DNA of 64,000 bases, taken from Chloroflexota bacterium. Its GTDB lineage: Bacteria > Chloroflexota > Limnocylindria > Limnocylindrales > CSP1-4. Made by a program: the position numbers and the translations under genes. Shown piece after piece: positions 1 through 64,000 of the stretch. Each line of letters starts with the position of its first letter. Within the stretch, counting starts at the first letter, position 1. The notes under the pieces were generated by a model. That model saw only the letters and a program-made list of their open reading frames with translations, did not search any database and was not told where the DNA came from. Location: positions 621 through 64,620 of the forward strand of contig PLOC01000111.1 of NCBI GenBank assembly GCA_003141955.1, read 5' to 3'.

Positions 1-647
1 GGCGTCCCCTGCCCTGTCGCGACCTTCACGCCAGCGACCATGACCCCGGCGTCGAGATAGCGGCGGATGAGCTTGAGCACCCGCCGGTCGCCGACCTTCC
101 TGGCCACTCTGGCCATGAGGGCGTCGTGCTGAACTCGGTCGAAGAACCGGTCCAGATCGACATCGACGACCCAGGTCCTTCCCGACTCGATTTCCCGCCT
201 CGCCGTCTCGACGGCCTGGTGGGCACTCCGTCCGGGCCGGAAGCCGAAGCTTCGGTCCGAGAACATTGGCTCGAAGACGGGAGCTAATACCTGGCTCAAC
301 GCCTGCTGGAGAAAGCGGTCGAGGACCGTCGGCACGCCTAACTCACGCTCACCGCCGCCGGGCTTGGGGATCGTCACCCGTCGGGCTGGGCTGGGTCGGT
401 ATGTGCCTGCGTCGAGAGATGCGCGAAGTTCCGGCCAGGCGGCCTTGAGATACGGCCGAAGCTCGGCTGTGCTCATGCCGTCGGGACCAGGAGCGCCGCG
501 ATTGACCTCGACGCGCCGCAACGCCCGAGCGAGATTGTCCGCTGAGAGGAGGACCTCCCAGAGACCGTCTGCCCGGGCGGGGTGAGGTTCGGTTGCAGGA
601 GACACCGGTTCGGCGCTGCGCTCTGCTCCGGTTCCCGACGGCTTCAC
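1..647 (-). CDS. ltrA: Group II intron-encoded reverse transcriptase/maturase, N-terminal part (runs off the left edge)
   Basis: Minus-strand frame not in the ORF track (no stop inside window): GTG start, VKPSGTGAERSAEPVSPATEPHPARADGLWEVLLSADNLARALRRVEVNRGAPGPDGMSTAELRPYL...RRVTIPKPGGGERELGVPTVLDRFLQQALSQVLAPVFEPMFSDRSFGFRPGRSAHQAVETARREI...WVVDVDLDRFFDRVQHDALMARVARKV; classic group II RT motifs. Confidence 0.93.
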   Translation of the reverse strand, partial: MKPSGTGAERSAEPVSPATEPHPARADGLWEVLLSADNLARALRRVEVNRGAPGPDGMSTAELRPYLKAAWPELRASLDAGTYRPSPARRVTIPKPGGGERELGVPTVLDRFLQQALSQVLAPVFEPMFSDRSFGFRPGRSAHQAVETARREIESGRTWVVDVDLDRFFDRVQHDALMARVARKVGDRRVLKLIRRYLDAGVMVAGVKVATGQGT

Positions 648-1142
648 CGTCGCCCTCCGGATACAGACCCATCATGAAGATGGGATGGCCGCGGTCGATG
701 CGCCGATCGCGAGTCTGTCCGATCCGATCCTCGGACTGACGTTTGGCCCTTCCCGGCGATGCTGATCCCGCGGGATCTGCGATCCCGAGCCGGTACTATG
801 GCCGCTGCTGACTCCTCACCGGTCCGCTCCCACCTTGCGATGAGGACGGCCGGATTACTCCGGCACCCGACGAGGTCTCCCCGGATAAGAACAGCCGCCT
901 TCGCTCTGGCCCCGCCGCATCTACCTGACAGCCCCTTGGTGGTGGCGGACTTCACCGTGTCTTGCCGGCTCATCCGGGCTGCCCAGCCTTGTATGCGATT
1001 CGTATTCCTCGGGTCAGAGCTTTGCCTCGGGCTTCCTTCCGACCCCACCTCGCGGTGACGCCGTTGCCTCCGGCTAGCAGTTAGCACCACCGCCTCCTGC
1101 AGAGGACTTTCACCTCCAAGCTGTTGCCCATGCCGGGCGTAC
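1..1142 (-). mobile_element. Group II intron (class C-like), 5' portion including domain I RNA and part of the RT ORF
   Basis: Minus strand reads GTACGCCCGGCATGGGC...GGAGGTGAAAGTCCTC...TCGGAAGGAAGCCCGAGGCAAAGCTCTGACCCGAGGAATACGAATCGCATACAAGGCTGGGC, resembling bacterial class C intron 5' RNA, upstream of the RT; 3' end outside window. Confidence 0.85.
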
Positions 1143-1150
1143 AAGAGGAA

Positions 1151-1177
1151 CGCCCCCGGGGCGCGGTCCGGGGGCGT
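1151..1177 (-). terminator. Hairpin terminator downstream of tRNA-Glu
   Basis: cgcccccgg-ggcgcggt-ccgggggcg perfect 9-bp stem followed on minus strand by TTCCTCTT. Confidence 0.8.
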
Positions 1178-1192
1178 TAGGCAGTTGCGAGC

Positions 1193-1269
1193 TGGTACCG
1201 CATATCGGATTCGAACCGATGGTCTCCGCCTTGAGAGGGCGGTGTCCTGGGCCTCTAGACGAATGCGGC
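1193..1269 (-). tRNA. tRNA-Glu (CTC anticodon), CCA encoded
   Basis: Cloverleaf: acceptor GCCGCAT/ATGCGGT, anticodon arm CCGCC-CTCTCAA-GGCGG, T-arm ATCGG-TTCGAAT-CCGAT, followed by A-CCA. Confidence 0.95.
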
Positions 1270-1396
1270 ATCGCGTTCGGCCGCCATGACGGCGGACCGG
1301 GCGGGATGATAGCAGGAGCCGCAACCGCGCGCCAACGGGTGCGCGCCAACGGGGATGCGCTGCCACCGGTGATCGCGCGGGCGGACGGACGACCCC

Positions 1397-2278
1397 TTAC
1401 AGCCGGTGCGTCTCCAGGAAAGCCCGAACACCGTCGGCGACCTGCTGGAAGCTCTGCTCGCCGATGACCAGCCCGTAGTGCGAGTGAGCCCCGAACGGCT
1501 CGTAGGTGCCGCCCAGCCAGTCGGCCAGGCGGCTGGCGCCGGTGGCGGCCGAAGTCCCGTCCAGGCCCGCCCCAACGACCAGAATGGGCACGTTGGGCAG
1601 CCGAGCCCGATCGATGGGGATTCCTTCGAGGATCTCGCGCCTGGCCAAGCCCGACTCGTGCGGCTTCTGCCCGAACAGGTGCTGCAGCCGGATCACATCG
1701 TCGATCGTGAGGTCGCGGTTCTCGCGCTGGAGCTTCTCTGGCAGCGTTTCCCAGCCGATGTGGTCCCGGCCGTAGACGTCCGGGATCTCACGCAGCTCGT
1801 GCGGCCGAACCGTCGGGCGCAGGTCGCGCGGGAGCTCGCTGTCGAGCAGAACGATCGCCCCCAGCGGATGACGTTCCGCGGCCTTGAGAATGAGCAGGCC
1901 ACCCATGCCGTGGCCGATCGAGACGGTGTGGGGTCCGATCTTGTCCATGACCGACACGACGTCCCCGACGTACGTCTCGAAGTCGGTGGAGGCCATGTCG
2001 GCGTTCTGCGACCAGTAGTGGTTCCGCAGGTTGAGGGCGTGGCCTTCCCAGCCTCGGCTCGCGAAGTACGAGAGGTACCGCTCCCAGACCCAGGAGCCGG
2101 TCAGCTCGCCGTGGACGAAGAGCAGCGGCCGCCGCCGCGAACGCCGCTCCGGCATCCACGACTCGACGTATAGCCCGCGATCGGTGACCTCGATCTCATC
2201 CTTGCGGATCGGCCGGCCGTTGGAGCCGACCGAATGTGGCCGCGCAACGCGCAGGCCGTCGGGGGTGTTGTCGCTCAT
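1397..2278 (-). CDS. alpha/beta hydrolase
   Basis: LLFVHGELTGSWVWERYLSYFASRGWEGHALNLR...VSIGHGMGGLL. Confidence 0.85.
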   Translation of the reverse strand: MSDNTPDGLRVARPHSVGSNGRPIRKDEIEVTDRGLYVESWMPERRSRRRPLLFVHGELTGSWVWERYLSYFASRGWEGHALNLRNHYWSQNADMASTDFETYVGDVVSVMDKIGPHTVSIGHGMGGLLILKAAERHPLGAIVLLDSELPRDLRPTVRPHELREIPDVYGRDHIGWETLPEKLQRENRDLTIDDVIRLQHLFGQKPHESGLARREILEGIPIDRARLPNVPILVVGAGLDGTSAATGASRLADWLGGTYEPFGAHSHYGLVIGEQSFQQVADGVRAFLETHRL

Positions 2279-2326
2279 GTACCTCGGGTTCCTAGATTCC
2301 GCGTCGAGACGCCCACCCGCCCCGAC

Positions 2327-3649
2327 TCACCATTCGTGAGGGTTGATGATGAGCCCGGTGAGGGCCTTTGGGTAGAAGTAAGTCGATTTCTGGGGCATGA
2401 CGTCGCCGTCGGTCGCGACGGCCGCGATCTCCGCCACGGGAGTCGGGTCGAGCAGAAACGCCATGTCGGCGCCCTCGTGAGCCCCGTCCACCCAGTCGAG
2501 AGCCTCACGCACGGACTTCGTGTAGGCCAGCCGGCCCGCGGCGATGGCCTCCCGATCGATCCTGGACAACCTGTCCAGGGCCGTCTGCAGGAGCGTCACG
2601 TCTAGCCGGCGCAGGGCCGCTCCACCGGGCGGCAGGAACCTTGCGAACGCATCGCGTCTAGCTCGCAGAACAGCGCCGCCCTGGCGCGTCCAGAGCCCGA
2701 ACCGGCCCTCGCCGCCCGGAGACCTGTCCACCGAAGCGAACGCGGCCTCGAGCCGGGCGCGTCCGTCCACGGGCTCGACGTCGAACAGCTCCGGGGCACG
2801 CGACAGGAAGGTCGCCACGCCGGCGTCGCCGAGATCGCGCACGATCCGGTGGGTCGGCAGGACGGTCAGCTTCTGACGGGTCGTCTCCAGGAACAGCATC
2901 AGGACGTAGTCCGAGGCCGGGTCCGCCTCGCCGGTTCGGTTGGCGTGCCGTTCGTCGCGGTAGCGGATCGCCGTCTCGTAGCGGTGGTGGCCGTCGGCGA
3001 TGGTGATCGGCTCGCGTCCGGCCGCGGCCAGGAGGTCGTGGACCTGATCGGCGAAAGGTCCGTTCGCGGTCACGGCCCAGACGCGGTGGCGAACCCCGTC
3101 GTCGTCGGTCACATCGATGTCCGGGGGCGTTGCCGCGATTGCCCTCATCGCCCTGACCGATGCCCCACGTCGATCCGCGTACAGCCCCACCACGGGGCTG
3201 GTGTTCACGCTGGTTGCCTTCATCAGCCTGTAGCGGTCCTCTTTGGGCGCCGAGAGCGTCCGCTCGTGCGGCAGCACGCCGGCGCCGGGCCCAAAGGTTT
3301 CGAGCTTGAGGCGGCCGAAGAAGCCCAGCTGGGTCCGATGCCTCCTGGTCCCGGGCACCGCGTAGCTCTGCTCGTACACGTAGATGCACGGGTAGCGATC
3401 CTTGTGGAGCGTGCCGTCGGCACGCCATTCCGTCAGGAGCTTGCCGGCTCGCCTGTAGCGATCCTCCGGCTCATCGCGGGGCTGAGCTTCCGGAAGGTCG
3501 ATGCGGACGGCGTTGCGCGGACTGCGGCGCAGCAGCTGCTCGTGCAACTCCGGTCCGATGACGTCGTAGGGCGGGCAGATGACGGCATCCAGGTCGCCCG
3601 CGACCTTGGGATCGAACCGAAGCGCGCGAAATGGTCGGATCTCAGGCAC
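2327..3649 (-). CDS. DUF1015 family protein
   Basis: MPEIRPFRALRFDPKVAGDLDAVICPPYDVIGPELHEQLLRRSPRNAVRIDLP...ITIADGHHRYETAIRYRDE. Confidence 0.9.
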   Translation of the reverse strand: MPEIRPFRALRFDPKVAGDLDAVICPPYDVIGPELHEQLLRRSPRNAVRIDLPEAQPRDEPEDRYRRAGKLLTEWRADGTLHKDRYPCIYVYEQSYAVPGTRRHRTQLGFFGRLKLETFGPGAGVLPHERTLSAPKEDRYRLMKATSVNTSPVVGLYADRRGASVRAMRAIAATPPDIDVTDDDGVRHRVWAVTANGPFADQVHDLLAAAGREPITIADGHHRYETAIRYRDERHANRTGEADPASDYVLMLFLETTRQKLTVLPTHRIVRDLGDAGVATFLSRAPELFDVEPVDGRARLEAAFASVDRSPGGEGRFGLWTRQGGAVLRARRDAFARFLPPGGAALRRLDVTLLQTALDRLSRIDREAIAAGRLAYTKSVREALDWVDGAHEGADMAFLLDPTPVAEIAAVATDGDVMPQKSTYFYPKALTGLIINPHEW

Positions 3650-3879
3650 CCGTTGCTCCTAGGAAGGCCGATCTGGCCCAGGCGGCTGCTCGCCGGCGGC
3701 CGCGCGGCTCTTCGAACCGGCTATCGCCGACGGGAACAACGCGGATCGTAGAGTAACCGGGCGCTTTGGGCCACTCCGGGCTTAGTCCCCACGAGGGGCA
3801 GACCGGGCCGGAACACCCATATCCCGAGACTCGCCGGAATGGCGGTGCAGGTTTTGACGTTCACTGCTACTTTTCAGAC

Positions 3880-4749
3880 ATGCATCATGATCGGGCCGTG
3901 CATGCGGAGTTGCCGGCCAAGGACACTGCCGCCCCGAAACGCGACCCGGCCGCCGCGACGGCTGCGTCACCGGTGCAGCCGGCGCCTCCGATACCCTCCT
4001 CCGCCGCCGCCTTCGGGGGCGCCCAGTTCGAGCACGGCACCGATGCCGAGATGATCGAGCGCCGCGTCCGGACGGTGACCCCGCTGGTCACTCCGTCTCC
4101 GGGGCCCGGCGCCTCGTCGACCCTGCGGCGCGATATTCTCTACGCCCTGCGGACAGTCGGACCCGCCTCTCCCGATCAGGTCGCCGACCGCGTCGGGGCG
4201 AGCCGAACCGGCGTCCTGCAGCAGCTTCGGACGCTGGAGACCGGCGGCTTGGTCACGCGCAGCTTGAGCCGCCACGGAGTCGGCCGGCCGCGCCACGTGT
4301 ATGACCTCACCGCGGCCGCGCAGGAGCTCTTCCCCGCCAACTACGGGGCGCTTACGCAGTCGGTGCTGACGGCGATTCGAAAGGTCGGCGGCGACAAACT
4401 GATCGCGGAGGTCTTCGAGGCTCGCCGCGAGATCCTTCGGGCGAGGATCGGGCGCCGCATCGAGGAACGGCTCCCGGCCAACGCGTCGCTCTGGGAGAAG
4501 GTTAAAGAGGTGGCGACGTACGAGGACGAGACCGGATACCTGGGCAGGGCCACTCGAGACGCCGACGGAACGATCCGCCTCCACGAGCACAACTGCGCGA
4601 TCTACGGCGTCTCGGGCACCTACCAGATCGCCTGCGCCGCCGAGCTGCAGCTCTTTGGCGAGGTGCTTGGCGCGAAGGTCACGCGCGAGTGCCACATCGC
4701 CACGGGCGGTCGCAGCTGCACGTACCTGATCGAACCGGCCGACAAATAG
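3880..4749 (+). CDS. ArsR/MarR-like winged-helix transcriptional regulator
   Basis: LRRDILYALRTVGPASPDQVADRVGASRTGVLQQLRTLETGGLVTRSLSRHGVGRPRHVYDLT; C-terminal domain with conserved Cys (EHNCAIYG...ECHIATGGRSCTYLI). Confidence 0.85.
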   Translation: MHHDRAVHAELPAKDTAAPKRDPAAATAASPVQPAPPIPSSAAAFGGAQFEHGTDAEMIERRVRTVTPLVTPSPGPGASSTLRRDILYALRTVGPASPDQVADRVGASRTGVLQQLRTLETGGLVTRSLSRHGVGRPRHVYDLTAAAQELFPANYGALTQSVLTAIRKVGGDKLIAEVFEARREILRARIGRRIEERLPANASLWEKVKEVATYEDETGYLGRATRDADGTIRLHEHNCAIYGVSGTYQIACAAELQLFGEVLGAKVTRECHIATGGRSCTYLIEPADK

Positions 4750-4813
4750 CGGTCATCGGCGCGCCCTTGCCCCGCGGCGCCCTCACGCCCTCACGCCAGG
4801 GCCGTTCGGGCGC

Positions 4814-5902
4814 CTACGCCTCTTCTCGCTCGACTTCCTGCCGCGTGGCCGGCTCGATGATCGCGGCCGGAACGGCGGCCACGCGCGGCACGAACGAAGC
4901 CGCCAGCGAAGTCTCGGCCGCGCGGACCTGCTCCTCGTAGGACAGGATTCCCAGCCGCCCCAGCGTTGCCAGCTCGTCGCGAATGTAGGTTCGCAGCATC
5001 TCGGGGCCGTCGGTGCTGATGGCGTAGCGAACGTCGTTCCGGCGGAACTGGTCGAAGATCCAGCGGAACTCCTCCCAGTTCGACACGACCTCCGTCTGCA
5101 GGTTCGAGGTGGGGCAGATCTCCAGGACGATCCCGCGCTCGCGCAGCATGGCCATCGTCGCCGGGTCGTAGGCCGACTTGATGCCGTGGCCGATGCGGTC
5201 GGGCTCGAGCTGCTCGATCACCTCCGCTATCTCCTCGACGGGCCCTGATTCACCGACATGGACCGTGATCCCCAGCCCGAAACGGCGAGCCCGCCTGAAG
5301 AGCGATCCGTAGTCGGCCACCCGGAATCCACCGGACTCAGGGCCCGCGATGTCGATCCCGACGATGCCGCGGTCGTGCCACGCGATGGCCTTCTCGGCGA
5401 TGATCTCGTTCAGCTCGAACGGGAAGGCGCGGTCGAGGCAGAGGATGATCCCCGGCCGGATCGGGTACTCGAGCATGGCCCGGTCCATCCCTCGCAGGGC
5501 GGCTGCGAGGATGTGGTCCAGGTCCTGCTCGCCGCCCCTGTTCCGCTTCATCGGATTGAAGCGCAGCTCGGTGGTCGTGACGTTGTTCTTGCGGTAGGCG
5601 CCGCCCACAACCTCATACACAGAGCGCTCCATGGCCAGCGGCGAGGACTGGATCAGCTCGGTCCAGTGGAACAGCTGCAGGTAGCCATCGAAGGAGTGGC
5701 CCCGGGTCGGGGAGGCAGTGATCATGTCCCGGAACTGCCAGTAGTCCTTGGTCGGGAGCTTGATCCCCTGGTCGTGGGCGATGCCCCACATGACGGCGGG
5801 CGTGACGGCGCTGCCGAGATGGCAGTGAAGCTCGGCGAGAGGCGTCCGGCGGGGCAGCTGGCGGGTCACTGCGCAGAGCATATCTCCTCGGACGCGGACC
5901 AC
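4814..5902 (-). CDS. add: Adenosine deaminase family protein
   Basis: LAELHCHLGSAV, GIDIAGPESGG, HVGESGP, DRIGHGIK, LEICPTSNLQTEV, YAISTDGPEML. Confidence 0.9.
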   Translation of the reverse strand: MVRVRGDMLCAVTRQLPRRTPLAELHCHLGSAVTPAVMWGIAHDQGIKLPTKDYWQFRDMITASPTRGHSFDGYLQLFHWTELIQSSPLAMERSVYEVVGGAYRKNNVTTTELRFNPMKRNRGGEQDLDHILAAALRGMDRAMLEYPIRPGIILCLDRAFPFELNEIIAEKAIAWHDRGIVGIDIAGPESGGFRVADYGSLFRRARRFGLGITVHVGESGPVEEIAEVIEQLEPDRIGHGIKSAYDPATMAMLRERGIVLEICPTSNLQTEVVSNWEEFRWIFDQFRRNDVRYAISTDGPEMLRTYIRDELATLGRLGILSYEEQVRAAETSLAASFVPRVAAVPAAIIEPATRQEVEREEA

Positions 5903-6049
5903 CAGCGACTAGACCGCCAGAGACCCCAGGCCGGCCGGTCCCTGGCGCCCGCCTTGCAGGCAAACGCTCCCGCGGCTACGCTGCCGGAACCCAACACCGA
6001 GATGCCCGTCGTGGGTCGACGACAAGCAGCATCGGGAGACTCAGAGAGG

Positions 6050-7015
6050 ATGGGGGTGGCTATGACCTCGCCCAGGTTCCGGATCGTCGGCCTGCTGGCC
6101 GCGGCCGCAATTGCCGTCGGGGCTTGTGGCACCACCACCGTCACGCCCGCGCCGACCCACACTCCGAAACCAACGCCGGTTGTGACGCCCAGGCCGACCC
6201 CGACTCCGACCCCTGCGCCGACGCAGCTGATCGTGGCCACGATCCCCGCCGGGGAGCTCGTCGCCGCCGGGCAGCTGACCGTTTGCTCCGACGCCACGAA
6301 CGCGCCCCAGGAGTTCCTGGACGCGGCGGGCACTCCGACCGGTTCGGACGTCGACCTTGCCAGTGAGATCGCCACCCGGCTCGGACTCAAGCTCGTGTTC
6401 CTGAACACGGCCTCGGCCAAGATCCTCGCCGCCCTGGCGGCCAGGCAGTGCGACATCATCATCTCGGCCCAGCCCATCACGCCGACCCTGCTCACGAAAG
6501 TCGACATGATCCCGTACTTCCAGGGCGGTCAGACCTTCGTCGTCGCCAAGGGCAACCCGGCCGGCATCCAGAGCGCGTATGACCTCTGCAAGAAGACAAT
6601 CAGCGTCAGGAAGGGAAGCCCGGAGGCCAACCACGTCAACGGCGTCAGCCCGTACACTCGAGCGAGGGGGCTGATCGCCAATTGCCAGGCAGCGCGCCTC
6701 AGCCCGATCGTGGTCAAGACGTACACCAAGGACAGCGACGCGCTCGCTGCCCTGATCGCCAACAAGGTCGTGGCCTACTTCACCGACTTGCCCATCGCCG
6801 GCTGGGACGTCGCCCTGCAGCCCAACCAGCTCGCCCTTGTTCCTGGCCTCGTTCTCGACCCAGTCGCTGAAGGGATCAGCCTCACCAAGAACCAGAACGA
6901 CATGTACGCGGCCGTCCGGCTCGCCCTCCAGTCGATGATCGACGACGGCACGTATCTCAAGATCCTGACCAGGTACGGCGTCGAGGCGGGCGCCGTCGCA
7001 TCGACCCTCTCGTAG
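6050..7015 (+). CDS. Amino-acid ABC transporter substrate-binding lipoprotein (paralog 1)
   Basis: SRFRIVGLLAAAAIAVGACG lipobox, PT-rich linker, LTVCSDATNAPQEFLDAAGTPTGSDVDLASEIATRLGL; ORF track start at 5258 is too far upstream. Confidence 0.9.
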   Translation: MGVAMTSPRFRIVGLLAAAAIAVGACGTTTVTPAPTHTPKPTPVVTPRPTPTPTPAPTQLIVATIPAGELVAAGQLTVCSDATNAPQEFLDAAGTPTGSDVDLASEIATRLGLKLVFLNTASAKILAALAARQCDIIISAQPITPTLLTKVDMIPYFQGGQTFVVAKGNPAGIQSAYDLCKKTISVRKGSPEANHVNGVSPYTRARGLIANCQAARLSPIVVKTYTKDSDALAALIANKVVAYFTDLPIAGWDVALQPNQLALVPGLVLDPVAEGISLTKNQNDMYAAVRLALQSMIDDGTYLKILTRYGVEAGAVASTLS

Positions 7016-7210
7016 CCCGGATCTACCGTGCCGGCGCGCAACCGGCTGCGGTGGGCGCCATCCGCAACCCGTCTGCAACCGTGGATGGCGTGCGCGTCTT
7101 GCACGCCGTCGCGCCTGAGGCTACGCTGCGCCACAGATCCCGGGAGCCCGTCGACGGGGTGGACGGCAGGCTGCTTTGGGACCCTTAGGAGGATTGGAGG
7201 AACGCGAGTG

Positions 7211-8173
7211 ATGTCATCTCGATTCCGCATCGCCGGTGTACTCGCCGCGGCGGCAATCGTCGTCGGCGCCTGCTCGGCTGCTGCCACCCCGGTGCCCACG
7301 CCTGCACCCACGCCCGTACCCACCATCGCGCCCGCGACGGCGACGCCTTCGCCCACCGGCACGCCCGCGCCGACGACCGCCCCGCTGCCCACGGTTGCGG
7401 CATCCGACCTGATCACCCCCGGCACGCTGACGGTCTGCTCTGACACGTCATACCCGCCCCAAGAGAACCTCGACGCCAACCACAAGCCGCTCGGATCCGA
7501 TATCGACCTCATCAATGAGATCGGCAAGCGGCTTGGGCTGACCGTGGTCATCAAGCCAACCAACTTCAACTCGATCATCCCGGCCCTCACCGGGGGCACC
7601 TGCGACATCATCGTCTCCGCGCAGACGATCACGGCCGACCGCCAGCAGCAGGTGGACATGATCCCCTACTTCGCCGCCGGCCAGTCGTTCGTCGTCCTGG
7701 CGGGGAACCCGGACGGCATCAAGACCATCGACGACCTCTGCGGTAAGGCAGTCGCGGCCGAAGACGGCACGGTCGAAGCCATGCACATCAACGGCACCGG
7801 CGACTACAAGCCCGCCGACGGCCTGAGCCAGCAGTGCGTGGCCAAGGGCCTCAAGCCGATCACGCTCAAGACCTTCACGGCCGACACTCAGGCGTTGCTG
7901 GCCCTCCAAGCCGGCACCGTCGCCGCTCACTTCACAGATGAGCCCGTCGCAGGCTACGAAGTCGTCAACGGCCAGGGTAAGTTCGAGCTCGTCGCCGGGA
8001 TTTCGCTGGAGCGCGGCCCGGAAGGCATCAGCGTCGGCAAGAACCACACCGGGCTCCGCGACGCGATCAGGGCCGCCCTGGACTCGATGCTCGCAGACGG
8101 CACCTACCTGCAGATCCTTACCAAGTGGGGAGTGCAATCTGGGGCAGTAACGAGCACGGCGCCAGTCTCCTAA
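7211..8173 (+). CDS. Amino-acid ABC transporter substrate-binding lipoprotein (paralog 2)
   Basis: SRFRIAGVLAAAAIVVGACS lipobox; LTVCSDTSYPPQENLDANHKPLGSDIDLINEIGKRLGL. Confidence 0.9.
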   Translation: MSSRFRIAGVLAAAAIVVGACSAAATPVPTPAPTPVPTIAPATATPSPTGTPAPTTAPLPTVAASDLITPGTLTVCSDTSYPPQENLDANHKPLGSDIDLINEIGKRLGLTVVIKPTNFNSIIPALTGGTCDIIVSAQTITADRQQQVDMIPYFAAGQSFVVLAGNPDGIKTIDDLCGKAVAAEDGTVEAMHINGTGDYKPADGLSQQCVAKGLKPITLKTFTADTQALLALQAGTVAAHFTDEPVAGYEVVNGQGKFELVAGISLERGPEGISVGKNHTGLRDAIRAALDSMLADGTYLQILTKWGVQSGAVTSTAPVS

Positions 8174-8203
8174 CTCTTCAGCCGCGAGTCGGACGGCCAC
8201 TCG

Positions 8204-9112
8204 ATGGCTGACTCCCGCTCCTTCGGAACCCGGCGAGCCTGGCTCGCCGGGTTCCTCCTGCTGCTTGCACTCTCGGTGGTCGCCTGCAGCGGTCAGAACA
8301 AGGGAGCCACGTACCACTTCCAGTGGGACATCACCTTCAGATCGGTCTTTCAGCCTAACGGCACGATCATCAATGGCCTCTGGCTGACGATCGGCATCTC
8401 CGTGGTCGCTCAAATCCTGGGTGTTGTCCTGGGCATTCTGGCCGCACTCGCCAGAATGTCGCGAATCTGGCCGCTCCGCATCATTTCGAATCTCTACATC
8501 TGGTTCTTTCGCGGGACGCCACTGATAGTCCAGCTCACGTTTCTGTACTACGGACCCCTCATCGCGCACATCATCGTCTGGCCGACTTTCAGCGTCGGAC
8601 CCTTCAACTTCACCGATGGCGCCGTCTTCGCGGGCACGCTGATCTTGGGCGTCAATGAAGGCGCGTACATGGCCGAGATCGTACGGGCCGGCATCCTCGC
8701 GGTCGATCCCGGGCAGACCGAAGCGGCCAAGTCGCTCGGCATGAGATACGGGCAGACGATGAGCCGGATCGTCCTGCCGCAGGCCGCTCGCGTGATCATT
8801 CCGCCGCTGGGCAACGAGTACAACAACATGATCAAGAACACCTCGTTGCTGTACGTCCTCTCGGTCTACGAGCTGTACACGACCTTCGAGATCTACGCCA
8901 ACACCACGCTGATCTACTTCGAGTACTTCGTCGCCTGCTGCGTCTGGTACCTGCTCTTGACCACGATTTGGGGTTTTGTCCAGGGCAAGATCGAGCGCAA
9001 TTTCGCGAAGGGCACGACGACCACGAGCGGCGGCCCGAGCTGGCGAGAACGTCTCTTGGGTTCGCGTAGACGTGATCGAGCAGAAGAGATCACCGTCCTG
9101 GGTGGCCACTGA
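8204..9112 (+). CDS. Amino-acid ABC transporter permease
   Basis: [27 protein letters not shown]...[17 protein letters not shown]...[49 protein letters not shown]. Confidence 0.95.
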
Positions 9113-10011
9113 TGAGCGCGCCGAAGATCAGCAGCGACCTGCTCGGCGCCATCGGCGGCGTGCCCCGGCCCGACGTTGACGTGGTGGTCGACGCCCGCGA
9201 CGTCAACAAGTGGTTCGGCCGGCTGCACGTGCTCAAGGACGTCAGCGTGCAGGTCAAGCGCCAGGAGACGGTCGTCATCATTGGCCCTTCGGGGTCGGGC
9301 AAGACGACCTTCATCCGCTGCATCAACCATCTGGAGAAGATTCAGAGCGGCCGCATCTTCGTCAACGGCCACCTCATCGGCTACCGCGAAGTGGCCGCTG
9401 CCGGCCGAATGCGGCGTCCCATCGCGAAGCTGCCCATCGTCGGGCGGGGCTTTGGCAAGCCTGCTGGCGCCACGAAGCTGGTCGAGGACAAGGAGAAGAA
9501 CATCGCCCTGCAGCGCCAGGAGATCGGCATGGTCTTCCAGCGCTTCAACCTGTTCCCGCACATGACAGCCCTTGAGAACATCATCGAGGCTCCGATCGGT
9601 GTGCGAGGCATGGACCACGACGAAGCCGTGGCGGTCGGCCGGGCGCTGCTCGAGCGCGTCGGCCTGGCAGCCAAGGAGAAGGTCTACCCCAACCAGCTTT
9701 CCGGGGGGCAGCAGCAGCGCATCGCCATCGCCCGCGCCCTGGCGATGAAGCCCGCGCTGATGCTCTTCGACGAGCCGACCTCCGCCCTCGACCCCGAGAT
9801 GATTGGCGAGGTGCTGGAGGTCATGAAGGAGCTGGCCCGCGAAGGCATGACCATGATCGTGGTTAGCCACGAGATGGGCTTCGCCCGCGAGGTGGCCAAC
9901 CGGGTTGTCATGATGGACGACGGCGTGGTCGTCGAAGAGGGCGTGCCGGACCAGATGTTCAGCGCGCCAAAGCAGGACCGCACGAAGGCGTTCCTCTCGA
10001 AGATCCTGTAG
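9112..10011 (+). CDS. Amino-acid ABC transporter ATP-binding protein
   Basis: Walker [53 protein letters not shown]. Confidence 0.96.
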
Positions 10012-10303
10012 TTCGCGGCGGGGCGCGGGGCGGCGGCGCGACCTCTCGAACGATAGTCGCATGCCTTTCGTCCAGCAGCTTCGGCAGCTCGGCGCCGCGC
10101 CACCGTGGCGCCACGGGCAGCGAAACGCCCACGGCAGTCGCGACTCGGCGGACCATCCGGAGTGAGGTTCCTTCGAGACCGCCGTTCTCGATTGCCGATA
10201 CCACGGCCGAGCTCACGCCAGCCGCCGCCGCGACATCCGACTGCCGCAGGCCGCGCTTGATCCGCACCACCCTGATGACTGAGCCTACCCGAACGTCATC
10301 CAC
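9959..10303 (-). pseudogene. XRE-family HTH protein, apparently truncated
   Basis: VRVGSVIRVVRIKRGLRQSDVAAAAGVSSAVVSAIENGGLEGTSLRMVRRVATAVGVSLPVAPRWRGAELPKLLDERHATIVREV then low-complexity tail overlapping the ABC ATPase 3' end. Confidence 0.6.
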
Positions 10304-10400
10304 GCCGGGCAGCAGGACGAGGGCCCATTTGACCGCGCTTATCTGGCGGCACGCGGGAGCCACAGGGGCGCGCAGGAGGCCGGGACTTACGGGCGGTCGC

Positions 10401-11495
10401 TCAGTCGAGGCGGTAGATGATTCGCCCCTCGGCGTCGATGGTCGGGCCGCGCCGGACGACCTCTTCGGACGCGGGCGACGACGCCAGAACCCCGGCCGCT
10501 CTCTCCGCCCGCTCCGCGCGCCGGGCCTCCGCGTCCGGCACCTGGTCGCGGGCGTGATAGCTCGATCGAACAAGCGGCCCCGACTCCACGTGGCGAAAGC
10601 CCAGCGCCAGCGCCTCCTCGCGCATCTCGGCGAACTCGTCGGGGTGGTAGTAGCGCTCGACACGGAGGTGCCGAGCCGAGGGCCGCAGGTACTGCCCCAC
10701 GGTCAGGATGTCGCAGTCGACCGCGCGCAGGTCCACGAACGTCTGGTGCAGCTCCGGCCGCGTCTCCCCCAGCCCGACCATGATCGAGGACTTGGTGTGG
10801 ACCGCCGCGGCTCCGGCCGCCCCGCCGAGCTCGCGCGCGTACGCCTTCGCCCGCTCGAGAACCCCGAGCGATCGGTCGTAGCGAGCCCTCTTCCGGACCG
10901 GCTTCTGCAGCCGCGCGACCGTCTCCACGTTGTGGTTCAGGATGTCCGGCCCGGCCGCCATCACCGTCCGGAGCGGCGCCTCCTCCCCGTTGAAGTCGGG
11001 GATCAAGACCTCGACGCCCATGCCGGGGCACGCGTCCCGCAGCCGCCGGATCGTCTCGGCGAACACGCCCGCTCCCCCATCGGCCAGGTCGTCGCGGGCC
11101 ACGCTCGTGACCACGACGTGATCCAGCCCCAGACCGCAGATGGCCTCGGCCACGCGGCGCGGCTCGTCCAGGTCGTGGAGGGTCGGCTTGCCCGTCTTCA
11201 CCGCGCAGAACCCGCAGGCGCGGGTGCAGGTATCCCCGAGAATCATGATCGTGGCGGTTCGCTGGTCCCAGCACTCGCCCACGTTCGGACACTGGGCTTC
11301 CGCGCAGACGGTGTGCAGCGAGAGCCCGTTGAGCAGCCGCCGAACCTCGTGGTACGTCTCGCCCGAAGGTATCCGCGCCTTGATCCACTCGGGGTGCCGG
11401 CGCAGGGCCACGGACCCGTCGGCTGCGGGCTCGAAGGTACCGCCGGCCATGGCTATGGTCGGCGGGAGGATGCGCGAGGGCGGCCGACTCTCCAT
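10401..11495 (-). CDS. lipA: Lipoyl synthase
   Basis: RTATIMILGDTCTRACGFCAVKTGKP radical-SAM CxxxCxxC; CAEAQCPNVGECW. Confidence 0.96.
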   Translation of the reverse strand: MESRPPSRILPPTIAMAGGTFEPAADGSVALRRHPEWIKARIPSGETYHEVRRLLNGLSLHTVCAEAQCPNVGECWDQRTATIMILGDTCTRACGFCAVKTGKPTLHDLDEPRRVAEAICGLGLDHVVVTSVARDDLADGGAGVFAETIRRLRDACPGMGVEVLIPDFNGEEAPLRTVMAAGPDILNHNVETVARLQKPVRKRARYDRSLGVLERAKAYARELGGAAGAAAVHTKSSIMVGLGETRPELHQTFVDLRAVDCDILTVGQYLRPSARHLRVERYYHPDEFAEMREEALALGFRHVESGPLVRSSYHARDQVPDAEARRAERAERAAGVLASSPASEEVVRRGPTIDAEGRIIYRLD

Positions 11496-11504
11496 GGATC
11501 GAGT

Positions 11505-13067
11505 CTAGTAGATCGGCGTGTCGGGGCCGACAGCCTCGAGCCTGCAGATCACGTCGCGGACGAACCGGCCCACCTGTGCCCCGTCGGTGGCGCGGTGGTC
11601 GTACCCGGCAACCAGGTTCATCATCGAGCGGATGGCGATGACGTCCCCTTCGGGCGTCTCGCGGACGACCGGCCGCTTCACGACGGCCTCGGTCGTGAGG
11701 ATGCAGACTTCGGGCGTGTTGAGGATCGGGACGGTCAGGATCGAGCCGAACCAGCCGGTGTTGTCGATCGTGAAGGTGCCGCCCTGCAGGTCTTCGAGGC
11801 GTAGCCTGTTCGCTCGGGCTCGAGCGGCAAGATCCTGGATCGCCCGATTGATGCCGTTGATCGAGAGCTGGTCGGCGTCGTGGATGACAGGGACGATGAG
11901 ACCGTTATCCACGGCGATGGCGATGCCGACGTTGATGCGGCGCTTGCGGAGCAGGCCGCCTTCGGTGTAGTGGGCGTTCAGGTCGGGGTTCGCCATCAAC
12001 CCTTCGACGACGGCCTTGACCACGAACGGCAGGAAGCTGAGTCCGACGCCCTCGCGAGCCTTGTAGGCCGCACCGAGCGCGGCTCGAAGCGTGACGACGG
12101 CCGTCATGTCGGCTTCGAACGTGCTGTGGGCGACCGGGACCGCGGCGGCTCGGGTCATCTGCGCGGCGACGCCACGGCGCATCTGATTGTGCGGAATCAG
12201 AACCTCGTCCTGGCCCGGCTCCCAGGCGACGGCGGACGTCGACGGCGACGGGGTCGAAAGGACCGACGGTGCCAGGCCCGGCGCATGACTCGGGACGCCG
12301 ACCCCGGGTGCCAGATAGACCGACGGTGACACGGCGGCCTGGGCAGCCGCAGTCGCGGCTCCACGCCGCGTGGCGCCAGCGGGAATGGCGGCGCCGAGGC
12401 CCGCGGCGGCGGCGGTTCGCCCGCGCTCCACGAACTTCATCACGTCGTCGCGGGTGATCCGGCCGGAGTGGCCCGTCCCGACGATCTGTACAGGAGCAAG
12501 GCCGTGCTCTCGCAGCATGCGGCGGACCGAGGGGGTCATGCGCGCGTCCGGATCGCCGGCCTGGGCGTCGGGCGAGGCCTGCATCACCGGCACGAGAGCC
12601 GGCGGAGTGGCGAGAGTAGTGGAAGTGGCGGAGACCGTGGAGAGTCGCGCGGCCCGCGGCGCCGTCGCGGACGCCGCCGGCGAGGTCGTGGCCACGGCCG
12701 GCGTCCCGGGAGCCGCCGCACTCGCGGCACCCGCGGCAGCTCCCCGGGGAGCTGCCCCTGCCCCTGCTACTTCCTCGATCTCGGCGATCTCGACGTTGTA
12801 CGGGACCGTCTGCCCCTCTTCGACGAGGATCCTGCTCAGCACGCCGGCGAAGGGCGACGGGACCTCGGCGTTGACCTTGTCGGTGATGACCTCCAGCAGC
12901 GGCTCGTCCCTGGCGACGCTGTCACCGGGGTGCTTGAGCCACTTCCCGATCGTCCCCTCGGCCACGCTCTCGCCGAGCTGGGGCATCGTCACCTTGGCCA
13001 CGTATCGCTCCTCCTGCGAGGTCTCCCTGATGACGGGCTCGCCGCCGTCGCCGCTAGTTTGGCCCAT
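11505..13067 (-). CDS. 2-oxoacid dehydrogenase dihydrolipoyllysine-residue acyltransferase (E2)
   Basis: Lipoyl domain (VITDKVNAEVPSPFAGVLSRIL), E3-binding domain (TPSVRRMLREHGLAPVQIVGTGHSGRITRDDV), catalytic domain (NTGWFGS...YDHRATDGAQVGRFVRDV). Confidence 0.95.
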   Translation of the reverse strand: MGQTSGDGGEPVIRETSQEERYVAKVTMPQLGESVAEGTIGKWLKHPGDSVARDEPLLEVITDKVNAEVPSPFAGVLSRILVEEGQTVPYNVEIAEIEEVAGAGAAPRGAAAGAASAAAPGTPAVATTSPAASATAPRAARLSTVSATSTTLATPPALVPVMQASPDAQAGDPDARMTPSVRRMLREHGLAPVQIVGTGHSGRITRDDVMKFVERGRTAAAAGLGAAIPAGATRRGAATAAAQAAVSPSVYLAPGVGVPSHAPGLAPSVLSTPSPSTSAVAWEPGQDEVLIPHNQMRRGVAAQMTRAAAVPVAHSTFEADMTAVVTLRAALGAAYKAREGVGLSFLPFVVKAVVEGLMANPDLNAHYTEGGLLRKRRINVGIAIAVDNGLIVPVIHDADQLSINGINRAIQDLAARARANRLRLEDLQGGTFTIDNTGWFGSILTVPILNTPEVCILTTEAVVKRPVVRETPEGDVIAIRSMMNLVAGYDHRATDGAQVGRFVRDVICRLEAVGPDTPIY

Positions 13068-13626
13068 CTGGCGTGAACCGGGCTAGCTGCGCGATTCACA
13101 GCCCACTCTCCGGGTTGCGTGCACGATGCCCGGCGGCCCCGGGTTTGCCGCGGCTCCGGCTACCGGCGGCTCCGGGTTGCTGCGGCTCCGGGTTGCTGCG
13201 ACCCGTTGCCCATCTTCGCCCGGGGCGAAGCTCGGCAGCCCAGTGCCCGATTCCGTTGTCTAATTCCGTCCGAGGCGATGGTAAGCGATCGGCGCCTCGA
13301 TCCAAGCCGGGGCCGCGCGGCCGGCAAGCGTGGATTCGGCCGGGGCGAAGCCCAAGACGCGCGCCCAGGACCCCGAATACGCGCCCGTCAGCACCTACCA
13401 TCGCCCCCGGTGATGTTGGGCAAGAAGAACCCGCGTGGCAGGCTCCCAGGCCCGGACGTGGAGCCACGCCACGCCCGCCGCCGACGCGCCGCCGCCCGTC
13501 TCGCACCGCGGCCCGCTACGATCAGCACCGAGTGTGGCCGCCGCGGCGCCGCCCATCATCGTTCCGCCGCGGCGCCCGCCCATCATGCTTTCGCAGAGCC
13601 CGCTTCGGAGCCCCAAGGAGGATCGA

Positions 13627-14403
13627 GTGGCCAGGACGATCGTGCTGATCCACGGGGCGTGGATGACGCCACTCTGCTGGGATGGCTTCGTCCGGCGCTA
13701 CGAGGCCAGGGGATATCGCTGCATCGCCCCGGCCTGGCCCTACGACGACCGCCCCGTGCCCGAGCTGCGCCGCTCGCCCGCCCCGGAGCTGGCGCGCGTC
13801 GGCTTCGGCGAGCTGACCGACCACTATGCCCGCATCATCGAAGCGCTGCCGGAGCCGCCGATCATCATTGGCCACTCGATGGGCGGCCTGGTGGCGCAGC
13901 AGCTGCTGGACCGCGGCCTCGGCACCGCCGGCGTGGCAATCGATCCCGCGCCCCCGCGCGGCGTCCTGGCCGGTCCTCGCGCCACGTGGTCCGGCCTGCC
14001 GACCGTCCTGGCCTGGGGCAGCTGGCGGAAGGTTCGACCGATGTCGTTTCGGCGCTTTGCCTGGAGCTTCTGCCACACCCTGGAAGCGGACGAGCAGGTC
14101 GCCGCCTACCAGCGCCAGGTCGTTCCGACGCCCGGCCGGCTGTACTGGCAGCTGCTGTTCGGCCGGGATACGAAGGTCGACTTCCGCAACGGCAAGCGCG
14201 CTCCACTGTTGATCACCGTGGCCTCCAGGGACCGCGCCGTCGATGCCTCCACGATCCGATCGAACTACCGCAAGTACCGCCACTCCCCCGCCGTCACCGA
14301 GCTACTCGAGTTCCCCGACCGAACCCACTGGCTCATCGCCGCCCCCGGCTGGGAAGAGGTCGCCGACGCCATCCTCGACTGGGTCGCGAAGCGGTCGAGG
14401 TAG
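13627..14403 (+). CDS. alpha/beta hydrolase
   Basis: GTG start after AAGGAGGA; IVLIHGAWMTPLCWDGFVRRYEARGYRCIAPAWP...IIIGHSMGGLVAQQLL. Confidence 0.88.
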   Translation: MARTIVLIHGAWMTPLCWDGFVRRYEARGYRCIAPAWPYDDRPVPELRRSPAPELARVGFGELTDHYARIIEALPEPPIIIGHSMGGLVAQQLLDRGLGTAGVAIDPAPPRGVLAGPRATWSGLPTVLAWGSWRKVRPMSFRRFAWSFCHTLEADEQVAAYQRQVVPTPGRLYWQLLFGRDTKVDFRNGKRAPLLITVASRDRAVDASTIRSNYRKYRHSPAVTELLEFPDRTHWLIAAPGWEEVADAILDWVAKRSR

Positions 14404-14421
14404 CCGCGCCGCCTAGCCGGG

Positions 14422-15930
14422 CTAGGCGTTGATCTGGCGGCCCGAGACGGCCATCGCCGCCTCGCCCATGATCTCGGCCAGGGTTGGGTGCGGATGCGTA
14501 GCTGCGCCGATCTCCCAGGCCATGGCTTCGAGCGTCATGCCGAGCGCGGCCTCCGCGATGAGATCCGTCACGGCCGGCCCGATCATATGCACGCCCAACA
14601 CCTCGTCGGTGGTTGCGTCCGCGATCACCTTGGCGAAGCCCTCCGTCTCGCCCACGATCACGGCCTTGGCGATCGCGGCGAAGTTGAAGACGCCCTTCTT
14701 GACGGCAATTCCGCGTGCCTCGCACTGCTGCTCGGTCAGGCCGATCGAGGCGACCTGCGGGTGCGTGTACGTCGCGCGCGGCTGGTGGTCGTAGTCGATC
14801 GCCTCGGGCCCCTCGCCGGCGATCTCGTGGGCCGCGACGATCCCCTCGTGCGCAGCCACGTGAGCGAGCATCAGCCCGCCGATCACGTCGCCGATGGCGT
14901 AGACGTGGGGCTCGGCGGTGCGCATCCAGCCGTCCACCTTCACGTACCCGCGCTCGAGCTCGACCTTCGTCGTCTCCAGGCCGATCCCCTCGGTGTTCGG
15001 CGCGCGCCCGGTCGCCATGAGCAGCTGCTCGACGCGCAGCTCTTCGGAGACACCGCCGTCCGGGCCAACGAGCATCGAGACGCCATCGGCCGTGACCTTC
15101 ACCGAGGCCGCGTCGAAGCGGGCTTTCGTGACAATCTTGATGCCGCGCCGGGTGAAGCTGCGCTCAAGGGCGGCACTGACGTCACGGTCCTCGAGCGGGA
15201 CGATCGCCGGCAGGTATTCGAGCAGCGTGACGCTGACGCCCAGGTCGTGGTACAGAGAGGCGAACTCGGAGCCGACCGCGCCGGCGCCGACGATAGCGAT
15301 GCTCTTCGGCAGGTCTGCCTTGGTCGTTACGTCGTCCGAGGTGATGATTCGGTGGCCGTCGGGCACGATGCCGGGCAGGCTCTTGACGCGGCTGCCGGTG
15401 GCCAGGATCACGTTTCGGGCGTGAAGGACCCGTTCCCCGCCCGCGCCGGGTGCACCGTCCTCGCCGTTGAGCGCCATGCGGATCGCGCCGGCGCCTTCGA
15501 GGCGACCGCGCCCCGCGACCCACGTCACCTTGTTCTTGTCGACCAGGCCCTTCAGGCCGGTCCACATCCGCTTCACGACCTGGTCCCGCCGCCGGGCGAT
15601 CGTTTCGAAGTCGAAGCCGGGCTGGCCTTCCAGCAGGATCCCGAACTCCTTCGCTTTCTTGAGGCGCGCGAACAGCTCGGCCGATTCGAGGAGCGCCTTG
15701 GTCGGAATGCAGCCGACGTGGAGGCACGTCCCGCCGATCTTGCCCACGTCAACGAGCGCGACGTTCATGCCCAGTTGAGCGGCCCGAAAAGCGGCGGTGT
15801 AGCCACCGGTGCCTGCGCCGAGGACGATCAGGTCGAAGTCGTTGCTGGAGCCTGCGGCCATGGCTGTCGGCCTCGCGCTGCGGATCGGGGTGGATGTCCG
15901 AAGCGTACCCGGCGAGCCGGGAACGAGCAA
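14422..15930 (-). CDS. lpdA: Dihydrolipoyl dehydrogenase (E3)
   Basis: VLGAGTGGYTAAFRAAQLGMNVALVDVGKIGGTCLHVGCIPTKALLESAE. Confidence 0.96.
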   Translation of the reverse strand: MLVPGSPGTLRTSTPIRSARPTAMAAGSSNDFDLIVLGAGTGGYTAAFRAAQLGMNVALVDVGKIGGTCLHVGCIPTKALLESAELFARLKKAKEFGILLEGQPGFDFETIARRRDQVVKRMWTGLKGLVDKNKVTWVAGRGRLEGAGAIRMALNGEDGAPGAGGERVLHARNVILATGSRVKSLPGIVPDGHRIITSDDVTTKADLPKSIAIVGAGAVGSEFASLYHDLGVSVTLLEYLPAIVPLEDRDVSAALERSFTRRGIKIVTKARFDAASVKVTADGVSMLVGPDGGVSEELRVEQLLMATGRAPNTEGIGLETTKVELERGYVKVDGWMRTAEPHVYAIGDVIGGLMLAHVAAHEGIVAAHEIAGEGPEAIDYDHQPRATYTHPQVASIGLTEQQCEARGIAVKKGVFNFAAIAKAVIVGETEGFAKVIADATTDEVLGVHMIGPAVTDLIAEAALGMTLEAMAWEIGAATHPHPTLAEIMGEAAMAVSGRQINA

Positions 15931-15973
15931 CCGAGCGGCCCGGACCGGCGCGGCGCGGAAGGTCGGACACGAA

Positions 15974-16000
15974 ACGACCCGAGTACGGGGCCCGGGTCGT
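15974..16000 (-). terminator. Hairpin downstream of zinc-ribbon gene
   Basis: acgacccg...cgggtcgt inverted repeat just after stop at 16021; poor U-tract. Confidence 0.45.
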
Positions 16001-16020
16001 CGATCCGAAGAGAACTGGGG

Positions 16021-16344
16021 TCAGTTGCCGCGCGCGCTCCGGAAACAGTCGCTGCAGTAGACCGGCTTGCCGGTGGTCGGCTGGAACGGGACCTCGGTGG
16101 CGCGTCCGCACTTGCTGCACGTGGCGGGGAACATCTGGCGGGGGCCTCGATCGTACTCGCCGCTGCCGTAGCCGCCGCCGCGGCCGGCGCCGCCCTCCGG
16201 ACGCGCGGCTTTGCGCGCAGTACGGCAGGGGCCGCATCGCTTGGGTTCGGAGAATCCCCGCTGCGCGTAGAAGTCCTGCTCGCTCGCGGTAAATACGAAC
16301 TGCTGGCCGCAGTCGGCGCAGACCAGAATCTTGTCCGTGTACAC
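16021..16344 (-). CDS. CxxC zinc-ribbon protein (paralog A)
   Basis: GTG start; MYTDKILVCADCGQQFVFTASEQDFYAQRGFSEPKRCGPCRTARKA...MFPATCSKCGRATEVPFQPTTGKPVYCSDCF. Confidence 0.9.
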   Translation of the reverse strand: MYTDKILVCADCGQQFVFTASEQDFYAQRGFSEPKRCGPCRTARKAARPEGGAGRGGGYGSGEYDRGPRQMFPATCSKCGRATEVPFQPTTGKPVYCSDCFRSARGN

Positions 16345-16703
16345 GAGAAACTGGAACTCCTCTCAGTAGCCGCTCCCTCCGTGTCCTCGCGGCAACGCGT
16401 GAGAGGCCCGGTCGTCGTGCTACCTGGACGCTCGCTCACAGTCAGCCCGTGAGCTTTGCGGCGGGATTGTACGTCCGGCGTTACCGCGTGCATAGGGTCC
16501 GGCAAGTCCAGGTTCGGGTACCGGCGCCGGGACCCGCATTGGTAGTTGACAAGTCTTGTGTCGCTGGTAAGAAACTACCCGACACACAACGGCACCCTTG
16601 GCGGGTTCAACGCAACGCGGACCCGGGCCAGTGTCCCCGGCAGCAGAGCCCTTTCTCGGTCGAAGCAATCCGTGTCCAGACAAGCCGATTGGATCTGAAC
16701 GCC

Positions 16704-18035
16704 ATGAGCCACAGCCATCGCCGCCTCGCCGGGCTGGCCTCGGTCGCAGCCTTCGTCCTGGTGGCCAGCTTCGGTGGAATCTCGCCGGCAGCGGCCGCCA
16801 CGGCCGCCCCCGTGGCGACCTTTGTCACGCCCATCCCCGGACTGACCACGGTGACCCAGACGGGCTCATTCGGTGCGAGCTGGACGATCGCAAAAGGCGT
16901 GTCGGTCAGCTCGACCGCCGTGGTAGTTCAAACGTCGCGCCCGTTGGGCGCAACCGGCTGCGACCTCCGCTGGCTCCCCGTCGGATCGGGGTCCGCATCC
17001 GGCACTTCGTATTACGTCGCTGGGCTCCTGCCCAACCGGTGCTATCGATTCCTGCTCATGCTCACCACCGGCGCCGGAACGCAGACCGTGACTTCGTCGA
17101 CCTTCATCCCCGCGCCGGCCGGCCTGGGCCCCACGGCCGACTTCACGAACCCATTCGCGGACGGGCTTGTCGTCTACGAGACGGCGGCCACGATCGGCTG
17201 GGCGCAGCGGGACACCTTCGGCTCCACGATCACCTCGCGCAGCCTGTCCGAGCAGTCGGCCGCGGCGGTTGGCGGCGCCTGCACGGGCGTGGCATGGTCG
17301 AGCCCGACGAATCTCTCGTTCACCGGGTACTCGGTCAACCGGACCCTACAGCCCTCTTTCTGCTACCGATACCTGCTGACGCTCCAGGACGCCGCCGGCT
17401 TCCGAAGCGAGCTCACATCGGGCGCGATGCTCGAGGCGACCGGGCTGCCCGCCTGGACGGGCACTCTCGACTTCTACCGGCCCAGCGCCTTCGCCTCGCA
17501 GGCAACGACCACCTGGTGCGTGGCCGCGAGCAGCCAGATGATGCTGAACATGATCCTCGGCCAGAGCGACTCATCGAGCAACTCCCAGGCCACGTACATC
17601 GCCTACGGCCAGGCCCACGACGGAGGCAATTACCCGAGCGGGACGAACCCGGCCGGCTGGTCCGCGATCCTCGACCGGTACGGCGGCGCCACCTACTCGG
17701 TGCAGACTTTTGGCGACAGCACGTCGGCCTTGAAGCAGGCCGCCCTTCGAATGCGTCAGACGAACAGGCCGGTGGGGATGCTGGTCTGGAAGGGCCGCCA
17801 TGCCTGGGTCATGGACGGCTTCACCGCCACCGCCGACCCGGCGACCACGAGCAACTTCACGATCACCTCGGTCGACGTCGCCGGGCCGCTCTACCCGCGG
17901 CCGATGAACTCGTCCGGATACGACCTGCCGCCCGACACGCAGCTCACACCTGCCCAGCTGGCCACGTACTTCCTGCCATACACCGACTCGATCGTGAAGA
18001 CCTGGAACGGCAAGTACGTGTTGATCGTGCCGTAG
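16704..18035 (+). CDS. Secreted papain-like (C39-like) cysteine peptidase
   Basis: Signal peptide MSHSHRRLAGLASVAAFVLVASFGGISPAAA; TTWCVAASSQMMLNMI (Cys) and GRHAWVMDGF (His). Confidence 0.75.
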   Translation: MSHSHRRLAGLASVAAFVLVASFGGISPAAAATAAPVATFVTPIPGLTTVTQTGSFGASWTIAKGVSVSSTAVVVQTSRPLGATGCDLRWLPVGSGSASGTSYYVAGLLPNRCYRFLLMLTTGAGTQTVTSSTFIPAPAGLGPTADFTNPFADGLVVYETAATIGWAQRDTFGSTITSRSLSEQSAAAVGGACTGVAWSSPTNLSFTGYSVNRTLQPSFCYRYLLTLQDAAGFRSELTSGAMLEATGLPAWTGTLDFYRPSAFASQATTTWCVAASSQMMLNMILGQSDSSSNSQATYIAYGQAHDGGNYPSGTNPAGWSAILDRYGGATYSVQTFGDSTSALKQAALRMRQTNRPVGMLVWKGRHAWVMDGFTATADPATTSNFTITSVDVAGPLYPRPMNSSGYDLPPDTQLTPAQLATYFLPYTDSIVKTWNGKYVLIVP

Positions 18036-18074
18036 CGAGCGCAGCGAACGGCGAAACCGACAGCGGATCCGGGC

Positions 18075-18971
18075 TCAGAGTCGATCGGCTTCCTGCGGGA
18101 TGCCGATCGGTGCCACCAGCACCCTGCCCGCGACGGCGGCGCCGCGTCGCGCCAGCAGCCCCGTCTTGGGCCGGTGGAAAGTGACGGTCAGATGCGCCCG
18201 AACGACTGGGTCGGAGAGGTCGCCGCTGGTCAGGTCGACGGCGGTCGGACAGTCGACCGCGATGATCGGGATGCCCGCGCGCCGCGCCCTGGCGATCAGC
18301 TCGACGGCGCTGCGGATCGGCTCGCGCAGCGGCCCGGCGGTACCGGTCCCGAGCAGCGCGTCCACGACCACGGCCGCCTTCTCGATGCCCTGAGCGAGGA
18401 TCGCCACGTCCCGGGGGACGGGGGTGTGGACCCGTTCGACCCGGTCCTCGGCGTCGAGGCGGTCCCAGTTGCGGGCTGCGTCCCTGCCCGCCGGGCGCCC
18501 CTCGCCGGCGACCAGCGCGACCACGACCTTGGCCCCGTTTCGAGCCAGGTGACGCGCCGCGACGAAGCCGTCGCCGCCGTTGTTGCCGGGTCCGCACAGG
18601 ACCAGGATCGGCCCCCTGCCCCAGCGTTCCGTCTCAACGGCCAGGGCACGAGTGGCCGCGGCCACCGCGCAGCCTGCCTGCTCCATCAGGCGCGTGCCCG
18701 TCACTCCCATCGCCTGGGCCCGCCGGTCGGCGCCGCGCATGGCCTCGGCTCCGATCGCGGAGGACTCCATCGACCGGGACCAGCGGGCCGCCAGCTCATC
18801 CAGGCCCAGCGTGAACAGCGTGGCGTCGTCCGCGGGGAGTGGCGGCACCCGCCACGGATCCGCCTCCGGGGTTCCGTCGGCGGACTGGGCCGCATCGGCA
18901 GGAGTGGCGTCGGCGGGCCGAGCGGCAGCGGCCGCCCGGCGGTTCGAGGCGTCGCGTCTCGGCGTGGGCAT
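18075..18971 (-). CDS. nnrE: NAD(P)H-hydrate epimerase (YjeF N-terminal domain)
   Basis: RLMEQAGCAVAAATRAL...ILVLCGPGNNGGDGFVAARHL...VVVDALLGTGTAGPLREP. Confidence 0.9.
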   Translation of the reverse strand: MPTPRRDASNRRAAAAARPADATPADAAQSADGTPEADPWRVPPLPADDATLFTLGLDELAARWSRSMESSAIGAEAMRGADRRAQAMGVTGTRLMEQAGCAVAAATRALAVETERWGRGPILVLCGPGNNGGDGFVAARHLARNGAKVVVALVAGEGRPAGRDAARNWDRLDAEDRVERVHTPVPRDVAILAQGIEKAAVVVDALLGTGTAGPLREPIRSAVELIARARRAGIPIIAVDCPTAVDLTSGDLSDPVVRAHLTVTFHRPKTGLLARRGAAVAGRVLVAPIGIPQEADRL

Positions 18972-18990
18972 CGGGTGTCTCCTGGCCGCC

Positions 18991-21909
18991 CTAGCCGGTG
19001 TTCTGGAGGCCGGCGGCCACGCCGTTGACGGTGAGCTGCACGAGCGTGGCCACTCGCTCGCGATCCGGATGGTTCGGCGGCAGCGAGCGAAGCCGGGCCA
19101 GGTAGTGGACCTGGATGTGCGACAGCGGGTCGATGTAGGGCCGCCGCAGCCGGATCGAGCGCCGAACTGCCGGATCGGTTTCGAGCAACTCCCGATGGCC
19201 GGTCACTCTTGCCAGCTCCTCGATCGAGAGGGCGTACTCGGCCCGGATGCAGGCCCACAGCCGCTTCCCGGTCGGTGTGTCGGCGAGCGCGGCGTAGAGG
19301 CTCGCGATCTGCGGCTCAGATCGATACAGGATCAGCTCGGCGTTGTCGAAGGCGCTCGAGAGGAGCGGCCAGTCGCGATAGAGCGTGGCCAGCTTCTCGG
19401 TGGACCTGGCGCCGTGGGTCCGCCGGTACGCCTTGAGCGCGGAACCGAGGCCGTACCAGGCCGGGAGCCCGATCCTCGCCTGCTGCCAGGCGAAGACCCA
19501 CGGAATCGCCCGCAGCGATTCGATGCCCGGCGCCGGCGTGACCGGCTCCACGACCCAGGCCGGCTGGGAGAGCCGCCGCGGTGGCTCGACGCTGCCGCGG
19601 CGCGCCGGCCGCGACCCCAGGGCCATCGCCGAAAGCTCCGTCACGGGCGTCGCGGCCCGGAAGAACTCCGGGAACCCGGGCTCGTCGTACACCAGCGAGC
19701 GGTAGGCGTCCCGCGCCAGGCCGGCCAGCTCGTCCATCACCGGCTTGCCGCGGCCGTCCACCTCGGCCACGCAGTCGTCGTGCTCGTGAGTGGACGCGAT
19801 GATCGCCGCGCTCGCGACGAGCTCCAGGTGATGCTCGGCGATGGCGGCGTTCGAGTAATTGGCCGCGACCGTCTCGCCCTGCTCGGTCATCTTGAAGCGG
19901 CCGTCGATCGAGCGCGGGGCCTGGGCCAGGATGGCCCGGTTCGTCGGGCCACCGCCACGGCCGATGGCGCCTCCTCTGCCGTGGAAGAGGGTCAGTTCGA
20001 TACCGTTGCGGCGGGCCACCTCGGCCAGGCGTGACTGGGCCCGGTAGAGCATCCACACGGCCGCCAGGAAACCCGACTCCTTGTTCGAGTCGGAGTAGCC
20101 GAGCATCACTTCCTGGCGGTTGCCGCGGGACTCCAGGTGCCGGCGGTAGTCCGGGTTGGCGAGCAGCGTCTCCAAGACCTCGCCACAGCTCTCGAGCGCG
20201 TCCGCCGATTCGAAGAGCGGCACGACATCGAGGTTGGCCTGGCCGCGCACGAAGCCGCTCGTGGCCACGGTCGGGACGATTCCGCCGGCGGCCATGTGGG
20301 CGAGCTGCAGGACGGCCATGACGTCGTCCGCGCTGCGGGTGAAGCTGACCACGTAGCGATGGCAGGCATCCTCGCCGAAGCGCCGCTGGATCGCCGCCAC
20401 GGCCCGGAAAGTCGCCAGGACCTCGCCCGGCGAGACGCCCGGGACAAGCTCGCGGGCCAGGTCCGGGGAGGTCATGCCGCGGCTGTGCAGGAGAGCGTGG
20501 AGGGCTTCGGCGTGGACTTCGGAGTGCTGGCGGATCTCGAGCGAGGCGAGATGGAAGCCGAACGTCTCGACCTGCCAGCGGAAGTCCTGGATCTCTCCGT
20601 AGGCGACGCGCGGCAGCCCATCCGCGACGAGGCAGGCCTGAAGCTCGGCCAGCTCCTCGATCAGCCGCTCGGTGGTCTCGTAGTGCCCGGCGACCGGGCC
20701 CGCCTCCTCGGTGAGGTACCAGCGAGTGCGGCGAAGCCGCTCGGCGATCGCCCCCATGCGGCGGCGGTACGGCTCGTCGGGGAAGCGGCGAGCCAGGTCG
20801 CGCATCGTCTCGGGCAGTTCCTCGGCATCGCGGGCCAGCCGGTTCTCGAACTCCGGGTGGATCCCATCACTCGAGACCTGCGCCGACAGCGTCGTCAGAA
20901 GCCTTGTCGCCACCGCCTCGTAGCCGCGCAGGACGTGGTCGGCGTGGATGCGCGGAACCTGGCGAGTGAGCTCCGCCGTGACCACCGGATTGCCGTCGCG
21001 GTCGCCACCGATCCACGAGCCCCACTGCAGGAAGGCGGACGCGCGCGGCGGCTGTGTCCCGCTCAAGCCGGCGTCGCCGGCCAGCCCGCCCGCGCGGTGG
21101 CTCCGACCTCGGACTCTCGCCCGGTCCATCGCTCGATCGAAGGCGCGGTAGATCCGCGGCACCGCCCGGAAGAGCGCCTCGTCGAAGAATGCCAGGGCCG
21201 AGCGGACTTCGTCGATCGGGGTCGGGGCGGTCTTGCGCACCGACGAGGTCCGCCACAGCAGGCTGATCTCTTCACGCAGCTTGCGCCTGATCTCGGCGTC
21301 GTCCTCGGCACCGAGGCGGGGATCGTCGAGCTGCTCGAGAAGCCGATAGCAGCGCCGCAGAGCGGTCAGCACCGTGCGCCGGCGGGCTTCGGTCGGATGG
21401 GCGGTCAGGACCGGCGTGATCCGCAGCCGCCGCAGCAGCTCCTCGATCCGATCGGCCGACCAGTCGCGCTCGCGGAGCCAGTCGATGGCCGAATCCGGAG
21501 AGCCCTCCTCAGGCCTGGCCGACTTCTGGGCTCGCTCCAGCTGGCGAACCTGATCGCGCTCCTCGCACAGGTTGACGAGCTGGAAGTACAGGCTGAAGGC
21601 GTTGGCCAGCGCCTCGGCCTGGTCGATCGCAAGCGAGTCGAGCTCGGTCGCCAGCGCCTCGTGGGCCCCCTCGTCGCCTGCCTCGCGGAAGGCGATCGAG
21701 CGAAGGCGGCTCCGTTCCACCAGATCCAGCAGTTGCGGCCCGCCCTGTTCCGCGATCACCTGGCCGAGCAGGGCGCCCAGCAGCTTCACCTCGCGCGAAA
21801 GCGAATCGGCCGCGCTGCCGGTGCCGGCGGCCCGGGGCTCGGCCTGCACGGCGGCATTGCCCGCGGCGTGGGCTGTCGATCGCGTTGGAGCGGGGTGATT
21901 GGCGGGCAT
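18991..21909 (-). CDS. ppc: Phosphoenolpyruvate carboxylase
   Basis: VLTAHPTEARRRTVL, GSWIGGDRDGNPVVT, MLGYSDSNKESGFLAAVW, LFHGRGGAIGRGGGP; start assigned to MPANHPAP. Confidence 0.96.
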   Translation of the reverse strand: MPANHPAPTRSTAHAAGNAAVQAEPRAAGTGSAADSLSREVKLLGALLGQVIAEQGGPQLLDLVERSRLRSIAFREAGDEGAHEALATELDSLAIDQAEALANAFSLYFQLVNLCEERDQVRQLERAQKSARPEEGSPDSAIDWLRERDWSADRIEELLRRLRITPVLTAHPTEARRRTVLTALRRCYRLLEQLDDPRLGAEDDAEIRRKLREEISLLWRTSSVRKTAPTPIDEVRSALAFFDEALFRAVPRIYRAFDRAMDRARVRGRSHRAGGLAGDAGLSGTQPPRASAFLQWGSWIGGDRDGNPVVTAELTRQVPRIHADHVLRGYEAVATRLLTTLSAQVSSDGIHPEFENRLARDAEELPETMRDLARRFPDEPYRRRMGAIAERLRRTRWYLTEEAGPVAGHYETTERLIEELAELQACLVADGLPRVAYGEIQDFRWQVETFGFHLASLEIRQHSEVHAEALHALLHSRGMTSPDLARELVPGVSPGEVLATFRAVAAIQRRFGEDACHRYVVSFTRSADDVMAVLQLAHMAAGGIVPTVATSGFVRGQANLDVVPLFESADALESCGEVLETLLANPDYRRHLESRGNRQEVMLGYSDSNKESGFLAAVWMLYRAQSRLAEVARRNGIELTLFHGRGGAIGRGGGPTNRAILAQAPRSIDGRFKMTEQGETVAANYSNAAIAEHHLELVASAAIIASTHEHDDCVAEVDGRGKPVMDELAGLARDAYRSLVYDEPGFPEFFRAATPVTELSAMALGSRPARRGSVEPPRRLSQPAWVVEPVTPAPGIESLRAIPWVFAWQQARIGLPAWYGLGSALKAYRRTHGARSTEKLATLYRDWPLLSSAFDNAELILYRSEPQIASLYAALADTPTGKRLWACIRAEYALSIEELARVTGHRELLETDPAVRRSIRLRRPYIDPLSHIQVHYLARLRSLPPNHPDRERVATLVQLTVNGVAAGLQNTG

Positions 21910-22086
21910 GTCACGGGAGCATACAGCGGCGGACGATCGCGACGCTTCACCTGTAGATGAGGGCCTGCGAGGCAGGCTTATCGGCTGGTCCTGATGGTAC
22001 GAACGAGGCACCAAGGATTCTCCGTAAAGGACGACACCTAGAGCAGAAGAGGCCCGCGTCGATGGGTGCTCGGTGCCGGAGGCGAA

Positions 22087-22350
22087 ATGGACCGCAGCCG
22101 AATTCACAGGATCGTGATCGCGACCATCGCCGCCACGTCCGTCGCCGGTGTCGCCCTCGGGGTCGCAACACTGAGCGGGTTCGGCGGCTCAGGGGCGGGA
22201 GACTTGCTCGTCTCCTCGACCCCGGTGGCCAGCACCGTGCTTCTTCTGATCGGCATTGTCGTCATGATCGAGTTCGAGTTGTCGCACGTGGCCGGCCGGC
22301 GATCGAGCCGAACGGCTCGGGCCTCGGTCCCCGAGCCGGCCCGCGCCTGA
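22087..22350 (+). CDS. Small two-TM membrane protein, hypothetical
   Basis: MDRSRIHRIVIATIAATSVAGVALGVATLSGFGG...VASTVLLLIGIVVMIEFELSHVAGRRS. Confidence 0.5.
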   Translation: MDRSRIHRIVIATIAATSVAGVALGVATLSGFGGSGAGDLLVSSTPVASTVLLLIGIVVMIEFELSHVAGRRSSRTARASVPEPARA

Positions 22351-22733
22351 GTGGTTGAGCAGCTTGAGCCCCGCCACGCGCCCCCGCGCCACCCGCTGCG
22401 CCTCCGCTCGAACTGGCGGGACCAGATGACCCCGGCTGCACGTTCCGTCGGCGCCGCCAGGATCGCCGCCGCCGCGGCAACCGCGGGCGCCGCCGTCTCC
22501 GCGGGCGGGGCCTCCACGGGGGCCTGCCGTCGCGCCGACGATCGGCCGATCCAATTCCCGGCCTCCTTCGCGCGGTCCGGCTCCGCGCGTCCATGGACCG
22601 CCCCGCCGCCGAACAATCCGCCGACGGGGCGGCCCGCCACTCGCCGACCCTTCTGAGGCCGCTTCTCCGCCTGAGCGCCACCATCCTGTCCGATGACCGC
22701 GCACAACTGACATCCGCGCGCTAACATCCCGGC

Positions 22734-23216
22734 GTGGCCATCGAGACACCGCTTCCTCCCAGGATCGCCGACGACGATCGTCCGGTCGTGGCGTCGCTCA
22801 CGGTCCTCTACGACGGCGGCTGCACGGTGTGCAGCGAGACGGTCCGGCAGCTGCGCCGTTGGGACCGCGACGGCCGAATGGAGTTCCTTCCCCTCACGAT
22901 GGCCGCCACCTCAGGCCGCCCGAGCCTGGAGCGACTCGCGGCCGAAGGGCATCTGGCCGACGCGATCCACGTCGTCAACGAGTCGACGGGTCAGGTGGTG
23001 ACCGGCGGCCACGCGGCGCTGGCGCTCCTCGACGCGCTCCCCGGCGGCTGGTTGCTCCGACCCTGGGCTGCCCTGCCGCCGACGGCCCTCGCCGCCGACG
23101 CCGTCTATCGGATCGCCAGCCGGCACCGCGACGGCCTGGCGTGGCTCATGGGCATGCGCAACGAGGTCAGCTGCCCGGTTGCACCCGCCGTCGAGTCGGT
23201 CGACCCGGACCGCTGA
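22734..23216 (+). CDS. Thiol-disulfide oxidoreductase DCC family (DUF393)
   Basis: LTVLYDGGCTVCSETVRQLRRWDRDGRMEFLPL. Confidence 0.88.
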   Translation: MAIETPLPPRIADDDRPVVASLTVLYDGGCTVCSETVRQLRRWDRDGRMEFLPLTMAATSGRPSLERLAAEGHLADAIHVVNESTGQVVTGGHAALALLDALPGGWLLRPWAALPPTALAADAVYRIASRHRDGLAWLMGMRNEVSCPVAPAVESVDPDR

Positions 23217-23372
23217 CGGTTCCCGCGGTCGCGCGCCGACCGCCGCCGCGTCGCCCGTGGCCCCTGCGGCCTGCCCGCCGCGATGGGTAGGCTCGGTCGG
23301 GCCGTTGGTACTGCCTCTGCGTGACGGCCACCCGGTCACGCGCCTGGGCCGGCTCTATAGGATCCGGGGATC

Positions 23373-23966
23373 ATGACGAGCGTCCCCAGTCACGTCACGC
23401 CCCTCAAGCTCGTGCAGCGCGCCTCGATGGACCTGGCAACCTGCCCACCGGCGGCATTGGTCGAGCCCGACTGGCTGGGCACGCCGGTCGCCTCGGCCAC
23501 GGCGGGCACCCGCCGCTATCTGACGGATCTCAGTCTGCCGGTGCGGGACCACAGCCCACAGCTCACCTTCAAGAAGGCCGCCTACGTGGACATGGGCGAG
23601 GCCCGAGCAACCGCGGATGGCTGCGAGCTGACAATCAGCTGGCGGTCGTCGTCGCTCGCGCCGCTCTTCCCCGTCTTCGCCGGCCGGCTCAAGCTGACAT
23701 CGACCGAGGTCACGCTGGAGGGGTTCTATGCCCCGCCCGGCGGTGAGTTCGGGGCCGTGCTCGATCGCGCCTTCCTGAACATCGCCGCTCGCGGCACGGC
23801 CCGCTGGTTCCTGGAGCAAGCGACTGCGGCGCTCTCGACTGTCACGGCGGTCGGGCCGGAGACGCGGACCGCGGGCTCGGCCGCTGCATCGGCCCCAGGC
23901 TCCACTGCCGGCCCCACATCGTCGCCGGGCGGCACCTCCACGCTCCGTGGCCGCGCCGTCCCGTAG
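23373..23966 (+). CDS. Hypothetical protein
   Basis: Long ORF with plausible composition; MTSVPSHVTPLKLVQRASMDLATCPP. Confidence 0.6.
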   Translation: MTSVPSHVTPLKLVQRASMDLATCPPAALVEPDWLGTPVASATAGTRRYLTDLSLPVRDHSPQLTFKKAAYVDMGEARATADGCELTISWRSSSLAPLFPVFAGRLKLTSTEVTLEGFYAPPGGEFGAVLDRAFLNIAARGTARWFLEQATAALSTVTAVGPETRTAGSAAASAPGSTAGPTSSPGGTSTLRGRAVP

Positions 23967-24474
23967 CGCGTTTCGGGCGCTTCTGGAGTCCGCGTCTCGC
24001 CGGCCGCTACACGGATATAGCCGGGCACGAACGCATGAGTTGCGCGGGATGGGCGATTCTTGCGGGAATGGAACGTCCCGTGTATGTGTTCGAAACATCC
24101 AGGGGAGTATCCTGATTGTCCCTGGTCGTACCCAGTGCGAACCCCCGAAGGAAGGAGGGTCTCGTGCCTGAACCGTCCGCCATCGAGGGGGTCTTGCGAG
24201 CTCTGGTCGAGGCGATGGAGGCCAAAGAGGCCGCCGAGCCAGACCTCCCGGAATGGGAGGCAGACGCCCGACTTCGAGCCGCCGAGGCTAGCCTTCTCCG
24301 GCTCTATCGTGAGTCGGGTCACGATCACCCTCACCGCGTGGCAATCGAGATCGAAGTCGCCCACTCCTGCGTGGGCCCCACCGCGGTAGAGGTCGCCTGA
24401 CGCCCGGCGGCCGCCTCGCGCAGGCCAGCGCTGAGCCCTCTGGATAGTCCCAGCTTCCGTGCGCCCTGCTGCAG

Positions 24475-25824
24475 TTGGCAGACTCCACGGCCGATACCTT
24501 CGACGGTTGGCAAGCCGTGCCAATGGAGCCTGCCGTGCTTACTGGGGCAACGGAGAAACCCGACGTCAGCGCCGCCCACAAGGATCGTCGCCTGAGGGCC
24601 GTCTATCGCCGGGAACTTCAGGATAGTGTGCTGTTCTCAGCTCTGGCCGTGACGGCCGGGATCGCGGTCACCACAGTGGTCGCGTGCCTGGTCGCGCCGA
24701 ACGCCGCCCTTGCCGAGATCCTCGTCGCCACGCCGCTTGTGCTGACGGGTCTTGGCGTCGCGCGCACAGTGCCCTGCCGGTCCCGGCGCTTCGTCGTTCA
24801 ACTCGGCATGCTGGTGGGCCTGCTGCCGTTCCTCTCGACCGCCACGACCACGACCCTCGTTCATGGATCCGAGTCGCTCTCCCTGGGGGCGCTGGGGGTG
24901 ATGCCCCTCGCCTTCGCGGTCTACGTCCCGCTCGAGCGCAGGCAGCACCTGATCTGGCTGATCCTGGCCGACGCGATCTTCTTCGGGGTGATCGTCGCGT
25001 GCTCGAGTGCCGCGGTGTGGTCGGGCGAGATGCTGGCGCTGACGTTCACTGCCGCCCTGGCATTCGGGCTGAGCCTCGGCGCCAACGAGATCCAGCTTCG
25101 GCGGCGCCAGCAGATGAACAGGCAGCTCCTGGCGGTGCGCGGTCTCTACGGCCGCATGAAGGAGCACGAGCTCGACCTTCGTCGCCAGGACGAGTTCCTC
25201 TTCATGCAGCAGGAAACCCTGGTCGTCCAGCAGGCCGAGCTGCTGCGGCTCAACGAGGAGCTCGAGACGATCGCCCGCCTCGACGCCCTGACCGGCCTGG
25301 GCAACCGCCTTCGCCTCAACGAGGACCTGGCCCAGACCGCGGCCCGGATCGAGCGCATCGGCGGAACGGTGGGTCTGCTGCTGATGGACCTCGACCGATT
25401 CAAGCGCCTCAACGACACCATGGGCCACTTGGCCGGCGACGCCGCCCTGCGGGGAGTGGCCGACGTTCTTCGCAAGACGAGCCGCCTGGGCGACGGGCTC
25501 TATCGCTACGGCGGCGAGGAGTTCCTGGTCGTGCTGCACGATTGCGACGAGAGCGCCCTGGCGGCGGCCGGGCAGCGCTACATCAGTGCCGTCGCGGCCG
25601 CGGGCATGCCGCACCCCGACAACCCACCGTGGAACCTGGTCACGGCCAGCGCCGGCGCCCGCGAGCTATCCCAGCGCAACTGCATCGACATCGACGCGGC
25701 GCTCCACGATGCCGACGAGGCGCTGTACGTCGCCAAGGCGTTGGGTCGAAACCGCCTCGAGATTCACTCCGGCCCGCCTGCGGGCGAGATCGTCCCGATC
25801 GACCGGCAGCGCGCCGCGAGCTAG
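24475..25824 (+). CDS. GGDEF-domain diguanylate cyclase with N-terminal membrane region
   Basis: RLDALTGLGNRLRLNEDL...LLMDLDRFKRLNDTMGHLAGDAALRGVADVLR...YRYGGEEFLVVL. Confidence 0.93.
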   Translation: MADSTADTFDGWQAVPMEPAVLTGATEKPDVSAAHKDRRLRAVYRRELQDSVLFSALAVTAGIAVTTVVACLVAPNAALAEILVATPLVLTGLGVARTVPCRSRRFVVQLGMLVGLLPFLSTATTTTLVHGSESLSLGALGVMPLAFAVYVPLERRQHLIWLILADAIFFGVIVACSSAAVWSGEMLALTFTAALAFGLSLGANEIQLRRRQQMNRQLLAVRGLYGRMKEHELDLRRQDEFLFMQQETLVVQQAELLRLNEELETIARLDALTGLGNRLRLNEDLAQTAARIERIGGTVGLLLMDLDRFKRLNDTMGHLAGDAALRGVADVLRKTSRLGDGLYRYGGEEFLVVLHDCDESALAAAGQRYISAVAAAGMPHPDNPPWNLVTASAGARELSQRNCIDIDAALHDADEALYVAKALGRNRLEIHSGPPAGEIVPIDRQRAAS

Positions 25825-26231
25825 ATCGGCAGCACCGCCGCCACGACCGCGACGACGATGCCGATGGCCAGCGCGGCCACGCCGATACGGATCGATTTGG
25901 CCCTGTCGCGTGCCCTGGCCTCGGGCGCCGCCACCTCGGACACGGTCCCCAGCGGCCCGAAGTTGTAGACGCCTCGGGCCCCGAAGCCGGCGCAGAAGTG
26001 GAACCACGCCTGCAGGTATCCCGAGGCCGACGCGCCCGCTGGAAGCACCAGAATCAGCCTGGTCCAAGGCGGCGCCCCGGTCACGACCAGTGCCGCGAGG
26101 CCGGCCGCGGTCACCAGGAGCCCGATATGGCCGGCCATCCGGCGGCGGGCTATCTCAGCCGGACCGATGTTGCATACGCCCGGGCTGTAATCGACGACAT
26201 TGAGCGGACCAAGCCCCGCGGTGCTGGACAT
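25821..26231 (-). CDS. Small membrane protein, hypothetical
   Basis: MSSTAGLGPLNVVDYSPGVCNIGPAEIARRRMAGHIGLLVTAAGLAALVV...LPAGASASGYLQAWFHFCAGFGARGVYNFG. Confidence 0.75.
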   Translation of the reverse strand: MSSTAGLGPLNVVDYSPGVCNIGPAEIARRRMAGHIGLLVTAAGLAALVVTGAPPWTRLILVLPAGASASGYLQAWFHFCAGFGARGVYNFGPLGTVSEVAAPEARARDRAKSIRIGVAALAIGIVVAVVAAVLPI

Positions 26232-26519
26232 CGTTGATACCTCAATTACTTGCCCTGGATCGTACAGCCGACGCCAGCGCGCGGCCAGTCGTAGCAGATC
26301 TGGGCCGGCACCCGCGACAACTTGCCGCCACCGGCTGGTCGGTGCGCTGCAGTCGAGGGTAGATTGCTGCTCTCCGCTCCCCGCCGGACCTGACAGGGTC
26401 CTTTCGGGTGACCTTGACCCGTACAATCGAGGAGCGATACTTGGCCCCAGCGGGGCCGACTATTCCGATAGGCGGGCTGCCGACGCTCCGAGTCGGCGGC
26501 CTCTCCAGGAGGATCCAGC

Positions 26520-26753
26520 GTGCTCTTCAACCGCAAGCGCTCCAAGGACAGCGAGGAGCGGCAGCTCGATCAGGCGGGGCTGGTCGAATTGCTCCTCGGC
26601 GCGGACGACGTCGAGCGAAAGCGACTCCTGCTGCTGGCGCTCCAGACCGGCGAACTCCGCAAGTCCGAAGCCGCCGACTTGCTGCGCCTGGTCGATCGAC
26701 TCGAGGCCGTATCAGCTGGTTCCTCCACCCGTGCCGCGTCCGGCAACCGGTAG
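26520..26753 (+). CDS. Small hypothetical protein
   Basis: GTG start after AGGAGG; MLFNRKRSKDSEERQLDQAGLVELLLGADDVERKRLLLLALQTGELRKSEAADLLRLVDRL. Confidence 0.65.
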   Translation: MLFNRKRSKDSEERQLDQAGLVELLLGADDVERKRLLLLALQTGELRKSEAADLLRLVDRLEAVSAGSSTRAASGNR

Positions 26754-26801
26754 CGACTCGCCCAGCCATTTCGGGGAGCCAACAACCGCTACCATCCCAG
26801 C

Positions 26802-28028
26802 ATGACCATCGCGGATCGACTCGGGCCATTGCGCGCCGCGGCTGAGCATGAGCTGCGCGAGGACATCCTGCCGTATTGGGCGACCACGGCAGTCGATCGC
26901 AGGCAGGGCGGCTTCTTCGGAGCCGTCTCCGTCGACGGCCGGCCGGACCCGAGCGCCGGCAAGGGCGGCGTCCTGAACGCCCGCATCCTGTGGACCTTCT
27001 CGGCCGCGTTGCGCCGCCGGCCCGAGCCCCTCTATCGCGAGATGGCGGATCGGGCGTTCGACTACCTCCTGGAGCATTTCTGGGACCCGGAGCATTCGGG
27101 CCTGTACTGGGAGGTGGACCATCTCGGCCGAATGCTGCAGGGTCGAAAGCAGACCTACGGACAGGCCTTCGGCATCTACGCGCTGGTCGAGTACTTCCGG
27201 GCGACGGGTGTGCGCGACGCGCTCGATCGAGCCATGCGGCTCTTCGAAGACATCGAGACTCATGCGCTCGACCCCTCGAACGGCGGCTACTGGGAGGCGC
27301 GCGGGCGCGACTGGCAGCCGATCGACGACATCCGGCTGTCCGACCTGGACCTGAACGCGCCCTTCTCGATGAACAACCACGTCCACCTTCTCGAGGCCTA
27401 CACGACGCTGGCTCTTGTCTGCGAGGATCCGCGGCCACGGGCGCGGCTGCGGGCGCTGCTCGAGCTGATGCTGGACCGCATCCTCGACGCACAGAGCGGG
27501 CACTTAATCCTCTTCTTCGACGAGCACTGGCGGCCGATGTCGGGAGTGATCTCGTACGGCCACGACATCGAGACGAGCTGGCTGATCTGCGAAGCGGCCG
27601 GCGTGGTGGGCGACCCGACACTCACGTCCCGGGCCCAGGCGGCTGCCGTCAAGATGGCGGACGCCGTCCTGGCGGACGGCTACGACGCCGAGCTGGGCGG
27701 TGTGTACACGGAAAGGACGGCGGAGGGATACCTCAAGACGGACAAGGAATGGTGGCCGCAGGCCGAAGCTGTGGTGGGATACCTGAACGCCTACCAGATC
27801 TCGGGCCGAGAGGAGCACCTCGCTGCCGCCATCAAGACTTGGGACTTCATCGACGCCTTCGTGATCGATCGCCGCGACGGCGAGTGGTACACCTACGTCA
27901 GCCGCGAGGGCGTTGCCGCGCCGGGCCTGACCAAGGTCGACTTCTGGAAGTGCCCCTACCACGACGCCCGGGCCATGCTCGAGATCATGGAGCGAACGCA
28001 CCAGCTGGAGCCAGCCGGCTCGCGCTGA
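26802..28028 (+). CDS. N-acylglucosamine/cellobiose 2-epimerase (AGE) family protein
   Basis: ILWTFSAALRR...FWDPEHSGLYWEVDHLGRMLQGRKQTYGQAFGIYALVEYFRATG...MNNHVHLLEAYTTL. Confidence 0.9.
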   Translation: MTIADRLGPLRAAAEHELREDILPYWATTAVDRRQGGFFGAVSVDGRPDPSAGKGGVLNARILWTFSAALRRRPEPLYREMADRAFDYLLEHFWDPEHSGLYWEVDHLGRMLQGRKQTYGQAFGIYALVEYFRATGVRDALDRAMRLFEDIETHALDPSNGGYWEARGRDWQPIDDIRLSDLDLNAPFSMNNHVHLLEAYTTLALVCEDPRPRARLRALLELMLDRILDAQSGHLILFFDEHWRPMSGVISYGHDIETSWLICEAAGVVGDPTLTSRAQAAAVKMADAVLADGYDAELGGVYTERTAEGYLKTDKEWWPQAEAVVGYLNAYQISGREEHLAAAIKTWDFIDAFVIDRRDGEWYTYVSREGVAAPGLTKVDFWKCPYHDARAMLEIMERTHQLEPAGSR

Positions 28029-28260
28029 GCCGCCATCATCCGAGCCGCCGGCGGAATAGGCCAATTCGTCCCTTGACCCGGGCGCGGTGCATGGAGGACG
28101 CTCAGGTCGGCGCCGGGCGCGCACGAATGGCGCACCCCGCCGAGGGTCGGGCGAAGCCGGGAGTGCAGAATAGGTTCTCCTGCGCCGATCCCTGAAATGG
28201 GGCGGAAAGTCCCCCCAGAGGGAGACTTCGTGGTGGCTCGTCGATCGGGCACGGCTGGCT

Positions 28261-28425
28261 GTGGTGGCCCCCGGCGTGAGGCGACTGCTCGTGTCGGGGC
28301 ACGCCGAATCGACCGTGCTGCCCGCCGGGCTCGCCGACGTCGGCGCGTCGTTCCTGCCCAAGCCGTTCACTCCCGAGCGCCTTGCGCGCAAGGTTCGCGA
28401 AGTCCTGGACGCCCCGGCCGGCTGA
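28261..28425 (+). pseudogene. C-terminal remnant of a response-regulator receiver domain
   Basis: Frame reads VVAPGVRRLLVSGHAESTVLPAGLADVGASFLPKPFTPERLARKVREVLDAPAG-stop, REC-domain beta4-alpha5 signature with KPF. Confidence 0.7.
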
Positions 28426-28485
28426 ACGGGCCGGTGAGACACTACCGGCGGAACGGCTGAGTTCCATGAGCGTCGGAGGTGCAGG

Positions 28486-29457
28486 ATGGCCGCCACACGT
28501 GTCGGGATCGTCGGGGCGGGCTGGATTGCCCGAGTACACCTGCGCGTTCTCTCGGGCTTCGACGACGTCCAGGTGGTGGGCATCTCGTCACGCAATCCGG
28601 ATTCGGCGGGCCCGTTGGCCGAGTCTGCCGGCGCGCGGGTCTATCCCGACTATCGGTCCATGCTCGATGCGGCCGAGCTCGATGCGGTCTTCGTATGCCT
28701 GCCACCGTATGCCCACGGTGAGCCCGAGCTGGCCGTCGTGGATCGCGGGATCGCCCTGTTCGCCGAGAAGCCGCTCGGCGTCGACGAACAGTGGCCGGCA
28801 CGGATCGCGAAGGCGATCCACGAGAAGGGCGTCGTGTCGTGCGTGGGCTATCAGTGGCGCTACCTCGAGGTCGTCGATCGGGCCCGCGAGCTCCTCGAGA
28901 GCCGGCCGCCCCAGCTGGTCGTCGGCTCCTGGCTGGGCGAAACGCCCGGCGCCGCCTGGTGGATTCGAAAGGACCAATCGGGCGGTCAGATAGTGGAGCA
29001 GGCGACCCACATCTTCGATCTGGCGCGATATCTCGCGGGCGAGATGGAGCCCATCGCCGCCGCAGGCCGCCGGGTTCCGCGGCCGGCTTATCCGGACAGC
29101 GACATCCTCGACGTCACCGAGACCTCAGTGCGCTTTGCGTCGGGTGCCATCGGTTCCTTCTCGACAACTTCTCTACTTGCCGCGGCGCACCGGGTCGAAC
29201 TCGAGGCAGTCTCCGACGGAATGGCCCTGACGCTGGAGGTACTCAACCACCGGCTCCTCGTGCGGCGAGGCTCGGAGAAGACCACGTTTGCGCCGCCGTC
29301 CGTTTTCGACACGCCTTACGAGCTGCAGAATCGGGCGTTCATCGATGCGGTCCAGGGGAAGCCCAACAGGATCCGCTCGTCGTATGACGATGCCCTGCTG
29401 ACGCACCACCTGACGCTCGCAGCGTCGCGGCTCGCGAACGAGGCAGCCTCGGTTTGA
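28486..29457 (+). CDS. Gfo/Idh/MocA family oxidoreductase
   Basis: RVGIVGAGWIARVHLRVLSGFDDVQVVGISSRN...VCLPPYAHGE...FAEKPLGV. Confidence 0.93.
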   Translation: MAATRVGIVGAGWIARVHLRVLSGFDDVQVVGISSRNPDSAGPLAESAGARVYPDYRSMLDAAELDAVFVCLPPYAHGEPELAVVDRGIALFAEKPLGVDEQWPARIAKAIHEKGVVSCVGYQWRYLEVVDRARELLESRPPQLVVGSWLGETPGAAWWIRKDQSGGQIVEQATHIFDLARYLAGEMEPIAAAGRRVPRPAYPDSDILDVTETSVRFASGAIGSFSTTSLLAAAHRVELEAVSDGMALTLEVLNHRLLVRRGSEKTTFAPPSVFDTPYELQNRAFIDAVQGKPNRIRSSYDDALLTHHLTLAASRLANEAASV

Positions 29458-29503
29458 GCGTGGGCGCGGCGGGGCAGCCCGCGGCGAGGGCAGGAACCGT
29501 CCC

Positions 29504-29941
29504 CTACTCCATCGGTTCGAGCAAGAACACCGGGATCTGGCGCTCAGTCTTCGCCTGGTAATTCGCGTAGTCGGGCCAGGCCTCGACCGCGCGCTTCCAC
29601 CAGACGGCCTTCTCGTCACCCGTGACCTCGCGCGCGGTGTAGTCGCGTTTGGCCGCTCGATCCTGCAACTCGACGTGGGGGTTCTTCTTCAGGTTGTAGT
29701 ACCAGACCGGGTTCTTCGGGGCGCCGCCGAGTGACGCCACCACCGCGTAGACGCCGCCGCGTTCGACGCGCATCAGAGCCGTCTTGCGGAGCTTGCCGGT
29801 CTTCGCGCCGACCGAGGTCAGCACGATCACGGGCATGCCGCGAAGATCGCTGCCCTCCTCGCCGTTCGTCGCCTCGTAGAGTTCAACCTGCTTGCGCGAC
29901 CATGCGGATGTGCCCGGTTCGTATTCTCCAGTGAGTGGCAT
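29504..29941 (-). CDS. Deazaflavin (F420)-dependent nitroreductase/quinone reductase (DDN-like) family
   Basis: [61 protein letters not shown]. Confidence 0.9.
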
Positions 29942-30153
29942 GTTTCCCTGCCTCTGGTGTTCTGGCGCCGGTTTCCAGGGTAACGCGCATGGCTGCGTGC
30001 CGCTGCCCCTCTGCCTAACGGCCCGGCCCTTGACCGCCGACTTGCGTCCGACGTAATTGGAGAGTCAAACCAAACGAAGATGCTGATCCGGTTCGATCCG
30101 GCCGGCAGCGAGCCGATCGCCTGACGCCGTGTCCCCGGCCGGGCGTCGGCACC

Positions 30154-30960
30154 TCAGCCGGAGGTTCCACCGGCCAGCCGCGATGATGCCGGCCGCCCGG
30201 CTCGCCTGAAAACCACCGCGAGCAGCACACCCGTGACGATCAAGACGATCCAGTCGATTGACAGGACCGCCACCTCGAACCCGACGATGTCGCTGCCCGC
30301 GAAGTACAGGCCCAGGAACATCCCGACCGCCAGGACGAAGCCGGCCACGAAGATCCACCTGATGGATCGTTCGACCCGGCCGCCTTCGAACGCCGGCGCT
30401 GCGAACAGGAACGCGACGGCCATCGCCAGGTACCCGAGACTCTCGAGCGCCACGAACAGCCCGTCGGGGTTGTACATCGTGAACAGCGAGAGACCCTCGG
30501 TCTGTCCGCTTCGGAGACTCGGGGCGATGACGGTGAACTGGATGAAGTAGTCGATCGCGACAATGGGTGCGTAGACCAGGGCGAACGACAGCCCGAGGCG
30601 ACCGAACAGCTTCCTGCCCTCGCTCGCGTAGGCGTCGATGCAGGCCATGAGCACCACGAACGTCGGCACCAACAGGAGCGCCGGAACGATCCAGATGTAG
30701 TCCCCCGGGAAGAACGAGCCCGCATCCAGGTAGGGATAGGCGATGCAGTCTGACGGGCAGAAGGGGCCGCCCCTCGCGGGCGTCACGAACCCGATAGCCA
30801 ACGCCGTCGCGCTCAGGACCACGGTCAAGATCGCCGCCCAGAACCCGAGCCGGCAAACGGTTGCGCTGAGGGTCGACACCGGTACTTGTGTTGCGACCGA
30901 CTGTCTCCCGGCCTCCGATTGCATGGCTGCGCCCTCGGGTCGACTCGTCATTGTCCCCAC
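30154..30960 (-). CDS. Multi-TM membrane protein, hypothetical
   Basis: Seven or so hydrophobic segments; C/P-rich extracellular loop GGPFCPSDCIAYPYLDAGSFFPGDYIW. Confidence 0.75.
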   Translation of the reverse strand: MGTMTSRPEGAAMQSEAGRQSVATQVPVSTLSATVCRLGFWAAILTVVLSATALAIGFVTPARGGPFCPSDCIAYPYLDAGSFFPGDYIWIVPALLLVPTFVVLMACIDAYASEGRKLFGRLGLSFALVYAPIVAIDYFIQFTVIAPSLRSGQTEGLSLFTMYNPDGLFVALESLGYLAMAVAFLFAAPAFEGGRVERSIRWIFVAGFVLAVGMFLGLYFAGSDIVGFEVAVLSIDWIVLIVTGVLLAVVFRRAGRPASSRLAGGTSG

Positions 30961-31000
30961 TCCCTTCCCGTACGGCCTGGTGCCCAGGCGTGCTCAGCTA

Positions 31001-31024
31001 TCGGTCGGTCGGTCGGTCGGTCGG
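31001..31024. repeat. Tetranucleotide microsatellite (TCGG)6
   Basis: tcggtcggtcggtcggtcggtcgg. Confidence 0.97.
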
Positions 31025-31256
31025 GACGAGTTTAGGCTCGACACACAGCTCGCTTGGGGCGCGATCGGACAGGCACCAGTCCCCACTCGGCTGCTGGCGG
31101 GTTCCCTCGATGGGTCCTCGACTCGGGAAGCTCGTCCTGGGGCTGAGCACGGCCGGTCACGGCAGGCACCGATCAGGGGTTCGGGAAGGAGAATGTCTCG
31201 GCCTCGGACTAGGGATACCATGCGCTCGCTGAACGCTCAGTGGCTATGGGTTTTCA

Positions 31257-32711
31257 ATGCCGACCACATCCCCGGAGACAGCGACGATGAACGTGCTGGC
31301 GGCTGCCCCTCCTGAGAGTGGCGGCATCGCGGTGCTGCGAAACCGGCCGTTCTTGCTGTTGTGGTTGGCTCAGCTGTCGACCCAGGTCGGCGGCAACATG
31401 GTCATGCTCGGCTTGCTCTTCATCATCTCGTCCAACTACAGCGGTTCGACCATCGCTATTAGCATTCTTCTGCTGTGCTTCCTTGCTCCGGCCATCATCT
31501 TCTCGGCCGTCGCCGGCGTCTTCGTGGACCGAGCAAACAAGCGCTACACGTTGTTTGTCACGAACGTGCTCCGCGGAGCGGCTTTCGTCCTGGTCTTCCT
31601 GGTCAGCAGCAATCTGCTCTTGCTGTACCTGCTGATGATCCTGGTTTCGACCGTGACGACCTTCTTTGGCCCGGCGGAAGCTTCGATGATTCCTTTCCTT
31701 GTCCCGAGGTCACAGCTACTGGCGGCCAATGGTCTCTTCGCCCTGACGACCAACGCGGCGTTTGCCCTGGGCTTCGCGTTGTTCGGACCGTTCGTTATCG
31801 CCATCGCCGGCCCACAGGTACTGATCCTGATAGTCGCCGCTCTCTACTTCGTCGCTGCCGTCTTCTGCTGGATTCTGCCGTCGTCGCTGCCGTCACCGCC
31901 ATTGCTGCCGTCGTCCCTGCCGTCGTCCCTGCCGTTCTCGCTTCCGTCGTCCCTGCCAATTGAAGTGTCCGCAGTCGCGTCTGGCCATGCGGTCGTGGTC
32001 GCGGGGCGGGCGGCCAAGAGCACATTCGGGCAACTGGTCGAGGGGATCGCATACATCCGCGAGCATCGCAATGTGGGCTGGTCGCTGTCCTACATGGGAA
32101 TCACCGGAGCGCTGATCGGCGTCCTCGCCGTGCTCGGCCCCGACTTTGCCAAGACGTCCTTGGGACTTGGAGACGACGGCTTAGTTGTGGTCGTCCTGCC
32201 TCTTGGTCTGGGCATCGTCACCGGCGTTCTGGCCATCAACGCCTACGGTCACTACTTCCCCCGGCGGCGGGTAATCGAGGCGGGATTGATCGTCCTCGGT
32301 CTCCTGCTCGCCCTGCTCTCATATGCTGGCTCTATCTCGCACTTCCTCAATGCCCAAGTAGGTGCGGTCGCCGAGGCCCATGGTTTGCAGGATATCGGTC
32401 AGGTTATCTCGCTTCTCTCGATGGTTATCGCCATCGCCTTTGTCGCGGGCATCTGCTACGCCATCGTCGCCATCTCCGCTCAAACCCAACTCCAGGAGGA
32501 ACTGCCGGAGGACGTCCGAGGCCGTGTTTTTGGCATCCTCAATATGCTCGTGTCTGTCTCGAGCTTGCTGCCGATCATGGTGGTGGGGCCTGCCGCGGAC
32601 CTGGTGGGAGCCTCCGTGATCCTGCTCGTGGTTTCGCTCGTCGTTTGCGCTTGGGGATTGACCAGCGTCATTCGCCGGGGACGGTTGCGGCCCGTGGGGA
32701 TGCCCGCCTGA
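31257..32711 (+). CDS. MFS transporter
   Basis: LRNRPFLLLWLAQLSTQVGGNMVMLGLLFIISS...GVFVDRANKRYTL; 12-TM pattern. Confidence 0.92.
   Translation: MPTTSPETATMNVLAAAPPESGGIAVLRNRPFLLLWLAQLSTQVGGNMVMLGLLFIISSNYSGSTIAISILLLCFLAPAIIFSAVAGVFVDRANKRYTLFVTNVLRGAAFVLVFLVSSNLLLLYLLMILVSTVTTFFGPAEASMIPFLVPRSQLLAANGLFALTTNAAFALGFALFGPFVIAIAGPQVLILIVAALYFVAAVFCWILPSSLPSPPLLPSSLPSSLPFSLPSSLPIEVSAVASGHAVVVAGRAAKSTFGQLVEGIAYIREHRNVGWSLSYMGITGALIGVLAVLGPDFAKTSLGLGDDGLVVVVLPLGLGIVTGVLAINAYGHYFPRRRVIEAGLIVLGLLLALLSYAGSISHFLNAQVGAVAEAHGLQDIGQVISLLSMVIAIAFVAGICYAIVAISAQTQLQEELPEDVRGRVFGILNMLVSVSSLLPIMVVGPAADLVGASVILLVVSLVVCAWGLTSVIRRGRLRPVGMPA
31874..31958 (+). repeat. Imperfect 12-bp-unit tandem repeat (ctgccgtcgtcc) inside MFS gene, encoding LPSSLPS...
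   Basis: Encodes LPSSLPSPPLLPSSLPSSLPFSLPSSLP in an inter-TM loop. Confidence 0.9.
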
Positions 32712-32827
32712 GGCCTGGCCACCCAGCTGCTGCGCCGCGTGGCCGTGCACCGTAGAAGTGAGGCGCGGGCGCGTCAACCCCTTCCCCGACCAGACCTCCG
32801 GGCGACAGCCCTCGCGATCAGAGCCTC

Positions 32828-32862
32828 AACCCTCTCCGACTTCCAACAGGGGAGGGGTTTTC
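32828..32862 (+). terminator. Probable Rho-independent terminator
   Basis: aaccctctcc...ggggaggggtttt hairpin followed by T-run. Confidence 0.55.
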
Positions 32863-32955
32863 ATCCTCGCGGCCCGGCCCGATCCAGCCCAGACTCAGGG
32901 AACGGCATGAGGATCCATGCCTGGTTTGGGCATGCGCGGCTAGTGGAGAACTGAG

Positions 32956-33312
32956 ATGACCGATCAGCACACCAAAGGCGACGCGGCTGGCGGGTTCGCG
33001 ACAAAGGCGCAGGAGGGTGCCGCTGCGGCGCTGGCGGGTGCCCGGGCTACCGCTGACGAGGTGGGGGCCCGCCTGCCCGGCATCGCGTCGGCCGGCGCCG
33101 AAGGAGCTTCCCAGTCCGTGAGAATGCTCCAGGAGTTGTCCGATCCGAGGCTCGAGCTTCTGGTCGCATTCTCCCTGGGTGTCGGGGCAGGTCTCTGGAT
33201 GGCCGGTGCGCCGCGTCTTGTCACTCTGGCGGCGTTGTCTCCTGCGCTGCTGGTCGGAGTGGCAATCGCCTCGCGCAAGCAGAGCAATCCGGGCCGTGGT
33301 CCGCGCCGCTAG
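32956..33312 (+). CDS. Hypothetical membrane-anchored small protein
   Basis: Ala-rich N-terminus then LVAFSLGVGAGLWMAGAPRLVTLAALSPALLVGVAIASRK. Confidence 0.75.
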   Translation: MTDQHTKGDAAGGFATKAQEGAAAALAGARATADEVGARLPGIASAGAEGASQSVRMLQELSDPRLELLVAFSLGVGAGLWMAGAPRLVTLAALSPALLVGVAIASRKQSNPGRGPRR

Positions 33313-33356
33313 CACCCGATGGGCGCGGCCGGCCACGGTGCCGCAGAGGCCCAGCC

Positions 33357-34673
33357 ATGACTGAACACCGTCCGCTTCTGAACGCCCCCTCTCGCCAGAC
33401 CCCCGGCCAAGCCAAGAACCCGGCTCCCAAGCTTCGCCTGGCTGCTCTTCGTTCGATCAATCTGCGTCCGGCCAACAGCCTCCGTCGCCTGGCGACGATC
33501 TTCTTTGCGACCGGATCGACCGTCTTCATTCTCCTTATCATCCAGCAAGCCGTGGCGGTCCTTGGCGCCTTCAGCGAGATCTTCATGATCTGCTTTCTGG
33601 CCTGGCTGTTGGCCTTCGTGGTCAGCCCCCTCGTCGACTGGGCAGCTGGTCGTTTCAACATGGGACGGAGCAAGGCGGTCGGCTTGGTCTATGGTTGCGT
33701 GGCGCTCACCCTTATCGGGTTTATTCTCATTGCCGCCTCGATCGGGATGACTGAGGCGACGAATCTGGTAAGCAGAACGGACCAGGCCACGGCGACCATT
33801 AGCGGCAGTCTGGTCTCGCTCCAGCAACGTTTGGGAATCGGCACCAAGACGATCGACTTAGCCGCCCTCTTCCGTCAGGGAGAGGCCAGAATCCTGCCCG
33901 AGATCAACACCATTCTGGCAGATCAATCTGGGGCCATCGCCGGGACCGTCATGTCGGTTGTCGGTGCACTCTCAATCATCCTGGTGCTGTCGGTCTTCAT
34001 AGTCTCTGATGCTTCCGGCTTGCAGGCTGAATGGCGCAGGGTGATTCCAAATCGTTTCGAGACCCAGCTCGATCTTTTCGATCGCTCGGTTGGTCGAGCC
34101 TTCAGGGGGTTTCTCTGGATGCAGGTCATCCTCATGGTCATTCAGGTCGTGCTGACGCTCGTTGTCGGTCTGGTGTTTGGCCTGCCGTACCTGTTCCTCA
34201 TCTGTCTCTTTGCTGCGTTGTGTATGCCGATCCCATTCGTCGGCTCCGCTTTGGCTCTGGCTCCGCCGATCTTCATCGCCGCCGCTTTCGTTCCCGGCGC
34301 AGTTGTCCCGGTCGCCGTTGTGCTCTTTGTCGGACAGGCGGTCATCATGCATCTCGTCACGCCTCGACTGATGAAGAGAACTTCTGGGGTGCATCCAATC
34401 GTCACCATCGTCTCCGTTCTGATCGGAGCGCAGGTGGCGGGGATCTGGGGTGCTGTCTTCGGACTGCCGGTGGCGGCAGTTATCTCGATCCTGGCCAGCT
34501 ATGTCATCAATGTGCAAGCTGTTCAAGAAGTCGAGGGTGTTGACCTCGGCACGGTCACCGCCGCGATCCGAGCGGCCTACCCGGAGGCTACCCCGGAAGA
34601 GGTCCTGGCCGAGGCGGCCGACCAAGCTGAGGCCATCTATGCCACTCAGCGCGAGGAGAGAATCATCGCATAG
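33357..34673 (+). CDS. AI-2E family transporter
   Basis: IFMICFLAWLLAFVVSPLVDW...VGRAFRGFLWMQVILMVIQVVLTLVVGLVFGLPYLFLICLFAALCMPIPFVGSALALAPPIFIA. Confidence 0.92.
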   Translation: MTEHRPLLNAPSRQTPGQAKNPAPKLRLAALRSINLRPANSLRRLATIFFATGSTVFILLIIQQAVAVLGAFSEIFMICFLAWLLAFVVSPLVDWAAGRFNMGRSKAVGLVYGCVALTLIGFILIAASIGMTEATNLVSRTDQATATISGSLVSLQQRLGIGTKTIDLAALFRQGEARILPEINTILADQSGAIAGTVMSVVGALSIILVLSVFIVSDASGLQAEWRRVIPNRFETQLDLFDRSVGRAFRGFLWMQVILMVIQVVLTLVVGLVFGLPYLFLICLFAALCMPIPFVGSALALAPPIFIAAAFVPGAVVPVAVVLFVGQAVIMHLVTPRLMKRTSGVHPIVTIVSVLIGAQVAGIWGAVFGLPVAAVISILASYVINVQAVQEVEGVDLGTVTAAIRAAYPEATPEEVLAEAADQAEAIYATQREERIIA

Positions 34674-34771
34674 GTATCTCTCTTGTGCGCTCGGGCTTGG
34701 AGAACGCGGCCCTTGTGAAACGACGACCTCAGAGCCTTAGCATCGCCGCAAGGGAGTAGAGTGCGGTCAGG

Positions 34772-35566
34772 ATGCGGGAAATGCCTGCGGTCTTGCACGT
34801 TCGCCGTCTTGCCCGGGGGGCAGCCGTCGTTCTCCTCTTGGGGTCCGTAGCGGCCTGTAGCGCCACCGGCAAGACGCTTAACGGCGTCCTGGCATCTGCT
34901 GCGGCCTCTGCCGAGCCTACCCTGGCGCCGACGCCGACTCCGACACCGACGCCGACACCGACGCCGATGTCGACCGTGGACAGCTTCGAGGCCAGGATCG
35001 CGACCAGCGACTTCCAGGCGCAAGGACCCGTGGTCGGGTCAATTGCGGTGACCACGATCTTCGGCTCAACCTCAGGCTCGGTCACGGGAACGTTCAAGGT
35101 CAAAGGCGCAGACAGTGACGTCTCGATTGCCTCGAAGATCCTGGGCATTACGAACACGAACGACAGCATCGTCGTCGGCGACGCGGCGTACTCGCGGACG
35201 AACGGAGGCCAATGGACCGAGGCGCCAGCCTCAGGAAAGACGCTTCAAGGCTTTGTGGGCAGCGGCATCGTCCTCATCGACGAGGGCGTGGAGCCCAAAT
35301 TCGACAAAGAGCTTCACGAGCTCATCGTTGCGAACATGGCGGGCGTAGACCTCTCTGCGTTCGGCATCACGGCCGGTGCCGGTCAGGAAAACCTCACCGT
35401 CAGCAGTTTGTCCTTCTGGGCAGAGGAGGACGGGACTCCGGCCGGCATGACCATCCAGGCGTCTCTCGATCAGAAGATCTTCAACACGCCGTCCCATGAG
35501 ACGGTGACGCTGGACATCAGCATCGACACGCTGTCAGGCGTTTTGATCACGGCACCAACGAGTTAG
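34772..35566 (+). CDS. LppX/LprG-like lipoprotein with PT-repeat linker
   Basis: LLLGSVAACSATG lipobox, PTPTPTPTPTP linker, GTFKVKGADSDVSIASKILGITNTNDSIVVGDAAYSRTNGGQW. Confidence 0.75.
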   Translation: MREMPAVLHVRRLARGAAVVLLLGSVAACSATGKTLNGVLASAAASAEPTLAPTPTPTPTPTPTPMSTVDSFEARIATSDFQAQGPVVGSIAVTTIFGSTSGSVTGTFKVKGADSDVSIASKILGITNTNDSIVVGDAAYSRTNGGQWTEAPASGKTLQGFVGSGIVLIDEGVEPKFDKELHELIVANMAGVDLSAFGITAGAGQENLTVSSLSFWAEEDGTPAGMTIQASLDQKIFNTPSHETVTLDISIDTLSGVLITAPTS

Positions 35567-35679
35567 GCCCCACCCGGCCGTGCGGTGATTCGCCGGCCTC
35601 GAACCGCGGACCGGCCGCCGGCCGACTGCGCGGGCTCACGAACGGGGCCGGTTCAGGCCCAGAGCGCGCTGATTGGGGC

Positions 35680-36878
35680 CTACGGCTGCCAGTAGACGTG
35701 CGTCGCGTTTATGGTGCCGGGGATCGCCGTCACCGGCCCCCCGTTCGCGGCGATGACGTAGATGCCGCCGCCGGACGACTTGATGAAGGCCAGCTTCGTG
35801 TGGTCGGGGCGACCAGCTCGGGCTCTTGGTCGCGAACGCGAACACCACGGTGCCGCTGCCGGTAGTCGCATTGACCAGCCTGAGCGTCCCGCTCGACACG
35901 GCCAGCGCGGCGCTGTCCGGGCGCCAGGCGAAGTCGGTCGCCGCCCCCAGGTTCTTCGAGATTCCACCGGCCAGATTCCGGACGTAGAGATAGCCGCCGT
36001 TCAGGAAGGCGACCTTAGTGCCGTCGGGCGACACGTCCAGCCGGGTGGCCGTAACGCCGAGCGAGATCGCCGAGCCGTCGAGGAGGCTGACCCGATACCA
36101 GGCGTTGTAGTCGTTGACCGCGACCAGGCCCGAGCCGTTGGGCAGCCAGGCGCTCAGGCGGTAGGTGACGTTGGCCTTGACGATCGTCTGCGTGCCGCCC
36201 GCGGCGTTCATCCAGGCCAGGTCGTGGATGTTGTCGATGCTGTTCTGCTCGCAGACCTGGTCGGCGCCCGAGAAGTGCCAGTAGGCTATCTTGCCGTCGG
36301 TCGGCGACCACGTGAAGAGCCAGTCCTTGATCGTCATGGTGACGACAGGGATCTCGGTGCTGGCGGATACCGGCAAGTTCGAGATCTGGGCGGCACAGCT
36401 CGGCCACCTGATGATGTGGATCATCGAGCCGTCGTGGGACCAGATCGCGTCGAGGTCCACGGGCGGCGGGCTGTAGGGACCGAGCGAGAAGCCATCAGCG
36501 ATCTTGCGGGCGCCGGTGCCGTTGGGCTTGACGAGCCAGGCCTGCGGCGTGTGGCTGTCGGATGGGCCCGCTGACCGACGTCAGGTAGAGCAGGTACTGG
36601 CCATGGACGACGGGCGGCACCGTCGGCGTGGGCGTGGGATGCAGCGTCGGCGCGGGCGTGGCAGGCGCCGGGGTTGGAGTCGGGGTTGCCGTGGGGGCCG
36701 GCGTTGGACTGGCGGTCGGGGCCGGCGAGGGTGTCTCCCCCCGGGCCGTGGCGGCGATGGTGGCGACGAGCGTTGCCCTCGGCGGAGCCGGAGATGGAGA
36801 CGTGGCCGCCGAAGAGCAGGCGGCCCCGGCAAGACACAGCGCAGCCACCAGGGCCACGACACGACGGTGGGTTCCCAT
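35680..36878 (-). pseudogene. WD40/TolB-like beta-propeller lipoprotein broken by two +1 frameshifts
   Basis: Restored: MGTHRRVVALVAALCLAGAACSS...VVHGQYLLYLTSVSGP/[+1]/SDSHTPQAWLVKPNGTGARKIADGFSLGPYSPPPVDLDAIWSHDGSM...TTGSGTVVFAFATKSPSWSP/[+1]/DHTKLAFIKSSGGGIYVIAANGGPVTAIPGTINATHVYWQP-stop. Confidence 0.8.
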
Positions 36879-37032
36879 AAGTCCTCCCCCGACCGAACAG
36901 GTCCACATCCGCGCCCCGACCCGGGGCGGCCACATCATGCGCCGTCGAGGGGGCCAGGGGAAGCGCCAGCGACCCTCGGAGTCGCCTCCGGGGGCCTGTT
37001 TCGTGCTGGGTAGCGGTGACGCGCCGGCGCCT

Positions 37033-38328
37033 CTACACCCCCAGTTCGCGAACGAGGCCGCTGGCCTCCAGCTCCAGGGCCGCGGCCAGCACCACGTCCC
37101 GGTCGCGGCCGACGATCTGGAGGCCGCCTACGGCGATGGCCGGCCAGCCCAGGAAATTGAACGGACGCGTCCAGCGGGTCATGGCTGCCCGCACGTCGGG
37201 TTCCCAGCAGTCGTCCGGGGGAGGATCGATCGCCATCACCGGGCCGACGAGCACGTCACAGTCGAGCCTCGAGCGCGCTCGTTTCCGCAGCTCCCAGGTG
37301 GCCTTCAGGCCCCTTTGCCATCGCACCGCGCTGATCCCCTGTGCGTCATCCAGCTTGAGCCGAAGGTCCGGCCCGTAGCGCTCACGCTCGCGCGGAAACC
37401 AGGCCATGTGCGTGATCGCGCATTCGGCGGCGAAGGCCGCCATGAGATCGGCGTCCAGCTCGGGGAGCTCGGCCTCCTCCACGAGGGCGCCCAACCTGGC
37501 CAGGTCGTCCTCGATGCCGGTGACGGCCAGCACGCCGACGCGCACGCCCGCGAGCCGAGGCGCCGGCGCAGGCCGTCCCGTCAGGACCGCATCCACGAGC
37601 GCCGCGTCGGCCACGGTCCGAGCCATGCCCCCGACCGTGTCGAACGATGGCGCGAGCGGGAAGACGCCACGCGTCGGGATTGCTCCGTATGCCGGCTTGA
37701 AACCCACCACACCGCAGCAGGCCGCCGGGATCCGGATCGATCCACCCGTGTCCGTGCCCAGGCCGATGGTCGCCTGGTGGTCGGCCAGGGCCGCCGCGGT
37801 CCCGCCGCTCGAACCGCCGGCCACGCGCCCGGGCCTGGCGGGGTTCGCGACCGTGCCCCAGTGCGGGTTCTGGCTGGTCACGCCGAAGGCGAACTCATGC
37901 ATGTTCGTCTTGCCGACGACAATCGCACCGGCGGCCTCCAGCCTGGCCACCGCCGTGGCCGTCCGCCGCGGGACGTGGTCGGCGAAGATCGAGGAGCCGT
38001 AGGTGGTGCGCACGCCTGCCGTGTCGAAGATGTCCTTCACGGCGAGGGGCACTCCGGCCAGCGGTCCGGTCGGTCCTTCGCGGGCCCGTTTCAACGCCTC
38101 CTCGGGGCACGCGGTGATGTAGGCGTGGCCCTCCCGGTGCGCCTCGATGCGAGCCAGCGTTGCCCCGACGATCTCGACGGCGGAGATATCGCCCCCGTTC
38201 ACGGCGGTGGCGATTTCGGCGGCGGACATGGTCAGGCGATCATCCAGGTCGAGTGGCGGGGGTGGGACGAGCGGCCCGAGCGGGGCGGCCGGGGCATCAA
38301 GCGGGGCGGGCGTGGTTTGATCGGTCAT
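37033..38328 (-). CDS. Amidase (amidase-signature family)
   Basis: VPLAVKDIFDTAGVRTTYGSSIF...GGSSGGTAAALADHQATIGLGTDTGGSIRIPAACCGVVGFKP. Confidence 0.94.
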   Translation of the reverse strand: MTDQTTPAPLDAPAAPLGPLVPPPPLDLDDRLTMSAAEIATAVNGGDISAVEIVGATLARIEAHREGHAYITACPEEALKRAREGPTGPLAGVPLAVKDIFDTAGVRTTYGSSIFADHVPRRTATAVARLEAAGAIVVGKTNMHEFAFGVTSQNPHWGTVANPARPGRVAGGSSGGTAAALADHQATIGLGTDTGGSIRIPAACCGVVGFKPAYGAIPTRGVFPLAPSFDTVGGMARTVADAALVDAVLTGRPAPAPRLAGVRVGVLAVTGIEDDLARLGALVEEAELPELDADLMAAFAAECAITHMAWFPRERERYGPDLRLKLDDAQGISAVRWQRGLKATWELRKRARSRLDCDVLVGPVMAIDPPPDDCWEPDVRAAMTRWTRPFNFLGWPAIAVGGLQIVGRDRDVVLAAALELEASGLVRELGV

Positions 38329-38482
38329 CGGTCTCAAGATCGCCGAGCGTTCGCATACGGTCAAGCCCAGATATGATCTGCCCAAAGTGGAGTCAGGCCG
38401 ATTGGCCTCGACTCCCGCTGGGCGGCGGCCAACGACTGTTTCGTGCGGCACCGAGTCCAGCCATGGAAAGGAAGACGGACGA

Positions 38483-39625
38483 ATGACGTTCGCGGCGGGC
38501 GACAAGAAGGCCGATCTTGCCGGGCCGGGCATCGGCAACTACGAGGACCTCGAGAAGGTCCTGCCGAACGACTACGCATCTGCGCTCAACCGCAGGGAGA
38601 CCCAGGAGGCCATCTTCGTAGTCAAGGACTACATCGAGCGCAATCTCTGCAAGGAGCTGAACCTGCACATGGTCCAGGTTCCGCTCATCGTCGACGTCGA
38701 GTCGGGCATCAACGACATGCTCGACCGTGACGGCAAGCGCGGGCCGATCCAGTTCCACATCTCCAACGACTACGACAAGCACCCGATCGACGCCCAGGTC
38801 GTGCAGGCCGCCACCAAGTGGAAGCGTCCCGCGCTCAGGGAGTTCGGCTACGGGGTCGGCGAGGGCCTCCTGACGGACATGCGGGCCGTCCGCAAGGACT
38901 ACTTCCTCGACCACGACCACAGCTGCTACGTGGACCAGTGGGACTGGGAGAGGGTCATAAGGGCCGAGGACCGCAACCTCGACTTCCTTCGGATGGTCGT
39001 GCGGAGGATCTGGAAGGTCATCAAGGGCGCCGAGCAGGAGGCCTTCGACAGGTTCCCCACGCTCCGGGCCGACAAGTACCCGGAGCTGCCCGACGAGATC
39101 ACCTTTATGCACGCCGAGGAGCTGCTCGACCGCTACCCGAACCTGCCCCGCAAGCAGCGCGAGACGACCATCCTCCAGGAGATCCCGGCCATCTTCATCA
39201 TCGGGATCGGCTGGACCCTCGCCGACGGCTACCCACACGAGATGCGGGCCGCCGACTACGACGACTGGGTCACCCCCACCGTCTCCGCCGGCGGCCGCCC
39301 CATGCATGGCCTGAACGGCGACATCCTGGTCTGGAACAGCGTGACGCGCCGGCGCCACGAGCTCACCTCAATGGGCATCCGGGTGAACGCCGAGACCCTG
39401 CGCCAGCAGCTCGAGATTACCGGCCAGCTCGACTGGCTCAACCTTCCCTACCACAAGGGGATCGTCAGCGGCGAGACGCCGCTGAGCATCGGCGGCGGGA
39501 TCGGGCAGGGCCGAACCCAGATGCACCTGCTCCACAAGGCGCACCTGGGCGAAGTCACGGTCACGGTCTGGCCGAAGATCCTAAAAGAGATCTGCGCGAA
39601 GAAGAACATCTTCGTGCTCGAATAG
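38483..39625 (+). CDS. asnA: Aspartate-ammonia ligase
   Basis: NLHMVQVPLIVDVESGINDMLDRDGKRGPIQFHI...VDQWDWERVI...IGGGIGQGRTQMHLLHKAHLGEV. Confidence 0.88.
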   Translation: MTFAAGDKKADLAGPGIGNYEDLEKVLPNDYASALNRRETQEAIFVVKDYIERNLCKELNLHMVQVPLIVDVESGINDMLDRDGKRGPIQFHISNDYDKHPIDAQVVQAATKWKRPALREFGYGVGEGLLTDMRAVRKDYFLDHDHSCYVDQWDWERVIRAEDRNLDFLRMVVRRIWKVIKGAEQEAFDRFPTLRADKYPELPDEITFMHAEELLDRYPNLPRKQRETTILQEIPAIFIIGIGWTLADGYPHEMRAADYDDWVTPTVSAGGRPMHGLNGDILVWNSVTRRRHELTSMGIRVNAETLRQQLEITGQLDWLNLPYHKGIVSGETPLSIGGGIGQGRTQMHLLHKAHLGEVTVTVWPKILKEICAKKNIFVLE

Positions 39626-39714
39626 GCGCCCGAGACGAGGGCCGGCGGCGCGCCGGGCGGCGTCGGCTGCCGGCCCCTCCTGTTCAGCCGCGGCTCCCTC
39701 GCATCGGCCGGCCG

Positions 39715-40113
39715 TTACTCCTCGTTGCGCCGGGTCGGCCCACCGTCGCTGCAGGTGTCGGGGTAGCCCTCCAGTCGAGCCAACCGGCGAGACAGCTGCA
39801 TCTCGAGCACGCGTAGCTCCGAGTTGCCCGCGTTCGAGACGCTGTACGCCTCGTCCGCCAGCACGACGAAGCTGTCTCCTGCCGCGCCGGCGCACTCCCT
39901 GGCCCCGACGACGGCCCGAGCCAGCCCCGACACGACGTAGAAGAGGCAGTCGACATCCGCGTCGGCACGGCCCGATTCGACCTCCCCCACCGGGAGCACG
40001 TTCATCCAGGCGGAGATGATCTCGCCCGGGCGCAGTGTGTCGACGGCCGGCCGGCCCGTGCGGCCGCCCTCGACCAGTGCCACGGCTTCCTGCGTCTCGA
40101 CTCGATATCGCAT
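39715..40113 (-). CDS. Cupin-domain protein
   Basis: MRYRVETQEAVALVEGG...LRPGEIISAWMNVLPVGEVESGRADADVDCLFYVVSGLARAVVGARECAGAAGDSFVV. Confidence 0.65.
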   Translation of the reverse strand: MRYRVETQEAVALVEGGRTGRPAVDTLRPGEIISAWMNVLPVGEVESGRADADVDCLFYVVSGLARAVVGARECAGAAGDSFVVLADEAYSVSNAGNSELRVLEMQLSRRLARLEGYPDTCSDGGPTRRNEE

Positions 40114-40466
40114 CGTCCTGCATCCAATCGATGCAGGCCAGGTCGTCGGACCGGCCGGCTCATGGCCGGCGGTCCGCGTCCGGCCGCCCGCGCCCACGAT
40201 GAATGCCGGCCGGGACGAGCGGCAGAGGCTTCGGTCACGAACCCGGAGCGACCCGGCCGGGCGCGCCGCGTTCGACCTTCGCTCTACCGGGCATGCGACC
40301 CCGACCCGCTCACGGTCGGAGCGTGGCAACGAGCGACCGTCTATCGAGCAGCAAATCGAGCGCTTCGAGGATGGAGCTTCGAAGAAGATAAGCCCCAGTG
40401 CGTAGATAAGCCGACTCCGGCATGGTGTGCTGACCAGTGGTCGCGTCGGGCACGAACTCTGTCGGC

Positions 40467-40502
40467 CCAGACGCTTGACAGTCTGGTTGTGTCGGACATA
40501 AT
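40467..40502 (+). promoter_or_regulatory. Sigma70-like promoter with palindromic operator for the toxin/antitoxin-like pair
   Basis: TTGACA (40475-40480) N16 CATAAT (40497-40502); perfect inverted repeat CCAGAC-N8-GTCTGG (40467-40472/40481-40486) spanning the -35. Confidence 0.7.
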
Positions 40503-40519
40503 CACTCGCGGGGGGAGCC

Positions 40520-40783
40520 GTGGATCGGCTGGGTATCCGCCCGTCCGCGCTAAGGCACGGGATCAGTGAAGAACGCATGCGCCATGTGGTCAGGACCTGC
40601 CCGATGCCGCTTGATCATCCAGACGGAAGCGGCCAGGTGATCTACCTCGGGCCGGACCAACGCGGGGTCCCGCTTGAAGTAGCCGGCTTCCAGGACGACA
40701 ACGGACACCTCACGATCATCCATGCGATGCGACTGCGCCCCAGCTACAAGTCGGCATACGAGGAGGTGATGAGATGGCTGTGA
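40520..40783 (+). CDS. Putative toxin of a two-gene TA-like module (uncharacterised family)
   Basis: MDRLGIRPSALRHGISEERMRHVVRTCPMPLDHPDGSGQVIYLGPDQRGVPLEVAGFQDDNGHLTIIHAMRLRPSYKSAYEEVMRWL; overlaps downstream RHH gene. Confidence 0.65.
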   Translation: MDRLGIRPSALRHGISEERMRHVVRTCPMPLDHPDGSGQVIYLGPDQRGVPLEVAGFQDDNGHLTIIHAMRLRPSYKSAYEEVMRWL

Positions 40784-41082
40784 GAACCAAGAACGGTCGG
40801 GTCGTCATTGACGCCGATCTGGATCGGATGGCGGTTGAGGCCGAGGCCGGCTATGACCTCTCGACCTGGAAGCGCCGGGCCGGTCGCCCCTCTCTGAGCG
40901 CGACGAACACGGGTGCTCACTCCCCTCGCATCACAACTCGAGTGCCTGAGGAACTCCGGGCCAGGGTCGCGTCTCGCGCGTCGTCAGAGGGCAAGAGCGT
41001 TAGCGCTGTGATGCGCAGCCTCCTCGAGGCCTACGCCGGAGAAGACCCCGTCGCTCGAAGGTCGCCCGGGCATCGCGGCTAG
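40774..41082 (+). CDS. Ribbon-helix-helix (CopG-like) antitoxin-like protein
   Basis: C-terminal RITTRVPEELRARVASRASSEGKSVSAVMRSLLEAYAG; overlaps upstream ORF. Confidence 0.8.
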   Translation: MAVRTKNGRVVIDADLDRMAVEAEAGYDLSTWKRRAGRPSLSATNTGAHSPRITTRVPEELRARVASRASSEGKSVSAVMRSLLEAYAGEDPVARRSPGHRG

Positions 41083-41104
41083 CGCCGCGTCGAATCGCCA
41101 AACG

Positions 41105-41407
41105 ATGCTCACCATCAGATCGGTCGAAACGCTGGACGACTACTGGCTTCGACTGACGTTGTCAGGCAGGACGACGATCGAGCGAGAGGTCAGAGATCTT
41201 CTGTGAGGCCCCGTCTTCGAGCGCCTGCGGACGAGCTACGCCGAGTTCCGACGGGCCCGCGTGCGGCATGGGACTGTCGAATGGCCCGGCGACCTGGACC
41301 TGGCCCCCGAGGCACTCATCTGGGACGGTCCGGTACCGCACGACTCGTCCCGGCGACCGCCCGCTCGACCCGTCCTCCACCACCCAACGGGGGAGCCGGT
41401 TCGCTGA
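41105..41407 (+). pseudogene. DUF2442-like gene with in-frame TGA
   Basis: MLTIRSVETLDDYWLRLTLSGRTTIEREVRDLL-TGA-GPVFERLRTSYAEFRRARVRHGTVEWPGDLDLAPEALIWDG; the TGA (41204-41206) sits where the family usually has W before GPVF. Confidence 0.7.
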
Positions 41408-41443
41408 GGCGGACGGCCTACGGGCCGGACCCTCCACTGCAAT

Positions 41444-42493
41444 CTACAGTGACTTATCAGCTTCGGCAGGTGGGAGAGTCGGCGGGGCCTTTCCCTCGGC
41501 CAGCCCGCCTCGGGTCCAGTACACCCGCTCGTCCGTGGCCCTTGCGCGCGCCTCGCGCGCGAGCTGGAGCTGGGCCCGACGGACCGGAGGCTGGAATCGC
41601 TCTTGGAGTTCCGCGGCGAGCGGCGAGGCCGGCGCGGCACTTGCGGATGATTCGCGTGGCGGCGGCACAGAGTATTCGTAGAGAGTTGGCACGGGCGCCG
41701 ACGCGGGACGGAATCGGTCGCTCGCGAGGCTAGCCAGCGCGAGGACATCGGCGGGCTCAAGCCGCTGCGGAGCCTTCCGGAGCGTCTTCACCAGCCCGCG
41801 CCCGTCCACGATGGACACTCCCTGAGCCGATGAGCCGAAGAAGGGCAGGTCGGCGCGATGGACGCACAGGATCGCGCGGACCTGCAGCCGTCTGCGTTCG
41901 AGGTCGTCGCCGAGGGCAACCGCGACGGCGAGGGCTTCTCGCTTCGCCTCTTCGACCGTCTGCGGCGTCCTGCAGGAGCCGCCGACATAGACCTCGCTCC
42001 CTCGAACCCGGAGCTTGCCCCGGAACGACTTCGTCTCCACGATCGCCACACCGGGCGGCCCGATGACGATGTGGTCGATGTTGGCCAAAGAGCCAGGGAC
42101 CCGGCGGTCGTGGAGGATGACGAAGCCTTCGATCTTGAGCTGCTCAAGGGCTCGAGCCGTCAACACTTCTCCATCGGCACCAATCGCCCAGGACCATGGG
42201 CCGTGCGGGGGCGCCACGGCCTCTACGATGACCGCCAGGCCGGCGACTGCGAGGAACATCGCAACGAGCGGGAGACCTGCCATCACGGCTGCCGCCGCGA
42301 ACACGGCGGTCGCGCCGCTGATCCCAAGGAGCCACGGTCGCCGCACGTCCAGGCGTTCGCATTGTTCTCGCATCAGGCGTTCGTGCCGGGCGCGGGCAGA
42401 CGCTCCCGCCGCCGACGCGTCATCTCCGAGTGGTCGTCCCTCGATCAATCTTGCGCATCTCCGTCGCCCGGAATGGCCTCGATCAAGATGCAC
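41444..42493 (-). CDS. Membrane-associated NERD (nuclease-related) domain protein
   Basis: Two adjacent TM segments then GEVLTARALEQLKIEGFVILHDRRVPGSLANIDHIVIGPPGVAIVETKSFRGKLRV with D...E-x-K intact. Confidence 0.85.
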   Translation of the reverse strand: MHLDRGHSGRRRCARLIEGRPLGDDASAAGASARARHERLMREQCERLDVRRPWLLGISGATAVFAAAAVMAGLPLVAMFLAVAGLAVIVEAVAPPHGPWSWAIGADGEVLTARALEQLKIEGFVILHDRRVPGSLANIDHIVIGPPGVAIVETKSFRGKLRVRGSEVYVGGSCRTPQTVEEAKREALAVAVALGDDLERRRLQVRAILCVHRADLPFFGSSAQGVSIVDGRGLVKTLRKAPQRLEPADVLALASLASDRFRPASAPVPTLYEYSVPPPRESSASAAPASPLAAELQERFQPPVRRAQLQLAREARARATDERVYWTRGGLAEGKAPPTLPPAEADKSL

Positions 42494-42611
42494 GGGCGCC
42501 TGCGGCGCGACAAGATAGCCGATGGTCCCGGCCGAGAACGATCCGTCCCAGCGGTGTGCGACACTGCTTTCCGGCCGCGGGACGTCACTTCGCGGCCGGG
42601 CAGGAGGGCGC

Positions 42612-44357
42612 GTGGAGCCGCACGGGAAGGCCGCTGAGCACGTAGTCGCCGAGCGACTGCGGGCCGCCCTCCCCTCCCCCGAGTTCCGCCTCTACCCGAA
42701 CGCCGAGTGGCTCGGTCCTATGCGCCCCGGCGGGCCGGCCCGCGACGGCGAGGCGGACCTCGTGGTCGTCCACGAGGAGCGCGGGATCCTCGTTCTGGAG
42801 GTGAAGTCGGGCACCCCGTCGCGCGACAGCCAGGGGCGCTGGTGGATCGGCGGGCACCAGCTCGACCGCGACCCCTTCACCCAGGCGCGCGACAGCAAGC
42901 ACCAGCTCGTCCGCAAGCTCGAGGCGCTGCCCGACTGGCCCCCGCGGACGCAGCCGCGAGCCGGTCACGCGATCGCCCTGCCCGACGTCGACCTGGCCAG
43001 CCTGCCGCGCGGCCACGTCCTGCTCGGCGCCGACGCCCCACGCGAGCTCGTCCTCGACGCCGAGGCTCTCGAGACGCCCGAGTCGATCCGCCGCTGGGTC
43101 GAGCGCGCCTGCGCCTACTGGCTCGGCGACGGGATGAGGGGCGCCCCGCTCGGAGCCCTCGGCGTCCGCCTCATCGACGAGATCCTCGCCCCGACCTGGT
43201 CGCTGCACCGCCTGGTCCGCGGCCGGATCGAGGACGATCGCGCCGAGCTGTTGGCCGCGAGCACCGAGCAGGAGCTGATCCTCAACCGCACCCGGCGGCT
43301 CCGCCGCCTGGAGGTCGTCGGACCCGCGGGCAGCGGGAAGTCGATGCTGGCCACCGCGAAGGCCCGCCGGCTGGCGCGCGAGGGCTATCGGACGCTCTTC
43401 GTCTGCTTCAACCAGCGCCTGGCGACGAGCCTCATCCGCGAGCTCGAGAATGCGCCCGCGCCGGCACCGGCCGCGCACGGCCCGACGCCGGCCGCACCTG
43501 GCCCGACGGGGCTCGACGTGACGACCTTCCACCGGCTCTGCGAGCGCCTCGGCACCCAGGCAGGAGTCCTCCCGGGCCGCCCCACGCCGATCCCGCAGGC
43601 CTGGTGGGATGAAACCCTGCCGGCCGCCCTCGACGCGGCGATCGACGCACTCCCGCGCGAGCGCTACGGGGCGATCATCATCGACGAGGGCCAGGACTTC
43701 GAGGCCCGCTGGTTTGAGCTGCTGGAGCACCTGCTCGCCGGCCCCGACGGCGTCTTCTGGGTCTTGCACGACCCCGGCCAGGCTCTCATCCGGACCGACG
43801 TCGTCGCCAGCCTCGGCCTGGAATGCCACGTGCTCTTCGAGAACCACCGCAACCCGGGCTCGATCGCGCAGCTGGCCGCCCGCTTCTACCACGGCGGCGA
43901 GGAGACGATCGCGCGCCCGACGGCCGAGCGGCGGTACACGGTCATCAGCGCCCAAGCCGGGGCCGCCACCCTTGACGCGCTGCGCAGGACCCTCCACCGC
44001 CTCGTCGAGGAGGAGCGGGTCGCGCCTTTCCGGATCGCCGTGCTCTCGGGAGGCTCGGCCGGCTCGAGCGAGGTCTGGCGCTATCGGCGGTTTGGCAACG
44101 CCCCCCTTGAGAACGCCGCCCTCTACGACGACGGCAGCTCGCGCGGTCTCGCGCCCGAGGACGTCCCCGACGAACCCGACGAGGTCCTGTTCGAGACGAT
44201 CCGCCGCTTCAAGGGCCTGGAGCGCGAGGTCGTCGTTCTCGTCGAGCTCCCGACCGACGGCGACCGCCTGGACGAGCTGCTCTACGTCGGGCTCACTCGC
44301 GCCACGACCGAACTCGTCGTCATCGCGCCGCCGGAGCTCGCGCGTCGGCTGGGGTGA
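42612..44357 (+). CDS. NERD-domain / UvrD-like (SF1) helicase fusion protein
   Basis: GTG start after GGCAGGAGGG; NERD DGEADLVVVHEERGILVLEVKSG; Walker A VGPAGSGKSM, Walker B YGAIIIDEGQDF, motif VI-like YVGLTRATTELVVI. Confidence 0.88.
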   Translation: MEPHGKAAEHVVAERLRAALPSPEFRLYPNAEWLGPMRPGGPARDGEADLVVVHEERGILVLEVKSGTPSRDSQGRWWIGGHQLDRDPFTQARDSKHQLVRKLEALPDWPPRTQPRAGHAIALPDVDLASLPRGHVLLGADAPRELVLDAEALETPESIRRWVERACAYWLGDGMRGAPLGALGVRLIDEILAPTWSLHRLVRGRIEDDRAELLAASTEQELILNRTRRLRRLEVVGPAGSGKSMLATAKARRLAREGYRTLFVCFNQRLATSLIRELENAPAPAPAAHGPTPAAPGPTGLDVTTFHRLCERLGTQAGVLPGRPTPIPQAWWDETLPAALDAAIDALPRERYGAIIIDEGQDFEARWFELLEHLLAGPDGVFWVLHDPGQALIRTDVVASLGLECHVLFENHRNPGSIAQLAARFYHGGEETIARPTAERRYTVISAQAGAATLDALRRTLHRLVEEERVAPFRIAVLSGGSAGSSEVWRYRRFGNAPLENAALYDDGSSRGLAPEDVPDEPDEVLFETIRRFKGLEREVVVLVELPTDGDRLDELLYVGLTRATTELVVIAPPELARRLG

Positions 44358-44415
44358 GGCGACGGCCTGGGACCATTCGCGGCGATAGATCGGACGTTTC
44401 CGGACTTGCACTACA

Positions 44416-44457
44416 TGTCCAAGGAATCTCTTGACTGGGGCCTACATTCCTTGGACA
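44416..44457 (+). promoter_or_regulatory. Perfect 12-bp inverted repeat (18-nt spacer) at abiE promoter, probable AbiEi operator
   Basis: TGTCCAAGGAAT-N18-ATTCCTTGGACA; contains TTGACT (44431-44436) as candidate -35; ends 8 nt before ATG 44466. Confidence 0.8.
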
Positions 44458-44465
44458 CTTGGTGC

Positions 44466-45302
44466 ATGGCGAACAAGAAGTACCTACAAGGCCGAGCGAC
44501 CGAGCTTGTCGCCCACTTTGCCGCTCTGACTCCGCCGGTATTCACCGTCTCGGAGGCAGCCGCATACCTTGGCCTCACGTCCCCTGCCGCGACGAGCATG
44601 CTCGGGGATCTCGTCTCCCGCGGCTGGATCGTCCGGCATCGAAGCGGCGTCTTTGAGATCGCTCCCCTGTGGGCCACCCCTGACGCCCCCTACCAACCCG
44701 ATCGCTTCGCTGCCCTTACCGAGTGGGTTCGTGAGCCGTATTACGTTGCCTTCCAGTCCGCCTGTGAGATCCGGGACTGGACTGAGCATCCCGTCCGAAA
44801 CAGGTTGTGGATTGCTGTCCCGCGGACCTACCGCTGGACTCCGACGACGGCTCGAGACCGGATCACGTTCGTCGAAATGGCGCCCAACCGCTTCACTTGG
44901 GGAATCACGAAGCATTGGGTGGGCGAACGAGCCGTGCCCATCAGCGACCCGGAGCGCACCATCCTCGACTGCCTGCACCTCCCTCGCCACGGCGGCGACA
45001 TCTCCGAGGTGGCGCGTGTCCTACGCCGGGCCTGGTCTGACCTCGACAATAGTCGACTCCTCGATCACGCCGATCTTCTGGGGATAGACGCCGTGCGCCG
45101 GCGCCTGGGATTCCTCATCGAAGTCCTGAACCTCCCGAACGGCGAGTCGGTTACCAGCGGCCTGCGCGAGCAGATGTCACACGCCCGTCGGTCGCCCGTT
45201 CTGCTCGACCCGGATCTCCCGGTGGATGGTCCGGTCGATCGCGCCTGGCGGGTCCGGGTCAACGTGGACAGGGTGGAGCTTGCGGAGGCAGGACAGACGT
45301 GA
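44466..45302 (+). CDS. abiEi: AbiEi-family type IV antitoxin / transcriptional repressor
   Basis: Winged HTH VSEAAAYLGLTSPAATSMLGDLVSRGWIVRHRSGVFEI; ISDPERTILDCLHLPRHGGDISEVARVL; start moved from 44406 to ATG 44466. Confidence 0.85.
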   Translation: MANKKYLQGRATELVAHFAALTPPVFTVSEAAAYLGLTSPAATSMLGDLVSRGWIVRHRSGVFEIAPLWATPDAPYQPDRFAALTEWVREPYYVAFQSACEIRDWTEHPVRNRLWIAVPRTYRWTPTTARDRITFVEMAPNRFTWGITKHWVGERAVPISDPERTILDCLHLPRHGGDISEVARVLRRAWSDLDNSRLLDHADLLGIDAVRRRLGFLIEVLNLPNGESVTSGLREQMSHARRSPVLLDPDLPVDGPVDRAWRVRVNVDRVELAEAGQT

Positions 45303-46300
45303 TCGGACGGCCCGAGATCCAGCGCCTGGCGCAGGCCGGTGGCGTGGATGAACGCACTCAGGAGCGCGACTATCTCCTCACCTGGATGCTGGCTGCTCAC
45401 TCTGCGGCCAACTACGGGCTCGTCTTCAAGGGCGGCACCTGCCTCCGGCAGTGCTACTTTCGCGGCTACCGCTATTCCGAGGATCTGGACTTCACGCTCC
45501 CGGCGGGTTCAAGCGCGCCGCCGCTCATCGAGATCATTGGGTCGTGGTGCGCCTGGGTCAGCGAGAACTCGGGCATCCGCGCGACAGCGTCGCCCGATGA
45601 TCAGAGCCCAGACCAGAAAGGCTGGCTCTCGTTCCGAGGGCCCCTTGGAGCCCAGCGAGACAAGGCGGTCAAGGTCGATGTCGCATTCGACGAGCACATC
45701 GAGGACAAGGTGGTGTCCCGCCCGCTGCTGTCCGACTACACCGACATCGCCGACCAAGAGCACCCGGTCATGGCCTACTCCCTGGTGGAGATGTGGGCTG
45801 AGAAGACCAGGTCGCTGCTACAACGGGCCGAGCCGCGTGACCTCTACGACCTGGCAATGCTGGCAGCTCACGACAAGGGTCTTCCGGCAAGAGCCCACGG
45901 CGTGTATGTCCGAAAGGCGGAGCTCAAGAAGCTCGACCCCAACGCACTCGCCGAGCGGCTCGACCGACGAAAACCGGTGCTTGCGAAACTGGCTGGCGAG
46001 GAAGGATTCGAACCTTCAATCCCCTGTTCCAGAGACAGGTGCCTTACCGTTAGGCCACTCGCCAGCGAGGTGCCAGAGTTTACCGGATTCCCGCCGCGGG
46101 CGAGCGCAGGTTTGTCCCGAACCTGGTCCGGCTCGCACCATCGGCCGGCTCGTTGGACCGCCGATGGCGGCGATCCCGAACATTTGTTCCACTACCGCGC
46201 CGGCCTGTGGTATAGTTGTTCAACGGCACCAGGAAGGTGCCGAAACCAAGCGGCACACGACACTCCCTCTCACTGGTTCTCGGCGAGAAAGGTTCGCTGA
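45299..46300 (+). CDS. abiEii: AbiEii/AbiGii-family nucleotidyltransferase toxin, C-terminus reads through a tRNA gene
   Basis: GLVFKGGTCLRQCYFRGYRYSEDLDFTL; VEMWAEKTRSLLQRAEPRDLYDLAML; GTGA overlap with abiEi; residues after LAKLA are translated antisense tRNA-Gln. Confidence 0.85.
   Translation: MIGRPEIQRLAQAGGVDERTQERDYLLTWMLAAHSAANYGLVFKGGTCLRQCYFRGYRYSEDLDFTLPAGSSAPPLIEIIGSWCAWVSENSGIRATASPDDQSPDQKGWLSFRGPLGAQRDKAVKVDVAFDEHIEDKVVSRPLLSDYTDIADQEHPVMAYSLVEMWAEKTRSLLQRAEPRDLYDLAMLAAHDKGLPARAHGVYVRKAELKKLDPNALAERLDRRKPVLAKLAGEEGFEPSIPCSRDRCLTVRPLASEVPEFTGFPPRASAGLSRTWSGSHHRPARWTADGGDPEHLFHYRAGLWYSCSTAPGRCRNQAAHDTPSHWFSARKVR
45990..46064 (-). tRNA. tRNA-Gln (CTG anticodon), CCA encoded
   Basis: Acceptor TGGCGAG/CTCGCCA, anticodon arm CCTGT-CTCTGGA-ACAGG, T-arm GAAGG-TTCGAAT-CCTTC, then G-CCA. 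Confidence 0.95.
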
Positions 46301-46324
46301 GGCCGCACGAGAAGGAGTTTTTCT

Positions 46325-46669
46325 TTGTACGGACAAGACAAGACCCTGAGCTGCGCAGACTGCAACCAGGAATTCGTGTTCACCGCGAGCGAGCAGGCGT
46401 TCTTCGCCGAGCGGCAGTTCAGCGAGCCGCGACGCTGCCCGTCGTGCCGCGCAGCCCGCAAGGCATCGCGCGGAGACACCGGCGGCAGTGGTTACTCGGG
46501 CGGCGGCCGCTCCGGCGGCGGCTATTCGAGCGGCCCGCGCGAAATGTTCAGCGCAACGTGCTCGAGTTGCGGCCGTGAGGCCCAGGTTCCGTTCCGCCCC
46601 AGCGGCGCGAAGCCGGTCTACTGCAGCGACTGCTTCAGCAGCCAGCGAGCCTCGAGCAACCGCTACTAA
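46325..46669 (+). CDS. CxxC zinc-ribbon protein (paralog B)
   Basis: TTG start; MYGQDKTLSCADCNQEFVFTASEQAFFAERQFSEPRRCPSCRAARKA...MFSATCSSCGREAQVPFRPSGAKPVYCSDCF. Confidence 0.9.
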   Translation: MYGQDKTLSCADCNQEFVFTASEQAFFAERQFSEPRRCPSCRAARKASRGDTGGSGYSGGGRSGGGYSSGPREMFSATCSSCGREAQVPFRPSGAKPVYCSDCFSSQRASSNRY

Positions 46670-46689
46670 CCACCCGTAACCCTAGCGCG

Positions 46690-46718
46690 AAGGAGCCCGA
46701 TACCCTCGGGCTCCTTTT
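46690..46718 (+). terminator. Rho-independent terminator of zinc-ribbon gene
   Basis: aaggagcccga-taccc-tcgggctccttttga: perfect 11-bp stem and T-run. Confidence 0.9.
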
Positions 46719-46761
46719 GATTCCGCTCGATCGACCGGCGCCGGCGGCTCGACCCGCCCCT

Positions 46762-48483
46762 CTATCCCTGCTTGCCCTGCGCCTGGAGCTTGGCCCACGT
46801 GTCCTTGAGGGTGAGCGTGCGGTTGAACACGAGGTGACCGGGCGTCGAATCGGGGTCCGGAGAGAAGTAGCCGAGGCGCTCGAACTGCACGGTTTCGCCC
46901 ACCGGCACCTCTGCCAGGGTCGGCTCCACGAAGCAGCCCTGGAGCACTTTCTCGGAGTCGGGGTTCAGGTCGGCGAAGAGGTCGCCGTCGGCGCCCGGGT
47001 CGGGCCGCGTGAACAGGTGGTCGTACAGCCGCACTTCCGCGGGCATCGCGTGAGCGGCCGAGATCCAGTGGAGAGTGGCCTTGGGCCGGCGGCCGTCGGG
47101 GGCGTCGCCGCCCCGAGTGGCCGGGTCGTACGTGCAGCGCAGCTCGACGATCTCTCCGGCCGCGTCCTTCACGACCTCACGACATGTGACGAAGTACGCC
47201 GACCGCAGCCGCACCTCGCGGCCGGGCGCCAGGCGAAAGAACTTCGCCGGAGGCTCCTCCATGAAGTCCTCGCGCTCGATCCACAGCTCGCGCGTGAAGG
47301 GCACCTTGCGACTACCGGCCGACGGGTCCTCCGGGTTGTTGACGGCGTCCATCTCCTCGACCTGGCCCTCGGGGTAGTTCTCGATGACCACCTTGAGCGG
47401 CGCCAGGACCGCGAAGCGGCGGGAAGCCTTTCGATTGAGAACGTCGCGAATGACATGCTCGAGCAGGCCCACTTCCACGACGCTGTCGCTCTTGGCGACG
47501 CCGATCAGGGCCGCGAAGTCGCGTATGCCCTCGGCAGGGAAGCCGCGCCGACGCAGGCCCGAGATGGTAGGCATCCGTGGATCGTCCCAACCGCGCACGT
47601 GCCCCTCTTTGACAAGGGTCAGCAGAACGCGCTTCGAAAGGACCGTATATGTGATGTTGAGCCGCGCAAACTCGATCTGCCGGGGGCGTGACGGCACCGG
47701 CAGGTTGTCGATGAACCAGTCGTACAGGGGCCGGTGAATCTCGAATTCCAGGCTGCAAAGCGAGTGCGTGACCCCTTCGATGGCGTCGGACTGGCCATGC
47801 GCGAAGTCGTACATGGGGTAGACGCACCACTTGTCACCGGTGCGCGGATGCTCGGCGTGGAGGATCCGGTAGAGCGCCGGGTCGCGCATGTTCATGTTCG
47901 GAGAGGCCATGTCGATCTTCGCCCGCAGCACCCGCGCACCGTTGGGGAATTCGCCTTTGCGCATCCGATCGAAGAGATCGAGGTTCTCCTCGATCGACCG
48001 GTCGCGCCAGGGGCTGTTCTTGCCGGGCTCGGTTAGCGTGCCGCGGTGCTCGCGGATCTGGTCGGCCGTGAGGTCGTCCACGTAGGCCTTGCCAGCCTTG
48101 ATCAGATAGACAGCCCACTCGTACAGCTGCTCGAAGTAGCTGGACGCGTAGTAAAGGTGCTCGCCCCAATCAAACCCCAGCCAGTGAATGTCCTCCTGGA
48201 TGCAGTCGATGTACTCCTGCTCTTCCTTGGTGGGATTCGTGTCGTCGAAGCGCAGGTTGCAGCGGCCGCCGAAGTCACGCGCGACGCCAAAGTCGATGCA
48301 AATTGCCTTGGCGTGGCCGATGTGCAGATAGCCGTTCGGCTCCGGCGGGAAGCGGGTGACGATCGTCTGGTGTTTGCCGTCCCGCAGGTCGGCGGCCACG
48401 ATCTCACGGATGAAATCGCCTCGTTCCGGCGAGGGTGTTGCCTGGATGCTCACGGTGGCGGCGGCTCCCGGCTCGTGGCTCAT
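46762..48483 (-). CDS. glnS: Glutaminyl-tRNA synthetase
   Basis: [58 protein letters not shown] (KMSKS-like). Confidence 0.97.
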
Positions 48484-48585
48484 GGAGCCGCGGCTCTGCG
48501 TGGTAAGTGGGTTAGGCCACGACTGTACCTGATTTCGAGGCGGGCGCCGCGCCGGGGCGCTGTTGGCGGTGCGGAACCCGCTCCC

Positions 48586-49989
48586 CTACCCGACCGCCTT
48601 GCCGACGAGTGTGCCGAGGCCGAACGTGACCGCCGCGGCGACCATGCCCAGCAGAACCTGGCGGCCGCCGGTCTTCAGCACGCTCGAGCCAGTGACGATG
48701 GTGATCGCGGCACCGACGAGCATCAGCGCGACGGCGCTGACGACGATCGAGGCCACGACGGCCGTCAACCCCGAGGCGAAGATGAACGGCGAGACGGGCA
48801 CGATCGCGCCCAGCGCGAAGAGGAAGAACGACGTCGCCGCCGCGACCCAGGCGGATCCGCCGAGCTCTTCGGGGTCGATGCCCAGCTCCTCGCGCGCCAG
48901 CGTGTCCACGGCGTGGCCGAGCTCGCCACCGACGATCGACTTCGACATCAGCCGCGCCTGCTCGGCGCTGAGGCCCTTGGCCTGGTATATGAGCGTCAGC
49001 TCCTCCTCTTCCTCGTCGGGGACCTGGAGGAGCTCGTCGCGCTCGACCTTGACCTGGTGGGCGTACAGCTCGCGGGCGCTCTGGACGGAAAGCCACTCCC
49101 CGATCGCCATCGACGAAGCGCCGGCCAGCAACCCGGCAAGGCCGGCAACGAGAACGGCGTGGCCGCCGCCTGAGGCGCCGGCGACGCCCATCGAGAGGCT
49201 CAGGTTGGAGACGAGCCCGTCGTTCGCGCCCAGGACGGCCGCGCGCAGCTGGTTGCCACCGCTGCCGCGGTGGCGGCCCTCGATCCGGGCGATGGCGCCG
49301 CCCTCGACGCCGCGACCGCCGGCCAGCTCGCGGAAGAGGCGGGCGTGGGAGCGCTCGTCGCCGGGCATCCGCGCCAGCGCTTCGGGCTGGTCGTCGTACA
49401 TCGCCTGGTCGGAGGCCTCGCGCTCGGCGATGGTGGGCACCACCAGCCCGGGCCCGAAATGGCGCGCCACGAACATCAGGGCTCGGGCCCGCCAGGCCGG
49501 ATGCATCCGGCTCGTGTCGACGCCGGCCGCTTCCAGGTGCTTGCGCCAGACGCCTGCGTGGACGCCCTCGATCTCGACCATTCGGCCGTAGAAATCCTTG
49601 AGCGTCTGGCTCGTCTCTTCCTTGGCCAGCAGGGTGTAGAGCGCGACGGCGTCGATCTCGCCCTGGAGATTCTCGCGGTAGCGGGCGACGTCGGTCGTGG
49701 CGACCGCCTCGGGTGACTTCGGCGGCTCAGGTGACTTCGACGGCTCAGGTGACTTCGGCGGCGCGACCGGCTTCGGCGCCTCGCGTGGCTTCGACGGCTT
49801 CGGCGGCGCGACCGGCTTCGGCGGCTTAGGCAGCGCGGCCGGCTTCGGCGGCGCGGGCGGCAGCTCGCGGGCGGCAGGCGCCGGGGGCGCCCCGACCGCG
49901 TACTTCTCCCTGGCCTTCGACTTCTCCCTGGCCTTCGACTTCTCCCTGGCCTTCGACTTGGCTGGCTTCGTCTTCTTCCGAGCGCTCAT
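48586..49989 (-). CDS. Ferritin-like + VIT1/CCC1 family protein with repetitive basic/proline-rich N-terminus
   Basis: YRENLQGEIDAVALYTLLAKEE...; LRAAVLGANDGLVSNLSLSMGVAGA...; N-terminal (KAREKS)n and PPKP repeats. Confidence 0.9.
   Translation of the reverse strand: MSARKKTKPAKSKAREKSKAREKSKAREKYAVGAPPAPAARELPPAPPKPAALPKPPKPVAPPKPSKPREAPKPVAPPKSPEPSKSPEPPKSPEAVATTDVARYRENLQGEIDAVALYTLLAKEETSQTLKDFYGRMVEIEGVHAGVWRKHLEAAGVDTSRMHPAWRARALMFVARHFGPGLVVPTIAEREASDQAMYDDQPEALARMPGDERSHARLFRELAGGRGVEGGAIARIEGRHRGSGGNQLRAAVLGANDGLVSNLSLSMGVAGASGGGHAVLVAGLAGLLAGASSMAIGEWLSVQSARELYAHQVKVERDELLQVPDEEEEELTLIYQAKGLSAEQARLMSKSIVGGELGHAVDTLAREELGIDPEELGGSAWVAAATSFFLFALGAIVPVSPFIFASGLTAVVASIVVSAVALMLVGAAITIVTGSSVLKTGGRQVLLGMVAAAVTFGLGTLVGKAVG
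49903..49956. repeat. Perfect 18-bp tandem repeat, 3 copies
   Basis: cttctccctggccttcga x3. Confidence 0.97.
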
Positions 49990-50079
49990 GAGCGTAGTGT
50001 CGCCGGTCTCAGCGGAGAGGACAACGCCAGATTGTGGCAGGAGTCGCCGGACGCGCGGGCGCCCCGCTGTCGCCGGGAA

Positions 50080-50697
50080 CTAGCCGCGCTTGCCGATCAG
50101 GTCGCCCGCCGGATGAGGGGCGCTCGGGCCCGGAGTCCGGGCGGCGGGCACCCAGGCCCGGAACCGGTCGCCCAGCTTGGACCGCCGGTCGGAGCCCCAG
50201 ACGAAGACATCCGCTCCGCCGCCGTACGGGCAGAAGGCGTCGCCGGTGGCAGGAGCGAAGAGGGCCACCCTCCCGACTCGATCTCGAGCCACGGCGAGCC
50301 ACACGCGGTCCAGGAGTCCTCGCTGCCAGCTCAAGGTCGTGGCCACGAACTCGGCCCTGCTGGAGCCCGGGAGGTAGTCGCGCAGGCTCTCGATCCAGGC
50401 CGGCGGCGGTTCGATCGGCGTCGCCCCGATGGCCCGGAGTTCGCCGGTTGCCTCGTGCTGCGGGTCGAGATGGATCGCCAGAATCAGGACCGTGGTGCCG
50501 GTGAAGAGCGCACTGGCGACGGCGTCGAAGCGCGATGCAGTTCGCTCGTCCTCCTCACGCGTGGCCGACCCCGCGCTGTCGCGCAGGTAGTGGACGCGCG
50601 TCCAGACGGCCTCGTGCGTGAAACGCAGCATGAAGCCAACGGGCGGTTGGCCCGAGTACTGCGCCTGCCACGCCTCGACCGCCTCGTGGACGTCCAT
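50080..50697 (-). CDS. Hypothetical protein
   Basis: MDVHEAVEAWQAQYSGQPPVGFMLRFTHEAVWTRVHYLRDS, coherent 205-aa ORF. Confidence 0.7.
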   Translation of the reverse strand: MDVHEAVEAWQAQYSGQPPVGFMLRFTHEAVWTRVHYLRDSAGSATREEDERTASRFDAVASALFTGTTVLILAIHLDPQHEATGELRAIGATPIEPPPAWIESLRDYLPGSSRAEFVATTLSWQRGLLDRVWLAVARDRVGRVALFAPATGDAFCPYGGGADVFVWGSDRRSKLGDRFRAWVPAARTPGPSAPHPAGDLIGKRG

Positions 50698-50884
50698 TGC
50701 GTCAGATCGACCCCGCTAAGTCGGCATGACCGGTCGCTACGCCGGAGCGCTCCCGGAAACGGGCATCGACCACTCCACCTGGTGCGTACGCCGAATGCAG
50801 GAGCCGAGCGTGGACATACCGTACCCGTTCACGGGCTCGCAGACAACAGGATTCCGGTGCGGCGGAGCAACCGGGCGGGCGCAG

Positions 50885-51235
50885 CTACGACGCCAGGGCG
50901 GGGCGCACGTCCGCGGTCGGCCCCGCGTCGGCAAGCGGGTCGACGACCTCGTAGTGCTGGATGTCGAAATAGGCAAAGACCTCGGGTGCGTCGCCGGCGA
51001 TGACGGGGGCATTCACGAGGTCGACGCCGCCGACCCAGTCATACACGGCCGTGAGGTCGCTCCAGACGCTCAGAAAGACGATCTCCTCGGAGCCGTCCCT
51101 GTGAGACTGGCGACCGATCTCGGCGAAGGAGCAGCCGTTATGACTTCGTGTCCGCTCCAGGGCCAGAGCGGACTGTTCTCGGAAGAGGCTGATGGCGTCG
51201 GCCTTGACGCGGCCTTGAAGCAGTCGAACGATCAA
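50885..51235 (-). CDS. Antibiotic biosynthesis monooxygenase-like (dimeric alpha/beta barrel) protein
   Basis: MIVRLLQGRVKADAISLFREQSALALERTRSHNGCSFAEIGRQSHRDGSEEIVFLSVWSDLTAVYDWVGG. Confidence 0.6.
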   Translation of the reverse strand: MIVRLLQGRVKADAISLFREQSALALERTRSHNGCSFAEIGRQSHRDGSEEIVFLSVWSDLTAVYDWVGGVDLVNAPVIAGDAPEVFAYFDIQHYEVVDPLADAGPTADVRPALAS

Positions 51236-51549
51236 GCTTCATCCTCGCGCGATCCTTCCCTCCCACCTGTCGATTGTCGGGAGCGCCCGGCCGTTAGGCA
51301 ATACCAGGCGCATAACAACGCGGCCCCAAGCCGTCGCCGATGCATCAAAGTGGTCGATCGACACACCAGACGGGGGGAATCCAGCGCGAGCCGGTCGAAG
51401 CCGCCTCGCTGGCTGGCGAATGGTGATTGAACCCGGCTGACGGCCATCATGGCCTTACACCGCGCTTACGTAAGTCTCGTACAGGTCGAAGACGGCGCCC
51501 CGAGGATCTCCTCGTCAGCTCGACAGAGTCCGACTAGGAGACCAGCCAG

Positions 51550-51882
51550 GTGAACCGTCAAACCAGCTCAGCCGCCAGGCTCGCCAGCACGCTCCTGATC
51601 GTCGGCATGGTCGCGGTCGCCTGCGGCCGCAGCAATGCCACCCAGGGAACGCAGCCGGCCACCCAGGGTCCAACGGCAGCCGCCAGCGCCCTGGCGGCGA
51701 CGTCCGACGCCCCGGCATCGCCGGCCGCCTCGGGCTCAGCGACACCGGCCTCGGCGGCTCCGGCCGCCACCTACTCGCCCCCCGCCATAGCCAACGATCC
51801 CGTCACCGGTGAGATCCAGTCGATCGACCAGCTCCTCAAGGGCATCGACGGCTCGCTCTCCGGCACCAACGGCGGCGAATAG
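51550..51882 (+). CDS. Small Ala/Pro/Thr-rich lipoprotein
   Basis: LLIVGMVAVACGRSN lipobox. Confidence 0.7.
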   Translation: MNRQTSSAARLASTLLIVGMVAVACGRSNATQGTQPATQGPTAAASALAATSDAPASPAASGSATPASAAPAATYSPPAIANDPVTGEIQSIDQLLKGIDGSLSGTNGGE

Positions 51883-51909
51883 CCGGCCGGACCCAGACAG
51901 GAGAACACC

Positions 51910-52674
51910 ATGAAGACACGCACCCGCACCATCCTCGCCGGCCTCGCGGTCGCCGCACTGCTCGTCGTCACGTCCGCGGCCGTCGCGTCGGCCGCCTCCC
52001 CGGTCATCGCGGGCGGCCCCGCCGGGACGGGCGTCTGCGCCACGGAGGCCGCCGCCGTCAGGGCCGGGGTCTCGATCGATACCCTGCGCGCCTTCGGCGA
52101 CTGCGAGATCGCCCGCCGCTTTACGACCCTCGGCGCCCTGGCCTCGAAGATCTCGGGCTCCAAGGCCCTGACCAGCTCCGACGCCGCCGCACTATCCGGC
52201 GAAGTCTCCTCGACGAAGAGCGGCCTCACCGGCCTCAAGGCTCAGATCGACGCCGAGACCTCGCTGCCCGCCCTCAAGTCCGAGATTCGCCAGATCGCGA
52301 CCGCGTATCGGGTCTACCTGCTAGTCGTCCCGCAGGTGAACCTGGTGAACGGCGCGGACACTGTCCAGCTCGCCCAGACGGCGTTCAACCAGGTCTCGAC
52401 CAACCTCACCGCCCGCATCGCCGCCGCCAAGGCCGCGGGCAAGGACACCACCGCGGCCCAGGCCGACCTCGACGCCATGAACGCCGCGGTGACGCAGGCC
52501 GTCGGTCTGGCCGGGCCGCTACCGGCAGCGCTCCTGCCGCTGACCCCCGCCCAGTACAACGCGGGCACGGCCGGCCCCGTGCTCAAGAACGCGCGAGCGG
52601 CCCTGGTCCAGGCCCGCGGCCTGCTCCAGTCGGCCCGCCAGGATGCCGTCGCCTGCCGCGACGCACTCAAGTAG
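51910..52674 (+). CDS. Secreted alpha-helical protein, hypothetical
   Basis: Signal peptide MKTRTRTILAGLAVAALLVVTSAAVASAA; 28 bp after previous gene. Confidence 0.8.
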   Translation: MKTRTRTILAGLAVAALLVVTSAAVASAASPVIAGGPAGTGVCATEAAAVRAGVSIDTLRAFGDCEIARRFTTLGALASKISGSKALTSSDAAALSGEVSSTKSGLTGLKAQIDAETSLPALKSEIRQIATAYRVYLLVVPQVNLVNGADTVQLAQTAFNQVSTNLTARIAAAKAAGKDTTAAQADLDAMNAAVTQAVGLAGPLPAALLPLTPAQYNAGTAGPVLKNARAALVQARGLLQSARQDAVACRDALK

Positions 52675-52707
52675 CGCACCGCTCACCGCTCCATCGCGGC
52701 CCCGAAC

Positions 52708-52744
52708 AGCGCGGCCCTCGACCTCTAAAGTCGGGGGCCGCGCT
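52708..52744. terminator. Bidirectional hairpin between convergent genes
   Basis: agcgcggccctcgac-ctctaaa-gtcgggggccgcgct (14/15 paired) then tctct. Confidence 0.85.
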
Positions 52745-52747
52745 TCT

Positions 52748-53230
52748 CTATCCGGTCCTGGGCCAATCCCGATACGGGTGGCTCACCAGGCTGGCGTTGT
52801 AGTAGCGCGGGTCACCGGTCACCTCTTCGCCGATCCAGTCCGGCAGGACCACCGCCGTGGCTTCGGACGACAACTCGACCTCGGCGACGACCAGCCCGTC
52901 GTTCGCGCCGGTGAACACGTCGATCTCCCACACCAACCGGCCGACCGCGACCCGGTAACGCGTCTTCTCGATGAGGGGCCGCAGCGCCAGCCGGTCGAGC
53001 AGCTCCTCCGCCTCGGGCACCGGGATCTCGTACTCGTATTCGGCCCGGCTGGCCCCGCTGTCGGAGGGAGGGCCCTTGATCGTGACGAAGGCGCGCACGC
53101 CGGAAACGCGCACGCGCACCGTGCGCTCCGGATCGATCGACAGATAGCCCTGCCTCATCGCGGTGCCGCTCAGGCTCGCCACTACGGATCTGTCGGCAAC
53201 GAGGAACTTGCGCTCGATCTCTACGCCCAT
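52748..53230 (-). CDS. CYTH-domain protein
   Basis: MGVEIERKFLVADRSVV...RQGYLSIDPERTVRVRVSGVRAFVTIKGP. Confidence 0.92.
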   Translation of the reverse strand: MGVEIERKFLVADRSVVASLSGTAMRQGYLSIDPERTVRVRVSGVRAFVTIKGPPSDSGASRAEYEYEIPVPEAEELLDRLALRPLIEKTRYRVAVGRLVWEIDVFTGANDGLVVAEVELSSEATAVVLPDWIGEEVTGDPRYYNASLVSHPYRDWPRTG

Positions 53231-53233
53231 CGG

Positions 53234-55564
53234 TCAGGCATCCTCGTCTACGGGCTGGAGCGTGAAGCCGAACTCGGCGCCCGGCCCGTCGGCGCGGGGC
53301 CGGGCCCAGATCGTGCCTTCCATCGACTCGATCAGTCGACGCGCCAGGAAGAGCCCGATCCCCGACCCGGCGGTCCCGGCAGTGCGTTTGGATCGGTAGA
53401 AGAGCTCGAAGAGCCGTTCCGCCTCGTTCGGGTCGATGCCGGGTCCGCGGTCGAGGACGCGCACGCGCGGGCGGCCTTCCTGCGCATCGGCTATCACGTC
53501 GATCTGGCCGTCGGCGGGGCCGTACTTGGCGGCGTTGCCGATCAGATTGCGCACGATCTGCTCGGCGAAGGCCGGTTCGGCCCTGGCGACCGGCGGATTG
53601 CCGACCACGTGGAAGTCGATCCGCCGACCCGGCCAGCGAGCCTGTTCCTGGGCGCAGACCTTGCGCAGCACGTGAGGCAGCAGGACCGGCTCGGTCCGAA
53701 TCTGGATCGTGCCGCGTTCCACCCTGGCGAGCACGACCAGGTCCTCGACCAATCGCCGCAGCCGCTCCGACTCCTGGTTGATGTCATCGAGCAGCTCGGC
53801 GCGCTGCGAATCCTCCAGGCCTGCACGGCTGAGGAGCGTGCTGGCCGCGTAGATCGAAGTGATCGGAGTCCGGAGCTCGTGCGACAGGATGCCGGCGAAG
53901 GCCTCCCTGAAGGCCTCGGCATCCCTGCGGTCAGTGACGTCGAGATTGATGCCGGCCCAGCTCGTGAACCGCCCGTCGCCGTCGAGGAGTGGGAAGCCGC
54001 GCGAGAGGATCGTATGCGACCGGCCGTCGGTCCCCCTGACCTTGAACTCGAAGCTCCATGGGCGGCGCGCCGAAACCGCGATCTTCCAGTCGCGCAGCGT
54101 CGCCTCGGCCGTCTCGGGGGCGAGCGCCTCCAGCCACCCGAGACCCTGCGCCTCCTCTTCCGTCCGGCCGATGAGGGTAAGGAAGGACTGGCTAAGGTAG
54201 CGCATCCGGCCATCGGCGTCGGCCGTCCAGAAGCCGAATGGAACCGACTCGCTGATGACCTGCGCCTGCTTGCGCAACTCGGACAGCTCCGCCAGGGCTT
54301 CCTCGCGGCGCTTGCGCTCGCTGATCTCGACAACGCTCAGGGCCAGGCCGACCGCCTCCCCGGTGTCATCCCTGAGCGGCTTTGCGCTCAGCAGCCACGT
54401 CCCGGGCTCGCCCTCTGCCGCGATCTTGCCGCTGACTTCGAGGTCCTGTATCCCGCGGCCGGAAACCAGAACGTCCTCCAGCGCGGCGGCGGCATCGAGC
54501 CCGAGCTCGGGCGAGACCCGGTCGACGCGTTGCCCAAGGTGGGCCAGCGCTCCGAGCCCATCGATCGAAGCGAGAGCCGGGTTGACGTAGAGGTATCTCA
54601 GCTCCCGGTCCAGGACCGCCAGGCCGATCGGCGCCGTCTCGATGAGCGGCGTCGAGACGGCCGAGCCAAGACGGACCAGGTCCAGCTCCGCCTGCCGGCG
54701 CTCCTGGACCAGCCGCCTGACGCTGGCGGTGGTCCACGCCCCGATCGCCACGAGCACGAGCGCCTCGACCGTGACGAGGATCGAGAGGCCGACCGACTCG
54801 TCGTACAGGCCGGCCCGCTCGCCCATCAGCCGAAGCCAGGCGCCCACGGGCACGATCAGGACGGCGGCTGGAAAGATGCGGCGAATGACCTGGCCTGCCG
54901 GACCGGGATCGGTCACCTGGCGAGCCAGTGCGTGCTCGGGATCAACGGCGATCAGGCCGACTGCTAGAAGCGTGAGGGCGACCGCGGCCGGCAGCGCGAC
55001 CTGATTCACCGATTCCGGTCCGATGAGCGCGTCTGCACCGTACATGTAGCCCATCAGGGACACCCCACCGATCGCGGCAGACGCTGCGGCCAGCGGCTCG
55101 CTCGGGTGGATCCCCCGCACGCAACGACCGATCGAAAGGACGGCCAGAGCGGCCGCCAGGAACCCGAACGCCGTCAGGACGGCGAACCGGCCGGGATGGA
55201 GCGAGCCGGCACTGGTCAGGTCTTTGGCGAATAGCTCATCGATGCCGAGGTTGACGCCGAGATACTCCACGAGCGTTGCCAGGGCGATGGCTGCCACGAG
55301 GAGCGCGGCGACCCTCGCCCAGGGGTGAAGTTTTCCGGGATCGGAGGCGAGCAGCGCCAGGGCGATCGCCAGCCCGAGAAGGCACAAGGCGGCGTTGACC
55401 TTCATGGTGACGGCTCCGGGCAGCCACGAGGTCAGGTCCGAGATGCCCAACGCCCAACCGGCGAGCGCGCCAACCGCGATGAGGCCGACGGCGGCGGCGA
55501 CACCCTTGGCGAAGCCGACCAGCGTCAGCCGCGGTCTCCAGGATGGCGAATGAATACCTGTCAC
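53234..55564 (-). CDS. PAS-domain sensor histidine kinase with N-terminal membrane region
   Basis: GILSHELRTPITSIYAASTLL (H-box), NLIGNAAKYGP (N-box), VLDRGPGID, GSGIGLFLARRLIESM. Confidence 0.95.
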   Translation of the reverse strand: MTGIHSPSWRPRLTLVGFAKGVAAAVGLIAVGALAGWALGISDLTSWLPGAVTMKVNAALCLLGLAIALALLASDPGKLHPWARVAALLVAAIALATLVEYLGVNLGIDELFAKDLTSAGSLHPGRFAVLTAFGFLAAALAVLSIGRCVRGIHPSEPLAAASAAIGGVSLMGYMYGADALIGPESVNQVALPAAVALTLLAVGLIAVDPEHALARQVTDPGPAGQVIRRIFPAAVLIVPVGAWLRLMGERAGLYDESVGLSILVTVEALVLVAIGAWTTASVRRLVQERRQAELDLVRLGSAVSTPLIETAPIGLAVLDRELRYLYVNPALASIDGLGALAHLGQRVDRVSPELGLDAAAALEDVLVSGRGIQDLEVSGKIAAEGEPGTWLLSAKPLRDDTGEAVGLALSVVEISERKRREEALAELSELRKQAQVISESVPFGFWTADADGRMRYLSQSFLTLIGRTEEEAQGLGWLEALAPETAEATLRDWKIAVSARRPWSFEFKVRGTDGRSHTILSRGFPLLDGDGRFTSWAGINLDVTDRRDAEAFREAFAGILSHELRTPITSIYAASTLLSRAGLEDSQRAELLDDINQESERLRRLVEDLVVLARVERGTIQIRTEPVLLPHVLRKVCAQEQARWPGRRIDFHVVGNPPVARAEPAFAEQIVRNLIGNAAKYGPADGQIDVIADAQEGRPRVRVLDRGPGIDPNEAERLFELFYRSKRTAGTAGSGIGLFLARRLIESMEGTIWARPRADGPGAEFGFTLQPVDEDA

Positions 55565-55708
55565 GAGTGGACTGTCGTGGGCTTCAAGGTGTCGCCCGCG
55601 CAGCCGCGTTCGGCGGCGGATCGGATGCCAGTCGCGCGTGACTCATCGGACCGCTCCAACTGCCTTGACGCTCGATATGGTACGTCGGCGGCCGGCGGAC
55701 CCGCGATG

Positions 55709-56626
55709 TCAGGGAGTCCAGGTCCGCGGGCGCTTCGTTTCGCGCTCACTCGGCTCCGGCACCTCCCAGACCTGCCCGCCCTCGGCCGGTTCCCCGGACC
55801 TGGCCGCAGCCGCGGGACGAGCGGCCGGTGCCTTTGCAGCGGCGGGCTTCGCCGCGGGCGGCTTCTGTGCGGGCGATACGACGGGCGGCGTCGGGGTCTT
55901 CGGGGCGGGCAGCCCAATCGGGGCGGGCAGCCCAATCGGGTGCGGAGCCACCCATGCGGCCGGGATCTTGCCGCCCGGAGTTTTCGCCGGCCTGCGCGCG
56001 GGCGGTTGGTTCGCGGCCGCCCGCGCCGCTTCGGCGGCGCCCCTGGCGGCCCGCTTGGGGGCCCGCTTCGGAGCCTCCTTGGGGGCCTGTTTGACGGCGG
56101 CCGGTGGGGTCGCTGCGGGTGTCGGCGCCGGCACGGCCTTGAGGCCGAACTTTGCCCCGGCACTGGGCGCCTCCGGCGCGACGACCGCGGGCTTGGAGAT
56201 CGCCACGTCCTGCGGCTGTTGGGCCGCCTGCACCAGGACGGGCACGGCCAGCGGGTGGGCGCGGCCGTCGATCCCGTCCAGCAGTCCGAGGAGGAACTCG
56301 CAGATCCTGTCGGCCTCGCCGTCCACGCCCTTGAGAACCTGACCTTCGACCTGCACGGCCACGATCCGATGGCCGTCGGAGGCGTCGACGCCCAGCTCGC
56401 TGACCTGGAGCTTGCCCCATCTGACGAGCTTGCCGGTTGCCCGCGGACTCTCGGTTCCGCCACCGCCGACGCGGACGGCGACCGTGATCAAGCCGGCCTG
56501 GGTCGGTGCCATGATCGAGTAGCGGAACTCCGGATCCTCGCCCCAGAGGACCCAACAGGCCGGATCGCGGTCCGCCCCAAGGTCAACGAGCACGGGCTTT
56601 AGCACCGCGAGGATCTTGGTGCTCAT
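55709..56626 (-). CDS. Hypothetical protein with Ala/Pro/Lys-rich C-terminal tail
   Basis: MSTKILAVLKPVLVDLGADRDPACWVLWGEDPEFRYSIMAPTQAGLITVAVRV then KAPKRAPKRAARGAAEAARAA...; tandem PIGLPA. Confidence 0.75.
   Translation of the reverse strand: MSTKILAVLKPVLVDLGADRDPACWVLWGEDPEFRYSIMAPTQAGLITVAVRVGGGGTESPRATGKLVRWGKLQVSELGVDASDGHRIVAVQVEGQVLKGVDGEADRICEFLLGLLDGIDGRAHPLAVPVLVQAAQQPQDVAISKPAVVAPEAPSAGAKFGLKAVPAPTPAATPPAAVKQAPKEAPKRAPKRAARGAAEAARAAANQPPARRPAKTPGGKIPAAWVAPHPIGLPAPIGLPAPKTPTPPVVSPAQKPPAAKPAAAKAPAARPAAAARSGEPAEGGQVWEVPEPSERETKRPRTWTP
55903..55938. repeat. Perfect 18-bp tandem duplication
   Basis: gggcgggcagcccaatcg x2. Confidence 0.97.
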
Positions 56627-56989
56627 GCACTCGTGGTTCGGGGCCCTTTTCCTCCACTCGCTCAGAAGCATCGACTGGCCTCCCCATCACGACCGGCACG
56701 GGACCGCGCCGGCGATCTCTCTCGTTGCCGTTGAGGCTATCACGCCGGAAGCCCATGCGAAACCGGACGACAGGATCGATCTCAGGAAGGATGCGAACGC
56801 TACCCCGGGAGGATGCGAACGCGTCCCAAGGAGTATTCGGTTGGCGCCCCCGGAATGATGTGCCGGCGGAATCGAGGCGCGTATTCTCACGCTGACACCG
56901 ACCTGGCACTACAAGCGGAGGAGTCGGCTGGTCGCCCCACAAGGCAACTGGGAGTGCCCCGGGGCGAATGATGCAGGAGAGAAGGCGTA

Positions 56990-57948
56990 TGAAGCTGAAC
57001 CGCGGTCGACTCAATTGGGGAGTCTTCTTCATCGTTCTTGGAGCCGTCCCCCTGGCCTACCACCAGGGTGCGGTTTCGATGACCACGCTCGGCGATGCCT
57101 GGCGGCTCTGGCCGCTGGTCCTCGTCGGCATCGGGCTCGGGTTCGTTCTGTCGCGGACCCCGGCCTACTTCGTCGGCGGCCTCGTGGTCGCGGCGTGCCT
57201 GGGCCTTGTGCTGGGCAGCCTCTTCGCCGTCGGACCCCAGCTCGGCTGCGGGCCGGGTGGCAGCACCACAGGCTCGATCTCGCAGGACGGCAGTTTCAAC
57301 GGCCCCGCGCAGGTCGAGCTGAACCTCCAGTGCGGCCGCGCCAGCGTCACCACCTCGCCGGACAGTCAGTGGCATGTGAGCGCCTCCAACACCGGCGCGA
57401 ACAACCCGGACGTGACCTTCTCCGCCAGCTCGCTGACAGTCAGCTCGGGCGACCAGAACGGCTGGTGGCTGGACCGCGGTGACGAGGACTGGAACGTCGC
57501 GCTGCCGTCGGGGCAGTCGATTGGACTGAGTGTCTCCATCGATGCCGGCGACGCCCACGTCAGCCTCGGTGGAGCGAGCCTTTCGTCCGCAAGCTTCTCG
57601 CTCAACGCCGGCTCGCTCCACGCGGATCTGACCGGCGCGCGAGTCGGCAGCATCGCAGTCTCGACCAACGTCGGGGCGTCGTCGCTGATCCTCGACGGCA
57701 ACTCCAGCGTATCGGGCACTCTCTCGACGAACGTCGGGGCGCTCGACCTGTGCGCCCCGAGCCAGCTGGGGCTCAGCCTGAAGTCGAGCGAGAGCCTGGC
57801 ATCGAGCAACCTCTCGAGCGCCGGCTTGGTCCGGGTCGGCGATGCCTGGCAGACGCCCGGCTACGACTCCGCTGCCGACAAGGCCGATTTCACCGTCACC
57901 ACTAGCGTCGGAAGCCTGACGCTCAACCCCGCAGGAGGCTGCAAATGA
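56990..57948 (+). CDS. Membrane protein with LiaF/DUF4097-like beta C-terminal region
   Basis: LNWGVFFIVLGAVPLAYHQG...AWRLWPLVLVGIGLGFVLSRTP; repetitive Ser/Gly/Asn beta region. Confidence 0.8.
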
Positions 57949-58544
57949 ACCCTCGTCGTCTCTATCGATCCGCCGACGACCGCTGGATCGGGGGAGTGGC
58001 GGCCGGTGTCGCCGACTACTTCGACATCGACCCGATCCTGGTCCGCATCATCTGGCTCGTCTCGATCCCGCTGACGGGTCTCATGTCGCTGGTGGCCTAC
58101 TTCATCATGATGGTCGTCGTGCCGCTTGGGCCCCAGGAGTGGTCCCAGCCGTCGCCCTGGCAGCCGGGCGGCGCTCCGGTCGGATATGGCGCCGCCGGCA
58201 CTCCGCCCGTCGCGCCCGATGGCGGCGCAGCCGCTCCGGCGCCGGACCCTGCCACCGGCGCCCCGCAGGGCGCTCCGGCGCCGGGGCAGACACCCGGATG
58301 GGACTGGCGCTGGCAGGCTCGTCAGGATCGCTGGCAGAGGCGCGCGGACCGCTGGGAACGTCGCGCAGAACGCCGCGGTTCGGGCGGCATCGTCTTCGGT
58401 GCGCTCCTGATAGTGGTCGGCGGCGTCCTCGCCTGGCACACTATCGACCCGGGGCTGGACCTTAACCTGGCGTGGGCGATCGCAATCATCGCCTTCGGCG
58501 TTTTCCTGGTGATCTCCTCGGTCGAGCGCCACAGCGGCGCGTAG
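57945..58544 (+). CDS. PspC-domain protein
   Basis: RRLYRSADDRWIGGVAAGVADYFDIDPILVRIIWLVSIPLTGLMSLVAYFIMMVVVP; ATGA overlap with upstream gene. Confidence 0.93.
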   Translation: MNPRRLYRSADDRWIGGVAAGVADYFDIDPILVRIIWLVSIPLTGLMSLVAYFIMMVVVPLGPQEWSQPSPWQPGGAPVGYGAAGTPPVAPDGGAAAPAPDPATGAPQGAPAPGQTPGWDWRWQARQDRWQRRADRWERRAERRGSGGIVFGALLIVVGGVLAWHTIDPGLDLNLAWAIAIIAFGVFLVISSVERHSGA

Positions 58545-58557
58545 CGCCTCTCCGGGC

Positions 58558-59070
58558 TCAGGGGACCGGGTTCAAACGATAGGTTGGCGGGTCGGTTCCC
58601 TGGGTCGCTGGGGTCGGAGCCAGTGGCCGGTATTCGTAGACGACCACGAGTTCGCCGTCCGGCTTCGTAGTCAGCAGATAGACAAGGAGGATGATCCCAA
58701 CGAAGAGCACAACGGTCACGACGCCCACCACCCACACCGCTGTGCCCCAGGAGCCGGGGAGGTAGGACTCCGAGACGGGGAACCAATGGTGGAGCGCGAG
58801 CTCCTGCGATTCCCCTTCGGCCTGGGCCGCCGCCCAGTCGCGCTCGCCTTGGTAGCGTACTGTCCGGGTCGCGCCGGGAGCAGTTGGCCTCTCGAACCAG
58901 GCCAGCTCGTGGTCTCCCGGATGCGACGGAGGCAGGAAGCAGCGATATCCCTCAGGGTCGGTCCACGCACAACGTCGCCACTGGTGGGGTCCTTGATGCG
59001 ACAGGAACCGGACGCAGCGATAACCCTCGGGGTCGGTTGCCTGACAGCGTAACCATTGTGGGTTCGCCAT
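58558..59070 (-). CDS. Hypothetical: duplicated Cys/His motif followed by a TM segment
   Basis: WLRCQATDPEGYRCVRFLSHQGPHQW / RRCAWTDPEGYRCFLPPSHPGDHEL; TM AVWVVGVVTVVLFVGIILLVYLL. Confidence 0.7.
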   Translation of the reverse strand: MANPQWLRCQATDPEGYRCVRFLSHQGPHQWRRCAWTDPEGYRCFLPPSHPGDHELAWFERPTAPGATRTVRYQGERDWAAAQAEGESQELALHHWFPVSESYLPGSWGTAVWVVGVVTVVLFVGIILLVYLLTTKPDGELVVVYEYRPLAPTPATQGTDPPTYRLNPVP

Positions 59071-59225
59071 GATCTTCACTCCCCCCGCCCGAGAAGTACC
59101 TCGAGACGCATCATGCGCTCGTGGCCGCAAGTATGCGACGTCTGCGCCCGCTCGACCCCTGCAGTCCGGGTTGAGGCGGCAGTCTAGGGCTCGGGGTCTG
59201 GGCCGGTTGAGCGGCAGATCCGGGC

Positions 59226-60356
59226 TCAGCTGGCGAGCTGGTTTCGCGGCCGGCGTCGTTTGACCGACAGCAGCAGCCCGCAGAGGAGGCTGAAGATGGC
59301 CGTGATCGCCCCTGCGGCGACACTCAGGTCGGCGGACGTGGCCGCCGGCGCACCGACGCTCCCTCTCGGCGGGTCATTCTGCGGCCCGCCCTGGGCCGTG
59401 CCGCCGAGAGCTGCGTCGGGCTCGGGCGATGCGGTGTCCGTGGCCTGCAACCCTTCGACGATGTCCGTCGGACCGGCCGTCGGACCGGCCGACCATGCCG
59501 GGATGTAAAGCGTCGCGCCCGGTGCGATGGACGCGGGCGCGGTCGTGGCGCCTGCCCGCGCCTTGGCGGCCCCGGCCGGTTTCGTCGCGGTCTTGTGCGA
59601 TGGGCCGCCGCGGCTGAACATGCAGTCGTAGTAGAAGGCGCCGTTCGAACCGATCCATGCCCCGCAGCCGACCCTGTCGTAGCTGCCGATGATGATCGCG
59701 TAATGCGTCGCGCTCGAGGTCCAGTCCCACATCGCTATGTCGGTCGTGTGGTAGGTGGACGTCGTGGATCCGGGGCAGGTGCGCACCGAAGGCGTGCAGC
59801 CGTAGGTGTAGGTGACCGTGCCGGTCCCATAGCCGCCGTTGAGAGCCGTGATCTCACCGCGAGAGCCCTTGTACCCCCAGGACGCCATCGCATCCATCGA
59901 CGTGTAGGTGGGGCAGAGTCGAAGCAAGTGCGAATTGGAGGGGTACCCATATACGGCGAAGTCCTTGGCTCGCCCGTACATCACCTTGCTTGCATCGTTG
60001 GGGCACGCGATGGCGCCGTCCCGAGCCTTCGAGGCCAGGAAGGTGTCGGTGCGCAGGGGCGCCTTGCCCAGGGAGGCCCGCTCGCCGTTGATCAGGCGAA
60101 CGAGCTCGTTCGCCTCCGCGTTGGCGGGACCGGACGCCATGGCGGCCGGCACTGACAGAGCCAGCGACAGCGAGAACGCGAACGCGCTGAGGGCCATGAC
60201 GCCCAGAACGATGAGGTAGCGCGGCTGGCGGTGGTTCCGCAAGATGGTCTTCTCCGGACGGCAGAGGCTGACGCGTCGACGCCTTGCGACGATCCCTCCG
60301 GGCCCCAGGGTGACGCTGGAGCCGGAGCGCTCATTCTGGTTTCGGACGACAACCAC
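59226..60356 (-). CDS. Secreted CAP (SCP/PR1)-domain protein with C-terminal TM anchor
   Basis: ANELVRLINGERASLGKAPLRTDTFLASKARDGAIACPN...; C-term ITAIFSLLCGLLLSVKRRRPRNQ. Confidence 0.8.
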   Translation of the reverse strand: MVVVRNQNERSGSSVTLGPGGIVARRRRVSLCRPEKTILRNHRQPRYLIVLGVMALSAFAFSLSLALSVPAAMASGPANAEANELVRLINGERASLGKAPLRTDTFLASKARDGAIACPNDASKVMYGRAKDFAVYGYPSNSHLLRLCPTYTSMDAMASWGYKGSRGEITALNGGYGTGTVTYTYGCTPSVRTCPGSTTSTYHTTDIAMWDWTSSATHYAIIIGSYDRVGCGAWIGSNGAFYYDCMFSRGGPSHKTATKPAGAAKARAGATTAPASIAPGATLYIPAWSAGPTAGPTDIVEGLQATDTASPEPDAALGGTAQGGPQNDPPRGSVGAPAATSADLSVAAGAITAIFSLLCGLLLSVKRRRPRNQLAS

Positions 60357-60723
60357 CTGTTCGAGCGGTATCGGTAGGGCAGCCTACCCGGGAAATGCCC
60401 CGATCACGAGCGCATCGTCCGGTCGTTGAATACTGGCACCACCACAAGCATGAAGGAAACCAAACGAAGGGTCCGCCTCCCCTTCACTTTGGTAACTACC
60501 CGTTCGCACAGGAACGGAGGTCAGGCCGCGGTCGGGCCGCGCTTCCTGACGCAGTGAGCGAGATGCGGCCCGTGGACACGAGCCCTGACGGGGACCGTCC
60601 GGCGGATCGACGCGGCAGGCGAGCCATGCAGCCCCTGTTCAGCAATCTCTCAGCGAGCGAACCTACGGTCGAAGTCGGTCCGCGTCCGCGGACCGATGGC
60701 GCGCCCGTCGCCCGGAGGCCCAG

Positions 60724-61494
60724 ATGACCGCTCCCAACTCCCCCACCCCGCCGGCACCGGCGAGGCGATCGCACACCACTCGCAATCTCCTGGTCGCGCT
60801 CGTAGCCATAGTCGTGATCGCCGGCGTTGCAGTGGGCGGCTACGGCGTGTGGTACCTGTTCCTGAGCCCGGCCGGCCCCGCGGCCGTGGCTTCCAGCGCG
60901 CCGGTGGTTCCGGCGGGTGCCAGCGTGCCAGTGCCCGCCTCGCTGGACGGCACGTGGAACGTCAACACCAGCCTCGGCTCCATGAGCGACTTCTCGGCCT
61001 CCTGGGTGGGCTATCGGGTGCAGGAGCAGCTCGCGGGCGTCGGCGCGAACACCGCCGTCGGGCGCACGCCCCTGGTGAGCGGCTCGATGACCCTGACCGG
61101 AGCGGTCGTCGACAACGTCTCGATCACCGCCGACCTGACGGGCCTCAAGAGCAGCGATCCGAACCGCGACAACCAGCTACGCAGCCAGGCGATCGACACC
61201 AACCAGTTCCCGACCGCCACCTTCACGACGACCGGGCCGGTCGACCTTGGAACGCTGCCAGCGGAGGGCCAGACGGTGTCGGTGGTCGCGAACGGCGCCC
61301 TCACTCTCCATGGTGTCACGAAGAACGTCGCCATCACTCTGGCGGCGGTGCGTCAGGGTGGTGTCATCGCCGTGACGGGGTCCATGCCGGTCGTGTTCGC
61401 AGACTACGGGTTCAGCGGGCCCACCAGCTTCTCAGTTCTTTCGGTCGACAACAATGGGATCATGGAGCTGCACCTACTGTTCACCCACGCCTGA
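60724..61494 (+). CDS. YceI-family protein
   Basis: DGTWNVNTSLGSMSDFSASWVGYRVQEQL...SDPNRDNQLRSQAIDTNQFPTATFTTTGPVDLG...GALTLHGVTKNV. Confidence 0.92.
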   Translation: MTAPNSPTPPAPARRSHTTRNLLVALVAIVVIAGVAVGGYGVWYLFLSPAGPAAVASSAPVVPAGASVPVPASLDGTWNVNTSLGSMSDFSASWVGYRVQEQLAGVGANTAVGRTPLVSGSMTLTGAVVDNVSITADLTGLKSSDPNRDNQLRSQAIDTNQFPTATFTTTGPVDLGTLPAEGQTVSVVANGALTLHGVTKNVAITLAAVRQGGVIAVTGSMPVVFADYGFSGPTSFSVLSVDNNGIMELHLLFTHA

Positions 61495-61533
61495 CGTTCA
61501 TTCACGCCCGAGCGAGGCGGTAAGGAGGAGTCA

Positions 61534-62082
61534 ATGTCCTTCATGCGGTTCCTAGGCGGCCATCCGGCTGCCGGCGCGTCGGTCTCCCAGCCATTGCCGA
61601 TCGACAACGAGACCGAGGCGGTGCGCAGAATCGTCGCCCGCCTGGAGTCGCTGCCGCCCGAGAAGGCACGGCTCCTGGCCGGCATGGCGTACGTCCTGGC
61701 CAGGGCCGCCAACGCGGACATGGAGATCACGGACGTCGAGATGCAGGCCATCGAGAGCGTGCTGGTCGAATCCGGGCTCGATCAATCCCAGGCCGTCCTG
61801 GTCGCGGAGATGGCCAAGCTCCAGGAGCGGACCGCCGGCGGGACGAGCGACTATCTGGTGACACGCGAGTTCCGCGAGGATTCGAGCCCCGACCAGCGAC
61901 TGATGCTGCTCCGGGCGTGCTTCCAGGTAGCGGCGGCGGACGGCGCCATCGGCGCCATGGAAAGCGCGACCCTCGACGAGATCGCGAGCGAGCTTGACGT
62001 CGAGCGAGAGCAGGCAACTGCGGTCAGGGCGCAGTTTGCGGACATGTTCTCCGCCCGGCTGAACTTCCGACCGAAGGGGTAA
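61534..62082 (+). CDS. TerB-family protein
   Basis: RLLAGMAYVLARAANADMEITDVEMQAIESVLVE...LMLLRACFQVAAADGAIGAMESATLDEIASELDV. Confidence 0.88.
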   Translation: MSFMRFLGGHPAAGASVSQPLPIDNETEAVRRIVARLESLPPEKARLLAGMAYVLARAANADMEITDVEMQAIESVLVESGLDQSQAVLVAEMAKLQERTAGGTSDYLVTREFREDSSPDQRLMLLRACFQVAAADGAIGAMESATLDEIASELDVEREQATAVRAQFADMFSARLNFRPKG

Positions 62083-62123
62083 CGCTGCGGTCGGCGCTAT
62101 CGCCGGGTCGGCCCGCGGCGGCC

Positions 62124-63431
62124 TCAGCGAGTATGAACCGGCTCGGCGGACCGAGCGGCGGACTGCGAGGTCAGCCTGTCCAGCAGGTCGCGGACGGGGC
62201 GCATGAGCCAGCGCGGGTAGCGCTCGGTCCTGCCCGGCTCGTCCCTCGTGGCGATCAGCCTGTCCGCCAGGGACTCGATGTCGCCGATCACCTTCGCCTT
62301 CGGGAAGGCTTCGACCGCGGAGCGGTGGCTGTTGGCCGCATAGACGAAGAGCATGCCGGCAGACCGGATCCTGGCCATCGCCGCGAACCCGACGACCTTC
62401 TCGACGTCGCTTGCCGCGACGCCGCTGTTCGAGCGGTTGACCACCAGGGCCAGGCGGTCGCGAATCTCGAGATCTACGGCAACCTCGCGGAATTGGACCG
62501 CCGCCCGAATGGTCGGGACCTCCGGTGTGACGGGGACCAGGATCTGGTCGGCCAGGGCGAAGATGCCCTGATTGAGCGGCCCGTAGTCGGGGTGCATGTC
62601 CACGATGATCCAGTCGAAGACGTCGCGGGCGGCGCTTATCGCCTGGGCAACGCGCTTGGGCTCGAGGACCTCGGTGTGGAGCGGCGAGCGGGACATCGTC
62701 AGCACCGCGACGCCGCTGCTGTGGGCCGAGGCGATCTCCGCCAGAGAGTGGCTGGCATTCGTTTCCAGGTCCGCTCCCCACACGTCCGCGACGGTGGGAA
62801 TCTCGGCCATGCCCAACGAGGTGAGGATATGGCCCGTCACGGTGTCGCAGTCGATCAGCAGAACGCGCTGGTTCTTGCGGATCTGGAGCACCGCCGCGGT
62901 GTTGATGGCGATCGTGGTCTTGCCGACGCCGCCCTTCGGATTGAAGATCACGACGATCTGGCCACGGTGCGCCAAGGCCGAGGATGAAACGCCCACTTCG
63001 CCTTCCAGGATGGCCCCGCGGGCGGAGTCGCCCAGGGCCTCGGTCCGAATGAGCATCGTCTCGGCCCGAATGAGCATCGCCTCCACGCGCCAGCGCAAGG
63101 AGGCCGCCGAATAGGGCCGGTTGACGAACTCGCCGTTGATGCGGGCGCGGCCGGCTAGGCTGAGCCGATCGACGGCCGTGGACGAAACGATCATCAACGA
63201 CGCGACGTTGCGCTCCCCGTCGTGAAGAAGGGAGTACATCTCGATGGTCGCGTCGAAGTCGCTCTCGCCATCCAGAATGGCCAGGCCGACGTCGGACCGG
63301 CTTTCGAGGAGCGCTGCGAGCTCGCCGGCAGTGGAGACCGGGATGGCTTCGAATCCGGCGTCCGCCAGCTCCTCATTGACCGCCGGGAACTCGTCCTCGG
63401 GCAGGTAGACGGCGACAGCTGATCGCAGCAC
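62124..63431 (-). CDS. CpaE/MinD-like P-loop ATPase with N-terminal receiver-like domain
   Basis: FNPKGGVGKTTIAINTAAVLQ (deviant Walker A), VFDWIIVDMHPDYGPLNQGIFALADQILVPVTPE; SD AAAGGAGG before GTG start at 63431. Confidence 0.9.
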   Translation of the reverse strand: MLRSAVAVYLPEDEFPAVNEELADAGFEAIPVSTAGELAALLESRSDVGLAILDGESDFDATIEMYSLLHDGERNVASLMIVSSTAVDRLSLAGRARINGEFVNRPYSAASLRWRVEAMLIRAETMLIRTEALGDSARGAILEGEVGVSSSALAHRGQIVVIFNPKGGVGKTTIAINTAAVLQIRKNQRVLLIDCDTVTGHILTSLGMAEIPTVADVWGADLETNASHSLAEIASAHSSGVAVLTMSRSPLHTEVLEPKRVAQAISAARDVFDWIIVDMHPDYGPLNQGIFALADQILVPVTPEVPTIRAAVQFREVAVDLEIRDRLALVVNRSNSGVAASDVEKVVGFAAMARIRSAGMLFVYAANSHRSAVEAFPKAKVIGDIESLADRLIATRDEPGRTERYPRWLMRPVRDLLDRLTSQSAARSAEPVHTR

Positions 63432-63686
63432 TACGCTGTGGCCTCCTTTTGGAACGAAGGTACCACCCCAGTCTAGCCGAAGGTCATAGGACTGTGCCTG
63501 CCGTTGAGCCCCGGTCGGACTGCGCTGGACAGCGCGACGCACGTAGCCGCACCTGCCGGTTCTGCCACCTTTCCAACTCTGTGGTGCGCGGGCTCACCAC
63601 GTGCTCGCCCGTGCCGAGCGCCGTGACCGAGCTCGGAGGTCACGTAAGCTATGCCCTCCGTCACCTGAAACTGGACTTGCCCGCCC

Positions 63687-64000
63687 ATGAAGACCTACCT
63701 CCAAGGCGTCTTCGACGTCTACAGCTCCTACTTCCGCATCGCGGCGCTGGTCCCCTCAGGTGGGGCCGGCCTGGTCTCGCTGCTGATCGCCCTGAACGTC
63801 GTCCTCGGGGTGCTGCCGATCGTCTTCGTCGTGGCGACGAGCGTCATGGTCGGGCGCGTGCCGGAGGCCGTGGCCGGCGGCGTCGGCTCGGCCAAGTGGG
63901 AATCGCTCGTCATCGCTTTCGGCATCGCCGCCTCTGCCTTTGTCGCGCAGCAGATCATCGCCCCGCTGCAGGCCGCCCTCGGCGAGCTGCTGTCGCGCCG
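63687..64000 (+). CDS. Membrane protein, N-terminal part (possible ABC exporter TM domain); continues past window
   Basis: MKTYLQGVFDVYSSYFRIAALVPSGGAGLVSLLIALNVVLGVLPIVFVVATSVMVGRVPEAV...AFVAQQIIAPLQAALGELLSRR, open to the window end. Confidence 0.6.
   Translation, partial: MKTYLQGVFDVYSSYFRIAALVPSGGAGLVSLLIALNVVLGVLPIVFVVATSVMVGRVPEAVAGGVGSAKWESLVIAFGIAASAFVAQQIIAPLQAALGELLSR

Follow-up and report, generated by a model that had tools for sequence, protein, structure and literature searches.

NERD is a PD-(D/E)xK-like nuclease domain, and SF1A helicases translocate on single-stranded DNA. The Nhi-like system is a single-protein nuclease-helicase, and in Gabija the UvrD-like SF1 helicase GajB works with GajA. 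PMC10952713 lists NERD domains for Mokosh I and for Nhi-like systems (the latter after Millman et al. 2022). In DISARM, the PLD nuclease DrmC usually follows the DUF1998 gene, and TALON, which occurs mainly in Chloroflexota, comprises a YprA-like protein and NERD (both PMC12458937).

The helicase encoded in our window, i.e., the whole 64,000-nt stretch of Chloroflexota DNA that was analyzed, combines a NERD domain with an SF1 helicase core, as do the PADLOC families RTasNERD-Hel (PDLC03813, labelled DRT) and C3a187 (PDLC01087, “NERD+UvrD”). These two are its best PADLOC profiles (1.5e-46 and 2.5e-26, respectively) as well as those of a plasmid homologue (L165). None of the genes flanking the window helicase is a reverse transcriptase or cas gene, and the RT or CRISPR association implied by the profile names is incidental to the protein family. 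The architecture is already known and the window copy adds one family member; our literature search found no paper on exactly this protein.

Like the Nhi-like anti-phage protein, the window helicase carries a NERD nuclease domain; none of its PADLOC matches at E<0.1 bears the Nhi name, in a library that may or may not hold an Nhi model. With Gabija it shares a UvrD-like SF1 helicase and its profile matches GajB structures, but its PADLOC matches to GajB are weak and no GajA is adjacent, the neighbors being a membrane-anchored NERD gene (TM-NERD) and AbiEi/AbiEii. Distant NERD-helicase relatives directly adjoin DrmB of DISARM or DruE of Druantia; between 34 and 52 kb of the window, no match to DrmA, DrmB, DruE or TmtA was found. 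TALON has the NERD nuclease and the phylum in common with the window copy, but no YprA homologue, TPR-CSD or TBP gene was recognized beside the latter. AddAB, TM0106-RecB-like and SbcCD proteins are genomic partners of the NERD-helicase within the class, yet the NERD-helicase has an N-terminal NERD nuclease and is neither an AddA nor an AddB homologue by NCBIfam; the adjoining AddA-like or RecB-like partner present in eight class relatives is absent beside the window copy. By its neighbors, the window copy belongs to none of DISARM, Druantia, TALON, Gabija or AddAB, and we assign it only to the protein family.

The NERD-helicase gene and its locus

A first-pass annotation had described two divergent NERD genes about 120 bp apart, both with intact active sites and the second fused to a UvrD-like helicase, and had proposed them as an uncharacterized defense module bracketed by two TA modules, among decayed neighbors. 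Both ORFs lie where it placed them (Table 1) and exceed the Pfam NERD cut-off of 22.1 bits, with 53.8 bits (3.2e-14) for TM-NERD and 36.6 bits for the helicase ORF. Pfam also bears out the fusion, reporting UvrD_C_2 (above cut-off), UvrD-helicase and AAA domains. The NERD borders of the helicase correspond to residues 35–135 of the 611-aa ORF starting at 42522; GTG 42612 is the likely start because most homologues begin there. The spacing agrees with the annotation if TM-NERD starts at GTG 42493 (118 bp) and is 238 bp from ATG 42373. The genome, 2.8 Mb in 124 contigs and with Chloroflexi MAGs as its nearest named relatives, contains no NERD gene besides these two.

Table 1. Features around the two NERD genes (positions in the window).
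Feature	Position	Strand	Remarks
Putative toxin/RHH pair	40520..41082	+	also in G050, 95% DNA identity
DUF2442 pseudogene	41105..41404	+	in-frame TGA; marks site common to G050, G036 and G037
Membrane-anchored NERD protein gene (TM-NERD)	41444..42493	-	349 aa from GTG 42493, or 309 aa from ATG 42373
NERD-SF1 helicase gene	42612..44357	+	581 aa, GTG start; upstream ORF extension to ATG 42522
NERD domain of helicase protein	42624..42926 (approximate borders)	+	active site E47-x-D49 ... E63-x-K65
SF1 helicase core	43314..44327 (approximate borders)	+	Walker A GPAGSGKS, DEGQD, RRFKGLE, LLYVGLTRAT; Pfam AAA/UvrD
AbiEi	44466..45302	+	PADLOC AbiEi 1.1e-47
AbiEii	45299..45989	+	PADLOC AbiEii 7.5e-51, profile 1-224 of 260; native C-terminus missing
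tRNA-Gln(CTG)	45990..46064	-	ARAGORN; right edge of variable region

Alignments showed that the helicase motifs are kept in 16–24 relatives. Across 16 of these, NERD residues E47, D49, E63 and K65, the Walker A residues and DE.QD of motif II are invariant, confirming the intact active sites, as are KG, Y and R of motifs V/VI. The gene is under purifying selection (dN/dS 0.23–0.29), with values of 0.26 against G033 and 0.23 against G003 for the whole protein and of 0.31 and 0.24, respectively, for its NERD part. These ratios average older branches and could conceal a recent loss of constraint; they suggest that selection maintains, or until recently maintained, both predicted activities of the protein. 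Its sequence profile matches PDB structures of PcrA, UvrD, Rep, SLFN11 and GajB. An AlphaFold model of moderate quality (mean pLDDT 67.9) retrieved SF1 helicases in Foldseek, SLFN11 first, with query-normalized TM-scores of at most 0.27; therefore, we claim no closer structural relative and did not use the model for classification.

Comparison with sister species showed that the helicase locus is a defense hot spot with fast turnover. In G050 (fen_1024), where asnA is 94% identical, the gene order is gatA, asnA, cupin, AAA_14/DUF4143, toxin/RHH, DUF2442, nucleotidyltransferase, helicase and a PDC-M19B-like gene; AbiE is absent from this locus, and the helicase is split by a frameshift, which is either real or an assembly error. 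In G036 and G037, the helicase is reduced to 3′ fragments, which lie at the same DUF2442 site and have as neighbors an EcoAI-type HsdR, HsdS, HsdM, type III Res/Mod, a DrmD-like SNF2 protein and SbcCD (HsdS, HsdM, Res and Mod identified by eye). Type I and type III restriction genes, the DrmD-like protein and SbcCD at this site, together with the embedding of the wider helicase family in defense operons, uphold the defense-island setting assumed from the window.

The flanks of the two NERD genes are partly degraded, as the first-pass annotation had noted. The DUF2442 pseudogene between the TA pair and TM-NERD, 81% identical to the intact G036 copy, has a single stop, and DUF4160, its upstream partner in G036, has no match in the window. 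On the other side, the AbiEii frame runs into tRNA-Gln. Homology with most congeneric loci starts again at this tRNA, as a rule precisely at its 3′ end (45990); on the far side, the congeneric genomes differ from one another, which marks a variable junction. A classical integrase island is not shown, since an att-site search at the tRNA found no second copy in the genome and no integrase. Of the proposed bracketing TA modules, AbiEi/AbiEii was confirmed, whereas the “toxin” ORF (40520–40783) matches no family in Pfam, NCBIfam or PADLOC and its RHH partner gives only a sub-threshold RHH match. G050 has a conserved copy of the small “toxin” ORF, and G051 has one near HsdR.

The two neighboring NERD genes

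Among 177 genomes of the class, the helicase was detected in 42 and TM-NERD in 20. These relatives all seem to be draft MAGs, whose fragmentary contigs can hide neighbors, and in each genome the searches scored candidates only up to a limited number. The class-wide NERD scan identified the window as the sole site with two NERD genes side by side. Viral contigs yielded no TM-NERD, and a plasmid search with TM-NERD retrieved ordinary NERD proteins only, mainly from Streptomyces. Hydropathy analysis indicates a single N-terminal hydrophobic hairpin in TM-NERD (residues about 53–97); its single-sequence structure model (pLDDT 46.5) was too poor for use.

A two-component immune module, in which TM-NERD would act as membrane-anchored nuclease beside the soluble nuclease-helicase, would fit the close divergent spacing and the presence of two intact NERD cores in a genome with no others. 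Moreover, about the last 36 bp of TM-NERD remain beside the G050 helicase, in front of an MNT-like nucleotidyltransferase cassette; therefore, the adjacency may be older than the species split, but was not kept. This loss from the closest locus counts against a module, though the G050 helicase is itself frameshifted. The distribution of the two genes has already largely refuted the module: they occur together in six class genomes, no better than the 4.7 expected by chance (p=0.33). Furthermore, neither the TM-NERD query nor a profile from 20 NERD sequences revealed a TM-NERD adjoining the helicase in 62 other helicase loci, whose flanks vary in length and include some short contigs. The only second NERD gene near a helicase outside the window, in G037, is non-TM, convergent and next to the 3′ helicase remnant. 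With neither an excess of co-occurrence, the annotation's own criterion, nor a recurrent divergent pair in other genomes, we regard the module proposed by the first-pass annotation as very improbable and drop it from the list of candidates as a false two-gene system. Its label “uncharacterized” still holds for function, but not for the architecture, which PADLOC already catalogues. TM-NERD itself we judge to be an ordinary, independent accessory gene and a chance neighbor of the helicase. Elsewhere, a TM-NERD relative (L109, G081:C41, 4682–10272) lies 1.8 kb from a CBASS-like set of SMODS nucleotidyltransferase, ThiF and Prok-JAB genes; G081 has five NERD copies.

Partners and possible role of the helicase family

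The patchy distribution of the helicase (42/177 class genomes) extends to the phylum, where it was found in 45 of 400 genomes. In eight loci of the class, the next gene downstream encodes either an AddA-like UvrD + PDDEXK protein (L088, L097, L099 and L108) or a fusion of TM0106-type RecB nuclease and SF1 helicase (L086, L087, L091 and L015). A rough binomial estimate, made without regard to common descent, puts this number of adjacencies far above chance expectation. Metallophos (SbcD-like) and SbcC-like genes come next in L084 and L097. In the latter, from a Chloroflexota MAG, NERD-helicase, AddA-like helicase-nuclease, SbcD-like and SbcC-like genes form an apparent operon (9307–18575), apparently a compact end-processing set. 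AddA-like genes and the helicase occur together in 14 of the 177 class genomes versus 6.6 expected (p=0.0008, phylogeny ignored); PDDEXK-only genes, which the AddA-like search catches near E 1e-60, were excluded from this count by hand. For many helicases of the class no partner could be identified, and in the phylum some are surrounded by metabolic genes.

More distant relatives (∼20–35% identity), from plasmids, largely alphaproteobacterial, and from IMG/VR contigs, are found next to other defense genes. DrmAB or DruE adjoins the helicase in 15 other loci, nine of them on plasmids or viral contigs. The NERD-helicases of L160, L163, L165, L167, L169, L170 and L171 directly follow DrmA-DrmB; DruE adjoins that of L161, and likewise in L104, L173, L175 and L184; TmtA adjoins that of L162, and a Cas7 gene is near that of L186. 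Since DrmC is usual after the DUF1998 gene in DISARM, the NERD-helicases there look like a substitute nuclease; our literature search found no paper stating such a replacement. In L174 and L177, genes for DUF6079 (about 1240 aa) and for an N6/N4 DNA methylase come after the NERD-helicase, possibly a BREX-like system variant. On a tree of 54 family members, AddA-adjacency needs four changes and DrmAB-adjacency at least three; thus, the partners have been exchanged. The NERD-helicases are a known, mobile family that attaches to many anti-phage and DNA-end-processing systems.

We favor, with a probability of about 0.6, that the window helicase is an orphan of this widespread, horizontally moving NERD-SF1 nuclease-helicase family in a defense hot spot. 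It is best read as a lone copy of a portable nuclease-helicase, predicted to degrade DNA in immunity or DNA-end processing. The analysis shows the domains and motifs, the purifying selection, the patchy distribution, the switching of partners and the lack of pairing; enzymatic activity, polarity, substrate and immune role are inferred. The SF1 motor would load on a DNA end or single-stranded gap and, with ATP, translocate on or unwind the DNA, feeding it to the active site of the N-terminal PD-(D/E)xK-like NERD domain. Cutting of the strand there would destroy unprotected foreign DNA or resect broken ends. Elsewhere, the protein may serve as nuclease arm of DrmA-DrmB, Druantia-like DruE, DUF6079-methylase, CRISPR, AddA/RecB-like or SbcCD sets. 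Non-self recognition would be supplied by the partner in the case of DrmAB, DruE or the methylase, and by free ends in the case of AddA/RecB-like proteins. Alone in the window, the helicase may work on ends or may itself be a relic; as no partner is left, it would either act alone or be heading for loss, as in the sister species.

The SbcCD and AddA contexts would also fit DNA repair without immunity. As an AddB-/RecB-like partner of AddA-like, TM0106-RecB-like or SbcCD proteins, the helicase would process double-strand ends and have no dedicated immune role, in agreement with the AddA-like, RecB-like or SbcD genes directly downstream in nine class loci and with the L097 operon, in which helicase, AddA-like, SbcD and SbcC genes follow each other. 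Nevertheless, a housekeeping repair gene would hardly be so patchy or decay so often, the partners are themselves patchy (AddA-like genes in 28/177 class genomes), DISARM-like, Druantia-like and CRISPR genes are associated with the wider family, and the window copy lacks such an adjoining partner, so that we consider a pure repair function unlikely. Even less probable is that the window gene is a non-functional relic, left over from a multi-gene system and still present only because its loss of function is recent: its ORF is full-length with all motifs intact, and dN/dS, averaged over older branches, is about 0.25 across the wider clade. In favor of a relic are the frameshifted or fragmentary sister copies, the decay or loss of AbiEii, DUF2442 and DUF4160 nearby, and the absence of a partner gene next to the helicase.

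Beyond the orphan reading of the window copy, the exchange of partners across the family is of greater interest and raises the question of whether one nuclease-helicase is an interchangeable effector of several unrelated immune systems. We tentatively propose, as a possibility still short of an even chance, that the NERD-SF1 helicase acts as a portable effector and has repeatedly changed partners from one defense system to another. It would replace DrmC behind DrmA-DrmB, join DruE, TmtA or DUF6079-methylase, and form, with AddA-like/TM0106-RecB-like helicase-nucleases and SbcCD in this Chloroflexota class, a DNA-degrading immune complex with two motors, of a type not described before; the window copy would be stand-alone. 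Constructs for phage challenge are at hand in the operons of class helicases with AddA-like/RecB-like genes and in the DrmA-DrmB-NERD-helicase operons of plasmids and viral contigs. Among the latter operons, in L160, L163, L165, L167, L169 and L170, several adjoin a 5mC methyltransferase.
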